Shown here one piece after another: positions 1 through 64,000 of a stretch of 64,000 nt of DNA; the stretch's first letter is position 1; every line of letters begins with the position of its first letter. Location: positions 1,550,001 to 1,614,000 of the forward strand of contig CM066294.1 of the NCBI GenBank assembly GCA_033816765.1, given 5' to 3'. Below the pieces are notes generated by a model that had not been told where the DNA came from, did not search any database, and worked only from the letters and a program-made list of their open reading frames with translations. A program made the translations under genes and the position numbers. The DNA comes from Nothopassalora personata. Lineage: Eukaryota > Ascomycota > Dothideomycetes > Mycosphaerellales > Mycosphaerellaceae.

Positions 1-20
1 TCCCGCGATACGTAGATAAG

Positions 21-1127
21 ATGGACTCTCCAAAGCACAAGAACGTCGATTTCTACGCATTTGGCTCGAATGGATCTGGTCAACTGGGCATTGCTCACCG
101 AGAAGACGTCTATACACCTAAAGCCGTGATCTATGAGTCTGGCATGGACGACACAATCACAGCTGGTGCCAATATCGGCGCACAGAGGATAGCATGCGGT
201 GGCAATCACGCTGTCATGCTCCTGTTAGACGGCAGTCTTTTCACGACTGGGGACAATAGCGATGGCAAGTGCTTAGAGCAGACGGACGGACGGTGTGATG
301 CTTGGCACAGACAGACACAGCTTCCTCAAGTCAAATACGTCGCAGCGACGTGGAGTGCTACATTCTTCGTGCTTGCTGATGAACTGAACCAAGTCTTTGT
401 TGCCGGGTCTGGGAACTCAGGTGAGCTTGGTCTTGGCCAAGACATCACTGTTACCTCAAGCGTGGCCTCGATGCATCTTCCGGCAGGACTAAAGATCGCG
501 CAGATAGCTGCCGGTATGGGTCACCTCCTGGTAGTCACTGATCAAGGAGAGGTCTGGGGATGGGGCAAAGGCCGGAATGGTCAGCTGGGGACGCCTGCTG
601 AGAATGTATGGAGTCCGCGAAAGATCGAAGGGGTACCTTGGCCAGCTGCTCATCTTGTCTGTGGTAAAGACTTCACGTGCATTTTCAGTGAACCCTCTAC
701 GCAAGAGTGCTTGGTCCTCGGTCTTGATCGCAATGATCGTTTTGGCGTCAAAGCCAACACTCCTAACAAAGTTCCTCATTGGAAGCAATTAGGTGCCTCC
801 TGGGGCAGCGTCTTCGTCCTGTCAGACTCTGGCCAGCTCACCGGTTGGGGCAGGAACGATCATGGACAGCTTCCACCTCCTCATCTGCCACCTTTACAAG
901 CATTTGCAGCTGGTAGCGAGCACTGCCTCGGTCTGACTCTGAATGGCAAGGTCTTAGCATGGGGATGGGGTGAACATGGCAATTGCGGCGAACATACCGA
1001 CAAGGATGGCGATGTGAAAGGCCGGTACAACAAAATCGACATGCCGCGGTCGGCATGCGCCGTGTTCGCTGGATGCGCAACGTCGTTCATTGTCACGGAG
1101 AAGCAGGACGCGTCTGCTGTCAAGTGA
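21..1127 (+). CDS. RCC1-repeat (ATS1/BLIP-II-like) protein
   Basis: Intronless 368-residue protein. It shows recurring RCC1-type blade motifs: YAFGSNGSGQLG near residue 12, VFVAGSGNSGELGLG near 125, VWGWGKGRNGQLG near 180, LTGWGRNDHGQL near 273 and VLAWGWGEHGNCG near 312. The blades span almost the whole chain, so this is a stand-alone propeller without extra catalytic domains. The length fits small fungal RCC1-like proteins (ATS1 type) better than the nuclear Ran exchange factor, which is longer and has an N-terminal nuclear signal. No signal peptide or membrane segment is seen. The ATG at 21 precedes the first blade directly. It ends 51 bp before the end of convergent rad9. Family assignment is firm; the specific role is inferred. 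Confidence 0.85.
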   Translation: MDSPKHKNVDFYAFGSNGSGQLGIAHREDVYTPKAVIYESGMDDTITAGANIGAQRIACGGNHAVMLLLDGSLFTTGDNSDGKCLEQTDGRCDAWHRQTQLPQVKYVAATWSATFFVLADELNQVFVAGSGNSGELGLGQDITVTSSVASMHLPAGLKIAQIAAGMGHLLVVTDQGEVWGWGKGRNGQLGTPAENVWSPRKIEGVPWPAAHLVCGKDFTCIFSEPSTQECLVLGLDRNDRFGVKANTPNKVPHWKQLGASWGSVFVLSDSGQLTGWGRNDHGQLPPPHLPPLQAFAAGSEHCLGLTLNGKVLAWGWGEHGNCGEHTDKDGDVKGRYNKIDMPRSACAVFAGCATSFIVTEKQDASAVK

Positions 1128-1178
1128 GACCGGTACCACCTTCTGGCATCTGGTACTTGGAACAGCCATCAACACTAT

Positions 1179-2776
1179 TCAGTCGAACATGCCTTGCAGC
1201 TGCATAAATCGGGTCAGCGATCCGAAGGGAACAACGACAAGAGGTCAACGCCACATGCAAGAATACTCACCTGTGACAGACGTTGGGTGGGTGGCATGTT
1301 CGCGGCATCTAGACTCTCTCCGACTTCTCCGTCTTGGCGTATGTCTCGGTTGGTTCGCACGGGCGGTGCTTTCAAATCGCGGATCGTCGGTCTCTGAGAA
1401 CGCATACTTGCGCCAAGATCATTGTTGCCCGCATCCCATCCGAGCATCTCCTCCTCCTCGTCGCGTTCGTGATTGGGAGGTTCCCACATCTGGTCATCAT
1501 CGCCACCAACATCATTTGGAATGAACAAACTGTCCGGGTCGGGATCTTCGTCCATGGAAGTTGTCGGCCGGGCCTGATCTCGAAGCGAGAAGCGCTGAAT
1601 CTGGCTTCCAAGGGGTGGTCGACCAGCATTAGGGCGTGCAGGAGGTAGCATTTCAGATGGAGCTCTGCTGAAACTCTGTGGTGGAACAACGGAGGGTTGG
1701 CGTGATGAACTCCTGATTGAGACGAATTTTGGGGTGGGTGTCGAAGATGCGCTGCGATAGTCGCCTGTAGTCATGAGAGTGAACTCTGAATGTATGCCAA
1801 AATTCTGATAGCTGAATTGCAGCGGCCTGGTTGGGTACGAGAACTGTGTCGAGATCGGACACTTCATCGTCTCGGCATGCGTGACGATAGCACGAAAGTC
1901 CCTAACACTGATGACAATGTGTACATTCTCCTGCATATGAAAGTCCTCAAACTCCCTGGCATCGAGGCCAATAGCCGTTTCGAGCGGTTGCTTCAGCACT
2001 TCTGCATTATTCTTAGTCAAATGATGATCCAAACATCAACCACAGCTCACCTTTGCCATCTTGTATCTTCTCTGTAAAGCTGGTAAAGATGATCTTGCGT
2101 TCGCCTTCCTGGGCGAGCATATCGAGCTGTTCAGTTTTTGGGCCAAAGTACTCGATGTATTCTCGCAGCACCTTCGATGAGATACGCCATCCTTGAGTCG
2201 CCGCAGTCTTGTCGAACAAGGCATGCATGACTTCGACAGCTTCATACGTGAGGCGGTATGTCTTGGTCATGCCATGCTTCGAGATCATCTTCACGATGAG
2301 CCGGCATTCTGTCTTGTCGGGCTGATCTTGAAGAGTAACATCGCACTGATCTATGGTTGTCTCCCGTCCTCGCGCGTCAGCCGTGCGGCCTTTAAAGACA
2401 GCTTGCAACGCCTGTAACTTGTCAGTAGACAGCTCTGCGTATGCCGGACGCTGCATACTCTGTTGTACAGCTGGCAAGTGAACCTGTCGCCGCCACTGCC
2501 GATGCTGTTGGACTTGAAGTCATAGTCGAGGAAGAACGCTCTTGCATCTAATGCAAATGAAGCGTAGGCCGTCCGTGAAGAGTTCAGGGCAGTAAGCGTG
2601 AGCTGCTATGCGATCAGTATTGCTGTTGCTGGTGGCGTTGTCCTTGCCTGCCTTCGACGCACCTTCTCGCTTCTTGCTTCGAGGGACACGGCATCGCCAA
2701 ACTTCGCCAGACACGTCAACAGCTCGTATACACGCACAGTGGCTTCTGGCGTGAGCGAGAAGCTGAGAGTGGCCAT
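1179..2776 (-). CDS. rad9: DNA damage checkpoint clamp subunit Rad9
   Basis: Five exons: 2663-2776, 2459-2602, 2051-2411, 1271-2001 and 1179-1199, together 456 residues. The start MATLSFSLTPEATVRVYELL and the block FEDFHMQENVHIVISVRDFR are typical of Rad9, the PCNA-like subunit of the Rad9-Rad1-Hus1 clamp that loads at damaged DNA in the nucleus. The PCNA-like half covers about residues 1-270; the rest is a Ser/Pro-rich tail with TQ and SQ sites (PPTQRLSQ) for checkpoint kinases. The last exon is only 21 nt and encodes LQGMFD. Without it the reading frame runs into intron sequence to a stop near 1214. All four introns have GT..AG ends. Tail-to-tail with the RCC1-like gene. Confidence 0.9.
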
Positions 2777-2986
2777 TCTTCTGATGATATCATTTTGTTG
2801 TGGATGGTTCAGAAGAAGAAGAAGAAGCTCTCCGCGTCAGAAGCCAAACATCTCGACGCGACCCTGACGCGACCGCATCGCATCGACCACTTTACATCAA
2901 CACCATCAGCACATCGATTGTACCGAATTCAACATCGATTGGGCTTACGAAGTCAACTCACAACAGTCTGCAGCAGAAGATCCGTG

Positions 2987-4870
2987 ATGGCAGAACGGGG
3001 GGTTCAAGCATTGCCGGCCGACCTCTTCCATCTCCTTTCCGCTGAGCTCTCTGATCGGCTTGACTTTCCAACACTATACCATGTCTCGATAAGCAGTAAG
3101 CAGCTAGCCAGCTCGGGGGCGATAACTGCATTATATCGGTATGGTGGATCAAATCTTGGCTTGCTTTATATGAGAAGTTGACAGCAAGACAGCATTAGCC
3201 ACCAAGCACCAGTCAAAGGTGGAGGCGAAGGTCTTCCACTACCGGTGCAGGAGTTGACTGTGCAACGGTGGTCGATACTCTGGCGTACGACCATATTGTC
3301 TGCATTCGGCAAGACCGTATATCCATACTGCCGCCACTTGCGATCGCTTGACCTCCGCGACCTTGCAGATCTACTCGATGATGACAAGTTCAGAGGCAAG
3401 ATCGCGAGGAACTTCTTCACTGGAGAGCTTGCCAAGTTTCACTTCGTCCAACAGGCATCCGGGAGAGGTCGTCAAGCTCGACTTGACACCAAAAAGATCA
3501 TCACGGCGGTTGGCGATGAGCTGACGAAACATGCGCCACAACTGGAGTCACTTACAGAACCTGTAAACTCGAACATATTCTCCAGCGCGCTCCTTCACTG
3601 GACACCACGACTCGCAAACATTAAGGCTCTTGATCTCTACGATGGCACAGCTCTCGCCAATGAAACAATACGCAACTTGTTGCATGCCCATTGTCCGAAT
3701 CTGAGCAGCTTGAGAATATACATGTCGGCCAACGAGGATGCGGATCATCATTTGGCCAAGTTCATCAGTGGTATGCAGGAGAACTCCTTGGTTGACTTCC
3801 AGAACATCAGCGGCTGTCGCATTGGACCTGAAACCTGTCTGGCATTGAACAGTCACGGCAAAAGTCTCCTCTCTTTGAAGCTTTGGCTCAGCAACGAGGG
3901 AGTGCAAGCGCTGGCACTTTTACAAAGCTGCACTTCCTTAGAGACTCTTGCAATTGAATCGCCCGCGACGTCGCCGAACCTCAAGAGCACGGAACATGAT
4001 GTCTTTCTCGAAATTGTGGCGTGGCTAAAAAACTGCCACATGCTGACAGACATTAGCTTCACAAACACTGTTTCAGCTCCGGACCTACTTCTTCCGGTAT
4101 TGCTGAACCAAGACGTCAAACTAAAAAAGCTCCAGATCAATGCCACGGAGGGCACGATGTACGTTATGAAGGATCATCACGACTTCCATCAGGCTTTGAA
4201 CCAACAGCCAAGTCTGACTAGCCTTCTTCTCAAGGCAGATCCTGATCCCGTCACCATGGACGACATTGAGACCTTGATGAATACCTTCTGCTCGCTCAAG
4301 GATCTGCGCGAGCTTCGGTTGTACCGCATATCGGACTATTTCTCGGACGAGCATATCGGTCTGCTTGCGCAGCATCTGCTCATGCTGGAAGACCTGTACA
4401 TTGGTGGCTATGGAGTCTCGGATGCAGTGTGGCCCGCTTTAACGAAGTTACCGAATCTGAAAGTGGTGACCTTCAGTGGTATCACATTTTTCACAGAAGT
4501 CGGAATCCTCGACTTCATCGACCAGCTTGGCGAAGAGCACTACGGCCTGAGTCTTTCTGTCGACAATGCAAACCCAGATAATGCCATCTCAACAGAGGGC
4601 CAAGACCTGATCAAGGATGTTATCGCCAAGAAGCTGGACGGTATGTATTCTAGCGAATGCGGCAGTGACCACAACACGCGTGGCGTCCATTTGAATCGTA
4701 GTCTGCGCTTTGCTGACGTCGTGAACAGGGCGGTTCGAGTACACGCTCTTGCGTGGTAAGTTTTGAGATTCTCTGTCTGCGCTGCAATCTTGCTTGCATT
4801 GTCAGGCCCTGCTGACATCATCCTCCCAGATCCCAACATGCCGGAGTTCGATTCAGACGATTCAGATTGA
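2987..4870 (+). CDS. F-box-like / leucine-rich-repeat protein
   Basis: Exons 2987-3138, 3193-4640, 4729-4755 and 4806-4870 give 563 residues. The N-terminus (LPADLFHLLSAELSDRLDFPTLYHVSISSKQLA) resembles an F-box: proline, paired leucines and a serine-rich helix. The body has repeated leucine-rich motifs such as LRSLDLRDLADLL, NLSSLRIY, LRELRLYRIS and LEDLYIGG. A 27-nt exon separates two short introns near the 3' end, and the tail is acidic (PEFDSDDSD). Such proteins normally act as substrate adaptors of SCF ubiquitin ligases; the substrate is unknown. The start at 2987 is the ATG that opens the F-box. It lies head-to-head with rad9, with 210 bp between starts. Confidence 0.75.
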
Positions 4871-5028
4871 CGAAGTAAAAGGTATTGGAATGGTTGCTCC
4901 TTTCATGTTTGACGGGGAGTTTGACCTGAAACATGGCTTGCGTACATTGCAGCATGGGTCCGCTTTCGACAACGCCAAGCATCGATCGAACGTCAACAAA
5001 ACATCGCCATCGACAACACAACCAAAAC

Positions 5029-6829
5029 ATGAAGCGGATTCTGGTGGTAGCAGGCTCAGATAGCTCTGGCGGAGCTGGTCTGGAGGCTGATCAAAAGGTC
5101 ATCGCTGGTGAGTCACTCTGAACATATTGATTCTGTATATCCACGTCTAATCCTTGGCGACTAGCTCATGGATGCTATGCGATGACGGCAACTACTGCAT
5201 TGACAGCACAAAATACACGTGGTGTCTACGGCATTCACGAAACACCCTCGGATTTCGTCCAGAAGCAGATAGTTGCTTGTATAGAAGATATTGGTGTAGA
5301 TGTGCTGAAGACAGGTATTTCTCGAGAATTCAATCGAAGTCAACGATGACCATACCCGAAGAAGGCATCACTAACAGGTGCAAGGTATGCTCGCTTCGGC
5401 GCAAACTGTCAGGGTTGTCGCCAATGCTATTCGCCATCACTATGTGTCGATCTCTGTGGTAGATCCTGTATGTAGCACCCAGGCTTCTTGACTGCTCTTG
5501 CTAATCGACCAAGGTCATGGTCTCAACGAGCGGCGCTCAGCTGCTACCCGAGAAAGCCGTTAAGATATTATGCACCGAGCTGCTTCCAGTCACCGCAGTC
5601 CTCACTCCGAATATTCCAGAGGCCACGCTCATGCTCAGAGAGGCTGGCATACAGCCTGACGAAGTCGAGAACCTCGGCGGCATGAAACGCCTTGCCGCCG
5701 CAGTCCAGGCGCTGGGACCCAAGTACGTCTTACTCAAAGGCGGTCATCTCCCACTCGCGAACGACTACACCGTGGCCCGGAACGAAGACCAAAAAGCCAT
5801 TATCGCCAACATCCTCTTCGACGGCACCTCCTTCAACGTCCTCGAGTTTCCCTACCAGAAGACTTCCAATACCCACGGAACAGGCTGCTCCCTCGCTTCC
5901 GCCGTCGCCTGCAACCTCGCCCAAGGCGACGATGTCCTCCAAGCCGTCATCGCCGCATCTCGCTACGTCGACGCTGGAATCAAAACTGCTATGAAGCTAG
6001 GCACTGGCTCTGGCCCCATCAACCACTTCCACTCCGTGCAAATCATGCCCTTTCCACCCAGCGGCTTCGTCGACTACATCCTCGTCCATCCCGATGTCGG
6101 TCCAGCTTGGCACGAATATACCCACCACTCTTTCGTTGAGAAGATGGGTAACGGCACCCTTGATCCGGAGGCGTTCAAGTACTACATGATCCAAGACTAC
6201 CTCTATCTCACACACTTCGCGCGCGCGAACGCGTTGGCCGGATACAAAGCCAAGACGATCGAGGAGATAGCTGCCAGTGCGCAGATCGTCACGCACATTC
6301 ACACGGAGATGGGACTTCACCTCGGGGAGTGCAAAGAATTTGGACTTACGAGAGAGGGGATTGAACGCTATGAGGAGAGTCAAGCTTGTACGGCGTATAG
6401 TCGATACGTCCTTGATGTAGGAATGAGTGAGGATCTCATGGCGTTGCAGGTGGCGCTACTGCCATGTCTTCTGGGTTACGGGATGATTGCAAGGAGGCTG
6501 AAGGAGGCGCAGAAGACGAACCCAACCAATGGCGTCAACCGGTATGCTACGTGGATTGAGAATTACACGGCGCCGGATTATACACAGGCTGTGAAGAAAG
6601 GGTGTGAGTTGGTGGAGAAGCTGGCTTGCAAGCAGAGTCCGAGTAGGGTTGAGGAGTTGGTGAAGATTTTTGTGCATGCTACGAAGGTGAGTCTTGGAGT
6701 GGAAGGAATTCTTGAGGTGGCGCATACTGACTGTAGCTGCAGATGGAGACCGGATTCTGGGAAATGGCGTCGAGGGGCGAGGTCCAGAGTAAAAGTAGCG
6801 GATCGCAGAGGGAACTGCCGATTCGATAA
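5029..6829 (+). CDS. THI20: Bifunctional hydroxymethylpyrimidine (phospho)kinase / thiaminase II (THI20 type)
   Basis: Five exons (5029-5107, 5165-5314, 5385-5467, 5514-6686, 6743-6829) give 523 residues. The N-terminal half is a ThiD kinase: ILVVAGSDSSGGAGLEAD opens it, followed by TATTALTAQNTRG and the GTGCS anion-hole motif near residue 225. It phosphorylates HMP and HMP-P in cytosolic thiamine synthesis. The C-terminal half is a TenA/thiaminase II domain (YYMIQDYLYLTHFARANALA; the likely catalytic Cys lies in ESQACTAYSRY) that salvages degraded thiamine. The family's METGFWEMA ending lies on the last exon. Length fits yeast Thi20. Both domains look intact. Convergent with ykt6, 208 bp apart. 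Confidence 0.92.
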
Positions 6830-7037
6830 AAAGACAAATAATGACGCTCAGCATGACGGCGTTCCGGGCGCAACCAAGGCAGATCATGATTTCGTTTCTC
6901 TATTATGAAGGCTCATCATCATGACCCATTTCCATAGGTCTCCGCTGAAGGACCTCGCTTCCTTTCCACTCCATTTCGATGTCCGCAACTCCTTCAAACG
7001 CCCATCAATGCCTCCAATCTGGATCCCACACATGGCA

Positions 7038-7767
7038 TTACATGATGGTACAGCAGCTGTTCTGCTTCTTAGCTTGCGTGTAGAACATCTTCGACTGCGC
7101 GCTGAGACCATCCGACTTGGCGACAAGACTATCAATCTTCTCTCCACGCTCAAGAACCGATTCGATAGTCTTGTGCAGAACAATCTTCGTCTCGTCAAGT
7201 TCCTTCTGAATCTGAAAACGGAAGAACATCGTTAGCACTCGCGCCCACACGTCCCCTCTCAATAATGGTTGCAATATACCTTCATAATCCCATCCGCCTG
7301 GCCCGGATCCTGATACTTGACAATATACTCCTTCAACGCCGGAAACGGCACCCCGCCCGCACTGTTCTCCCACGTACTCTTCGGGTACCGAGTTATAAAC
7401 TCATCCAGGACCTTGCTCAACAGCTGATGAGCGACCATCTTCGGGTACTCATGGTCCGTTATTATTATCCCGCAGATTCCTTCGGAGCGGGAGTAGGCAT
7501 GAAAGGTGTAGGATTGCTCTTCGACGTCTTGACGCTGGCCGGGGGCGGTGCGTTCGGCGACGGTTTTGGCGAAGACGGTCAGGAATTCGCCGACGTTGCT
7601 GCGGGTGAAGCGGGAGAAGGAGGTGAGGTCGCTTTCGGCGGAGAGTTCGATGGCGGGTTTGGAGATGTTTTTGAGGACCTGGGGGAGGGTGTTAGAGGTG
7701 GTGGGGGCTGTTGGGTGTGGTGGAGGAGGGAGGGAGGGGTGCGTACGCCGATGTAGAGGATCTTCAT
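7038..7767 (-). CDS. ykt6: R-SNARE Ykt6
   Basis: Exons 7747-7767, 7280-7678 and 7038-7211 give 197 residues, the normal Ykt6 size. The first exon is just 21 nt (MKILYIG). An N-terminal longin domain (about 1-125) is followed by a SNARE coiled coil with the zero-layer arginine ([12 protein letters not shown]). The chain ends SCCTIM, a palmitoylation/farnesylation (CaaX) site that replaces a transmembrane anchor. Ykt6 drives fusion in ER-Golgi, endosomal, vacuolar and autophagic traffic and is normally essential. Its start codon lies only 146 bp from the end of a 9.6-kb transposon, so its upstream promoter has been replaced or shortened. Confidence 0.93.
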
Positions 7768-7913
7768 GGTTGCGGTGGCGGAGGCAGTGGTGGAGAAGTA
7801 GTGTTGGTGAGGTGTAGGGTGTTGTAGAACTGGTTGACTGGCGGGATCAACGGTGCCTGGACATGGTATACTTGGATGGAGGTCCTCATGTCTGACTGCA
7901 TACGAAGTAACGG

Positions 7914-7945
7914 CGGTGGCCTAGGCTTACAAAACCGGCAAATAC
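7914..7945 (+). repeat. Left terminal inverted repeat of the DNA transposon
   Basis: Thirty-two bases matching the reverse complement of 17463-17494 with one transition (second base g here, a in the right copy). It lies 146 bp upstream of the ykt6 start codon. Just inside are short direct copies of GCGACTCGCCATTGTCGC-like sequence (about 8015-8075). Confidence 0.8.
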
Positions 7946-8698
7946 GCGTATTCGAAATCCTCACTCGCTGCACTCGCTCTTCCTCAACAACTACTAACAA
8001 TACTGCTGCGACTCGCCAACTGCTGCGACTCGCCATTGTCGCACAACAATACTGCTACGACTCGCCATTGTCGCCTATAATCGTAGCGAGTCGCGGCGGT
8101 ATTGTCCTCCTACTGCGCAGGTGAGTTAGGCTCCTTAATAATAGCAGATAGTAAGTATTGAGGAGCTCACCTCACTTGCTATTATTATATTATAGCGGCG
8201 GGTATATCAACTTCTACTGCTATTACTATTTCTTCGACTCTACACTTATCGATATATACAAATCTAACTATAGACGACTTACTTAGCGATATTAGCCTTA
8301 GAACAACGACAACGATAGCGACAGCGACAGCGACAGTACACCCAATCCGCGCTCACCCTTACAAACGCGGTTATTACTATAGCTTACGATAGCGTAAGTG
8401 CGATTCCGACTCGTTAGGCGCACGTAGGTAGACTAATGTTTAAACCTATAGTGCATACCGCCGCCCTCGTACCGCCGATACCGACGATTTCTACTACGTA
8501 AGCGAGTCGACATAGGCACAATAGCTAGGAGACTCGTAGAAGATAGACAAGGGCAGTATAAAGGTTACGAAGAATAATTTGCGTAAGTTCGACTAGGCTA
8601 GCCGTATTATAGAGACTAAAGAGGGTATATGTCTTATAGTAGACTCGCTATACTATATATACTAACTTGTATTAATAGGTAAGCCGGCTTAGAAGGAC

Positions 8699-9121
8699 TG
8701 CGATGCGTGTAAGAGAGCTAGTATATACTATATAGTCTTTACTACTAATGCCGACAAGACTTGTACGTATTGTAAGCGTTACGCGAAGGCTCGCTACAAC
8801 TCTCGTAAGTTAGTTAAGGAGCCTAGCGAGTCTAACGAGTCTAGCAATAGTTTATTTAAGGCTGTCGAGGGTGTTTTAACTACTTCTAGCGAGGCTAGCG
8901 AGGTTAGTAAGGCTAGCGAGGTTAGTAAGGCTAGCGAGGTTAGTAAGGCTAGCGAGGTTAGTAAGGCTAGCGAGTCTAGTACTCGCCCTACTAATGATAT
9001 ATCGACTTGCTTAGCCGCGGCGGAGGATCGTATTTAGCAATTGGAGGGTACTATTAGCCGCTTAATTAAATTTATTAGCGGTCTACTAGGTAGCGAGTTA
9101 GTCGCTAAATTTCGCTCTTAG
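8699..9121 (+). pseudogene. Degenerate cysteine-cluster / coiled-coil protein inside the DNA transposon
   Basis: A frame of about 140 codons with one internal TAG (near 9036). It begins DCDACKRASIYY and continues KTCTYCKRYAKARY: two CX2C pairs, with tyrosines where further zinc-cluster cysteines would be expected (TGC/TGT to TAC/TAT is the change RIP makes). A Ser/Glu/Lys-rich repeat (SEASEVSKASEV, 18-bp DNA unit) and a short amphipathic helix ending VAKFRS follow. The order, cysteine cluster then charged helix, recalls the antisense gene of elements A-C. No product name is claimed. The true start is not visible. Confidence 0.4.
8894..8974 (+). repeat. 18-bp minisatellite, about 4.5 copies
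   Basis: Four perfect tandem copies of GCTAGCGAGGTTAGTAAG followed by a half copy. In the cysteine-cluster frame it encodes a repeated ASEVSK hexapeptide. The perfection of the repeat contrasts with the mutated surroundings. Confidence 0.85.
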
Positions 9122-9283
9122 TAATAATATAATATTAAGTAGTCTACCTCCTGTCTATGTGCTACGAGTCTATACTTCCCTCTACTTTTTCGGTCTTAGC
9201 TACCTCGTAGATAGCTTAACAATAAGCCTATTTCTCGGTGCCTTTACACGCTAGTTATCGTTAGGTAGACTCTAAAGTAATAG

Positions 9284-9343
9284 CTACGAGTCTAGCTGCG
9301 AGTCTAGCTACGAGTCTAGCTGCGAGTCTAGCTACGAGTCTAG
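9284..9343 (+). repeat. 12-bp tandem repeat, five copies
   Basis: Five tandem units of CTRCGAGTCTAG in which the third base alternates A and G from unit to unit. Non-coding as far as can be seen. Confidence 0.8.
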
Positions 9344-9617
9344 CTATGTAATTGTCGAAGCACTAGTTACTGCTATAGACTCGCTTAAGGCACTAGTTGC
9401 TACTATAGTCTCGCTTAAGGACTCCTTCTTAATCTCTCCAATTTAACTCGTAGCTAGACTCGTACGCTCTTCCTTTACCTTCTTAACCGATGCTTCGCTA
9501 GCTAACGTACTTACTAGCTTATTGCCTAAACCTTTCCCTATAAACACTAAATTCTACTATCGAGAGGGGGCTCTAAACCCCGTTAGCTACGGAGACGAAG
9601 ACGAAGAGGATTAAGGG

Positions 9618-9936
9618 TGTTAGGAACCGCTGTACGTTATCACAACTCGGGCTTGGATCTTTGCAGGGATGTCTCAATCAGTTATGAAGGTAGTGGTTCC
9701 AAACAGTATATGGTGTATACTTAAAATGAGTTGAGCACGAGGCTCCTATCTACTTGCAAAAGAGCGTCGTCTATATAGTGCCGTGTCTTGGCGTGATCTT
9801 TCCTGCTCTCTCTGCTCTCTCTGCTCTCTCGAGAGAGCACCCGAGAGCACTGAGAGCACTCTGCATATCGGGTGCATCCGCTGGTCTGCTGGCATCGATT
9901 GGTTGGCTACGGGCTTCCCCAGACCGATCCGTAACA
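9618..9936 (-). repeat. LTR of element A (3' LTR in gag orientation)
   Basis: 319 bp. In gag orientation it opens TGTTACGGATCGG, has GCTCT/GAGAGC repeats including the palindrome GCTCTCTCGAGAGAGC (9823-9838), then a TATA box (CTATATAG) and ends CGGTTCCTAACA. Confidence 0.92.
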
Positions 9937-10104
9937 CCATCCCCCTTCTAGCCTAGCTTCGTCCCGAAGCTTACAAGATGTCATTCCTTTCCAACTTTGT
10001 CATCCAACGATGTCTTCTTCTTCCCTTTCCCTTCCCGTCACCAAAACACCAGTACGCATCGTCGCAAGAAGCTTGCCAAGTTCATTCGAGAGAACGGGAT
10101 TACT

Positions 10105-10651
10105 ATGGTCAAGTCGTGCTCTTTCTGCACTCGTGAGAAAAAGGTGTGCCGTGTCCACATCAAATCGGGCCGCTGTTCGGAGTGCAACGAACACAACATC
10201 AAGGGTTGTGACGTGCGAGTCACTCCTGCTGAGTGGAAGTCCCTTCAGTCCGTACGGGACAAGCTCACCCGTGAGCTTGAAGCGGTCCGTCATGATCTCG
10301 TTCGCAAGAGTGAAGAGATCGCGGCAGCCTATGCGAAGGAGGCGCGTCTTCGTCGTCAGCTTGAGCTGCACGAAAAGCGCGAGGGCGAGGCGATCGCTGT
10401 CGAGGAGGCGAGCATCCAAGTGTTAGAACAAGGGGAGCTCGAGGCCGCTCCGCCTTCCATCCCGGAAGACTGGTGGTTTCCTGCCTCCGATCCTTCGGTC
10501 TTCGACCCTAGCTTGTCCTTGGATGGGAATCTCCTCCTTCCTGAATCCTTCTCGGAGTTGGTCTCGTCGTAAGTTCGTCCTTTATCTGTTTTCCGTGTCG
10601 TAGTGTTGACTTCTGTGTCCTAGGTCATCAAATCAAGAAGCCGCTGTTTGA
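10105..10651 (+). CDS. Antisense Zn2Cys6-cluster / coiled-coil protein of element A
   Basis: Exon 10105-10568, intron 10569-10623 (GTAAGT..GTTGAC..CTAG), exon 10624-10651; 163 residues from the ATG at 10105. Cysteines follow CX2CX6CX8CX2CX7C at residues 5-34 (CSFCTREKKVC...CSECNEHNIKGC), which fits the fungal Zn(II)2Cys6 binuclear cluster. A charged helix (about 45-120, a likely coiled coil) and an acidic/aromatic tail follow. The frame stays open upstream with basic residues (RRKKLAK), but the ATG matching the B/C start (10010) is in another frame, so this copy may have lost its first codons to a small indel. Probable role: DNA-binding regulator; inferred only. Confidence 0.65.
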
Positions 10652-10676
10652 TGCCTTTATCGTCAGGTCGTTTCTG

Positions 10677-11669
10677 CTAGGCAGATTTCGAGAGAAAGCT
10701 CTCGCATTCCTGGTATGCATTCTCTTCGCGAATCATTGCGTTGAACTCGCGGCTAACTATGTTCTTTTTCTTGCAGTTCCTTGCATAATGGCCTTGCTCG
10801 CCACATACGTAGCAGGTGGAACCTTTGCTCTTCAGCCCCCTTCCTGTCCTACGTTCCGTTACGTCCAATTCCATTGGGTCTCCGTAACCATTAGGGTCCT
10901 GACTTCTGGCCTTGAAGCCCCCTCTTCCGCCCGCGGCGGGTCTCTGGTATCCAGGCTGTACGTGTCGGTCGTACCTCAACTCCTGGAGCCTTTCGTCGAT
11001 CTCCTTTGCTGCCTTGATCATCGCCCCTAGCGTAACGACGCTGGCGTTTCGGGATAGTTCGGCTTTGACGTTGTCTTTCAGCCCGAGGTAGAACTGCGAT
11101 CGCAAAGCTGCGTCGTTCCATTCCAGGTCGGCGGCATATCCTTGGAATTCTGAGGCGTACAGCGCTACAGAAGTAGTCTGTCGAAGTTGTCGGATATGTC
11201 GGTCGGCGTATACCTCCTCATTTGGTATCCCGTATAGATCATCGAGTTTCGTCTCAAACTCGTCGTAGTCGTGGAAAATTTTTCGAGTTTCCGTTTTCGG
11301 TGTTTCTCCCTCGCCCTGGTTGTGTAGCCAGTCCTTGAGGTATGGTCGGAATCCTCTAGCTGCTTTTCCTCGTAGGAAGGATGCGGCGTACAAGACCTTA
11401 GAGGCCTCGCCTTGAAACTGGTGTGCGTTGAAGTGAAGGTACAACTGAACCTGCAGTTGAAAAGCCTCCAGTTTGTCCTTGGTCCCGTCGAACGTCTCCG
11501 GCGTAGATACCTTAGGTGCACGGTGGTGGTCCAATGGGTTCAGCATACCCATAGGAGTGTTGTTGTTCTTGCTGCTTCCTGTAATCGACATTTCGCTCAT
11601 TCGTTCCGTGATGCCAGTTGACTGTGGCTGTTGTCGTGACGGACTCCGGGTAGCGTCTCTCCCAGACAT
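10677..11669 (-). CDS. gag: Gag (Ty3-type) of element A
   Basis: 330 residues from the ATG at 11669. A Retrotrans_gag-like capsid region (FDGTKDKLEAFQLQVQLYLH ... AASFLRGKAARGF, about 60-240) is followed by a zinc knuckle CYVCGEQGHYARNC (CX2CX4HX4C, about 285-298). It forms virus-like particles and packages element RNA. It differs from the element B Gag at six positions, all in the last 40 or so residues. It ends 25 bp from the end of the antisense gene (tail-to-tail). Confidence 0.9.
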   Translation of the reverse strand: MSGRDATRSPSRQQPQSTGITERMSEMSITGSSKNNNTPMGMLNPLDHHRAPKVSTPETFDGTKDKLEAFQLQVQLYLHFNAHQFQGEASKVLYAASFLRGKAARGFRPYLKDWLHNQGEGETPKTETRKIFHDYDEFETKLDDLYGIPNEEVYADRHIRQLRQTTSVALYASEFQGYAADLEWNDAALRSQFYLGLKDNVKAELSRNASVVTLGAMIKAAKEIDERLQELRYDRHVQPGYQRPAAGGRGGFKARSQDPNGYGDPMELDVTERRTGRGLKSKGSTCYVCGEQGHYARNCKKKNIVSREFNAMIREENAYQECESFLSKSA

Positions 11670-11701
11670 ATGCAAAGTGCCCTGGTGGTGGTGCTCAAAG
11701 T

Positions 11702-12020
11702 TGTTAGGAACCGCTGTACGTTATCACAACTCGGGCTTGGATCTTTGCAGGGATGTCTCAATCAGTTATGAAGGTAGTGGTTCCAAACAGTATATGGTGT
11801 ATACTTAAAATGAGTTGAGCACGAGGCTCCTATCTACTTGCAAAAGAGCGTCGTCTATATAGTGCCGTGTCTTGGCGTGATCTTTCCTGCTCTCTCTGCT
11901 CTCTCTGCTCTCTCGAGAGAGCACCCGAGAGCACTGAGAGCACTCTGCATATCGGGTGCATCCGCTGGTCTGCTGGCATCGATTGGTTGGCTACGGGCTT
12001 CCCCAGACCGATCCGTAACA
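11702..12020 (-). repeat. LTR of element A (5' LTR in gag orientation)
   Basis: 319 bp, no difference from 9618-9936 seen by eye. Target duplication AAGGG follows at 12021-12025. The next bases in gag orientation are the leader ACTTTGAGCACCACC. Confidence 0.92.
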
Positions 12021-13559
12021 AAGGGCTGCTAGCTATAAGATTAATACACTCTAGAGACTCGGCGATTAGAGTTATAGTATGTCGATGCGGTAAGCTACGA
12101 CTCGCTAGACGCTTCTCGCTCTAGCTTACTATACTCGCTAAACGAGAAGTAGCCTAACTCGCTATAGTAGCCTAGCGAGTAATACCCTAATCCGCTAGAC
12201 GTACTATAGCACTCGCTACTATACTCGCTCGCTAGTCCTTAAGCTTACGCTCGCGTCGGCGGTCTACGTCCTTTATAAGTTTACTAAGACTAGCTAAGGA
12301 CTCGTTACTACTCGAGTCCTCTACTACTCCTCGTCTATATAGATTGTTTAAGGCTCCGCGACCTTAGTTAACCTAATACGTAACGTTAACTAGTACTTCT
12401 CGCCTATCCTTCGCGTTCTAGACACCCTTAGTGTACGGTATTAACATGTCCTCGAGATCTCGCTCTCGTAGGCTTAATTTACTTAGAAGAATAGGTGCAT
12501 TATCTTTAGTAGCCTTTACGAAGAGGAAGGGCGGTGTAGCATAAGGACGTGTAAGCTATAGGCCTAGCTTATCCGCGCCTTCTTAAAAGACGAGGTTATA
12601 AAGCTAGGTTGTCGTATCTACTGCTTTAGCTAAAGACGACTCGTAGCGAGTCTATCGTCCGGTAATTTACTACGCGGTAAGGAGCTTATGCGGCTAATAC
12701 TCCTATGTCTTAAGGTCCCCCTTACGTTTAATAGTAAACGGCACCTTATATAGCTTAACGGATATTATTAGGCTAGGTCCCCTAGGCGGTTAAGATAGCT
12801 TTTCGGCTTTACCCTAGACTAACGAGATAGGAACACTTGTACTACGAGCCTTAATAACACTAGTCCGTAGGCCCTAAGTAGCGCTCAACAACGGGTCAAT
12901 TCTAGCATTACTAAGCTAGCGAACATAAGTCTACTTATTACGAGCGAGTACCTTATTAGCCCGACTATAGCTACTCGCTACGAGTGATGTATAAAGACCG
13001 TATCCAGTAGTGCCGTTCGGTTTCGAAGGGGTCTCGGTGCTAGGGATTGGCAATAAGGGTAAAGGCGGACTCGTTACGGACTCGCTAGGCTCGATAAAGG
13101 CTAGGTTAGGTATACTACATTTGCTACACCTTAGTAGATGGCCGTAGACCTCGCTATAAACTAGAGAAGTCTTTACTAACTTATGCATGTAAAGATCGTC
13201 CTAAGTTAGAGCTAATATAATGTTAGAAGTGGTAGGAAAAGACTCGTAGGAAAAAGGACGTAGGACGTAGACTCGTTACTATATAACCTATAATGGCTTA
13301 CCGGCTTAAGCGAACAAGTCTATTGTTCGTTCCGTTAGCTCTAATCCGTTAAGGCGAGTAGGCGGTGTATACTTAGCGAGTCCCCCTCTACCTCGGAGAT
13401 ATTACGTAGTCTCGTTTTGTAGATACTAATAGGCGTGGACATACAATTTCTTAGGGCCTAGGCTAGGGCCGGCCTCGCTACCGTCTAGTGTTAATAGATA
13501 GCTAGTAGTAGCAAGCTTCTTATTAACCTACTCTAGCGTTAGAGGCGGTAAGTATATAG

Positions 13560-14480
13560 TAAGGTCTATAAGGTATTAGCTATAGGATTTGTAGACTCGG
13601 TTAAGTAGAAGTAGTAGCGCTAGACTCGCTACTATAGACACCCCGGATTAACGTATACCGTACTAATCGACTCGCTCCTTCCACTAGCGAAGCTCCTCGT
13701 CCTTAGGGTTAAGTAGATGCCTATATAGTCGTGCTCCTTTCAACTCTAGGTAGTTATATAGGATATCCGGTATGCCGTTTACATACGATTCTAGGTTATA
13801 ACGACGGATACGATAGCGGTTCTACTCGTTAACGAACGATAATACAACACTTCGAAGGATTAGAATATAGATAGCAGCGAATGCTATCCTATCTACGGCT
13901 AATGCTTCCTTAAAGAGTCCTATTATAATATACTAATTAAAGAGGTCTCTCTAGCAATTGAATGTAGCCTTAGCACCCTCGCCCTACTAGTGTTCGATAG
14001 TTTAATTGCCCTTACTTAAGGTGTACTAGAAGGCCTTATTGAACGTAAGTAGATTGCTAGCGAGTCGCTCTTAGACTCGTAGATAGGCATCGGCTAGCAT
14101 AGGCGTCTTAACGCCCTAATTAGATCGTACGCGATTTAGCACCCTACTACCGTAATGTATTACTCTAACGTATTAAGTAAATATAGAGAACTTCGTCTTC
14201 GCTATAGGCCCTATGTAGTACTAGATAACCCGCCGAGAGTAGACGTTAATATAAGCGTAGATCTGTATCTTAAAGCGCTCGTATTTTAGAAAGGCATCGA
14301 TTAACTAGGCGTCGTTAGGACCTTCTACTTTTAGCCTCGTATGCCGCGGTATTATAGGGTCTCGCATTGTAGGATTGCGAGAGACAAAAGGGACAGGGTT
14401 AATCGTAGGAGCGAGTGTCCTAATACGGTCGCTAATAAAGTTAGCGAGTCTAGTCTACGAGTCTATAGACACCGAGTCTA
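13560..14480 (-). pseudogene. Degenerate integrase-core (DDE-type) transposase of the DNA transposon
   Basis: With TAG/TAA read through, one - strand frame gives the recognisable order YERFKIQIYAYINVYSRR, then V-I-stop-YYIGPIAKTKFS, then GVKTPMLADAYLRV, then a TIEH block and a long helical tail (RYNLESYVNGIPDILYNYLE). As I recall, fungal proteins annotated 'integrase core domain' show a similar order (DAYSRYIIW-like strand, then RSDxGxETP-like and NQxIE-like blocks). Many in-frame stops make it dead. The assignment rests on motif order from memory; a search would settle it. Confidence 0.45.
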
Positions 14481-14536
14481 TCCTACCGTCTAATAATATA
14501 ATAACTCTTACGCAGCTCTCTTGCTAGCTTACGATA

Positions 14537-14852
14537 TGTTACGGTCCGGTACGATCGTGCACGTGGAAGAACTTCATTCGTTGGGAATAGGGACACGCGC
14601 TGCCAATGAGCGGGCGCTCTTGTGTGACTCATAGCAGAGCGCTCTTAGTGCTCTACCGAGAGAGCAGGACAGACCGCGCCAAGACATGGCACTATATAGA
14701 CGACGCTCTTTTGCAAGTAGATAGGAGCTTCGTGCTCAACTCATTTCAAGTATACACCATATACTGTTTGGGACCACTACCTTCTCAACGAGTCAGAGAC
14801 ATCACTGCAAAGATCCAAGCCCAGTTGGGATAACGAACAGCGGTTCCTAACA
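14537..14852 (+). repeat. 5' LTR of element B
   Basis: 316 bp, TGTTACGGTCCGG at the start and CGGTTCCTAACA at the end; TATA box at 14693-14698. Its R/U5 half differs from those of A and C (for example GTTTGGGACC against GTTTGGAACC). Confidence 0.92.
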
Positions 14853-14884
14853 ACTTTGAGCACCACCACCAGGGCCCTTTGCAT

Positions 14885-15877
14885 ATGTCTGGGAGAGACG
14901 CTACCCGGAGTCCGTCACGACAACAGCCACAGTCAACTGGCATTACGGAACGAATGAGCGAAATGTCGATTACAGGAAGCAGCAAGAACAACAACACTCC
15001 TATGGGTATGCTGAACCCATTGGACCACCACCGTGCACCTAAGGTGTCTACGCCGGAGACGTTCGACGGGACCAAGGACAAACTGGAGGCTTTTCAACTG
15101 CAGGTTCAGTTGTACCTTCACTTCAACGCACACCAGTTTCAAGGCGAGGCTTCTAAAGTCTTGTACGCCGCATCCTTCCTACGAGGAAAAGCAGCTAGAG
15201 GATTCCGACCATACCTCAAGGACTGGCTACACAACCAGGGCGAGGGAGAAACACCGAAAACGGAAACTCGAAAAATTTTCCACGACTACGACGAGTTTGA
15301 GACGAAACTCGATGATCTATACGGGATACCAAATGAGGAGGTATACGCCGACCGACATATCCGACAACTTCGACAGACTACTTCTGTAGCGCTGTACGCC
15401 TCAGAATTCCAAGGATATGCCGCCGACCTGGAATGGAACGACGCAGCTTTGCGATCGCAGTTCTACCTCGGGCTGAAAGACAACGTCAAAGCCGAACTAT
15501 CCCGAAACGCCAGCGTCGTTACGCTAGGGGCGATGATCAAGGCAGCAAAGGAGATCGACGAAAGGCTCCAGGAGTTGAGGTACGACCGACACGTACAGCC
15601 TGGATACCAGAGACCCGCCGCGGGCGGAAGAGGGGGCTTCAAGGCCAGAAGTCAGGACCCTAATGGTTACGGAGACCCAATGGAATTGGACGTAACGGAA
15701 CGTAGGACAGGAAGGGGGCTGAAGAGCAAAGGTTCCACCTGCTACGTATGTGGCGAGCAAGGCCATTTTGCAAGGAACTGCAAGAAAAAGAACATGGTTA
15801 GCCGCGAGTTCAACGCAATGATTCGCGAAGAGAATACATACCAGGAATGCGAGAACTTCTTCTCGAAATCTGCCTAG
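14885..15877 (+). CDS. gag: Gag (Ty3-type) of element B
   Basis: 330 residues from the ATG at 14885 (an in-frame TTG six bases earlier is not needed). Capsid-like region with AASFLRGKAARGF and zinc knuckle CYVCGEQGHFARNC near the C-terminus, then a short lysine-rich and acidic tail. Two residues differ from the C copy and six from the A copy. No protease or polymerase frame follows. Confidence 0.9.
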   Translation: MSGRDATRSPSRQQPQSTGITERMSEMSITGSSKNNNTPMGMLNPLDHHRAPKVSTPETFDGTKDKLEAFQLQVQLYLHFNAHQFQGEASKVLYAASFLRGKAARGFRPYLKDWLHNQGEGETPKTETRKIFHDYDEFETKLDDLYGIPNEEVYADRHIRQLRQTTSVALYASEFQGYAADLEWNDAALRSQFYLGLKDNVKAELSRNASVVTLGAMIKAAKEIDERLQELRYDRHVQPGYQRPAAGGRGGFKARSQDPNGYGDPMELDVTERRTGRGLKSKGSTCYVCGEQGHFARNCKKKNMVSREFNAMIREENTYQECENFFSKSA

Positions 15878-15904
15878 CAGAAACAACCTGAGGACAGCAA
15901 GGCA

Positions 15905-16490
15905 TCAAACAGCGGCTTCTTGATTTGATGACCTAGGACACAGAAGTCAACACAACGACACGGGACAAATGACTACTGGATATCACGACTTACGACGGAT
16001 GGCCATCGGGCCACGAGAACGGAGAAGCGAGGCCGGCTCCAAGAAGATCGCTCTCGAGACCAGGGAAGTCCGACAGTTCGGGGTCGTTCGGATCGAACTC
16101 TGTGTTGGCGGCGAGGTGGGCTACTTCCTCGTCGACCCGGGAGTTATTCATGTTTCGAACCTCGCGATTGCGACGGATCCGCTGACGGAGAGCCTCGATC
16201 TTTCGGAAAATGTCTTCCGCGGAAATCTTGAGCCGCTCTATCTCCTGCTCGTCTGACTCGATCTTCTCTGTCAACTCTTCCACGACGCGGTCGAGTTTCT
16301 CGAGGGAGGAGGTGACACAAGGTTTCCCGAGGCGGGTGCAGTTGGCACAAGACATGATGGAAAAATCGGCAATGTAAACGCAGGGGCGCTGATTCCGGCA
16401 ACAGTGGTCGCAAGGTTTAGAAGGAACAAAGGGATCAGCAAAGATTTTAGCAAGACGACGTTTTTTGCGCTGGGCGGAGGACGAAGACAT
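15905..16490 (-). CDS. Antisense Zn2Cys6-cluster / coiled-coil protein of element B
   Basis: Exon 15994-16490, intron 15933-15993 (GTAAGT..TTGAC..CTAG on the - strand), exon 15905-15932; 174 residues. Start MSSSSAQRKKRRLAK is basic. Cysteines CDHCCRNQRPC...CANCTRLGKPC (about 27-53) follow CX2CX6CX10CX2CX6C, within the consensus of fungal Zn(II)2Cys6 DNA-binding domains. A long charged helix (about 57-115, LEKLDRVVEELTEKIESDEQ) suits a dimerising coiled coil, and the tail is acidic and Pro/Trp-containing. The spliced end SSNQEAAV is shared with the A copy although most of the protein is not. Probably a nuclear DNA-binding protein; target unknown. Confidence 0.72.
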
Positions 16491-16597
16491 GGTAAGAAAA
16501 GGGTGGTTGCGGAATTTGAATTTCGGAGGACAGGACCTACTTATGACTAACGAACGACACGTGATCGCTGGGGCATCGATCCTAGGGAGGGGGATGG

Positions 16598-16913
16598 TGT
16601 TACGGTCCGGTACGATCGTGCACGTGGAAGAACTTCATTCGTTGGGAATAGGGACACGCGCTGCCAATGAGCGGGCGCTCTTGTGTGACTCATAGCAGAG
16701 CGCTCTTAGTGCTCTACCGAGAGAGCAGGACAGACCGCGCCAAGACATGGCACTATATAGACGACGCTCTTTTGCAAGTAGATAGGAGCTTCGTGCTCAA
16801 CTCATTTCAAGTATACACCATATACTGTTTGGGACCACTACCTTCTCAACGAGTCAGAGACATCACTGCAAAGATCCAAGCCCAGTTGGGATAACGAACA
16901 GCGGTTCCTAACA
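16598..16913 (+). repeat. 3' LTR of element B
   Basis: 316 bp, reads the same as 14537-14852, preceded by a polypurine tract and followed by target duplication CGATA. Confidence 0.92.
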
Positions 16914-17462
16914 CGATAGCCCTAGTCTTACTAATAGCTACTGCTTATAACTTCCTAAAGGACTCGCTATATCTTAGGCTCTATAGCTAGAGCTTGTTCT
17001 TTACTAAGACTACGCTTTAATCTAATACCTCTTCGTAGCTCTTAATACTAGCGAAGGGTAAGGTCGAATCTATCGAGGCGGAGGATAGTATGAGACTCGC
17101 TATCGTCGAGGCTATATTTCTAGAATAGTTCCTCGACTCGCTAGCGTAGCTCGGCCTAGCGAGCCTAATTATAAGCCTAATTATCCTCGCGAGTCCCTCG
17201 CTACTCTACGAGTCGCTAGCGGAGGGTCCGTTCGCTGATTCGAACACCGTAGAGATTGAAGAGGTTGTCTCGAATAGCTGCCTATATGAATTTAGCGGCA
17301 GTCTATAGCTCGATATCGATGCGAAAGGGCTCTAGATCGATCGCTAGACGTGGCATTGTATAAAGCAATGTAGCGAGTGTGCTGTCAGACAAATAGCGAG
17401 TCTATAAGACAAATAGCGAGTCTATAATAATGAGGATTGAGGATTGCGAATTTTGAATGCGG

Positions 17463-17494
17463 GTATTTGCCGGTTTTGTAAGCCTAGGCCACTG
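17463..17494 (-). repeat. Right terminal inverted repeat of the DNA transposon
   Basis: Inverted copy of 7914-7945, 31 of 32 bases matching. Just inside, AGACAAATAGCGAGTCTATA occurs twice in tandem (about 17388-17428). The end lies 111 bp upstream of the ies6 start codon. Confidence 0.8.
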
Positions 17495-17605
17495 TCTAAC
17501 AGGGTCCAATGGCGCGGAGAGAGGTCCGGCTGATTGATATGCATCACGCGAAGTACTCAGTAACATCCGCGAGATATCAACATACACCAGAGCCACATAG
17601 CCATC

Positions 17606-18181
17606 ATGGCCCCCATCACGACGCACTCCAACGAGGAGACGCACGCCGCACTACTCGACCAACTCGACCTACACAAGATCCAGAAGCCCTTCCGCAACCC
17701 GAAGTGGAAGCCAGCGCAACGACGAAACAAGAACCTGAAGCAGATTCTGTCGGAAGCCCAACGGGCACAGCAGAGCATGTTGAACACACAGCAGAACTCT
17801 GGAGCCAGCACACCAACGCCAGCGACAGCGACAGACGGCACAAACACTCCTGCCCTCAATCCGGACCCGTCAACGGCGAGCCGGGACTTGGGCCGGTTGG
17901 TCTTGGAGAAGAACGCAAAGCAGAGCAATGCTCTCGCGGCGCCTCTGGGCGGAGCCAACTTCGGAGGCCCCAGTGTGACATACACGAGCATCGCAGCGGC
18001 ACCGAGCCTGAAGCCCAAGAAGAAATACTGTGACATCACAGGACTTCCAGCCAAGTACCGAGATCCCAAGACTGGCTTGTACTACTTCAACGCCGAGATA
18101 TACGCAGTCGTCAAAAGCCTGAGCACAACACAGGTGCAGGAGTATCTCGCTGCCAGAGGTGCCAACACCGTGCTCAAATGA
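17606..18181 (+). CDS. ies6: INO80 chromatin-remodelling complex subunit Ies6
   Basis: 191 residues without introns. The C-terminus has a YL1-C motif (KKYCDITGLPAKYRDPKTGL at about 137-156, continuing YYFNAEIYAVVK), and the N-terminal KPFRNPKWKP is also typical of Ies6. The middle is Ser/Thr/Ala-rich and probably disordered. Ies6 binds Arp5 within INO80 and supports nucleosome sliding and genome stability. It is transcribed away from ykt6; before the transposon arrived the two start codons would have been roughly 260 bp apart, a shared divergent promoter. Confidence 0.9.
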   Translation: MAPITTHSNEETHAALLDQLDLHKIQKPFRNPKWKPAQRRNKNLKQILSEAQRAQQSMLNTQQNSGASTPTPATATDGTNTPALNPDPSTASRDLGRLVLEKNAKQSNALAAPLGGANFGGPSVTYTSIAAAPSLKPKKKYCDITGLPAKYRDPKTGLYYFNAEIYAVVKSLSTTQVQEYLAARGANTVLK

Positions 18182-18618
18182 GGTCGTGATCACTTGTCTT
18201 GGATATCTGGCAACATCTTGCGGGCCACAGTCGTTCCACCATTCGGCTTTCGAAGGCGTATGCTATCACGTGGGCATATGTCGTTGCCGTGTGTGGAAGA
18301 TCGTGAAGACCGGAATCGCATCACGGCAGCTAGACCACAGGCGCAGCCAAGCACCGAAGAGTGGCCTTGCCGAACAACGACCGAGCAGTCAGGAAACAGC
18401 AGGCTCTGTTCAAGTGGACAAGGAAACGGTACATAGCGACCCACAGCCATGTCCTGGAATGGCCCTCGAGCGATCCTACCGCATTTGGCAAAATGGCAAC
18501 CCATGACCAAGCTGTAATTTCCATAGTGCACGCTGCAAACCGAGATCCTCACGCCCTATATTCGATCATCGAGTCCTCATACTCCTAGTGGCATCACCAA
18601 CGATCATATACTCCCGAT
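18182..18618. other. Intergenic region between ies6 and an F-box gene
   Basis: No open frame with convincing protein character; overlapping short frames in both strands only. Presumably the ies6 3' region and the F-box gene promoter. Confidence 0.5.
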
Positions 18619-19346
18619 ATGGCTACCAATACACACGCAAGACCCCATAGCACTAGAAACGACTCCGCTGTATGGTTCCTGACTGGGCGTGGATGCGGCT
18701 TTGCTGACGAATCTTGAAGTTGTGCCTTCCCGAAGACCCTGAAAAGACCTCAGCTGTCGAACAGGTCTTAGCATTGCCGGAGCTACTGGAGTGTGTTCTC
18801 GTTCAGCTTGGCGATCTTGACAAGTCATCATGGACGCGACTCTTCGAAGTTCAGCGAGTCAGCAAGATGTTCCAGTCTGTCATCCAGACATCGCCCACAC
18901 TACGGCAGAGAATGCTCCTGGAAGCGCCGAAGACAACGATAATATCTCCTGGGCTGCCGAATATCCTTGATGCATACAGAACATTCTTCGCAGCGATACA
19001 ATGCGTACTTTTCCCATTCTGGTGCCACTTGCGACCGAGCTCCGGACCAGAGTCGCTTGTCCTGGCAATGAACGTGTCGCTCTTCTGGAGTGAGGAGTCC
19101 CCGGGCGTTATGGTCGGCCGCGCACCTTGTTTCCTGGACGGCAGCAAGGCAATTGAACAAAGTGACTCTTGGAGGAACATACTTGTACCATACTTCCCGC
19201 AGTATGCAATCGAGCTGCAGTGCTGCGGCTATCCGGTTGATGGTAGTATCACGGAGGGCCAGACACTTGGAGACCTGGCGGACAAGGCGATTAACGCAGG
19301 GAAGGAGCATCTTGTCAACTTGACGCCGGTGATTTACTATGGGTAG
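18619..19346 (+). CDS. F-box-like protein of a fungal expanded family
   Basis: Exon 18619-18669, intron 18670-18719, exon 18720-19346; 225 residues. The F-box-like segment (VEQVLALPELLECVLVQLGD ... VQRVSKMFQSVI, about 29-70) is followed by SPTLRQRMLLE and later SWRNILVPYFP, a layout recurring in the neighbouring broken copies. Without the small first exon there is no ATG, only a TTG. Likely an SCF adaptor; no function is known for this family. Confidence 0.7.
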
Positions 19347-19555
19347 AATGATGACGATTGCGAATTGCGACGGCAGATGCGGGCGACGGTACGTAGATTG
19401 TCCTGAAGAGAATTCCGGAATGGCAATTTCCAGGCATGTTATTGTCAGCAGGCGAACGATCGAGCGAGCAAGTGCCTTGTTTGAGCTCACTCCTAGCAGT
19501 GGTGCACTTGATTTTCGTCGTCACACACAGCTTCTATCCTTCAAGGACCAACAAC

Positions 19556-19816
19556 ATGGGCAACAGCTCCAGCAAGACAGCGCAGAACGCGGACACGTCA
19601 ACAGCCTTGAATCAACGTGAAGACAGCGAGAAAATGGCAGTGGTACCTCCAGTACAAGCGGCTACGCCCAATCACGACACTGTAGAGCTCATTTACTCGT
19701 CCGACCACAGCAAAAAATCGACTCGAGTGACCCGTGCAAAAGCGGCACGATGGTCACCACATCTCGTATATGTCTTACCAAGCTGTCACGGCCCTGCAGA
19801 ACCTAAGTCCTCGTAG
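19556..19816 (+). CDS. Small hypothetical protein with myristoylation-like start
   Basis: 86 residues beginning MGNSSSKTA, a plausible N-myristoylation signal (Gly2, Ser6). The rest is polar, with a KKSTRVTRAKAARW basic patch. No family recognised. It sits between two F-box genes on the same strand and could also be a chance frame. Confidence 0.35.
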   Translation: MGNSSSKTAQNADTSTALNQREDSEKMAVVPPVQAATPNHDTVELIYSSDHSKKSTRVTRAKAARWSPHLVYVLPSCHGPAEPKSS

Positions 19817-19918
19817 ACCGTTGGAGAGAATAATTCAACTGTGACTCCCCGTACCTTTGCAATTTCAGAACTGCTTGAGAACAGCATTGCCAACTTCCAC
19901 CTCACACCACAACACAAC

Positions 19919-20740
19919 ATGGCACAACATCCTTGGAGCAAGTCTGGAGACTACCAACCAATACATGACCACCGTATGTATTCTCAACATCAGAACCATT
20001 CTTGGAGCTGACGAGCTGCTGTAGATGACCTCGCTCGGTCCCCCGTCGAGCTGCTGGCCAAGATTTCGCGATCCCTGAACTTCTCGAGATGATTCTACTC
20101 GCAACGGATGAGACCGCACTCTTCGTCCTTCAGTCTGTTAGCAAAACCTTCCACAGCATGATCACCGGATCCACAGCTATTGAATCTCGCATGTGCCTCC
20201 TACCGACCGCGGATCATCGCCACCTGACACACGTTCTTGCGAAAAACTGCCTTCTTTGCTCCGCCTTCCCATACACGTTCGCCGTTCTCTCGACCGAATA
20301 TTCACAAGAGATCGAGATTGAGCTGCCGGGTCATTGGCTTCAGCAACACAACTTGGACGATGAGCGTGAGCTTCGTGACGACTTGAGCAGAACGGCTCGG
20401 GCCCCAGATCAAAGTAGGCGACCCACGGAAGGACCGCGAAGTATCGATCACCTGCGAAAAGCTCAAATACTCGGTAGAGAGTACAAAAATCAAGGCTGAG
20501 AGCAAACTGGTCAAGTTAGTGGACTGGGCGAGTGAGACTGTCAATGATTACAGAAACTCAATCATCATGTGCAACCTGAGTCATCCGTCACAATTGTGCC
20601 ATGACTATGGGTATTGTAATGGAAGTGCATCGGGCGAGTGGAGCGCGCAGGAATCGGAGCTGAGTGGTATTGTGAATGGAACGATTGGAGAAAGTGATGC
20701 GGAAGCTGGACACGACGACGGTCAAGACGGTCGTACATGA
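19919..20740 (+). pseudogene. F-box-like gene broken by a frameshift
   Basis: Proposed exon 19919-19973, intron 19974-20062, second exon from 20063. The F-box segment reads FAIPELLEMILLATDETALF then VLQSVSKTFHSMI. Near 20395 the frame ends its family-like stretch; the following one (from about 20399, PQIKVGDPRKDREVSITCEK onwards to a stop at 20740) continues as coding-like sequence in the +1 frame. No intron of plausible length joins them. Read as one gene with a recent frameshift, or as two exons with an intron I cannot see. Confidence 0.5.
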
Positions 20741-22055
20741 TCACAGAAGCTCGGCGGCAGCAAGGTTATCCGCTGGTACCCTGAGCTGCAAATGGGGGTT
20801 TGAAGCCTTGAGGAGACTTGATTCGAAGGCGGTAGAAGCATAGACGTAATACGAAGCGTTGTGTTTTCTGACACAAGCTACGAGGGCTACATTGCAAGGG
20901 CAAGTTGGCGACAGCAAGAAGCACGGTCAGAGAGCTGATGCACTGAAACCCGTCGGCGCAGGCCAGGAGCTTAGGTGCTGAATTTGGTACTAGCCTACAT
21001 ACGCTCCTTACAGCTCCGTCCTTCCTCGAGGCAGCAGTCAATTCTTTCCCATGGGTCAGTCTATTCGGGCCACCTTTGCCCCGACTTCACCTCATCTCGA
21101 CCCTGCAGAGCTTCACTTGAATGCGCCCTTCCACTCAGCCCCTTGATCCAGCTACTGCGGCTCAAAATGTAGCCCGGCGCCCTTCCTATAGCGAGCTCTG
21201 ATGTCTTTGCAGAGATTGGCCTGGAAACGTATTCTCTGAAAGTGAGCCTAAGTCAGATTCTTCTGGCTCGGTGGGCGAGTCAAAGCCATCGAGTGCAGTC
21301 TCTTCACCCAATCTTGGTCTAAGGGCGGGAACTTGGAGAGGGAGGTTGCAATGGCGCGGTGCTCTGGTATGTTGGGGAAAATCGACAGAGAAACAGATGG
21401 AACAGGGGAGAGTCTCGAATGAAGCTTGCGTTGCACGTGCGGTTCACATGCACATGTCCGGACCAAGTTTGAGAGATACACCCCTTTCACTCTCGCTGAG
21501 AACCTTCAATCTAGCTATATCCTCATCGTTGCTAATTCTTCAGCCGGGGTTGAGCGCATTGCCATCTCTGCTCTCCCCAGCACATCCAGCAGCTGCATCC
21601 CTACTACTCCTGCCCAATCCTGCAGTTTCCCTCTCTTCATCGGTCCTTTAGCTTATCTGCGCACCAGCGGAGATGTCCGTATTGTCTAGCACCCTGCGGA
21701 TGTAGCCCATCGCGTAGATACGATCCTTGTTGAAGTCCGCTTTAGGTGGTTTCTTCAAAGTGTTCGTGAGCAGACCCGGCCTTGATGAGATGCCCATCGA
21801 TAAACGCTTTCTGACAAGGTGGGTTGGTGATCTGCATACCACGCCACAATCCAGACTGCGATGCTTGCAGTGAGTTTACAGAACGCAGCCATGGTCGCAC
21901 GCCCGGGCGGATAATCGGTATTGATCTGCAGCGCTGGGTGCAGGGAAACCACGTTAGCCGAAACAGTCCTTGGACCTCTTGGCTGATCAGTTTCCCTTAA
22001 CTATGCGGTACGTTTGCAGGTCCGGCAGTGGAGTTGCGCCGGCGCTCAGATCCCG
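20741..22055. other. Intergenic region without recognised genes
   Basis: 1.3 kb. Only short overlapping frames of no protein character were seen on either strand. No repeats or RNA genes recognised. Confidence 0.4.
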
Positions 22056-23202
22056 CTAAAGTACCTCGTCGACCGGCTTGGGATCTAGGAAAATATGCCG
22101 CCGAAGTTTTGGTGAGCCCATTATAGTGGCATTGAAGTTCCAGTTGATGCCAAGAGCTCTGACGACGTCTTTCGAAGAAGCGCAAAGAAGAATGTTCTCG
22201 AGTAGCTCGACGGTCCTAAATACCTGCGTGGCGGCCGCGAACTTCGGCTCGTTGAGCTGGGTGGTGGTCTTCGCGAGTCGTGTTTCTTCCGCTTCTTTCT
22301 GGCCGCGAAGCCGGGTGAGAAGCGCGCCCACGGTGATCTGTAGCATGAGAGTGTGTTTGCGGCTCAAGTGACTCCTAGCTCTCGCTTCCTCCACCTTCTT
22401 CCCACTATCCCCGATGAACTCGAACGTAAAAAACCAGACTCCATCATCCACCTCATAGTCCAACCCAGGAAAGTACTCACCGCTTCGCTCCAAGGCGAAG
22501 GAAAGATCTCCAAAAGTTAGTCCTCCCTCGTGTCGCACATCGAACCTCAGCGTATTCCTGCCCAGGCTATATGCGGTCAGATGCTTGCGTGGCGGATTCA
22601 TGAGGAAGGCGTTGCGCCACTCTCCCTCTGGCCAGTGGGATATAGTGTTGAGGTTGACGTAGAACCGCACCCTAAATTCCATGCAGTCTAGTGCTAGCTC
22701 CAAAGTCGATGGACTGGGGGCTCGCGGGTCACTGGAGGGAGCCAAAGCTGTCATCATCATGGCGAGGGCCGGGTCGAGAGTGCTGAGCGCAAAGAAATTG
22801 GGGACTTTGGCTGGAAGGTCCTGGATTCGAAGGTCGATGGTCCGAGATCATGGCGTCGCATTTTGGTCCATCCCAGTGTGTCCAGGTAAGGTACTGATCT
22901 ATTGGTTTGGATTTTGAGCAAGTGAAATGCTGGCGAAGCGTAGGCGAGCCATCGATGGTAGACTTGAAGTCCGAGTGAGTGCGACGGACACGGATGACGT
23001 CCCAAGAAGGTAGACAAAGTAAGATGGCCTCAAGGAGCTCAACGATATCAAGGACTTGCTTCGTAGCTCGGAAGTGGCATTGGCGAAGTTGGCACTGCAA
23101 TGCGGCCTGCACACAAGCAAGCTGCGCGCTTCTGAGGTCTATGTCGTGGATCTTGCAATCCGATAGCCATTTCTGTAAGTAGAGGTCCGGAGAATATGCC
23201 AT
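22056..23202 (-). pseudogene. F-box-like gene with internal frameshift and a second F-box at its C-terminus
   Basis: Two overlapping frames. The first (start 23202) carries an F-box-like segment VLDIVELLEAILLCLPSWDV ... GSPTLRQHF. The second (open from about 22850, stop at 22056) begins DLRIQDLPAKVPNFFALSTL and contains EGEWRNAFLMNPP, the equivalent of the C-terminal part of this family. One shift near 22850 would join them. The second frame then ends with another F-box segment (VFRTVELLENILLCASSKDV ... SPKLRRHIFLDPKPVDEVL), as if the start of the next tandem copy had been fused on. Could also be two real genes overlapping by 32 bp. Confidence 0.5.
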
Positions 23203-23384
23203 GGATGTGTATATGTGTTGATCAGACTGTTCAATGGTATACTGAAGGCGAGTTGAGGATGAAGCAAGGGGTGCGCGAAAGGTTGTCTGAAACGCGTTCC
23301 ACGACCTTGCCCATTCCTACCGGAGGCCTGCGCTCATCTTGTCATCTGTTCGTGTCCCTACGACTTCTCAATCGCAATGCCTTC

Positions 23385-24170
23385 AGTCGAGGCCCTGTGG
23401 CCGTGACATTCCTGATCTATGTTCTCTACGCCTCGAAGCCATACACTGTCTGCCGGTAGGCAATCCTGGGCGTCCATGAAGTGATGCCACTTTCCCTCTC
23501 GTGCAGAATCTCTCAGGCCGTTGACATCGCCGAAGGACGTCCGATAAACTGCCTCGAACGTAATGCGGAGCATACCGACTGTACAAGTGTATAACCGGTC
23601 TACGCCTCAATATACCCAATGTTTCCATCCCACCGCACCGTCGTACAAACTAGAATCAGTGATGAAAATGTCGCGCCACTGTCCTTCGTTCCACAGAAGC
23701 AGATCACTCAGGTTGAAACAGATGAAGGCCTTACTTCTCTCCTGGTTATATAACGAGTTCTGGTCGCCGTGCCATTGCTTATAAGCTCCTTGAATACTGA
23801 GTAGATTGCCACGATGGGGACGACCTCATCTTCTGGGCCAATGGCAGTGGTACCGTCCCATAAGCTGCCGTTCCAGAAGGGAGAGTCCGGGCCAGATGGT
23901 CGAGCTTCCAGATAATTGTCTGCAGCACTTACTTGGGCTCGAGAAAGATGTGTTGACGAAGTTGAGGAGAGTTGGTGGAAGCAGCCTTCCAAGTAGAGTT
24001 GGTGCGCCTGCTGCGCACTACATCCTCCGGCGGCAGCTGCAGTCGGATGTTCTCAAGCAGCTCCATTGTCTATATCTCAAAGATAGCACGTGCTGCGTTG
24101 TCAGAGGAGATGTTCGTGGTCTTGCCGGGTTTGAGTGATGGCTGTCATAACAAGTCGTCGTGATGTGGTG
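23385..24170 (-). pseudogene. Decayed F-box-like gene copy
   Basis: On the - strand the family motifs appear in order but in different frames: NAARAIFEI, then a TAG stop, then TMELLENIRLQLPPEDVVRS and SPQLRQHIFLEPK, and further down WNEGQWRDIFIT. A premature stop plus at least one frameshift indicate a dead member of the local F-box family. Confidence 0.55.
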
Positions 24171-24399
24171 ATCCTTCGGTGGTTGGTGTTGGTTAATCGA
24201 AGTGATTGGAGTCTCCTGCAGCGGTGACCGTGGTGTAGGATGTGGTGGACGAAGAGAGGCCGGTAGGCCTTAAGAACGTTGAACTCATTTCAGTATTTCT
24301 ACGGGACCGCACGCGCTCACGCATATGACCCACGCTTGGAGCACCAGCACGTGTAACAGCTTGTCACTTGTGGGTGATTGCATGGTGGAGATCCACATC

Positions 24400-25621
24400 C
24401 TATGCTTGCCCATCAGCAGCCTCACTCGCTGTCCCGCTCTCATTAACATTCTGCACAGGCGTTGCTGCGCCGCTTGATGCGCCACCCGCCTTTGCTTCAT
24501 CGTTCTTCTTCGCCGCCGATCGCTGCCACTCCGGAATCGCTGCCTTCCCGCCGATCAGCCTGCTGTATGGTGTGCCGGCACTTTGGCGGTTCGGCATCGA
24601 GTTGGCACGCTCTGTCGACGATGCAGAGCCATTGACACCGTCGACGTCGCCGTTTGCAGGCGGCTTAACGGCCGGTGCCTGGCTCATGGGCTGTGGAGCC
24701 GGAGCGGCACCTGATTGTGCTGGAGTACCATTGACTGGGCCAGTGATGCCGGGCGCACCGGTAATAGGCGATGAAGCCTGGCTCTGGTTGGTGAAGCTGG
24801 GTGTGGTCCTACCAGGCGCCGCACCTCCACCTTGCATCCTGTTGCTCACCAGCGTCTTCAAGGACTTCATCTCGGTATTCAGCTCCTTCAGCCTAAGGTC
24901 AGTCTGCTCCTTCTCCTTCTCGATCGCGCGTGGAATCTGGTCCCTGATTTCACCGATCTCCCTCGCCATACGCTTCGCCTCTTGTTCGCGCTCTTCATTT
25001 GCCTGCTTCATCCTAGTCACGACACCTTCAACCTCGGCCAACGCGGCGTCAAGTCGTGCCTTCCGTTGTGCTTCAGCATCCTTGAGCTCTTGCGTATCGG
25101 TTGCTAATTGGTCCAGCAACGCAAACGCTTTGTCGAAGCTCGCGTCCACGCCAGCTTTGTCCTGCTCCAGCTGTGGTGGCGTCGGTGGTGCGATCAGAGG
25201 ATATATGTATCGCTTCGCCGTCCAGTACAAGCCGTACCCCACTCCACCCATGACCGTTGCCGCAATGAAGTAATCTCGCCAGTCCCGCCTAGGAGCTTCG
25301 GGAGGAGGTTGCTGCCAGTTCGGAGGGTAGGCATATTGATTGTTCTGGTAGCCATTATATTGTGGAGGAGGTTGTCGGTTCTGGATGTTCGGCGGTTGCG
25401 AGTTGTATGGTGCGGAGCCTTGACCCACCCTTGCGAGGGATGCGTCTATCTCATCTTGAGTCAGATTCTTCGACTTCAAGAAAGCGATGCGTTGTTCAAG
25501 CGGTGCAGAGGCGACGGAGGGGTCCTGGAGGACTGTGTAGCATGTTAGATGTGGTTTGAGTGGGCACGTATGGATTCATCGTACAGGACACAGCGCCCTC
25601 GATCAGGTCCTCGTGGACCAT
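24400..25621 (-). CDS. pex14: Peroxin 14, peroxisomal import docking protein
   Basis: Exon 25585-25621, intron 25533-25584, exon 24400-25532; 389 residues. N-terminal Pex14 domain (MVHEDLIEGAVSFLQDPSVA ... FLKSKNLTQDEIDASL, about 1-45), which binds WxxxF motifs of the receptor Pex5. A Pro/Gln-rich linker leads to a membrane segment (YFIAATVMGGVGYGLYW, about 105-122), followed by a coiled coil (about 135-225) and a Ser/Pro/Ala-rich tail. It acts at the peroxisomal membrane with Pex13 and Pex17. The first exon is required: the long exon alone has only a TTG. Divergent from ndc80. Confidence 0.93.
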
Positions 25622-25972
25622 CTTGCCTGAGGTATCGCAGCGCTGGTGAGAGTGTCCAACAGCCCAACACGATGCCTCCTGAACGGGCTTGGGAGAAGAT
25701 CTACGAGAGGTGAAAGTACGAAGACGGTCGATGCAGCTGGCATATCATGCAGATCGCATGTGCGCGCTGCAGCTCGCGGCTGGCACCTCGGCTCGCTCGG
25801 CTAGCTTTCCCGATGAGCGAGCAAAAAGCGCGCTAACTCGTCTTGGGAAGTCTGTTTACTTCTAAACTGGCAGGCGCGACTTGCACATCACACTTGCCAT
25901 AGCCATACACACGAGTGAGCCAGCAGGAAGGCGCGCACGACTTGAACAGATATCGCGAGCTTGTGCGAAGCC
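25622..25972. promoter_or_regulatory. Divergent intergenic region pex14 / ndc80
   Basis: 351 bp separating two start codons on opposite strands, so it should contain both promoters. No clear TATA box; rich in GCTCGC-like and CAGCTC sequence. Confidence 0.4.
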
Positions 25973-28381
25973 ATGTCAGCACCGCGACGGCAAACAATGT
26001 CGCAAGACACGGGCCTGTTCTCTGCGAAGCGCCAGCGAGAGGTGAGTCGTTCATGTTTACAGCCTCAGCGACACGCGCATACTGATGGCACCGTCGCAGA
26101 CACTCGGCGCCGTCTCCCACAATGCCTCCGCGATTCCCATGCCGGCTTCTGCCATGAAGCGATCGACCTCGACCTCGAACTTCGGACCCGCACCGCACAC
26201 CACGAATCATGTGCGCTCGACGTCAGGATCGCGTATGTCGCTCGCGCCAGGACGACCAGCCCAGCCCATGTTCCATCGATCATCCTCAGGCGACAATCTG
26301 GCTGGTATGGGCTTCTCGACGGTGCAGAAACCGAGCACACAGAACTTCTTTGCGAGCACGGGAGGGAGGAAAAGCTTGGCGCCCGTGACAAGCACCCCGG
26401 CGAATCCGCTGCAGTTTGAGCAGAGCACGCAGCGAAGGAGTAGCGTCTACAGCGCAAGGCCGTCAGCTGGACTTGGACCCGCGGGACATCAGTCTTTCTT
26501 TGCGACAGCACCTCCCCTCAACGGTATACCCACCGACCCGCGACGACTGAAGGATCCCGGAACGAGGCAGGGCATGGGACAGGAGCTTATGGAGTTCCTG
26601 ACCCAGCGCAACTTCGAGATGGAAGCCAAGCACAGTCTGACGCACAAGACCATGACTTCGCCGACGCAGAAGGACTTCAACCTGATGTTCCAATTCTTGT
26701 ACCACCAGATCGATCCGTCCTATCGCTTCCAGAAGAACATTGACGCCGAAGTGCCGCCGTTACTGAAGCAGATGCGATATCCATTCGAGAAGAACATCTC
26801 CAAAAGTCAGCTTGCGGCAGTAGGAGGGCAGAACTGGAGCACATTTCTTGGACTGCTGCACTGGATGATGCAGCTTGCGAAGATGATGGAGCAGTACAGC
26901 ACTGGAGTCTACGACAATGCATGTGCGGAAGCCGGTTTCGACATCAGCGCAGACCGGATCACCTTTCACTTCTTGTCGGATGCGTACAAAGAATGGCTAT
27001 CGATCGAAGACGATGATGACGAAGAAGAGGAGGCGAAACGAAGGATCCAGCCACACATTGATGCCATGGCCGCCAAATTCGAGGAGTCGAACGCAGCGAA
27101 TCTGGAGCAGGTCAAGCAGCTGGAAGCAGAGAGTAAAGCATTGCAGGAGCAAATCGAGGAGCTCGGGAAGAGCGCTCCAAGGTTGCAGAAACTGGACGAG
27201 ACCATCAAAATCTTGGAAGAAGATCGACAAAAGTTTGAAAATTACAATGCCAGTATGGATGCCAAGGTCGAGAAGTACACTCATCGAGCGGACCTTCTTC
27301 AGCAGGAAATTGAGAGGTGCGAGCAGGAGATGGCAGAAGCTGAGGCTGAGCGAGTCGAGCTGCAACGAAAGGTTGATGAGCAAGGGCTCAGCGTGCAGGA
27401 CATTGATCGCATGAACACTGAGCGTGAGAGATTGCAGAAGGGTGTTGAGAGTACGCTGATCCGGTTGGAAGAAGCCAAGGAAAGGACGAGCAAGAAAGAG
27501 AGTGAAACTGGCGCAAAGCTGGACGAGCTCGAGAACGCAGTACAGAAGTACAACTCGCTGGGCTATCAAATCGGCATAATACCCTCCTCGGCCCAGAATG
27601 CGAACGGACACGACTACGAGTTGAAGTTGAACGTCAACTCTGGCCCTGACTTCACACAATCTCAGCTCGGCGTATCGAATCCACATTCCCTCTCAAACTC
27701 AGACAGACTCCTAGCGGATTCCAACAACGGCTACCAACCACAGCACCTCCTCCCGCACGCAGACCTGAAGACCACCAAGAAGCAGCTCCAAGACCTTAGG
27801 AAGGACATCTCTGACCGACGAAATGCTGCTCTCGAGGACGACATGGCCAAGGTCGATATGCTCGATAAGACCCGGGAGGCACTGGAAGACAAGCATTCCG
27901 AGCTTGAGACGCTACGACACCGAGTTGAAACGGCCCAAGAAGAATTTGAAAAGATGCGTGAGATTTCCTCTGCCCAGGGCATGGCCAGCGAAGCACAAAT
28001 CGAGAAGATGGAGAAGGAGCTCAACAAGATGCGCGCGACTCTTGGCGAGAGTGTGCAACTGATGGAGCAGAGGGAGATGACGACGAATCTCGAGTAAGTC
28101 ATGACGACAACCCTGCTACATGAGACTAAAGACTGATTCCCCTCAGATACGAACAATTGACGCTCCGCTGCGGCGAACTTCGCGAAGAACTCCACACCGA
28201 GTTGGAGAGGATCATTCAGTACATCATCAACTTCAAGCTACACATCCAAGGCAGTCTAGAGAACTACGAAGAGTTCGTGGCGGCGGAGTGTGAACGGGAA
28301 TGGGAAGAGCAGGAAGCCGCTGACGGACAGATGGACGTAGAGCTTGGAACTGAGGAAGAGGTCGCTGCCATGGAGGAATAG
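25973..28381 (+). CDS. ndc80: Kinetochore protein Ndc80 (Hec1)
   Basis: Exons 25973-26041, 26100-28093 and 28147-28381 give 765 residues. The first exon supplies [20 protein letters not shown], followed after splicing by TLGAVSHN, the basic N-terminal tail that binds microtubules and is an Aurora B target. A calponin-homology region (about 180-310, [14 protein letters not shown] ... [13 protein letters not shown]) binds the microtubule; long coiled coils (about 345-end) pair with Nuf2. The final exon ([18 protein letters not shown]) is the tetramerisation end. The ATG at 26085 lies inside the first intron and is rejected as the start. Length fits fungal Ndc80. Confidence 0.94.
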
Positions 28382-29506
28382 ACTGGGACTTGGGGATGAA
28401 TGCTTGTTGATTTTATGATTGATGACCAGGACTCGGGCGCTCAGGTTGTGTGGGCTTGAGAGATACCTCTGTGCGCAGTTGATTGTTCAGGGCACTTGTT
28501 GAGCAGATATCTCTTTCATCCAGATAATTTTGTTGAAGAGTGTAAGATGCGACTTACCCGTATGTATCGCTTTAGGGGCAGTGCAAGTGCGGCGAATGAC
28601 AACTTCGTAGCCCCGACAGTTTCCTCCCCCCCCCCCCCCCCCCCAGGGATAGGAGCAGGGATGATGGCAAAAAATGAAAGAACGAGTAAAATCTTCTCCA
28701 GCCGCCAGCGACGACGCCAAGGCTCTGTTGAAAAGGCTGAAAAATTGGAGATGGGGTGAAATGAACACCCCGTCCACAAGCTAGCGGCCTATGGGCCACT
28801 CGGATGCCCGCGATCTTGACCACTGGACCTCATCGCCTTGCTGATCGATAGGTTTTGCACGGTTCTTGCTCAGAAACATGCTTCAGTGTGGTCCAAAGAC
28901 ATAAGTACATGATGAGTACTTGGGCTCGCAGTGAGTATGTCGAGGCGACTCAATGACGCCATCATGGTAGCAGAGCGCTTGGCCAGCATTATCCACACGA
29001 ACAGCTGTACGTGCAAGAAGGTGTACGTGAAGATGAGGCGGTGAGGTGAGGTAATGCGAAGGGACATGGCACGGCAGAGAAGATAGACTGACGAAGCTAT
29101 GGATTTATGGAACAGCCTTTAATGACGATGACCTCCAACGACGATGACTTCGGACGACAGTGACTTCGATGACGACAGTGATGTGGATAGTCGTGTCCTG
29201 TCGGACCTGTAAACAAAACCAGTCAGCAAGAGCTCAAAGCACACAAAGTGACGACGAAACTCACCCGAAGGTCCACCTTGCATCGCCTCCAGATTGTTAT
29301 CAGGCCGCTGAAACCTTGGAGGTCAACAATAACCCTCCCATCTCAGTCCAGCCGACAAGTGGACTCTCTCCCCTCGGGCACGGTGTTGCACCAGTGCATC
29401 GGTCAGCGGCAACCCCAGCAGAAAGCACTCCTCTCCGAAGAGCATAAAAGCGTGCGATCCGCCGAAGCGCCTGGCGATGAAGGTCTTGTTGCACTCCCCT
29501 AGCCGG
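28382..29506. other. Gene-poor region with a poly-C run
   Basis: No gene recognised. Contains a run of about 19 cytosines (28626-28644) and short GACGATGAC-type repeats near 29130-29180. A frame on the - strand (29323-29553) has some protein character but no recognisable family. Confidence 0.4.
28626..28644 (+). repeat. Poly-C homopolymer
   Basis: About 19 consecutive C, downstream of ndc80. Length may vary between reads or strains. Confidence 0.8.
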
Positions 29507-29927
29507 TTACCTCGGGTCGGATACATGCGTACAACGAAGACACTGCCCTTCATGCCTTAAGTCGATCAGAAGCCGAGGAGGTATTGTGTTCTTTTTGATC
29601 ATGTCGGTCTTCTCCTCCGAAGTCGTGTGCCTACCGGCCGCGCTGCGTATTGATGGTTCGGTTCGGTTGGGTTCGTGGGTTTTGTTAGAGTTGTTGGTGT
29701 GATGGGTATGGTCGGTGGAGGTGAAGGTTGCGTTGTTCGATTGACTGATTATTCGGATGTGGTGGGTGGTGGTTGATGTTTGGTGAGTGTCTGTATTGAG
29801 CGTCAGTACTGTACGGTGGACAAGACGGTGGCAGCGGCATGGACTCACGGTGGGAGTGTGAGGAGGCAGGCGGTGAGCTTGTTGTGGGCCACTCAAAGCC
29901 ATGTGGAAGTGCGTCGTTGATTGACAT
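29507..29927 (-). CDS. Hypothetical protein, Thr/His/Asn-rich
   Basis: Proposed exon 29849-29927 (starts MSINDALPHGFEWPTTSSPP), a GTGAGT..ACAG intron of about 55-60 bp, and a second exon ending at 29507. The frames join without shift. Composition is low-complexity (THHTNNSNKTHEPNRTEP), ending with a CLRC motif. No family recognised; may not be a gene. Confidence 0.3.
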
Positions 29928-31650
29928 TTTGGTGACGATTATGGTTGAGTGTTTCTGCAATGAAGGTCAGCTGACTGCATGGGCGCAATGAGTGTGGACT
30001 CACTTGGCATTGGCGGCCGGCGTTGAGGTGTATGTTGCGTCAATGCGGTGGCTGGAAAAGTTTGTGGAGACGATGACTATGAGACGATGAAGGTCAGCAA
30101 TCGTTGTACGACATGATGTCGACGGACTGTACATACCATCGATGGTGGCGACGTGCGGTGAGCTCGAAGTGGAATGCACCCAGTATACTCGGTGGAAACA
30201 GGCAGTTTTCTGTCATGCCCAGGACGACGACGACGATGACGACAAGGTCGGTGTCCTCCAACGCCAGGCACATGTGCCCGGACGTTGATGGCCTCCTTTT
30301 TCCGATCCCATGGCTCCACAGCTGGTCATCTCCTGCTTCATAGCCATTATCCCAAGTTTTGCCACCTCCTTCGATCGCCCGACTCCGCCACTGGTGTCTC
30401 CGGCTTCATTGTCATCTCCCGGGCCCCAATTTCTAGTAATAATAATGTAACCACTTCTTGCTCTACGGCTCCACAGCTGACGCTGATGCTTCCTCGCCGA
30501 CCTAATAGTATGAATATGTGTATGTGTGAGAGGAAACGGCGGTATGGCGGTGCGACGGTACGGCGATTCGACGGCAAGGTGGTGGAGAGGAGGAGCAGGG
30601 TGGCAAATTATTGGAGAAGGAGGAGGAGGCGGAGGAGGTGACAGTGGAGGATCGGTGATGGAGGGTTGACGTTGCGACGGTGCGACGATACGGCGATTCG
30701 GCGGGGGGTGAGAGAGGTGAGAATGGAAGTGTGGAGGAAGGAAGGAAAGAAGGAAATCGAACTGCTATAAATACTATGGCTTCCACCTTTACTTCACGCT
30801 AACCTCTTCGCTGGACCTAAACGGCCACTGTCATTGGTGCACATGAGGCAGTTCAAGAGAATATCTGCATCCTGATAGGCCTTGTAGCACTCCCACACCA
30901 TTATCAGAGTTCTGTCATATGTTGTGTAGCTAAATATGAAAGCATAACTCATGGTACGCTGTGTTTGCGATCATCAGCTGTAAGCAGGAATGTCTCCATG
31001 TGCAACGTCCATGGAGAACATTGCAAGATGTATGGCATTGGAGCCCCAACGATGCAATTGTACCTGCATAATGTCTTCTGTACATGTGACGTGCGTGTCG
31101 TTCTCTGGGTACATCGTCGTCGGCATCCAGCTTTTTTCAAACCGGCACCAGCGGTTCTCTGCCGAAGTCGACTGTGCAGCAGCCGATCACCAGGAGAAAT
31201 CCATTTGCAACCTCATGCAGTGCCGGCAGTAAATTCAGCGACTCTGCATCGGCTGTTATGTACAGTTCTTTCGCCCGGAGATCGTCTAGGTCCGACGGTT
31301 CTGGAAACGCCATTCTTCAAGGTGCCTCACTCAAGAGCAAAATCAAGCGAAATCTCCCTCAGATAAATGATGGGTTCGTTGCAAATGCAGTGCAAGCTTA
31401 GGTGAAATTGTGCTTGTCGTACGCCATCCCACAGACCTGCCCACGCTTGACACCTCTTGAGTATGCGCCGTTTCTTCCTGAGCGCCAAGATGCGCCCGTA
31501 TCTCGATAAGGTCAAAGCCGAACGGCGACTTCGAATGAAGGCTTCGTTGGTGAAAGCAAACATTGTGGCGTAAAGTGATGTTCTCCTCTTGTTCGATCAT
31601 AGACGGTTCTCTTCCACTTCTAAGGATTTCAACCTGACATATTGGTTAGC
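29928..31650. other. Region without recognised genes
   Basis: 1.7 kb with many short frames and simple GAC/GAT and AGG-rich stretches (30215-30245, 30570-30650). No RNA gene or repeat family recognised. Confidence 0.35.
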
Positions 31651-32191
31651 ATGATTCAGTCCAGCACTGCTTCCAACGTGTCCAATCACCTTATCGCCAT
31701 TGCGAGTGTCTTTGTCGGGGCTGTGACTACTTTCCTCGAGGGCGACGAGCTCACTCGCGCTACTGTCACATTTGAGGACGTTATCTCTCGACTGGATTGC
31801 CGTTGCATATCAAGAGAAAGTCCTTGCGCCTGCTGAGTCCGTCAGACACAGTACGTGGATCAGTCACTTCATGGACGACAGACAACCGTCGACAAGAGCG
31901 AAGAGTAGGGGCACGACACGGCATGAAGTTCAGTTTGGATGGCGCCCGGGTGGGTCCCGTCTCGCATTCCTCGCACCGATCGCCGAAGGTGTCATTGCCG
32001 AAAGTGTTTCAAATCTTGAGGACATTCGACAGATTCCCTCCACAACACACGATGCCCACCTCTTGACCGCGAATGAGCTTGATATCGACGACGACCTTGT
32101 CAATGTAGCAGGCATGAATAGTAGGCAACAAAAGCTGCTGGCTTGGGTCCATAAGCTGGCAGCGAACAGCTCAAAGTCGACCCCATGGTGA
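31651..32191 (+). pseudogene. Possible broken gene of unknown family
   Basis: Frame one starts ATG at 31651 (MIQSSTASNVSNHLIAIASV ... TVTFEDVISRLD) and stops at 31836. A second frame over 31772-32191 contains LAFLAPIAEGVIAESVSNLE and NELDIDDDLVNVAG, helix-like and plausible. They overlap without a usable intron, suggesting a frameshift. No family recognised. Confidence 0.25.
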
Positions 32192-32449
32192 CAGCCAGTC
32201 GCAGAGCGCCTACTACGTGGCCACAGACTGTCTTTGTACTGATGGCTGCAAGACATGGTAGACCCCAAGTGTTGTGAAGGCTCACGACATGACGAGAGGA
32301 CTGTCTCGTCAAGGCTGCAATTATTACCGGCAGCAATAAATCAGCGTCTTCAATGACCGGCTTGTCTCTCAACGACCCAGACCAAATGCCATCATGAGCT
32401 AGCTGTGTTGTCGTTGGAGGCTGCTTCTGTCACCGTGCTGTATCTATTT

Positions 32450-32923
32450 TCAGCAGTGATGAATGCGAATACAAGGCCACTCTATTGGGGTCCCGTGGAT
32501 GCTCTTTACTTGATCAGGCGTAGGGTACGTGAAATACTGGAATGTATAGGATGTGGCCGAGTCATCATCAGTCTTTGATGTCAAGATGGCACTTCCTCTC
32601 CTTCTCATCAGAAATACGTCCCATGGGCGCTCCGCCGTTACAGCTTCGTCTCCGCTGACCATGGACTGTCTCGATGTCAAAGAATGCAATATCCCGGACG
32701 TCGTTCTTGGTGTTCGTCTTATGCTGAACTGAACGATGAAGTACTGTTTCGGCTTCGCTTTGATGACCTGCTTGCTCTCATGCTTCAACCTTTGCAAGCC
32801 GTGGACTAGCTGTGCCGAATTTCGTCGTAGATCCTGCTTATGCCTGCGGCGGATTATGCAAACTTCAGGCCGGCATGTGAGAGGTCGCAATTGGTCATAC
32901 ATTTGGCGGAACAGCACTTTCAT
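32450..32923 (-). CDS. Hypothetical protein
   Basis: 157 residues from ATG 32923, rich in Arg/Lys at the start and Tyr/Thr at the end. No motif or family recognised; included because it is the longest ATG frame in this stretch. Confidence 0.2.
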   Translation of the reverse strand: MKVLFRQMYDQLRPLTCRPEVCIIRRRHKQDLRRNSAQLVHGLQRLKHESKQVIKAKPKQYFIVQFSIRRTPRTTSGILHSLTSRQSMVSGDEAVTAERPWDVFLMRRRGSAILTSKTDDDSATSYTFQYFTYPTPDQVKSIHGTPIEWPCIRIHHC

Positions 32924-33562
32924 CCTATGCCGATTTCTGGATTAACGTAAGTACACTGAGAGATGTTCTCCGCCTTTACATGGCTGGAAATCTGCCGACC
33001 CTTTGATCTTTGCTTTAGATATTTGCTGACATGGCGGATCGTAGTAACAGCTTCTTCGTGATTCCAGTCCTTCACTGTAAGTCTATCTTTGGAAGGTGTC
33101 AGGCGGGCACTGATATATTACGGTAGGTCCGTGGAGTGAGAAGGGTCGGGAAGCCAGGCAAGCGAAGCTGGAGGGTGATTCGAATGAGCATATGGCGTGA
33201 TAGCAATTTGGCTCATGCCGAAGGCCTTTGGAGGTCTTGGTGTTCTTCAGCGTGGCGTCAGAGGCAATGACCCAGCACAGAATGCAGAAAGAGTATCAAG
33301 AGCGCATGTCTCGATGCCGTGCGCCTACCTGCGCCTTCCATCGCAATCTTGAGACGTCGATGACTTCCTGCACCCGCGCGAACCATCTTGCCTGCCAAGC
33401 TCTTCCTTTATCGATGCTTGCTCTGAAAGCAGTTCTACTTATAACTCCGAAAGCACAGCTGATTACCAAAGTGTCATTTCGACACTAGTTGTCGGCCAGA
33501 AACATGGAAGAGGACGGCGAGTCTCACCACAGCCCGTAAATACACGTACACCTTAAGCATAC

Positions 33563-33922
33563 TTGCACATCAGACTTCCCAATCCCAGTCACCCAATCCC
33601 TCACGTCAAAGACATCGCAAACCTGCGTAACAGAGTCCTTTTCGAAGGGCAAGCACTCAAGGATGGCGAGCAGACAGTCATGGCAAACGGTCGTCTATAC
33701 ACGAGACGCACACGGGAAAGGATCAGTGATCCAGAAGCATACCATAAAGCTCTCCAGGCCCTCGCCGCTCACGAGCTGGAGACACTCGACCACGTCCAGC
33801 TGGAGACGAGAATTAAGATCTTGCAGATGTCTATCGCATACTTCGCTCAGGCTTTGGAGTCTGGATCACAAGGGAAACGCGTTGAGTTCCACGAAGATTT
33901 CGAAAGGCGTGACCTTCACTGA
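33563..33922 (+). CDS. Hypothetical helical protein, start unresolved
   Basis: Open for 119 codons and coding-like: ANLRNRVLFEGQALKDGEQT, ERISDPEAYHKALQALAAHE, then LETRIKILQMSIAYFAQALE. There is no ATG before residue 40, so a short upstream exon is likely (an ATG exon with a GTAAGT donor at about 33029-33075 is a candidate). Predicted helical, soluble. Family not recognised. Confidence 0.35.
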   Translation: MHIRLPNPSHPIPHVKDIANLRNRVLFEGQALKDGEQTVMANGRLYTRRTRERISDPEAYHKALQALAAHELETLDHVQLETRIKILQMSIAYFAQALESGSQGKRVEFHEDFERRDLH

Positions 33923-34920
33923 ACCAACAGTCTTTGGCCCCTGAGAACGCAGCATACAGCTTTTTGACCTCTCGCTCTATGCATGTTGGACTTGTTTCAT
34001 CCGTGCTATCTTTGCCATCTAATTCCAGCGCGTCAGCAATGATGTAGCGCCGACAAGGCTGAGACATGGTAGGGTATAGTAGCATTATCTGAGCGTCTCG
34101 TCCGTGACCGGTCCGGACTGGAAATGATGGGGTTATAATTGCGGCATTAGGTCGGAGCAGTGGCGTGAAGATGCTCGCCATAGCGAGTGCTGGTGATTGT
34201 CCCACAAGAGGCGTTGCTGATCAGAGACATTCTGAATTCGCACAGCTCTTCGTCCGGGAACACATCGCTTCTAAGCAGGTTCTTCAGTCCTTTGGTCTCC
34301 AACGAAGCATCCATGTGTAGGAGGCCATACTGTACGCAATGTTTTCAACAGGGCCAGAAAAGATTGTCGCCCAGGTGGCGCGACTGAGAGACGGCAGGAC
34401 CTCGGCGTCTGTAGAACGTCTGAGAGGTTGGCATGCGACACAGTCCCATCTCCTTCGTCCGCGATGTCGTCGCGAAGGCCCAGTGGGTCGATGCTTCGAT
34501 AGGCAGAGTCATGTGGAAGAGGAAAGCTGGTCATGGCGCTCAGGTGTCATCGAGGGTGTTGGGCTCACAAGCTACTTGATGAGAGAATGGTCAGGAACCT
34601 TCACGAAGGAAGCCCGTCTGCTATAATTGCTGCTTCGAAGGCATGATTGGGTGTAGTAATTGAAGAAGAAGGAGCACATGCAGCTTTCACGTGCAGCCTC
34701 TCTCGAACTTCTGCTGACTGAAAATGACATGGATGTAGACGTGACCTTCTGTTTCCCAACATCGCTGAAGCATCATCAGCAACGACGACAACATGTCGTC
34801 GCGACGGGGCAGTAGAGACGTGGAAGATGAGCCTCGAGGCTTGATCTTCTCCCTGATAGCTCTGGTCAAAGTCGGATGCTTCGTGTCCCGCCGTGACAAT
34901 CTCTGCTGAACGATGCACAG
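33923..34920. other. Intergenic region upstream of seipin
   Basis: About 1 kb. Should hold the seipin promoter and first coding exon. A - strand ATG frame near 34314 (MDASLETKGLKNLLRSDVFP) is short and unassigned. Confidence 0.4.
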
Positions 34921-36153
34921 GATGCCCTCCTCGCACCTATACGACCTTTCGTCTCCCGAACCGCCCTACGAGCCTACTTGACTACCTTCCTCGCCGTGGT
35001 CACCGCATTCGTCCTCCTCGGCTTCGCCATCACAGCCTACGTGCTCTTCTACTGGCAGTACATCCCTCGCATCGGCTTCGAACGAACGATCCATCTCCAA
35101 TTCGACGATGTTTACACGAATCGCATCACATCCCGTTTCCCCTATGGAAGTGCCCACCTAGGCAACGAGATCATGAGTGGGCAAGGATACGATGTGGTGA
35201 TAGAGCTGGATATGCCACGGACAAAGCATAACTCTGAAGCCGGGAACTTCATGGTCGAGCTGAACATGTACGGCTCATCTAGCAGGAGCAGTGCAGGAAA
35301 GCCTCAATCTGGTATGGCTGGCACCCCTACATCTCTTTCAGACAACGATGCACTGCTGCTGGCGACTTCACGACGACCCGCGATGATGCCTTATCGGTCT
35401 CACTGGATCGACCTCGTTCATAAGGGGATTGAGCTTCCTTGGTACATCCTCTGCCTGCGCTCCGAGTCAAATACCCTACGCATACCTCTCTTTGAAGAAG
35501 TGAACTTCGCCAAAGGCACGAAGAACGCGCCGGCGTCCATGCGGCTTGAGATTCAGAGCACACATCGTCTGCAGATCTATAGCGCCAAAGCTCTATTTCG
35601 CGCCCGATTCGCGTTTCCGAGCTTGAAGTGGGCAATGTACAATCATCGATTGATATCGGCGTTCGTCTTCATCTCCACATTCTGGATGACCGAGCTGGTC
35701 TTCTTCGGCCTCGCATGGGGAGCTTTGGCACTGTACCGACAGCAGCCAGATGCTGGCAACATCAAGGCAGAAGCGATCGGGCCGGGCAGTACTGCGAAGA
35801 AGATCAAGCAGGAAGAGGAGGATGACGATGTGCCATCGAAGCTTTCAGACACAGAGCGCACGTTCCCTACACTGAGTGGACAGGCACCGCTGCGCTACAG
35901 CTCTCCGACTGAACGCGAGATCAAGCGCGAGCCAGAGTTGGAAGATGAAACGGTCGTGGTGCCCGAGGCTGTCGCAAGAGCTGCGGATGCTGACGTGGAG
36001 GATGAAGACGAGGATGTCGACTTCTTCGATTCTGGTATAGGCACGAGCTTGGAGAGCTCTGGGCCTGGCAGACGGGATAGCGTGAGGCGGCGAAGGGGTA
36101 GGCAGGGCAATGCTGGCACGCAGGTGAAGCAGGAAGAGCGCGATGCCTACTGA
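34921..36153 (+). CDS. Seipin (lipid-droplet biogenesis), first exon not located
   Basis: The exon opens after a plausible acceptor (GCACAG at 34915-34920) with DALLAPIRPFVSRTALRAYL and runs 410 codons. Two membrane segments (FLAVVTAFVLLGFAITAYVL at about 21-40 and LISAFVFISTFWMTELVFFG at about 244-263 of this exon) flank the lumenal lipid-binding fold (HLQFDDVYTNRITSRFPYGS ... SHWIDLVHKGIELPWYILCL), as in fungal Sei1. The C-terminal tail is acidic and cytosolic. It works at ER-lipid droplet contacts. There is no ATG between the upstream stop and the exon, so a small first exon must lie upstream. Confidence 0.82.
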   Translation, partial: DALLAPIRPFVSRTALRAYLTTFLAVVTAFVLLGFAITAYVLFYWQYIPRIGFERTIHLQFDDVYTNRITSRFPYGSAHLGNEIMSGQGYDVVIELDMPRTKHNSEAGNFMVELNMYGSSSRSSAGKPQSGMAGTPTSLSDNDALLLATSRRPAMMPYRSHWIDLVHKGIELPWYILCLRSESNTLRIPLFEEVNFAKGTKNAPASMRLEIQSTHRLQIYSAKALFRARFAFPSLKWAMYNHRLISAFVFISTFWMTELVFFGLAWGALALYRQQPDAGNIKAEAIGPGSTAKKIKQEEEDDDVPSKLSDTERTFPTLSGQAPLRYSSPTEREIKREPELEDETVVVPEAVARAADADVEDEDEDVDFFDSGIGTSLESSGPGRRDSVRRRRGRQGNAGTQVKQEERDAY

Positions 36154-36505
36154 GATCGAGCTTGGTGAGATCCGCCTTCTACGATCACACCCCTCTGACA
36201 GCATATCACCTTTTAAGTCATGCTCATGCGAATTTGCCATACGAGAGCTCCCGTCGCGAAAGCTCCTTTGCAGTAATCAGACTCACTGCCGTTGGCATGG
36301 TGTTTCATAAGGTAAGGCCCACCGACAGTGAACTTGGTGACCCTCTGTACTTCCCTTTACCTCAACCACGCTTTCCAGCATTCACAGGCGTCCGCACAGA
36401 CTCGCGATCATGCCTAGCGAGCGCCCCTGTGGAGCTCTGGTCAGGTCTCGGATCGAGCTATTTCAGAGCTTCTCAAATCTTGTCATCGACAGCAGGCCCT
36501 CCAGG
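36154..36505. other. Intergenic region
   Basis: Seipin 3' side and start of a broken gene; no separate feature recognised. Confidence 0.4.
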
Positions 36506-37300
36506 TTTAGAATTCTCGACTTACCACCTGAGATTCACAACCACATATACGAGTGAACTGCATTCGAGGTTCCTACCAAAGTGGCCTACTTCACTTCCTT
36601 ACCCCAGCGTTTCGGCGAATGGTCCGCCACCACCTTTTTGGCTGTTCAAGAGGCTAGGCTAGAGCACGCTCTGCGACGGCGTGGCCACTGCTATCGCAAC
36701 CGTCTGGCTATGCTCTACACATCCCGACAGACCTATCAGGAAGCTTCGAAGATCTTCTACAGCCCCATGGCACTGGACTTACGAGGCCTACACCTAAGCT
36801 ACAATCCGATTATGGTGGCAACCCTCATTGCCACTTTCAAGCACAAACTGCAATTTGTGCGTCATATCGAGCTGGACTATGCAATGCTCGACTCTTTCCT
36901 TTAGCCAAAGACTCCAGACTCCGTGGATAGCACAGCCACGGGCCTCTTAAGTTTCCGTCCGCCCCTTGAGTAGACAACCACCGGCTATCATCAGGCGGTT
37001 TTACTCGTCTGCGGACGTACCTCTTCTCTCTCACACCGTCGACAGCACATGCAGATTCCAATCGCAGAACCCATGACGGGTGGGCTATCGGCATCGACTT
37101 CATGCGTCTTCTCGGTCATGACGATGGCTCTGGACGTAGGCCGATCTCACGGCTCTTCCCGTGCCTCAAGGACATTATACCCATGGGTCAATTTGGTTCG
37201 GAGAGGTTTCGGAGAACGGGCGGTGAGTCGGTGGGAACTGTGGTACTCAGGTGATAAGATCAAGCGAGCGGACTACGATGATTTCGACGACGAGGGTCTA
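36506..37300 (+). pseudogene. Broken 2EXR-type gene
   Basis: The frame FRILDLPPEIHNHIYE is interrupted by TGA, then continues in frame: TAFEVPTKVAYFTSLPQRFG ... LAMLYTSRQTYQEASKIFYS, matching fungal proteins of the 2EXR kind (F-x-LPxEIRxxIY, then TCRQxxxEAxxxFY). After a stop at 36904, coding-like pieces carry on in other frames (GIDFMRLLGHDDGSGRRPIS near 37090). One nonsense codon plus frameshifts point to a dead gene. Confidence 0.5.
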
Positions 37301-38276
37301 TTTGACCTTACTACTGGCCTAATTCTTGCTACCACTTAAGCAGAATCAGACGCGGGGCGATCGAGCGCAGAAGAGGTGAATGAAAGATATCGGTGAGGCA
37401 GTGGAAGATGCCGGTGCGCACGTCGCACTTGAGCGAAAGCAAGACAAGTTCCGCCTGGAAAAATTCTCTCTCATCAACGACTCGCGACGTCTCGGTCTGC
37501 CGACAGTCTTCCAGCGCCGGCATGGATCGATTTTACTACGCAACAGAAGGCGCTACGAATGACGAGTCTGTCCGATCCGGTCACGGGCCCGATATTCGAG
37601 ACGACGCAGGCGCCTCTGTAGCTACAGACACTCTCCAGGCGGATCAGTGTCTTGTGCCTCTGCCAAAAAAAAACATATTAACTTTGCCGATCGCTCCGCA
37701 AAGAAGGGCAGAGGAATCATCGAGACGAGTGATATCCAGATGTCGAATCAAAAGAATTTTGCTGTATTCCAAAAGAACCGCTCCATTGGGAGCCAATGAA
37801 CTGCTCATCTCACTACTGTCGCTATCGCTGTGGTATCTCCCAATTCCCACCCCAAAACGCCATCGCTCAATTATCGTGACTGCCAAGCACCGCACGAAGT
37901 GCCACTCGTCAATGCTGCCAAGCTCCTCTGACTGAGCGGCCTGCGCATACCACTGCATCGACTATCCGAAGCGTGCGGGTCCGGAGGCTTTGCAAGGACG
38001 CTGAATCTAGAATCGTTGTTGGCAGGATCGATATACACTGTCGATCCCGGCAAATCAAGCCAACTGGTGTCTTCATTGTCGCCCGGTTTGGCGGTGTAGT
38101 GTGGGTGCGGCCTGATCTGGCAACGAAGACACAGAGAAGGATCCGTAGAAGGGTCATGGCCCGCGTTGGGTATTGCTATTCCGGAAGACTGCTGCACAAC
38201 AGAAGCGGAGCTGTATCCGCTATGAGAGCCACCTGTTTCCGATACTGGTTGTGGTTGCGTCTGCCGAGGTGCTGTA
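37301..38276. other. Intergenic region with an uncertain - strand frame
   Basis: A - strand frame (37871-38293, MERPHNTAPRQTQPQPVSET, later LCLRCQIRPHPHY) overlaps the end of the next gene. It may be a frame-shifted tail of that gene or no gene. Otherwise nothing recognised. Confidence 0.3.
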
Positions 38277-39146
38277 TTATGTGGCCGCTCCATCCAGCTG
38301 CTCGTTCAAAGCGGGAGGTTGATGGACTGCTGTTGAGTGTTGTGGTGCGTCGTGTTCCGTCTCGAGTTTGCTGGCGTCGCCTGTCTCTGGATCCTTCTCC
38401 GCCATCACAGCCTTAGCATGTTTCGAATATGGTCCCAGCTCCTTGTAGTGGCTGATCGACTTGAATAGCAGTATGCAGCTGCCAATAACGCTGAGGCATC
38501 CTAACCAAACAAACACCACTGCCGCGACTGCTCGGCCGTTATCTCGGTAGCATAATGGTGTTCCTCCGTCTTTTTCAAATTGGCTGAGCAATGACCGTCC
38601 GTACGCCGGTGTAAAAGGGATGTCGTCGGCAGGTCGGAAGTATTGACAACGCATGGCAGTAATGACAGTCAATGCGAACGCGCTTGCCGTCATGAAAGCC
38701 ACGGACAGAACCCCGCAAATCTGCCATGCCAACATCACTGCTCTTGACTCCGTTCGCGCCGGCCAGAATAGATCAAAGAAGAAGGCTGCGCCGAAGATGA
38801 ATGCGACGAATACTCCTGCAAAAATATTGAAGGACGCGACGCCGATATAGTCATTGTTGTAGACGTAGACGTTGTGGTCGAGACGTTTGACAAAGTCCTG
38901 GGCGTCAAGCATATCTGTGATGCTGCAATTAGTGAGCGATGTGGGATTGAGGATTGACTTTCACTTACCAGATAGCGCTGCTGTGCCGAGCGATTCTGAT
39001 ACCACGCAAAAGATCAACGCGCATTGATAGACGATGAACTTGGTCCGTCTCAAGTGATAGTCCCGGTTCTTGAACATGTAGTTGCTTCCAAACTTGTACC
39101 ACTGCATCTCGCCCAGGTCGAGACCCCATATCACCGGTGGACCCAT
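38277..39146 (-). CDS. Conserved fungal membrane protein with four TM segments
   Basis: Exon 38969-39146, intron 38915-38968, exon 38277-38914; 271 residues. Start MGPPVIWGLDLGEMQWYKFG. Hydrophobic segments: FIVYQCALIFCVVSESLGTA (about 38-57), FNIFAGVFVAFIFGAAFFFD (about 88-107), AWQICGVLSVAFMTASAFAL (about 121-140) and AVVFVWLGCLSVIGSCILLF (about 189-208). The tail is hydrophilic and Pro/Glu-rich. The four-helix layout recalls tetraspan/MARVEL proteins, but I do not recognise a named family. The start is supported by a clean splice joining the two hydrophobic halves. Confidence 0.7.
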
Positions 39147-39531
39147 AGTCGCTGTATGCTTCTGTGCTATGTATGCCCTGCGCCGATACGTGTGCTGGGA
39201 ATGCGATAGTCTGGCGGGCAATGTGAAAGCACGGAGATCGTGACAATCAAGCAAAAGGACAGGTAGGACAGTGAGATACCGCAAAGCGAAGCAGGAGTAG
39301 CAGTAGGCTGGAAGTTGCGATGCTTGCTTATGCTAGCAAGACCAGCCTACCTTGACGGGATGACACTTGCCTCATCCAAGGATCTGCATTCCCGGTCACA
39401 GAGTGGTCATAATGCCACACGCAACCGCGTCCATAGCGAAATCTCGTACATGCTCGTCCGTTGAAACCGCTGCCTTCCATGTGCGCGTGCAGCCGAGTGC
39501 AGATGATGATTTTCGTTTGGTTGAGAGAGCT
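39147..39531. other. Intergenic region
   Basis: Upstream of the four-TM gene; no gene or RNA seen. Confidence 0.4.
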
Positions 39532-40312
39532 TCAAAGGATGAAGCAGTGTTGTTCATCCTTGGAGACGGTAGGCAGCGCAAGCCATTTGGACGGAGCAGT
39601 GCGGCAGTTGAGCTCGCCGTCTGCATGGAGAATGCAGGGAATGGGACATGAGGCGTGTAGGCAAAGCTCACCAAGGACGAGATTTGGAGCTTGACGTCGC
39701 CACATGAAGGTGAAGTTCGTTTCACACGCTTGTGATGTCAGAGGAGAGATCGGCAGCAGGGGTTCCGTCGTCTCGGATCTCTTTCGGCGTCCTGCTGGCT
39801 CCCGATCTGTCAGCCATTCATCCTGTCCATCTCGACGCTGCCCACGACAAGAAGACGTGCGATGCGACAACACAGCACGCCGAGAGGACCTTACCGCGCT
39901 GCGACACTCTCCTGTAGCCCACCAAGTCGCAGCAAAAGGAATGTGGAGCCAGTAAGAGCTTGTCGGAGGCTTGAAAACGAGACGTTGAGCCAGCAAAGTC
40001 AAACACAATAATAGGCTTGCAGCACGCTGCAACCTTGAGCTGATCCTGAAACTCGTTCTTCCGACCGCAGACGCCCTGGTTGTTGATTAAACTGCTCACG
40101 TCTACCAAGTCTCCCAAAAGAGGCGTAGGGGCCCGTCCTTTCGTCAGTCGATAACAAAATTGATACTTCCGGATAGTGTCAACGGCCGCCGTTGGCACTA
40201 AAGTCCGGCGGACGATAGCACGTTTCCCAAAGTGCTGGTCTTTATGGTCTGCCGTCGTGGTTGGCGGATGCTGATGCAGCCTGTGCGGTACGCGCTTGAG
40301 TGCGAGCGCCAT
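39532..40312 (-). CDS. Hypothetical three-exon gene
   Basis: Proposed exons 40034-40312, 39895-39969 and 39532-39822; 214 residues with all junctions in phase. Second intron is canonical (GTAAGG..ACAG); the first donor is GTTGCA, less usual. The protein reads RRTLVPTAAVDTIRKYQFCY, later SYWLHIPFAATWWATGECRS and FTFMWRRQAPNLVLGELCLH. No family recognised, no signal peptide. Confidence 0.35.
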
Positions 40313-40762
40313 GCTGTGGTCTTGATACTGTTCTGTGGGTCTTGAGCTGCAAGCGTCGAGGTGAAGTTGAGGGCGACTGCGAAGTAGGCTTCATCACGAT
40401 CTAGAACGGGAAGTAGCCGTGACCCCTGTCCAGCGCGCAGTCATATGCTGATGCAGGAGCGATCGGATGAGATTGCCGGTCTTCGCGGCCTTGGTTGGCA
40501 TCGTGCTCTTCGTGCTCTTCATGGAGGCTCAGCGTGAACGGATTTTTGAAGAGCGCTTCCTCGAGTGTGACAATGAAGATTATTGGTTTCGCTGAGTATA
40601 CATTACGCACGGCCTGATCTTATATTCTACCTGTGTGGCCGCTCTTTTGACGATGGATCATGATCCTTGCCTTCCTAGTGGTATCTTTGAGCTCAATTCC
40701 TGTTCCGCCTTTGATATCAGTACGATCCTCGTGACCAGCTGCACACTGATCGCCATTTCTGC
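40313..40762. other. Intergenic region
   Basis: Nothing recognised apart from short frames on both strands. Confidence 0.4.
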
Positions 40763-41362
40763 TTAATGATGCCTCCTCGTCTTCACCAACTGCCACTTGC
40801 CGTATGCATACGTCTCCGGCCTCTCTTCTGGCTCAACTCGAGACATTACCGAGGCTGCTATCCACGACCTCCCCTTGCACTCCACCAGTTGCGCGCGCAC
40901 CCGTACCCAGCTTTGCGGCACTGCGTCTTCCAGTGTATCGTAGTTGTAGCCGAGCTCGGCTTCTTCCGCTGCTGAGTCCGGACCGCACACAAGCTGGCCC
41001 ACCGCTTCTTCGAGTGCATTTTCGAGGAAAGATTCGTAGTCGGCAGCGTTCGATGGCAGGCGCTGCACCCATTGAGCGAGCTTCGGCGCTTGCTGGGAAG
41101 TGTACGTTGACGTGATGGAACGCCGGCGGCCGGTCGCGTATTGAGAGCATCTCTTCACGAAGGAGTTTCGGCTTGGCTGTCCTGCCCGTGATTGTGGTTG
41201 CTGCGATTCGCAGACGCGGAATATGATGGGCTTCTTTCCCTCCTTGATCTGGAGCAACGCAGACGATGATCTGGTCATCTGCTGTATCGAGCTTTCCCGC
41301 ATGGCCATTGCGTCGTGGTATTGCTCAAGGCCGGACTGATAAAAGTTATCAACGCAAGCCAT
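40763..41362 (-). CDS. Hypothetical protein
   Basis: 199 residues from the ATG at 41362 (MACVDNFYQSGLEQYHDAMA), with a helical N-terminal part (SSIQQMTRSSSALLQIKEGK), a middle acidic stretch (ESFLENALEEAVGQLV) and a basic end. Intronless and open throughout. Family not recognised. Confidence 0.45.
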   Translation of the reverse strand: MACVDNFYQSGLEQYHDAMAMRESSIQQMTRSSSALLQIKEGKKPIIFRVCESQQPQSRAGQPSRNSFVKRCSQYATGRRRSITSTYTSQQAPKLAQWVQRLPSNAADYESFLENALEEAVGQLVCGPDSAAEEAELGYNYDTLEDAVPQSWVRVRAQLVECKGRSWIAASVMSRVEPEERPETYAYGKWQLVKTRRHH

Positions 41363-42281
41363 GGCTGACAAGAGTAGGGCTTTCGCGAGGTTTGATCTTG
41401 TACGGACTTCTTCCTGAGGCGGTATGGTCTGGTCTGAGTATTGGAGCTTGTAGTTTAATGTTGTTGAGTCTTTGAAGTGGCAAAATGAGAGATACCTGCG
41501 AACCCAAGGCCGGGCTTTATGCTATGGGAAGAGGGGAAACGTTGAACCATTACGGAAACTATCCTGGAAGGCAGTCAGATGTTCTGTAAACCGTAAACGT
41601 GGTGTGATGCATCAATCTGCAACAGGGATTTCTAGTCACCAATGGCGTGCCTGCTCTTCACCCAAGTGGCAGCGACTCGCAGGACGTTCTCGGTGCCATC
41701 TCATGAAGTCGGTGAGTGACTAAAGGTGGCTTGGAATGTTGTGACAGGAGCTGAGAGCGACTACAGGGAATCGTTGGCTCCAAGATATCATGCTGTGCGA
41801 CCTGTACCTTGGAGCCTTCCGTGCGTCTTCGCGAAGCCGACCGCCGTGCCCTCGTGGCTACAAAGTATTGGGCTGCATGCGTGTGACTGCGCTCTCTTGC
41901 CCGAGCATAGTGCTGCGAAGGCGGTCTCGGTTGCGAGGTGTGCATCAGGAGCTGCTTATCAGTACGGAACCGCATGTAGAATTGATAGCGTTCGTTCTGA
42001 CCGTGCTTGGCCCGTTGCTATGATTGTTAAGCCATCGAGAATGCAACAAGATCAGTTCATTGCCTTCGTATCAGAATACTGGTACCCTCGGGACCTGCCA
42101 ATATTTAGCAGCACGTGTGCTACGCTTTTGTACCGCAGTGCAGGGTCGGGCGAACACTTGGTATCATCTGCGGCGTCGCCTTGAGCTCATACAGTGCTTT
42201 ACGTGGACATCGCACCCTCAATTCTCCGCAATGAAGGCGCGTCGTCCACGACACTGTGCAAATTGTGGTGTGATGTGAAGG
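41363..42281. other. Intergenic region before the transposon stack
   Basis: Short frames only. Its last bases (42282-42286, TAAGG) are the target site of Copia element E. Confidence 0.4.
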
Positions 42282-42286
42282 TAAGG

Positions 42287-42535
42287 TGTGAAACTAGTGG
42301 AGATGGAAGTTTGGAACTAGGGTATTAAGTCTGGAAATCAGGGTATGTAAAACCATGTTTATTACAAGTAGTGGCACCCTTAAGGTGCTTATATAAGTCT
42401 TTTTTTGATAAGAGGCCCTTAATCCCTGTAATTCAGGTGCCTAATCTCATTTCCTAAGAACAAGTAATTACTACACTTAATTAGGTTATGTCACCCTTAA
42501 AACCTGCTACCTATGCATTATCCTAGCGCTTTACA
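42287..42535 (-). repeat. Left LTR of element E
   Basis: 249 bp. The outer 60 bp carry the unmutated state where the two LTRs differ; most differences in the inner part (TA for CA) are mutations in this copy. Confidence 0.9.
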
Positions 42536-43383
42536 CACCCCCTCACTCTACATAGGAACTGAGTAGAGTGATCTTGGCGCTAAGGACCTTTATATCCTTT
42601 ATAACCTTGTTTATGTTATCCTTAACTTTATAGATAAGGTCTTCGATAACTCCCTCCTAACTAGTAAGAGTACCCTTTATCTTCTTTTTCGGGGTTTCCT
42701 CTTTATTAGTTTCTTCGTCGTAGGGTGCCTCTCTCTTCTTAGAGGCTATTCCCTTCTTTAGAGTAGACTTAATTATGCTCTGTTAAATACCCTAAAGCAG
42801 CTTAGTAAGGTTATTAATGTTATAGGTAGGTACATAATCCTTATTTCCTAGAGTAGTACTCTTATACTAATCTAGGGACTGCTTGCTGATTTCCACCCTA
42901 GAATCGTAACTAAGGTCGCTACGGATGCCTAAGAATTGCTTAATAAGTCTAAGGATAGGCTCAAAGGCCTTATTTTTCTCTCTAAGGTTAAATTTAGGGA
43001 GGCGAGGTTTTCGTCCTTTAGCGAGGGTACTAAGTGACCTATAGACGTAGTTTCGGATTTAGCTCTTCTACTTAGAGTCCTTATGCGCCTTATTCTAAGC
43101 CTTTTACTTGTCCTCTAATACCTCTTTTATAGGGGTCTTCTTTACCCCGTACTTCTTTCTTAGGCTACTATACGGCTTGGTATCGGACTCGTAGCCTATC
43201 TCCTAGCTCGCCTTAAGGAGTCGTTAGAATTCTTTAATAGACATAGAGGACTTGTTTCTAGGGTTTAAGGGTTCTTCTTTAGGTGTAGTTAGTGGAGGTA
43301 GCGCGTTCTTAGGCTCGACTAGACCTAAATCTGTCACGATCTAAGCGTGCACCGGCGCTGCAGCCTAATCAAACCTGAGGCAG

Positions 43384-43699
43384 TGTTACGGTCCGGTACG
43401 ATCGTGCACGTGGAAGAACTTCATTCGTTGGGAATAGGGACACGCGCTGCCAATGAGCGGGCGCTCTTGTGTGACTCATAGCAGAGCGCTCTTAGTGCTC
43501 TACCGAGAGAGCAGGACAGACCGCGCCAAGACATGGCACTATATAGACGACGCTCTTTTGCAAGTAGATAGGAGCTTCGTGCTCAACTCATTTTAAGTAT
43601 ACACCATATACTGTTTGGAACCACTACCTTCATAACTGATTGAGACATCCCTGCAAAGATCCAAGCCCGAGTTGTGATAACGTACAGCGGTTCCTAACA
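43384..43699 (+). repeat. 5' LTR of element C
   Basis: 316 bp, TGTTACGGTCCGG..CGGTTCCTAACA; mosaic of the B-type U3 and the A-type R/U5. Confidence 0.92.
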
Positions 43700-43731
43700 A
43701 CTTTGAGCACCACCACCAGGGCCCTTTGCAT

Positions 43732-44724
43732 ATGTCTGGGAGAGACGCTACCCGGAGTCCGTCACGACAACAGCCACAGTCAACTGGCATCACGGAACGA
43801 ATGAGCGAAATGTCGATTACAGGAAGCAGCAAGAACAACAACACTCCTATGGGTATGCTGAACCCATTGGACCACCACCGTGCACCTAAGGTGTCTACGC
43901 CGGAGACGTTCGACGGGACCAAGGACAAACTGGAGGCTTTTCAACTGCAGGTTCAGTTGTACCTTCACTTCAACGCACACCAGTTTCAAGGCGAGGCCTC
44001 TAAGGTCTTGTACGCCGCATCCTTCCTACGAGGAAAAGCAGCTAGAGGATTCCGACCATACCTCAAGGACTGGCTACACAACCAGGGCGAGGGAGAAACA
44101 CCGAAAACGGAAACTCGAAAAATTTTCCACGACTACGACGAGTTTGAGACGAAACTCGATGATCTATACGGGATACCAAATGAGGAGGTATACGCCGACC
44201 GACATATCCGACAACTTCGACAGACTACTTCTGTAGCGCTGTACGCCTCAGAATTCCAAGGATATGCCGCCGACCTGGAATGGAACGACGCAGCTTTGCG
44301 ATCGCAGTTCTACCTCGGGCTGAAAGACAACGTCAAAGCCGAACTATCCCGAAACGCCAGCGTCGTTACGCTAGGGGCGATGATCAAGGCAGCAAAGGAG
44401 ATCGACGAAAGGCTCCAGGATTTGAGGTACGACCGATTCGTACAGCCTGGATACCAGAGACCCGCCGCGGGCGGAAGAGGGGGCTTCAAGGCCAGAAGTC
44501 AGGACCCTAATGGTTACGGAGACCCAATGGAATTGGACGTAACGGAACGTAGGACAGGAAGGGGGCTGAAGAGCAAAGGTTCCACCTGCTACGTATGTGG
44601 CGAGCAAGGCCACTTTGCAAGAAACTGCAAGAAGAAGAACATGGTTAGCCGCGAGTTCAACGCAATGATTCGCGAAGAGAATACATACCAGGAATGCGAG
44701 AACTTCTTCTCGAAATCTGCCTAG
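43732..44724 (+). CDS. gag: Gag (Ty3-type) of element C
   Basis: 330 residues from the ATG at 43732. Differs from the B copy by two residues (LQDLRYDRF in place of LQELRYDRH). Zinc knuckle CYVCGEQGHFARNC intact. Frame fully open. Confidence 0.9.
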   Translation: MSGRDATRSPSRQQPQSTGITERMSEMSITGSSKNNNTPMGMLNPLDHHRAPKVSTPETFDGTKDKLEAFQLQVQLYLHFNAHQFQGEASKVLYAASFLRGKAARGFRPYLKDWLHNQGEGETPKTETRKIFHDYDEFETKLDDLYGIPNEEVYADRHIRQLRQTTSVALYASEFQGYAADLEWNDAALRSQFYLGLKDNVKAELSRNASVVTLGAMIKAAKEIDERLQDLRYDRFVQPGYQRPAAGGRGGFKARSQDPNGYGDPMELDVTERRTGRGLKSKGSTCYVCGEQGHFARNCKKKNMVSREFNAMIREENTYQECENFFSKSA

Positions 44725-44751
44725 CAGAAACAACCTGAGGACAGCAAGGCA

Positions 44752-45337
44752 TCAAACAGCGGCTTCTTGATTTGATGACCTAGGACACAGAAGTCAACAC
44801 AACGACACGGGACAAATGACTATTGGATTCCACGACTTACGACGGATGGCCATCGGGCCACGAGAACGGAGAAGCGAGGCCGGCTCCAAGAAGATCGCTC
44901 TCGAGACCAGGGAAGTCCGACAGTTCGGGGTCGTTCGGATCGAACTCTGTGTTGGCGGCGAGGTGGGCTACTTCCTCGTCGACCCGGGAGTTATTCATGT
45001 TTCGAACCTCGCGATTGCGACGGATCCGCTGACGGAGAGCCTCGATCTTTCGGAAAATGTCTTCCGCGGAAATCTTGAGCCGCTCTATCTCCTGCTCGTC
45101 TGACTCGATCTTCTCTGTCAACTCTTCCACGACGCGGTCGAGTTTCTCGAGGGAGGAGGTGACACAAGGTTTCCCGAGGCGGGTGCAGTTGGCACAAGAC
45201 ATGATGGAAGAATCGGCAATGTAAACGCAGGGGCGCTGATTCCGGCAACAGTGGTCGCAAGGTTTAGAAGGAACAAAGGGATCAGCAAAGATTTTAGCAA
45301 GACGACGTTTTTTGCGCTGGGCGGAGGACGAAGACAT
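44752..45337 (-). CDS. Antisense Zn2Cys6-cluster / coiled-coil protein of element C
   Basis: Exon 44841-45337, intron 44780-44840, exon 44752-44779; 174 residues. One substitution from the B protein (SSIMS for FSIMS between cysteines 3 and 4); all six cluster cysteines, the coiled coil and the intron signals are kept. Conservation of the open frame in two independent insertions argues that it is a real gene. Confidence 0.72.
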
Positions 45338-45439
45338 GGTAAGAAAAGGGTGGTTGCGGAATTTGAATTTCGGAGGACAGGACTACTTATGACTAACGAC
45401 ACGTGATCGCTGGGGCATCGATCCTAGGGAGGGGGATGG

Positions 45440-45755
45440 TGTTACGGTCCGGTACGATCGTGCACGTGGAAGAACTTCATTCGTTGGGAATAGGGACACG
45501 CGCTGCCAATGAGCGGGCGCTCTTGTGTGACTCATAGCAGAGCGCTCTTAGTGCTCTACCGAGAGAGCAGGACAGACCGCGCCAAGACATGGCACTATAT
45601 AGACGACGCTCTTTTGCAAGTAGATAGGAGCTTCGTGCTCAACTCATTTTAAGTATACACCATATACTGTTTGGAACCACTACCTTCATAACTGATTGAG
45701 ACATCCCTGCAAAGATCCAAGCCCGAGTTGTGATAACGTACAGCGGTTCCTAACA
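45440..45755 (+). repeat. 3' LTR of element C
   Basis: 316 bp, reads the same as 43384-43699; preceded by the polypurine tract AGGGAGGGGGATGG. Confidence 0.92.
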
Positions 45756-45949
45756 GGCAGCAGCCGCCAAGAATTAGGTGACATTAATTAGTCACCTATA
45801 GTCTTTTCATAAGCAACCCCTTCAATTCTAGCTTAGACACATGCAATCTACTATCTGCTTTTAAAACACCTTTATAAGCCCATTTTATGACTTCTAACCA
45901 CTTGTAACGTAATAGTTATGAGCCCGACAGGCGCTTACTAACGTTCGCT

Positions 45950-48900
45950 GCATAAAACGAAGCCCTAGAGCAGATTTTGCATCGTTATTAAAAACTAGTA
46001 GGATCTATCATTATCCTATTAATAACCATTACACAGCAGTACAGTAACCCTAGTAGACCTATAGGAACTTTCATTAGGCCCATTAACACCGTTATAGCAA
46101 CTACCGAGACACCCGGTAGTACCGGTACTTTACCGCACGCTACTATCGTTCTTAAGAGTCATAACTAATAGGACAAGTTTAACCGTTAGTTAGAGCTCTA
46201 CGCTAAGTCTCTAAACATCTAGAAGTATGTAGATCCGAACGACACTATCGCCGAGCTAGTAGAGCCGGTGTTCTTAACGTTCGAATATATCTAATTAGCA
46301 TACACTACTAAAGACGCTACGGCGGTAGATAAAGAGCTTATTAAGCTCCGTTAGTCGGACGCTAAGCGTAGGCAGCGGATGTATAACATCTTTACCGTAG
46401 TAAGGTCTAAACTAGTTACCTACCTAATCCGTACTACTACGGAGCTAGGCTAAGAGCTTATACATAGGAAATGCACTCGTAGAGGTAAGTACTAGGCTCT
46501 AAAGACATAGTATAGACTAGACGACATGCTACGTAAGCGACAACTTACACTAGAGCTAAATAGGCTTTAGAAGAGCTAAGCCCGAAGGATTAACGACTAG
46601 TGCTTAGACTAGCTAGTATTGTAGACTAAGATGCTAGATTATAACTACGCTAAGTACGGAGACCTAGCACGACACTTCTTACTCGCAATATAGTAGAAGT
46701 AAGCTCCTACCTATAGAGCATTACTGTATAACGAGTGGAAGCGTAATAAGCTCTCTCTTAGCAAACTTACTAAGCGATACCTCAAATAGATACGCGATAC
46801 TACCCTAGTTACTAATAGCGGTCGATTAGTCTTTATAACCTTCGTAGGCGAGCTATTAGCCGAACACGATCCTCTAGAAGTCCTACCGACCCTAGTACCT
46901 ATAGTAGGCATAGGGGGTAGGAACAACAATAACACGCGTAGCCGTAGCCGCGGCGACAAGAGCCGTAACCGTAGTAATAAGGACAATAAGAGCAGTAATA
47001 AGCTAAGCGGCTACTAGAACATTACCGGCGAGCCTAAGGAGAGTTGTTATAAGAACCTCTATTTATGCGATATAGTTAACCCTAAGAAGCGTCTATTAAA
47101 GGATTAGCGCTCTAAGTAGTAGAAGAAGTGCTAGAAGCACTTTATTAATTACTGCTTAGGCGATAATAGTAAACGCTTACTAGGCGTATTAAACCGTAAT
47201 AGGCGCACGGATAAGGAACGAGATAAGGCAATTGCTAAGGGTAAGGCCGCACCGTACGGCTTCACTAGTCTTACTATCCTTTCGAGCTCGATAAGCTAAT
47301 TAAGCTTCAACTTTAGGGATTGCTAGGTATACGATAACTGCTCGGACACCTATGTTATTAATTACTATAACTAGTAGGGCGTAGAATTCATTATAGAGCG
47401 CCTAACTATATTATTAATCTAAGCCGGAACTACGACATTCCCTATTGCCGTATTAGGCAAGGTTCGCATAAAGATAGAGGGGATACTATTCACCCTATTA
47501 GATGTAGCCTATTGCCTAGGCTTTTATGTGAACGTTATCTCTTACTTACGTATAGAGACGGCTAGACTTTAGTAGCACGGACGCACTAATTTAGTCTATT
47601 ACAATAATAAGAAATTAATGGACCTGCACCGCCCTACTAACACAATCCCCTTCTTTAAGGTGGTTACACCGCCTTAGTTAGAGATAGTCTACAAATAGCT
47701 ATCGAGTAATAATGGGAGCATTCTACTAAAGATTACTAAGAAGCAGCGTACAGCGCACTTTATTAGCACAATTAGTAAGGGTAATACTATCTAAACACCG
47801 CCTATTTAGGACTCTAACGGCGACCGTACCGTTATAGTAGTAATAAATAGCATAGGGGGTACTAAAGGTGCAGTAACGTCTAGTAGGACCCCTATTAAAC
47901 ACCGTAAGCTCTTAGGCCGCTAGTGGCACTAAATCTTCGGCTATATTAGCGCTGAACGTATTAACTAGCTTCCGTTTAGAGTTAAGGGGGTGGTTATTAA
48001 CCCTAATGCACCTAAGGCACCCCTTACTGCACATTATAGAGCATGTAGCCTAGCTAAGGCACATAAAGTGTTTAATAGGACTAAGCTAATTAGGGCAATA
48101 ACTCCCTATAGGCACGTAGCTATAGATTTAGCTAAGTTCACACTAGCATACAATAGTAATCGTTACCTAGTTCATTTCTACGATTTAGATACCTATAGGC
48201 ACTTTCAATTCACTATTAAGAATAGGGACTAACTATTAGTATTAGCTTGCTTCAATAGCCTACTTAGCTTCATTAATTTCATTAGGCGTAGGTTTGTTTG
48301 CTTCTATAGCGATAATAAAGCAGCTATTAGCATAGCCTTCCGCTTAACTATTAATAACAATTAAATTAAGTGGCACAACACTACTAACTACGCGTCTAAC
48401 TAGGACCTAGTAGAACGAGCGGGCGGCGTTATTATTACGATGTCTCGCACAATCCGCATTTATACTCGCCTACCTAAAAAGCTCTAGAATGAATGCATAG
48501 TAGCTACCGTCTACATTCTCTAGCGGTTACTAATCCAATTAAAAGGCTAGAAGACTCCCTTCGAATTAGCAATAGGTAGGGTACTAAATGTGGGCTATAT
48601 AGTAGTATACGGCTGCCTAGCCTACGTGTACATTCATAGCACTACTTAACTAGGTAAGACTAAGAAGCTTAAAGAACGAGCACTTATCGGATACCTTATA
48701 GGCTACGACTCTACTAACATCTATAGGGTGTAGGACCTATCGAAAGATAGGGTTATACGGGTAAAGGACGTCCTCTTTAATAAGACTACGTTCTACGACC
48801 TATCAATTCTTACTACTAGTTACTCAACCCCTATTAAGAACATCGTAATAGTAGAACCGGCTAAAGAGCCTAAACAGTACTACGACCTGTATGTAGCTTA

Positions 48901-51330
48901 CTATAAGTAGGACATAGTATAGGCCAAGGGGGTGGAAGAATAGGCTTAATAGTAGCCGCTCTATTAAAACCCTCGTTAACACGCCTATTAACAATTACTA
49001 CTTAGGCATAAACCATACCAGCCATAACACCGAGCGCTAGCAACATTTAACTAACCTAAAGGTAATAGTAGTTTCTAGCCACTTAATTAGCTATTAACAA
49101 ATGACGCTATAACCCCTACACTTTCACGAGACTAGGTTAAATCCGGGGTCGAACTAGCGACTAATAAGAGCATAGAGAACTCTAACTACAACAATAACGC
49201 GGTAAATAACAGTAACGCGTCTAAACAATAGTACATTAACATACTGTAACAGCAGTTAATAGATGCCCTTATAGAGGAAGATCGTGAGGAGCTTATAGTA
49301 GATGCTTTGACGACTTTAAATGTCGCTACCGCTCCGCCTATAATCTCCTTCGAAGAACTTAGCTAAATGGATGACTTTTCCGCTAATACTAATTACGCCC
49401 TTACCGGATCCGGTAAGAGACTTAGAACGGCCTACTTCTACCATGCTCTACACAATATTATAGTTACTAACGTTATTATTAGCTAGATAGCGGGCATCCG
49501 CTAGAGACCTCGTTATCTAGGCCGTAAGTACTACGATGTCCTTCGATCCGAACGCACACGCGACTTCTCTCCTCTACGCCGTGTTAACACTATTACGTCG
49601 ATGCACCGCGATAACCTTCCGCCCGAACCTCTAAACTACCGTACCGCTATAAAGCACCGCTTCGCCTAATAATAGCGTAAAGCTATAGCTAAGGAGTTTG
49701 CTAAGGCAATCTCTACTAGCACATTCAAATAGGTAACTTAGTAAGAGAAGGATTATAATGCTTAGTAAGAAGAGGAGGGACTTTAGCTACTACTGCCGCT
49801 AAAGTGGGTGTACAAGTATAAGCTAGATAAGCATAGCATACTAAAGAGCTTTAAGGCCCGGCTATACGTAAGAGGCGATCTATAGGGCACACACTTAGAT
49901 ACATACGCCGCTATACTACTAGTAAGCATGTTCCGCCTCTACTGTACTATAGCCGCGAGCTTCGACCTAGAAGCTAAACAGTTTAATGTTATGAATGCCT
50001 TTCTAAATTCGGACCTACCGTACACTATGTACCTACAACTACCTCCTAGAATCGACCGACTATCGGATGGATCTAGCTATGCTCTTAAACTAGTTAAGGC
50101 TCTCTACGGACTTAAGGAATCCCCTCTCCTTTAGTACAACTCCCTTACTGCAACGCTCTCCTCTTTAGGCCTAGTTCCCCTATTAGACTCTAAGTGCATC
50201 TATTATAACGATAAGGTTATGTTCTTCTTCTACGTAGACGACCTAGTTATGCTCTACTATCGTAAGAATAAGGCCTATACGGCATATATTAAGTAATAGC
50301 TTCTTAACGTATACGAGATGCACGAGCTCGGAGATCTAACCTAGTTCTTAGGAATTAAGGTAACACGAGACCGGTAAAAGAGACTACTATAGCTCTTATA
50401 AGAGGACTACATAGAGAAGCTCGCCGCTAAGTTTAGCATATCTACTAGCGCACGTAAGACTAATGTGCTAGTAGATTAACACCTCGACTAGACGGTGCCC
50501 GAGGGTTACGTCGTAGACGCTATAAAGATCCTTACGTACTAACAACGCATTAGGTCTCTAAACTTCGTAGTAACGTATACACGCCTAGACATCGCCTTTT
50601 CCCTGTCTATGCTCTCGTAGTACCTAACTAAGCTAACGGACACACATCTAAAGCTTACGGATTAGTGCTTACGCTACCTCCTAGAGACTAAGAACCTCTA
50701 CCTTATATATGGCGCTAGTAAGTACATTACTAGCCTACATAGTTAGCCTAAACATCTCGGTAAGAACTATAAATTCTTTAGCGTATTAGATGCCTCCTAC
50801 GGCATAAACGTCGATAGAACTAGCTCTAGCGGATGGATCTTTATGCTATTCGGCGGACTAGTCGATTATAAAGCCTCTAAGTAGATTACTGTTACTAAGT
50901 CCTTAACCGAAGCCGAACTCCTTAGCCTATTATAAGCGGCATTAGAGCTAATCTAGTAGGAACGTATCTTCGCCGAGATCTATCTCGAGTTTAACTAGTG
51001 TATACACCTGTACTATGATAACACCTAGACCATTCGACTTGTTAACTAGTAAGGGCAAAAGCTTAACACTAAGCTACGCTATGTTAATATCTATTACTAT
51101 TAGCTCCGCTAGAGAGACTAACGAGGAGATATCGAGATTCGGTATCTTAATACTAACGATATACCTATAGATAGGCTTACTAAGCTGCTACTACTATAAA
51201 AGCATAAGCACTTCGTGAAGCTACTTAACATAGCTAAGGAAGGCGTAGATCCACGCTCCTTAGCGCCTACTGTAGATGCTAACACTAGCCGCATTACCTT
51301 AGGAGGTAATGATAACGCTTAAGATGCGTA
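45950..51330 (+). pseudogene. Dead gag-pol of Copia element D
   Basis: Stop-riddled frames keep the Copia order: gag; pre-integrase and integrase start (47990-48232, ACSLAKAHKVFNRTKLIRAI then FTLAYNSNRYLVHFYDLDTY); RVT_2 reverse transcriptase (49928-50330, FDLEAKQFNVMNAFLN, later FFFYVDDLVM near 50225); RNase H (about 50780-50940, RTSSSGWIFMLFGG then SLTEAELLSL). TAG and TAA replace expected Gln and Trp codons, the mark of RIP. Integrase preceding reverse transcriptase assigns it to Copia. Confidence 0.8.
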
Positions 51331-52684
51331 GGCCTACTATACTAGTAGCTCTTCTCGACAGTTACTAGCACTAGGCTTTAACTATAGGACTCCTCTTCTC
51401 GGCGCATTACAGTATACACGACATAGTAATTAGCTACTACTAAGCGCTGCTTCTATTATGCCTCTCCTTCCGCATTCGGATAGATGCGACTTCCCTTTTA
51501 TCCTTTTTATGCTAAAATAGGAAGGAACTAGCAGCAGGACTGTATAAAAACACCTCTTTAGTTCTAAACCCTTCCTCTTTCTTCAACTAACATAGACCGG
51601 TAGAGGCTATATAGTATGTTCGGTACTACTATCTCCTCTACCGGCTCCGCACTACCGCCTAGCGCCGCTAGCGCCGCCACCGCTAGAGCAAGCGTCCACT
51701 ATTCACCGGCGCTACCCTAGTACTATTATTACTAGGTGTTTCTCGGACTCCTATTAGCCCATAGCAAAAGGACCGGAAACGCCCCTATTACTAGTAGCGG
51801 TGCAGCGCATAAGCACCTACAACGGCGTAGCTAATCATAGGCGCCGAAACACTATTAACCTCGCTACTAGTAGCATTACTATCACCACCTCCGTTACTAT
51901 ATTACAACGATCGTTATAACATTATCGATGCCTCTATTATCGTTCTTACCTTACTTAGAGACAGCATCTCCACCCGCTAGGCGTACAGTACCTATAGTAC
52001 TACCGTCGCTAGGATCACCCTTACCCTAAGTAAAAAGATAAGGTCTTTATAAGCTATGAAGACCTTTTATTAGGCAAAAGAGTTCCTACTAGGACGTAGC
52101 TAAATAGTAATCTCTACCTAAGGTAGGAAGCGGAGTTCTCTAAGACCGTAACCGAAGTTATATGTACGCGGTTATTAGATAGTAGCAAGGCACCCCAATT
52201 GCCGAAGCAATAGCGTACTATGACACCTAGAATTTTAATTAAGAATAATAGAGCGGACATTAAAGCGGACGATAGGCTAAGCAATAAATTCAGCAGATAT
52301 AATAACCCCTAGGACTCGAACCTACAACCTCACATGTCCGTTAAAATGCAGGGAGATAGCACGCCTTACCGTTCAGTGCTATAAGAACAGCTTAGCTACC
52401 CTACCGGACAAGATTCACATCGTTCAGAACCTATTATATAGGTTAACTATAGTATAAGGGACTTAGTAAGATTGTAAATAGGGATATAAGGCTAGGACAA
52501 TAGCCTTACCTAAAACGCTAACTTAGCGCCCTACTGTATAGCTTACAATAGAGCTCTAATAAGCACGTAGTAACGAAGCCTAACGTCATAAGGTGAGTGG
52601 GTAGGGTGATAGGTAATAGATGGGGTACACGCGATTATATGCGATTAGCTTATTCACCTATAAGCCGCACGAGCTAAGGGGGTG
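51331..52684. other. Extra 3' segment of element D with a tRNA-like stretch
   Basis: Lies between the dead RNase H and the right LTR. Holds a TATAAAA near 51542, GC-rich CCGCTAGCGCC-type sequence near 51650 and the tRNA-like stretch at 52305-52395. No coding frame. It may be a further nested insertion whose ends I could not find. Confidence 0.4.
52305..52395 (-). repeat. tRNA-like sequence with pol III A and B boxes (SINE-like)
   Basis: On the - strand TAGCACTGAACGGTAAGGCG (52362-52381) resembles an A box and GGTTCGAGTCC (52312-52322) matches the B box, spaced as in a tRNA. The T-stem pairs at four of five positions; acceptor and anticodon stems do not pair, so it is not a functional tRNA. 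Could be a tRNA-derived SINE fragment. Confidence 0.4.
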
Positions 52685-52890
52685 TATTACGATCTAAGCG
52701 TACACCGGCGCTACAGCCTAATTAAACCTAAGGTAGCAGCCGCTAAGAATCAGGTAACATTAATTAGTTACCTACAGCCTTTTTATAAGCAGCCCCTTCA
52801 ATTCTAGCTTAGACACATGTAATCTACTATCTACTTTTAAAACACCTTTATGAGCCCATTTTATAACTTCTAACCACTTGTAACGTGATA
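52685..52890 (+). repeat. Right LTR of element D
   Basis: 206 bp, TATTACG..CGTGATA (unmutated form inferred from the left LTR's TGTCACG start). Followed by target duplication AAATC. Confidence 0.85.
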
Positions 52891-52895
52891 AAATC

Positions 52896-55800
52896 AAGTG
52901 GTATAGGTGTCTTAACTTCTAAAATAGGCTCTATTTTAAGGGTTCTAATGCTTATGTTCTAGTATTCTAGGATGTAGTCGTACCCTAGTATAGTGGTTAA
53001 AGGGTAACTAACTAAGCTAAGGGGCTACCTAGTAAGGAGATTAACGGCGGTGCGAAGTGGATTGTAAAAGAGAGGGTTACTAGAAGGATTGAGAAATTAG
53101 ATATAGGCTATATTCGCGCTAAGCATATAAGGTTATTACGTCATAAGTACGTGTGACCGTTAGGTGAGCTTTGCTACGAGTTGTAGGCCTTATATTATTC
53201 TTAGAAGTCCTTTAGTCCTCTCTAGTTGTAAAGGCAGGGTGTCCTTAGACCCTAGCTAAATAAATTGCGAGTGTTCATTTTAGAAGTAAAGTGAAGATAG
53301 CACCCCCTAGCTAGTAAAGCGAGGGTATACCTATTTGCTAATCTCCCAAATTGAGGTGATTAACAAACCGCTAGTGCTATTAAGGAGTTAGGACCTTAGT
53401 TAGACCGTCCGCGGCTATCTCCTATATCCTTATCTAGCTAATTTTAAGACGTCCTACTTAGTACTATTCCCTAAGCTAGCATTGTTAGACGTCTACATGC
53501 CTTATCTTAGTATCAATTCTGCTATTTAGGGTCTTAACAATCCTTATAGTCTGCTAGTTATTATAGTATAGCAGTATCCGATTCTCCAATTTGAGGGTAA
53601 CTGCACTAAAGAGCCTATCCCACCATAGGACCTCTAAGGCGGCGTAACTAAGGGCATACAGCTCTAATTTAGTGCTTAATTTCGTGACTATTCCCTACTT
53701 AACTGCTCTCCAGTCGATAATCCCCTTAAAAAGGAAAAAGACAAAGGCCTTACTTAATCTACGAGTTTCCTTGTCGTCGGCAAATAAGGCATCTAAGGCC
53801 CTATAGAATTCTAGTAGCGTTAAGTCCGAGGGTTCAGGTAGGCCGTAGTACTTAATCGAATAATCTGTAGTGTAGAGAAGGTATTGAATTAAGTGTCTTA
53901 CTGCCCTAAGAGCCTCCTTTGTAGGGTTAGTTAGGTACTAAGAAAGAAGAGAGACTAAAAAGGATATATTAGGGCGCGTTTCTACTACTGCGAAGTTCAC
54001 CGATCCTACTTAGGACCTGTAAACGTTAATCTCTTCCGTAGTGGCCTAAAGTTCATTTCTAAGGCCGACATATCCCCCTAGTAGGGGAGTTTCAATCCTC
54101 TTCTCCGGTCTTAAGATACCGTAGCGATAACTAATCTTCTCAATATAGGCCTTCTAATTAAGTTTAAGGATCCGCTGTTAACGATTGCGAGTAATGTGAA
54201 TCCCGTAGAACTATTTAATAGGTCCTATTACCTTCATCTCGTATTTGTTAGTTAGTCCTTAAACAAGCTTCTTAGCTCTTAATTCGGATTTTAAGGGCCA
54301 AGTGAAGTAAATATTATCTATATAGAAGAAAACTAGGACTAAAAATTCCCTATTAATAAAGAGACAGTCCGTAACTTTAGATAGGCCGAGGTCGTTAAGG
54401 GTGTTTTTAAGCTCTAAATACTATAGCAGAGGGGACTCCTTAAATCCGTAAAGGGCTTTATAGCACCTTAGAAGTTTTCCTTCCTTCTTGAATCCTTTAG
54501 GGGCATACATGTATACTAGCGATAGCATAGGGGCATTAAGAAACGCGTTTACGGCGTCTATCTATAGTGTCTCAAGGTCAAAATAGGCCACTAGGGCCAT
54601 TATATACCTAAAGAGTCTTACATAAAGGGTTGCTACGTAAGTTTCCCCTATAGCGTCCTTTTAATCGCCTCGAGCGCACACTCGAGCCTTGCATTTTAGG
54701 AGTTCTGCGTTTTGGTTGAGCTTGTATTTCTATACCTAAGTTATTAACGTTATCGGGTGTCCTGCTGCTTCGACCTTATTATACTAAGACAGGGTGTTTG
54801 TCGTAAATTGCTTCTCAAATTCTTCAACACTTGCTACCCTAAATGCTTCCCTATAAGGGTGTGTATTAAGGTCCTTCTATTGCTTTAGTTCAGGGGGTAG
54901 TGTGTTCCCTATTCCGGTTGTTTTAGACGATATAGTTAAGGTATTACTCTCTTAAGGTCCCTTCGAGAGAGTAGCTAAGACTTTAATCCTCTTAATAGTA
55001 AGAATCGAGTATACTCGTTCTTCGTCGTACCTCGGTTTCTTGTTCTAATAGATTGTGTCGTAGATATCCTTAGAGTCTAGAATTTTAGGTCTAGGTCTAA
55101 TTAATCCTCTTAACTTATATATATCCCCTAGAGGAACGAATGGTCTAAATAGCTAGAGTTGGGTTTCTGGACCTATTTGCGGATCTGGTTGTAAAGTTTA
55201 GGGGTGTATCTATTAATAATTAAATTCCGATTCCCTTATTTTAATCGGATTATTATATGGGATTTCCTTATCTACCTCTTCTTAAGGTATACTGTCCCCT
55301 ACCCCCTAAGCTTAAGGGGTAGTCGAAAGGTTAATTGTTAATAGCAATTCCTTAAATTGTCCCTTATAGGCTAGCCTTAGAGGTTCTACGTTATATAGAA
55401 GTCTCTCGTTATCTTAAATAGCTAGTCCGAGGTTAACGTCGTATAGGCCCTCGTACCTCAACTTCTTATTAAAGGTAACATCCCTAGATCTTATAACTTG
55501 TCTATAGGATAGTATCTAGATTCGGTAGATGTTGTAACCTTCAAATCCAACTAAGTAACCGATGTAGCATCGAGAATCCATTTTGTAGGCGCGTAGGCGT
55601 TCTTTCTTATTCGTCTTATAAGCGTATGCCCTAGAACCTATTTTATAGATGTAAGCAAGGCTTGGCTTAATGCCCGTAGCTGCTTCAAATAGGGTCCTCT
55701 AGCCTAACTTCTTAGATGGTGTTCTATTTATAAGGTAAGCAGCTGTTATAACGATCTTAGGCTATAGGTTTGAAGGTAGGTCTACTAACAATGTCAATGC

Positions 55801-58060
55801 CCTAGCAGTAATGATTAAGTGCTTTCCGGATATTTCTGCTAGGTCCTAAGCGGGCACATAGGGGGCAGTTAGTTTCTAAGTAACCCCGTCTCTTAGTAGC
55901 TAAGACTTAAATACTACCCCGTAGGCCTTATCGTTATCTAAATACAGTACGGTAAGTAACCTTCTAAAGGATCGAATAAACCTTATAAGTTCTAGGTATG
56001 CCTCTATTACGTTCTCCTAGGTTCTTCGAGGAAAATTCCAGTTAAATTGAAGTCCTGTATCCTTATCGCTAGCATGGAAGGTATATCGATCCCTATTGTA
56101 CCCTACATCGAATTCTATAAGGTCAATTAAGATGTCCTTAAGTATCGACGGAGGTCGTATCTTAATCCTAGACCTTCGAGATATCCTCTTATGTCCTTTT
56201 AAGAGGGTATAAGATTCGTACTCGTTAGTTTTAGGTAGTTCCTCTAATCCTATAATCTTAATGCCCTTCACTACGTCTTGTAGGTGTATTATACGCTCTA
56301 GCCTAGGGTGTCTAAGGACCTTATAGTAGTCCTTCATTGTCCTCGGTACTGTAGGTAGGGGCATACGGCTCCTAGCTATTGCTACGCTCCTTAATTGTTA
56401 TTTTAGAGCCTCTATAACTGAAAGTGGGGTACCATCTTCGGATATAGGCCACTTAGTAATCGTTATAGGGTCTCCTTTTGCTAGAGTATCCACATTTAGG
56501 TATAGTAGATCCCCTAATCTATAGATCTTTACTACCCTAGTATTATTTCTATTATACTAAATATCTGTACGCTCGTCTAAGAATAGACCTTTCTTTCGCA
56601 TTTAAGGGAGTAAGATAATATTGCAGTAAAATCCTAGAATATAGAGGGTATTCTTAAGGTTTAAGGTAACTAGGTGTCTATCTAGTAACTTAATACGGAC
56701 CTTTGCGGTACCCTTAACTACTCCTCGAAGGGTAGTAGCCGCTGCGTAGACTAGTGTATCCTTAGGGATTAATTCTAGGGTGAATTCGGCCTTCGTAGGT
56801 TCATTAATTATGTGTACGTTAGACCCCCTATCTAGTAGCTAGGAGTCCTCCTCCGCTAAGTTGTTAGAGGAGTATACTCCCTAGGTCTTAATTGCGCGTA
56901 GTCCGTATAACCCTCTAGGTCTCGAATCCGTTCCCTCTATTCTTTAGTCTTTATTAGAGTTAGACTAAAGATTCTTTATAAGTTTAAGGGCCTTAGGATC
57001 CTTATATCTACTTGCCTAGCGCTTGTAGAATTAAGGATTGTCCCTTAGATACTTACGGTAGGTCTTTAGCTAACCTTTCTAGGTATTGTCTATACTTTCC
57101 TAGGGTGGTCGTAAGTTATAATTAACGATATTGCATTTTCTAAGGAATAGGCATGCTTTATTAGGAGGTTTTCTAGTTATTTTAGTATATGTTCGCCTTA
57201 GGCGATCCCTCGTTGTCTTTTCTAGGGGATAACTAGTAGTCTATTAATCCCCTAATATAGCAAATAAGATGCTCTTCTTAGTGTTACTATTTGCCTTATA
57301 CTTGCTAGGGTTCCTTCTAGCAAACTTAAGACACCTCTAAACAGCGTCTTTAAGGTCTTTGCTTAATTCCGCAATAATTCTGCCTTTAGCTATATCGATA
57401 GTGTCCTTAATTATGCGGCATAGGTCATCTTTTATATATAGGGCAAGTAGATAGCCCCTCTGTCTAAGCTTTCGGTTAAGCTCGAGCTACTTTATAAGAA
57501 ATTAGTCGATATTCTCACTCTTAGGTCCCTTTATAAGCTTATTGTGTTAGCTCAAAGAATCACCCTTCTACTCTTAGTCTTAGGCTCTAGTTTGGCTTTA
57601 ATGTATGTCCACTAAGCAGAGAGGGTATCTAGTCGGCTAAGAAGGTCGTTAAGGTATATTTGTAGAATAGTCCTCTCGAAGTAGGATTTTAGGGAGCGTT
57701 TACGAGTTATAAAGTCCTCGTATTCTTTCTTCTAATCCCTATACATCGCATACCGGAGGTTGTACGATGTGCTGATTCTGCTAAACAGGGTCTATGTAGC
57801 TGCATTATCGTCTTTAGTAGGAGGGTTTAGCAGAGGGCCTATAACTAGTTCCTAAGGTTTAGGCAATAGATCGAGATCCATTTCCTAGGTTATCGTACCG
57901 TCCTATAACTTCCCTTCTATATACTTCTACAAGTCTATTCTAACTGCTTTAGCCTAAGTCTAAAGGTAGAAGTCATTAAACATAGAGGGATTATAGCAGT
58001 TTAGTTCCTTTATTGTCGTAGCGGACGGGTGGTCCTAAAGGTATTGCCTAAGGTCTATTA
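52896..58060 (-). pseudogene. Dead gag-pol of Copia element E
   Basis: Read right to left: gag near 57.6-57.8 kb; pre-integrase and integrase (56017-56364: YYKVLRHPRLERIIHLQDVV, KGHKRISRRSRIK, VGYNRDRYTFHASDKDTG); reverse transcriptase (about 54290-54610: DAVNAFLNAPMLSLVYMYAP, then FFYIDNIYFT, the YVDD box changed to YIDN by two G-to-A changes); RNase H remains near 53.4-53.7 kb. Many TAG/TAA codons. Copia domain order is clear. Confidence 0.8.
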
Positions 58061-58135
58061 TGTACCTCGATTAGGTCTAATAGATATGTGCAATTCCGAA
58101 TAGAGACCCTAAGTTGCTTAACTCGGGCTTATAAC

Positions 58136-58384
58136 TGTGAAACTAGTAGAGATAGAAGTTTGGAACTAGGGTATTAAGTCTAGAAATTAGGGTATAAAAA
58201 ACCATGTTTATTACAAGTAGTGGCACCCTTAAGGTGCTTATATAAGTCTTCTTTTAATAAGAGGCCCTCAATCCCTGTAATTCAGGTGCCTAATCTCATT
58301 TCCCAAGAACAAGTAATTACCACACTCAATCAGGTTATGTCACCCTCAAAACCTGCTACCCATGCATCATCCTGGCGCTTTACA
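58136..58384 (-). repeat. Right LTR of element E
   Basis: 249 bp. The inner (left) part carries G-to-A and C-to-T changes relative to the left LTR; the outer part is unmutated. Target duplication TAAGG follows. Confidence 0.9.
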
Positions 58385-58573
58385 TAAGGTCAGCATTTGG
58401 AGTGTAAGAAGCGTTAGAACAAGGGTTGAAGCAGGGGCGACTCAGGACGCGAGCAAGGTCTTCGTCCGCACCAATTCCTCATCTCCATCGACAGCGACAT
58501 CGTCCGAGGCTTCATCATAATGGCATCGAGCTCTTGACTACACATCAAACATTACGCGTGAAAATCGCAACTA

Positions 58574-58849
58574 ATGACCAAGGAAGCGACGGCGGCCACC
58601 GACCCGCAATGCTGGCATGATAGAGCTATCTCATCTCACAACCTGCTTGCATCAGCAGCAAGCCACATCTTGTCAGCTGCAGGCTCAAGATTACCGCTCA
58701 TCAACGGCACTGGCTACTCGGTGATGAGTGGCTCCGGTTTGACGAGTCCTCACGCACACTATGTTCTGCTCAAACTGCTTCGAACGATGGCTGAAGCAAA
58801 TGCCTTGTCAAGGAACCGAGGACGCTCTGGAATGCTCGCGCTCAGCTAA
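58574..58849 (+). CDS. Small hypothetical protein
   Basis: 91 residues (MTKEATAATDPQCWHDRAIS, later SAAGSRLPLINGTGYSVMSG), no family recognised. Just outside element E. Could be a chance frame. Confidence 0.25.
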   Translation: MTKEATAATDPQCWHDRAISSHNLLASAASHILSAAGSRLPLINGTGYSVMSGSGLTSPHAHYVLLKLLRTMAEANALSRNRGRSGMLALS

Positions 58850-59155
58850 AGATATACATGTGTCACTATGTGCACGATAGGAGCTCTACGCGGCTGATTC
58901 GGAGCTCGTGAGCACGGTGCATATGCATCTATGCTGCGTTCATCGCGATTTGGGACCGCCCAGCCGCTGGATCTCATCATGGCAACGCCCCGAATGTTCT
59001 GTCGGATATCTGCGGACGCGATCAAGAGGAATAATGGCTGGTCTTGAAGCTTCAGCACGAAAGATCCACAGACATCTACTGATCTCTCACAATTACGAAT
59101 CCAACCAACTCCATCACGAAAGCGTATCTCTCGCACCGCCGTAAGACTCAAACAA
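58850..59155. other. Intergenic region
   Basis: Nothing recognised; 3' side of the F-box/LRR gene. Confidence 0.4.
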
Positions 59156-61169
59156 TCAGAACAGCAGCCCAACCCCCAACTTCTGCTCTGTCCTCCCCAA
59201 ACGAGGCGCCCTCGGCATCATCACATCCCTCAGCTCCACCAATGCCGTCCTTCCTCCTTCCACCCCAGCACCAAGATCATACTCAATCCTCGAGCCCATA
59301 TTTCCCAAAAAGCTCCCAATAACATGCGTCGAGCAGACTTGCATCTTTTCGTCCTGGACAACCACTCCAAAGCTTGGCTGCTGCCTCCTCTCTCTGATTC
59401 GGAGCTGTGCCTGGATCTGCGAGACTCGGAGGTCGCGGATGTAGCGCTGTTTGGTGCGTGATGCTAGATATTGCATGTCGTCGTGGGTGAGTTTGGTGTG
59501 TGCGATGGGACGGCACAGCGCTTGGATCGTGCCGCCATGGTCGGAGGGTGTTTTGACTGTTATGAGCGCTGGGAAGCGGTCGGCCTGGATGGCGGTGGCG
59601 AAATATGAAAGGGCTGTGCCGGGGATAACGCAGTCCCAGTGCAGGTGACGAAGAGCTGAGGAGCTCAGGCGGATTGGCTTATTGATGGCTTTGATGCCCA
59701 TCTGAGGCTCGGGTGAGATTTCTTGGACGAAGGTGAAGCGCGTCAGTCGAGTGAGATGCCATAGCAGAGTCTGTATGGTCTGTAGTGATTCCAGTTCCAG
59801 ATCGACGAGCGTCAGACTTTTAAGATAGGGAGCTAGGCGAGAATAGGCCAGCTGCTCGATACCTTCGTCCGTGAGACCTTCGAGTCTTTCGAGCCTCAAC
59901 GACTTTAGAGATGGAAGCGCGAGGAGCATAGTATCATGGAAGTCATCTTGATGCAGACCGGAAAGCATCAGATGTTTCAAAGACGGCAGTCGAGGAAGCA
60001 CGAGAGAGACGGCCACCACGCCAAGATCAACGCCTCCATCGGCAGAGAGCACCAGTGTGCTCAAGTTGAGCCAGTAATCGTGAGCATATATGAAGTCCGG
60101 CAGATTCGGCAATGACTTATCAGATTCGAGCCGCCAGACGTGCGTTTCCAGGTGTGTTCGCATAGCCAAAGCATCCATCAGACCTTGCGTCTGTACTGCT
60201 GCGGGAATCACATAGCCAGAGATATGTTCCATGTTGTAGCACAGCCGAATCAGTTCCTGTAGGATGCCAATCGTTGGACCTGTATTGAGGCTGGAGGAGA
60301 CCTCATGCTGCAGTTCTTGAGCAAGAGCAGCTGTAATGTGTAAACGACGGATCATGATAGCCAGTCCAGGCGAAACCTTCAGAGTTCCCAGTAATTGCTG
60401 CAGTCGGCTGGGCCGGTCTTCTCTGGACCATCTTCGTTTTGTAGGTGCCTTGTTCGAAGGTAACCAAAGCTCGCGGTAGAATCGATCTCTGGCAATCCGA
60501 TGCCATGTTTTACTGGTCAGACACAGACTTCGCAGATCAGCCTGCATGCCTGGAACGTCGATCTTGGTCCTCTCGGTGTGTACATTCTCGATGTGGTCGA
60601 TGATGCACTGATATATCTCCCTTGGCAGTTGCTGGAAGACCTCGGGGCGCAGCACGCTCGACCCCGTAGAGCTTTTGGACCATCTCGAGACCAGCTGTGT
60701 TCTCTGAAGGCCCCACGGCGTCTTCACCAGCGTAGGTACTGTGTCGAACTGAAACGACCCAGCTCGTGGCTCTCTGATGATGGCTGGCCACGTTTGGCTC
60801 TTCCGATGCCAGCTTGTCGTTCGCTGTGGTATCGCAGGCCCAGCTAGCAGTCCTGACTTGCTATTGTCGAAGCTCGGCGGTATCGTGGCATGCAAGTCAT
60901 CGCTCGTGGTATGTGATTGTTCGAACTTTGCTTTGGCAGGTCTGGGGAGAAACAAAATGTCAGATCACGTCCTGCAGGAACATCCCGGTCGCACATCCTT
61001 GACCAAAATCACATGAGACTCACCTGTCCGACAGAACTCCTTCCACTGCTTCCTCGAACATCGGAGGTCTTGGTCGCGAGAACGAGCTCTTCACACTCTG
61101 CGATCGCTGCGGCCTGCTGAAGTTGATGAAAGTCCTGCCATCCTTCTGCTGCGCTGGAGTCGTCGCCAT
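59156..61169 (-). CDS. F-box / leucine-rich-repeat protein
   Basis: Exon 61024-61169, intron 60942-61023, exon 59156-60941; 643 residues. The small first exon supplies the ATG (MATTPAQQKDGRTFINFSRP), absent from the long exon. A disordered N-terminus (1-140) leads to an F-box (VFQQLPREIYQCIIDHIENV then LRSLCLTSKTWHRIARDRFY, about 152-195), followed by leucine-rich repeats (LPRLPSLKHLMLSG, LPSLKSLRLERLEGLTDEGI, YLKSLTLVDLELE). Probably an SCF ubiquitin-ligase adaptor; target unknown. Intact, in contrast to the small F-box-like copies at 18-24 kb. Confidence 0.78.
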
Positions 61170-61996
61170 GTTCTCTGCTCTTCAAACCCGACAACAGTCT
61201 CGACCGCGTCGATCGCTACCATGCAGCATCCGACGATCCAAATCCTCCGGTAGTTGCTCAACGGTCGTGGACGTTTCAGCAGAATATGAAACCCTGCCGG
61301 AAACTCAGCATTGAAAGCTCTCTATAACATCAGCAGAGAGGGAAAGATGCAGACAAACGCAGGAGATGAGGATGGAGCGCTCTACGAGTCGTACACCTAC
61401 ACAGGGGCCATGCATTGTTAGATGCTGTTTCTCCTCTCCTGGTCCGCATGCTCGTGCTTCCGCGCAAGAGTCAAGAGGCGTGTACTCGATGTATGTAGTT
61501 GAGATCGTCGCACGCCAACCACGCCGTCGAAAGCTCAAGCCGCATTCCTAGGACAAATGGCTGCAATTTTGGCGAGTCGTGGTCATCTTCTTGAGCTTCG
61601 ACATGGGCATGCTGCTGGTGAAGAGTGCCGGAGTTTGAACGACTTGCGAGCGGATCGTCCAAAAACGCACTTGTACTTACTATGCATCGCCACGACTGGC
61701 GGATAACCTTGTGTGTTGGTCACCGAATATCACCCTTTCCAGGTTCCTGACCATCAACAAGAAGCAACCACAATCGCACTTCCAAGTCTCGCAATCTCTT
61801 CTCAAATCTACGATCATGACTTCGTCGGCAGAAAATGATTCTGTCTCCATATAATACGGAGCCATACAATATGGAACGCCACTTCCTCTAAGTCCAGCGC
61901 CCCGACTCATCTCAAGCCGTGGCTTGCCGAAACAACAACAAAACGCCCAAGCACCATTACAACGCAATGCTAACCACCAAAATGACCTGACGTCGT
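61170..61996. other. Intergenic region
   Basis: 827 bp between the F-box/LRR promoter and the 3' end of the HAD hydrolase gene; only short frames. Confidence 0.45.
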
Positions 61997-63624
61997 TCAC
62001 TCAACAGCACCCGAGCTTTCCTTGCCCTGAAGCAGAGGGTTAACCTTGGCATCCTCCCACTTGAAGATGAAGTCCTTCCCAAGCTCCTTCTTGATCGCAG
62101 TCTGAATCGCCTCCAACACATTATTGAAAACACCAAAGTTGGCCGGGTTGTTCTCATCATTCTCCCCACCCTGGAACACACCAGTCCTGACCAAACAAGT
62201 GTTCCATCCATATTGGTTACCACCAATAATATCCGAAGCCGGGTTATCACCAATCATGTAAATGTTTTCTGGCAGCTTCTCCTCATTATGGATCGTCTCC
62301 ATCCAGCTCGCAATCACCTCATCAGCATACTTGTACGTCGCGACTTCGGGCTTGCCGTAGACGACACGCTCGAGGTCCTCACCGGTGAGGGCCTTGTACA
62401 TTGCCTCAAGGCCGATACGAAAGGCACCCTGCGACATGCGGGGGTATGGGTGCTCAGTTGGGCACAGCAAGTCACCCTGGGAGAAGTAGATAGGGATCCG
62501 CTGGGAGATGGGGTCCTTTGCGCGGGTCCAGAGACGGCCGTTCTCGGATTGGAGGAGGTCCATGATGATCTGCATGTCGGTTGCGTAGTCGCGGGAATCG
62601 GAGAAGACCATGATGGCCTCGATGTTTATCTTGGAGAAGTCGCGGGGCCGGGAAGTGGCGCGCTCTTCGGGGGTGAAGACGCGGTAGGGAGCGATTGTAG
62701 GGTCCCAGGCGACGATGTCGTTGGGGACGACGATGTCTTTGAAGCCGTACTTCTCGGCGACTTCACGGCAGCGGTAGCCTTCGCCGCCGACGACGAGGAC
62801 GGTGTTGTAGTATTCTGCTAGAGCACTCATGGGGGTGTGGGATTGGATGAATTGGTCGGTGCTGATTGGCTGATGGAGAATCTTGGAGAGCTGCTCGACA
62901 CGCGCTTGTTCTGGCTTACCAGAGCCGTTTGTGAGGAAGATGTGTGGGATCTTGATTCCGAGCTCGTTGTCGCCATTGAGGATCTCGAGTGTTCGTTGAC
63001 CCTCTGGGATGAGGCGGTCACCGTGTACTAGCACACCATCGATGTCGAAAACGAAGGCCATGTTCTTGGCTGCGCGGACCTTCTCGCTGGAGAGATCTTG
63101 CACCTGAGCGGCGAGGATCTCGCGGGTTGGCTGGATGGGCGGCATGCCCGGGCGCTGTGGTCGGCCATCTGCGTAGTGGACGGATGAAAGGCGGGATTGG
63201 CGCTTCGATCGTGGGATGGGGAGTGATGCGCCGAAGGAGTTCCTGGAGCCGCGTCGGTCACGCTGCGACGGTGAAAGAGAGAGCTGGTGCATGTAGCTGG
63301 AAAGGTTGTCAGCGATGCTCAAAGCAGTATGCACTTCCACTCTAGCAATGCAGCCGCAGTGATCGCGGAGCGCGCCTGAGCTGCTTGGAGTGCTCTGGAC
63401 AGGCTGGGTAGTACTTACGGAGATGCATCGGCTACGCTGGGACGCGATGCTGGAACCTCGACTGCGCCATAGCTGGCTCTGCCCTGCACTGCACTGAGGC
63501 CACGGCCATAACCACCAACACCAACTTCGCTTTCATTTGTCCTGGTCTTGGTCAGGTCGCCAGTCTCAGCCGCCTGGGCTGGCGCCGGGTCGTTGGCAAA
63601 GTCGCGTTCGTCGGAGCCAGTCAT
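61997..63624 (-). CDS. HAD-superfamily IIA hydrolase, CECR5/YKR070W-like
   Basis: Exon 63419-63624, intron 63297-63418, exon 61997-63296; 501 residues. HAD motifs: FDIDGVLVHG (motif I, both aspartates), IFLTNGSG (motif II), YGKPEVATYKYADEVI (motif III lysine) and MIGDNPASDIIGGNQYGWNT (motif IV). A C2-type cap lies between motifs II and III. Relatives are mitochondrial proteins related to CECR5/HDHD5. The Arg/Ser-rich N-terminus (about 1-140, SPSQRDRRGSRNSFGASLPI) could include a targeting signal. Probably a Mg-dependent phosphatase of unknown substrate. Confidence 0.88.
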
Positions 63625-64000
63625 GTTCGCGGTTATGCTATCCGGTATGTGATGTCGATCGGATAGCTAATGTCTGATGCTGAGGTGTGATATGAGAGAC
63701 ACCACTCGTCGTCTGAAGGGTTTGAGAATCGATAGACAACAGACGTCAATTCAACGTCAACTGTAGGGGAAAGTGGAAGTGGCTTGGGATGATCTTTCTA
63801 AAAAGGCTTCACTGGGACACCACGGTTCGTTTATATCGAGCTTCTGTCCTCAATCGAAGCCGACAACTTGCCTATTCACCTCACGGGTAGCCTCGCCGTC
63901 CGCAGTCTCTACGACGAAGCTGCTTTCGTCATTGCCCAACGATATTCTGCGGCGTCACGCTGTCCCAGGGAAGATTCCATCATCTTGCGGCATTCGTGGG
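63625..64000. other. Upstream region of the HAD hydrolase gene
   Basis: 376 bp to the window end; contains the promoter side of the HAD gene. No other gene recognised. Confidence 0.4.

Follow-up and report, generated by a model that had tools for sequence, protein, structure and literature searches.

Several described systems come close to a retroelement that encodes, besides a capsid, a putative DNA-binding protein. The TR-GAG elements of plants consist of LTRs and gag without pol, and foamy viruses encode, as a 3' gene, a DNA-binding transactivator of their own LTR (Tas/Bel-1). In fungi, the brtn gene of Boty-like elements reportedly goes back to Zhao et al. 2011. The portions of four papers available to us (PMC8365987, PMC7264820, PMC4227169, PMC5987419) place brtn, in antisense, between pol and the 3' LTR of the Boty-like Ty3/chromovirus elements of Botrytis cinerea, and the available portion of one of them mentions a transcript in a Monilinia transcriptome that matches a truncated Pol together with BRTN (PMC5987419). 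Antisense ORFs in the same interval occur in the plant elements Grande, RIRE2, Retand and PvRetro13, and neither the fungal nor the plant genes have a function assigned to them in the excerpt at hand (PMC7264820). Finally, the VANC proteins of the Arabidopsis VANDAL transposons act in anti-silencing, and their targets often form tandem repeats, which differ from one related element to the next (PMC5735166).

Thus, an antisense gene at this position is already known, from both Boty-like (brtn) and plant elements. The elements described here share with the Boty-like ones the ascomycete host and, where full-length, gag-pol, a chromodomain-like motif and the location of an antisense gene in the interval from pol to the 3' LTR; however, here the gene is also found on gag-only elements, comes in many divergent versions, encodes a predicted zinc cluster and is accompanied by U3 repeats. 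With the plant elements, the position and orientation of the extra gene are shared but the host kingdom differs, whereas the TR-GAG elements are alike in having LTRs and gag without pol but are not known to have the additional antisense gene of regulator type. Tas/Bel-1 differs in being encoded on the sense strand and in not being a zinc cluster. The closest functional precedent is VANC, the role of which was shown experimentally, whereas we infer a comparable role for a fungal LTR element. In the titles and opening lines of abstracts covered by a partial literature search, no zinc-cluster protein encoded by an antisense gene of an LTR element was noticed, and we do not claim that none is in print.

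The gag-only family and its full-length relatives

The window, i.e. the whole 64-kb stretch of Nothopassalora personata DNA analysed here, contains three complete LTR insertions of 2.4 kb with 5-bp target site duplications (TSDs), denoted A, B and C (Table 1). The two LTRs show zero differences within each pair (319, 316 and 316 bp long in A, B and C, respectively), and each element has a gag of full length, so the description of three complete insertions with an intact Ty3-type gag in the initial annotation holds. Pol is indeed absent, no pol ORF being listed in A, B or C, and, lacking pol, these elements are non-autonomous. A Pfam scan of gag, which took in A and B, yielded Retrotrans_gag and zf-CCHC above their cut-offs (42.5 and 27.6 bits in B, 42.4 and 26.4 bits in A), whereas the Ty3_capsid profile stayed below its own (23.5 vs 29.1). 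Together with a pair of TG...CA LTRs, the TSD, and the primer-binding site (PBS) and polypurine tract read in B, the Ty3-type gag identifies a Ty3-type LTR retrotransposon. The stop codons of gag and of the antisense gene are 112 bp apart in B. In A, an upstream ATG (10010) is out of frame with the zinc-cluster ORF, which therefore begins at an internal ATG; this ORF has no counterpart of the basic N-terminal stretch found in most other classes.

Table 1. Features of the three gag-only elements in the 64-kb window
Element	Feature	Positions	Strand	Remarks
A	whole element	9618-12020	minus	TSD CCCTT
A	3' LTR	9618..9936	-	AGAGAGCA repeats in U3, upstream of TATA
A	antisense gene	10105..10572	+	155 aa, internal ATG as start
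A	gag	10677..11669	-	330 aa
A	5' LTR	11702..12020	-	TSD CCCTT
B	whole element	14537-16913	plus	TSD CGATA
B	5' LTR	14537..14852	+	316 bp; identical to 3' LTR
B	U3 in 5' LTR	14537-14689	+	followed by TATATA within 14690-14699
B	putative R start in 5' LTR	14732	+	GTGCTCAA; R-U5 next
B	PBS	14853..14863	+	TTGAGCAC, complements GTGCTCAA inside the LTR; self-priming type
B	gag	14885..15877	+	330 aa, CCHC knuckle; Pfam Retrotrans_gag, zf-CCHC
B	antisense gene	15990..16490	-	166 aa: basic N-terminus, Zn2Cys6-like cluster, coiled coil, acidic tail
B	polypurine tract	16584..16597	+	before 3' LTR; read from sequence
B	3' LTR	16598..16913	+	its U3 is also upstream of the antisense gene
C	whole element	43384-45755	plus	TSD GGCAG
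C	5' LTR	43384..43699	+	U3 as in B; other R-U5 haplotype
C	gag	43732..44724	+	330 aa
C	antisense gene	44837..45337	-	166 aa; 99% identity to B
C	3' LTR	45440..45755	+	identical to 5' LTR

Searching the genome (54.5 Mb in 40 contigs) with gag returned 1,049 candidates; the best 121, which were scored and are, accordingly, biased to the best copies, are all 98-100% identical, and 120 of them are free of stops. The exact LTR-end/PBS pattern occurs 137 times, and its reversed control never. A comparison of the two LTRs in each of 25 elements (22 loci plus A, B and C, one locus being the B element of the window again) gave 6 differences in 8,259 bp, and the TSDs match in 22 of these elements. The near-identical LTR pairs and matching duplications indicate that the copies are young, and, given the identity of the gag copies and the 137 pattern sites, the gag-only family is both large and young. 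At four of the PBS-pattern sites that lack a scored gag, each read for 1.8 kb, no full-length element with the gag-only LTR and PBS was found: three are gag-only copies, with the antisense gene intact, shortened and lost, respectively, and the fourth, which is 89% alike, has decayed and retains no long ORF. At one place (G000:C12:1355698-1367583), six gag-only copies are arranged head to tail at a spacing of 2,056 bp, with apparently shared LTRs, and more close pairs are found on contigs C5, C7, C8 and C11; unequal recombination and circle joining are possible origins of such tandem copies.

Four loci with relatives of the antisense gene but no scored gag are complete chromoviruses (L061+L068, L062+L065, L063+L066 and L064+L067) that contain gag and pol, 5-bp TSDs, identical LTRs of approximately 378-528 bp (the 5' LTR of one of them, aut47, has an extra unit of approximately 79 bp) and antisense genes of the zinc-cluster type. 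Their pol ends in WKGYD(E/D)SENTWEP, which we take to be a chromodomain-like motif. The antisense gene, of the same family as in the gag-only elements, lies between pol and the 3' LTR in all four, its 3' end overlapping pol in L062 and L064. The gene is thus not the property of gag-only elements that it had seemed to be from the window, and brtn provides an earlier fungal case of an antisense gene at this place. Of 3,285 pol candidates 51 were scored, all 98-100% identical and 50 of them stop-free. The Gag of the chromoviruses is 36-38% identical to that of the gag-only elements, and for this reason we regard the gag-only family as a separate lineage; the same figure speaks against a recent origin of the gag-only elements by deletion from any of the four full-length ones examined, and we reject it. 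Both lineages have TGTTACGG...TAACA ends and 5-bp TSDs. A self-priming PBS, with a match of 8-9 nt located 36-42 nt after a TATA-like box, is found in B and in aut47, aut41 and autB41; the letters of the PBS and of the putative transcript start behind this match differ between the lineages but pair (GCGTTCAA/TTGAACGC in the latter three, aut42 being left out). By this feature both lineages resemble the self-priming, Tf1/sushi-like chromoviruses.

All three elements of the window lie in islands of RIP-like composition: the TpA/ApT ratio is 0.86 in the elements, 1.43-2.45 in their flanks and approximately 0.5 in gene-rich parts (in this calculation the coordinates of A deviated by 24 bp and those of C by 1 bp, which was judged to be without effect on the result). 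We infer from this composition and from the element types that RIP operated in the past in this host. RIP-like flanks surround all 23 independent TSD-bearing gag-only insertions (loci among L001-L060, two of which are B and C of the window), against 16 of 55 one-kb tiles of the window outside the elements, a narrow background. The gag-only elements with such flanks encode no chromodomain; the flanks fit a chromodomain integrase acting in trans, but survival bias would produce them likewise. Two pairs of direct repeats (42287-42535/58136-58384 and 45755-45914/52731-52890), in or near the RIP-like islands that flank C, are probably remnants of older repeats.

The antisense protein

The known Zn2Cys6 pattern is CX2CX6CX5-16CX2CX6-8C. 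The spacings of the six cysteines read initially on the opposite strand, CX2CX6CX10CX2CX6C in B and C and CX2CX6CX8CX2CX7C in A, were recovered as given, and they conform to this pattern, as do 13 of 19 representatives (15 from gag-only and 4 from full-length elements); the six others, all of S types, deviate by a first loop of X13. All 19 keep six cysteines, five of which align throughout, whereas the sixth occupies one column in 12 sequences and the preceding column in the other 7. The predicted coiled coil and the acidic tail were likewise recovered, the former as a long helix in the model of A (see below), the latter as an excess of D+E over K+R by at least 2 in the last 70 residues of 18 of the 19 representatives.

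The Pfam profile check gave no more than a hint of the zinc cluster, the scores of A, B and C against Zn_clus (PF00172) being 10.1-10.7 bits, below the cut-off of 21; in the A-type alignment of 14 sequences, five match at E<=1, the best at 0.064. No zinc-cluster entry was noticed in single-sequence or profile searches of the PDB, and VIA-align gave a weaker result than hoped. Structure prediction upheld the reading in part. The AlphaFold model of A, built from the 14-sequence alignment (mean pLDDT 82), has two short helices (6-11 and 25-30), each starting inside a CX2C pair, and a long one (41-113), and with Foldseek it retrieved 19 PDB matches at E from 0.1 to 2, of which 17 are DNA-binding domains of six proteins, Leu3, Gal4, Hap1, Put3, Ppr1 and Pho7. 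The model of B (mean pLDDT 75, with block means of 61-71 over residues 21-60) gave 6 matches at E 1.5-8.5, three of them named Pho7 (twice) and Put3; the remainder are 1cld, titled only DNA-binding protein, and two kinetochore entries, which we take to be Lac9 and Cep3, respectively, also zinc clusters. The match titles name a zinc cluster for Ppr1 only, but Leu3, Gal4, Hap1, Put3 and Pho7 are zinc-cluster proteins as well. No individual match is significant for A or B, and the reading of the fold as Zn2Cys6 follows from the agreement of the match lists: the antisense protein looks like a Zn2Cys6-type protein with a predicted Gal4-type fold.

Antisense matches accompany 102 of the 121 gag copies and fall into ten groups; in four of the 102, all of class A, the matching segment is interrupted by a single stop. 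Among the other 19, 18 of which were read, 14 have an open antisense gene, two have no long antisense ORF (L071 and L074, the latter retaining an S200 stretch) and two have a truncated gene (L083 and L084). Of the 120 gag-only copies examined, 112 therefore have an open frame, and random decay is not borne out for these recent copies. Class A comprises at least 32 copies among the genomic matches listed, five of them with one TAG, and stop-ridden older relatives of the antisense gene are numerous in the genome. The copies with a lost, broken or shortened gene (L071, L074, L083, L084, L089, L090) are natural tests of whether the gene is needed in cis.

The 15 gag-only representatives make up 14 classes when B and C (99% identity) are merged, or 13 when S217 and S215 (97%) are merged as well, and protein identity among the remaining classes is 24-65%. 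What is new here is that a single, nearly invariant gag/R-U5 chassis is found with 13 or more antisense genes that have diverged from one another, almost every one of them combined with its own U3. Ratios of dN/dS were reported for the 31 of 171 class pairs with protein identity >=0.40; dS was infinite in 12, B-C gave no ratio, and the 18 finite ratios span 0.04-0.52. The only unsaturated pair, S217 and S215, has dS 0.42, dN 0.017 and dN/dS 0.04; all others are at dS >1.2, so that their ratios, 0.12-0.52, carry little weight. The antisense protein is under purifying selection, and this selection, together with the retention of six cysteines in at least 13 divergent classes, rules out a random or overprinted ORF.

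The antisense gene and U3 as an exchangeable 3' module

Past the gag stop, most classes remain similar over approximately 75-80 nt, S217 and S215 to a lesser degree, beyond which they diverge. The segment from TATA through R-U5 is at least 89% identical (median 95%) among 17 gag-only LTRs, and a U3 similarity exceeding chance was seen for 65 of 210 pairs, full-length elements included. An antisense class could be assigned to 56 3' ends, and 54 of them have the U3 usual for that class; since four of these come from classes with a single entry, the telling figure is 50 of 52, counting the 11 classes with at least two entries, in 8 of which the R-U5 haplotypes are mixed. The exceptions are L002, which combines a B63 protein with the U3 of L079 (S184), and one entry of L059 that could not be assigned. 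In a tree of 29 antisense sequences, those from gag-only elements do not form one group: 5 changes between element types are needed, at least 4 of them forced by starred branches, and A39 is the sister of the full-length aut41 (support 98/98). Hence, the gag-only chassis has carried antisense modules of several lineages, and the antisense gene with its U3 is a divergent, exchangeable 3' module. Proximity alone could suffice for the linkage of gene and U3; a pairing of protein and motif across classes is a candidate, the cross-class link between protein similarity and U3 similarity being weak. Internal duplications were seen in two LTRs, that of L008, of class A39, which is 371 bp long with the start of U3 duplicated, and, similarly, that of aut47 (L062+L065).

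Upstream of TATA, repeated 7-mers exceed shuffled sequences in 16 of 21 LTRs, that is, in 15 of 18 distinct U3s (300 dinucleotide shuffles, p<0.05, uncorrected), and a statistic based on the commonest 6-mer is enriched in 14 of 21. The controls gave 0/18 for R-U5 (14 of which are near-copies), 0/12 for gag windows and 2/21 for internal windows of a full-length element; no significant 7-mer enrichment over shuffles was seen in the U3 of B/C, B63a/S184 and S205. The clearest arrays are those of AGAGAGCA (A, S215), GATCAAGA-type (S217) and GACGAGCA (at least 16 copies in B61), as well as CAGATCCC (A39) and GGAGAGCA/CGAGATCA (aut41), with a spacing of largely 8-10 bp; ACAGATCA (aut47, where the count is inflated by the duplication inside the LTR) and ACTGATCA (aut42) recur less regularly. 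Among the matches listed, the last copy lies 25-61 nt before the TATA-like box. As the antisense gene, too, has a U3 upstream of it, that of the 3' LTR, a single array could act in both directions.

Possible roles of the antisense protein

Taken together, these data make the notion of an element that carries its own regulator, as proposed at the outset, the best reading. We give about an even chance to the specific possibility that the antisense protein is a dimeric Zn2Cys6 transcription factor that acts on the U3 of its own family as an activator or anti-silencer, and, by analogy with Arabidopsis VANC, such an action appears more likely than repression. Under this scenario, the non-autonomous Ty3 elements would make their own capsid and borrow pol from the full-length chromoviruses of the genome; a pol helper in trans is favoured because both lineages share ends and TSDs, and because of the uniformly RIP-like flanks of the insertions. 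The antisense protein, with its predicted fold, would dimerise via the coiled coil and bind the short U3 repeats of its family's LTR, and its acidic, aromatic tail would activate, or keep open, the LTR promoter for gag as well as the gene's own divergent promoter, which would read leftwards from the U3 of the 3' LTR. Regulator and target U3 would move as one 3' module, and template switching during reverse transcription in mixed particles could place varied modules on the common gag/R-U5 chassis, the outcome being a multitude of families that each possess a regulator and promoter paired privately.

The same regulator-plus-U3 module, with its 13 or more divergent versions on a common chassis, would also be expected if the protein bound its own U3 to silence resident copies of the family, an immunity-like control of copy number. 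Diverged pairs would then escape the resident repressor, which would drive modules to diversify and to be swapped, as in the immunity groups of phages, and negative frequency dependence would explain why U3 has diverged beyond alignment in most pairs while the gag-only R-U5 has not. However, repeats upstream of TATA and an acidic, aromatic tail resemble activator sites and an activation domain, and five groups with antisense genes have reached 10-26 scored copies each; we consider repression unlikely, although it ranks next after activation or anti-silencing.

A rather improbable alternative is that a host factor uses the U3 repeats as enhancers, the antisense protein acting elsewhere, for example on host genes. 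By our reading, a GA(G/T)C core is common to the motifs of classes with unrelated proteins, which, like the weak protein-U3 link across classes, agrees with this possibility; the co-inheritance of gene and U3 speaks against it, even though proximity may suffice for that. Similarly improbable is a role after transcription or in integration, such as nuclear import, binding of cDNA or RNA, or tethering of the integration complex to heterochromatin. The RIP-like surroundings of the TSD-bearing insertions would be in line with tethering, and the plant antisense ORF products are nuclear in some cases, according to the part of the source at hand (PMC7264820), but in the full-length elements pol already ends in a chromodomain-like motif, and both the U3 repeats and the gene-U3 linkage would be left unexplained. 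That the antisense transcript matters rather than the protein, through control by dsRNA or small RNA, or that the ORF is a passenger, is very improbable: a dsRNA role of antisense transcripts has been proposed, as far as the excerpt goes (PMC7264820), and six copies have lost, broken or shortened genes, but the dN/dS of the unsaturated pair, the conserved cysteines and the open frames across widely divergent classes point to constraint at the protein level.

Returning to the self-regulator reading, it can be tentatively extended, with less confidence than we place in the reading itself, to retroelement specificity groups, in which zinc-cluster factors and cognate U3 arrays would constitute exchangeable regulator-operator modules on a common gag chassis, recombining between gag-only and full-length elements and diversifying under selection for private control, comparable in this to VANC and to the immunity modules of phages. 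Since 13 or more natural versions share a single gag chassis in this genome, candidate proteins, targets, swaps and deletions come together, so that the function of an antisense gene becomes directly testable. If the pairing of protein and U3 is true, these elements would represent among retroelements what VANC anti-silencing is among VANDAL transposons, and would offer a large natural set of zinc-cluster/DNA pairs.
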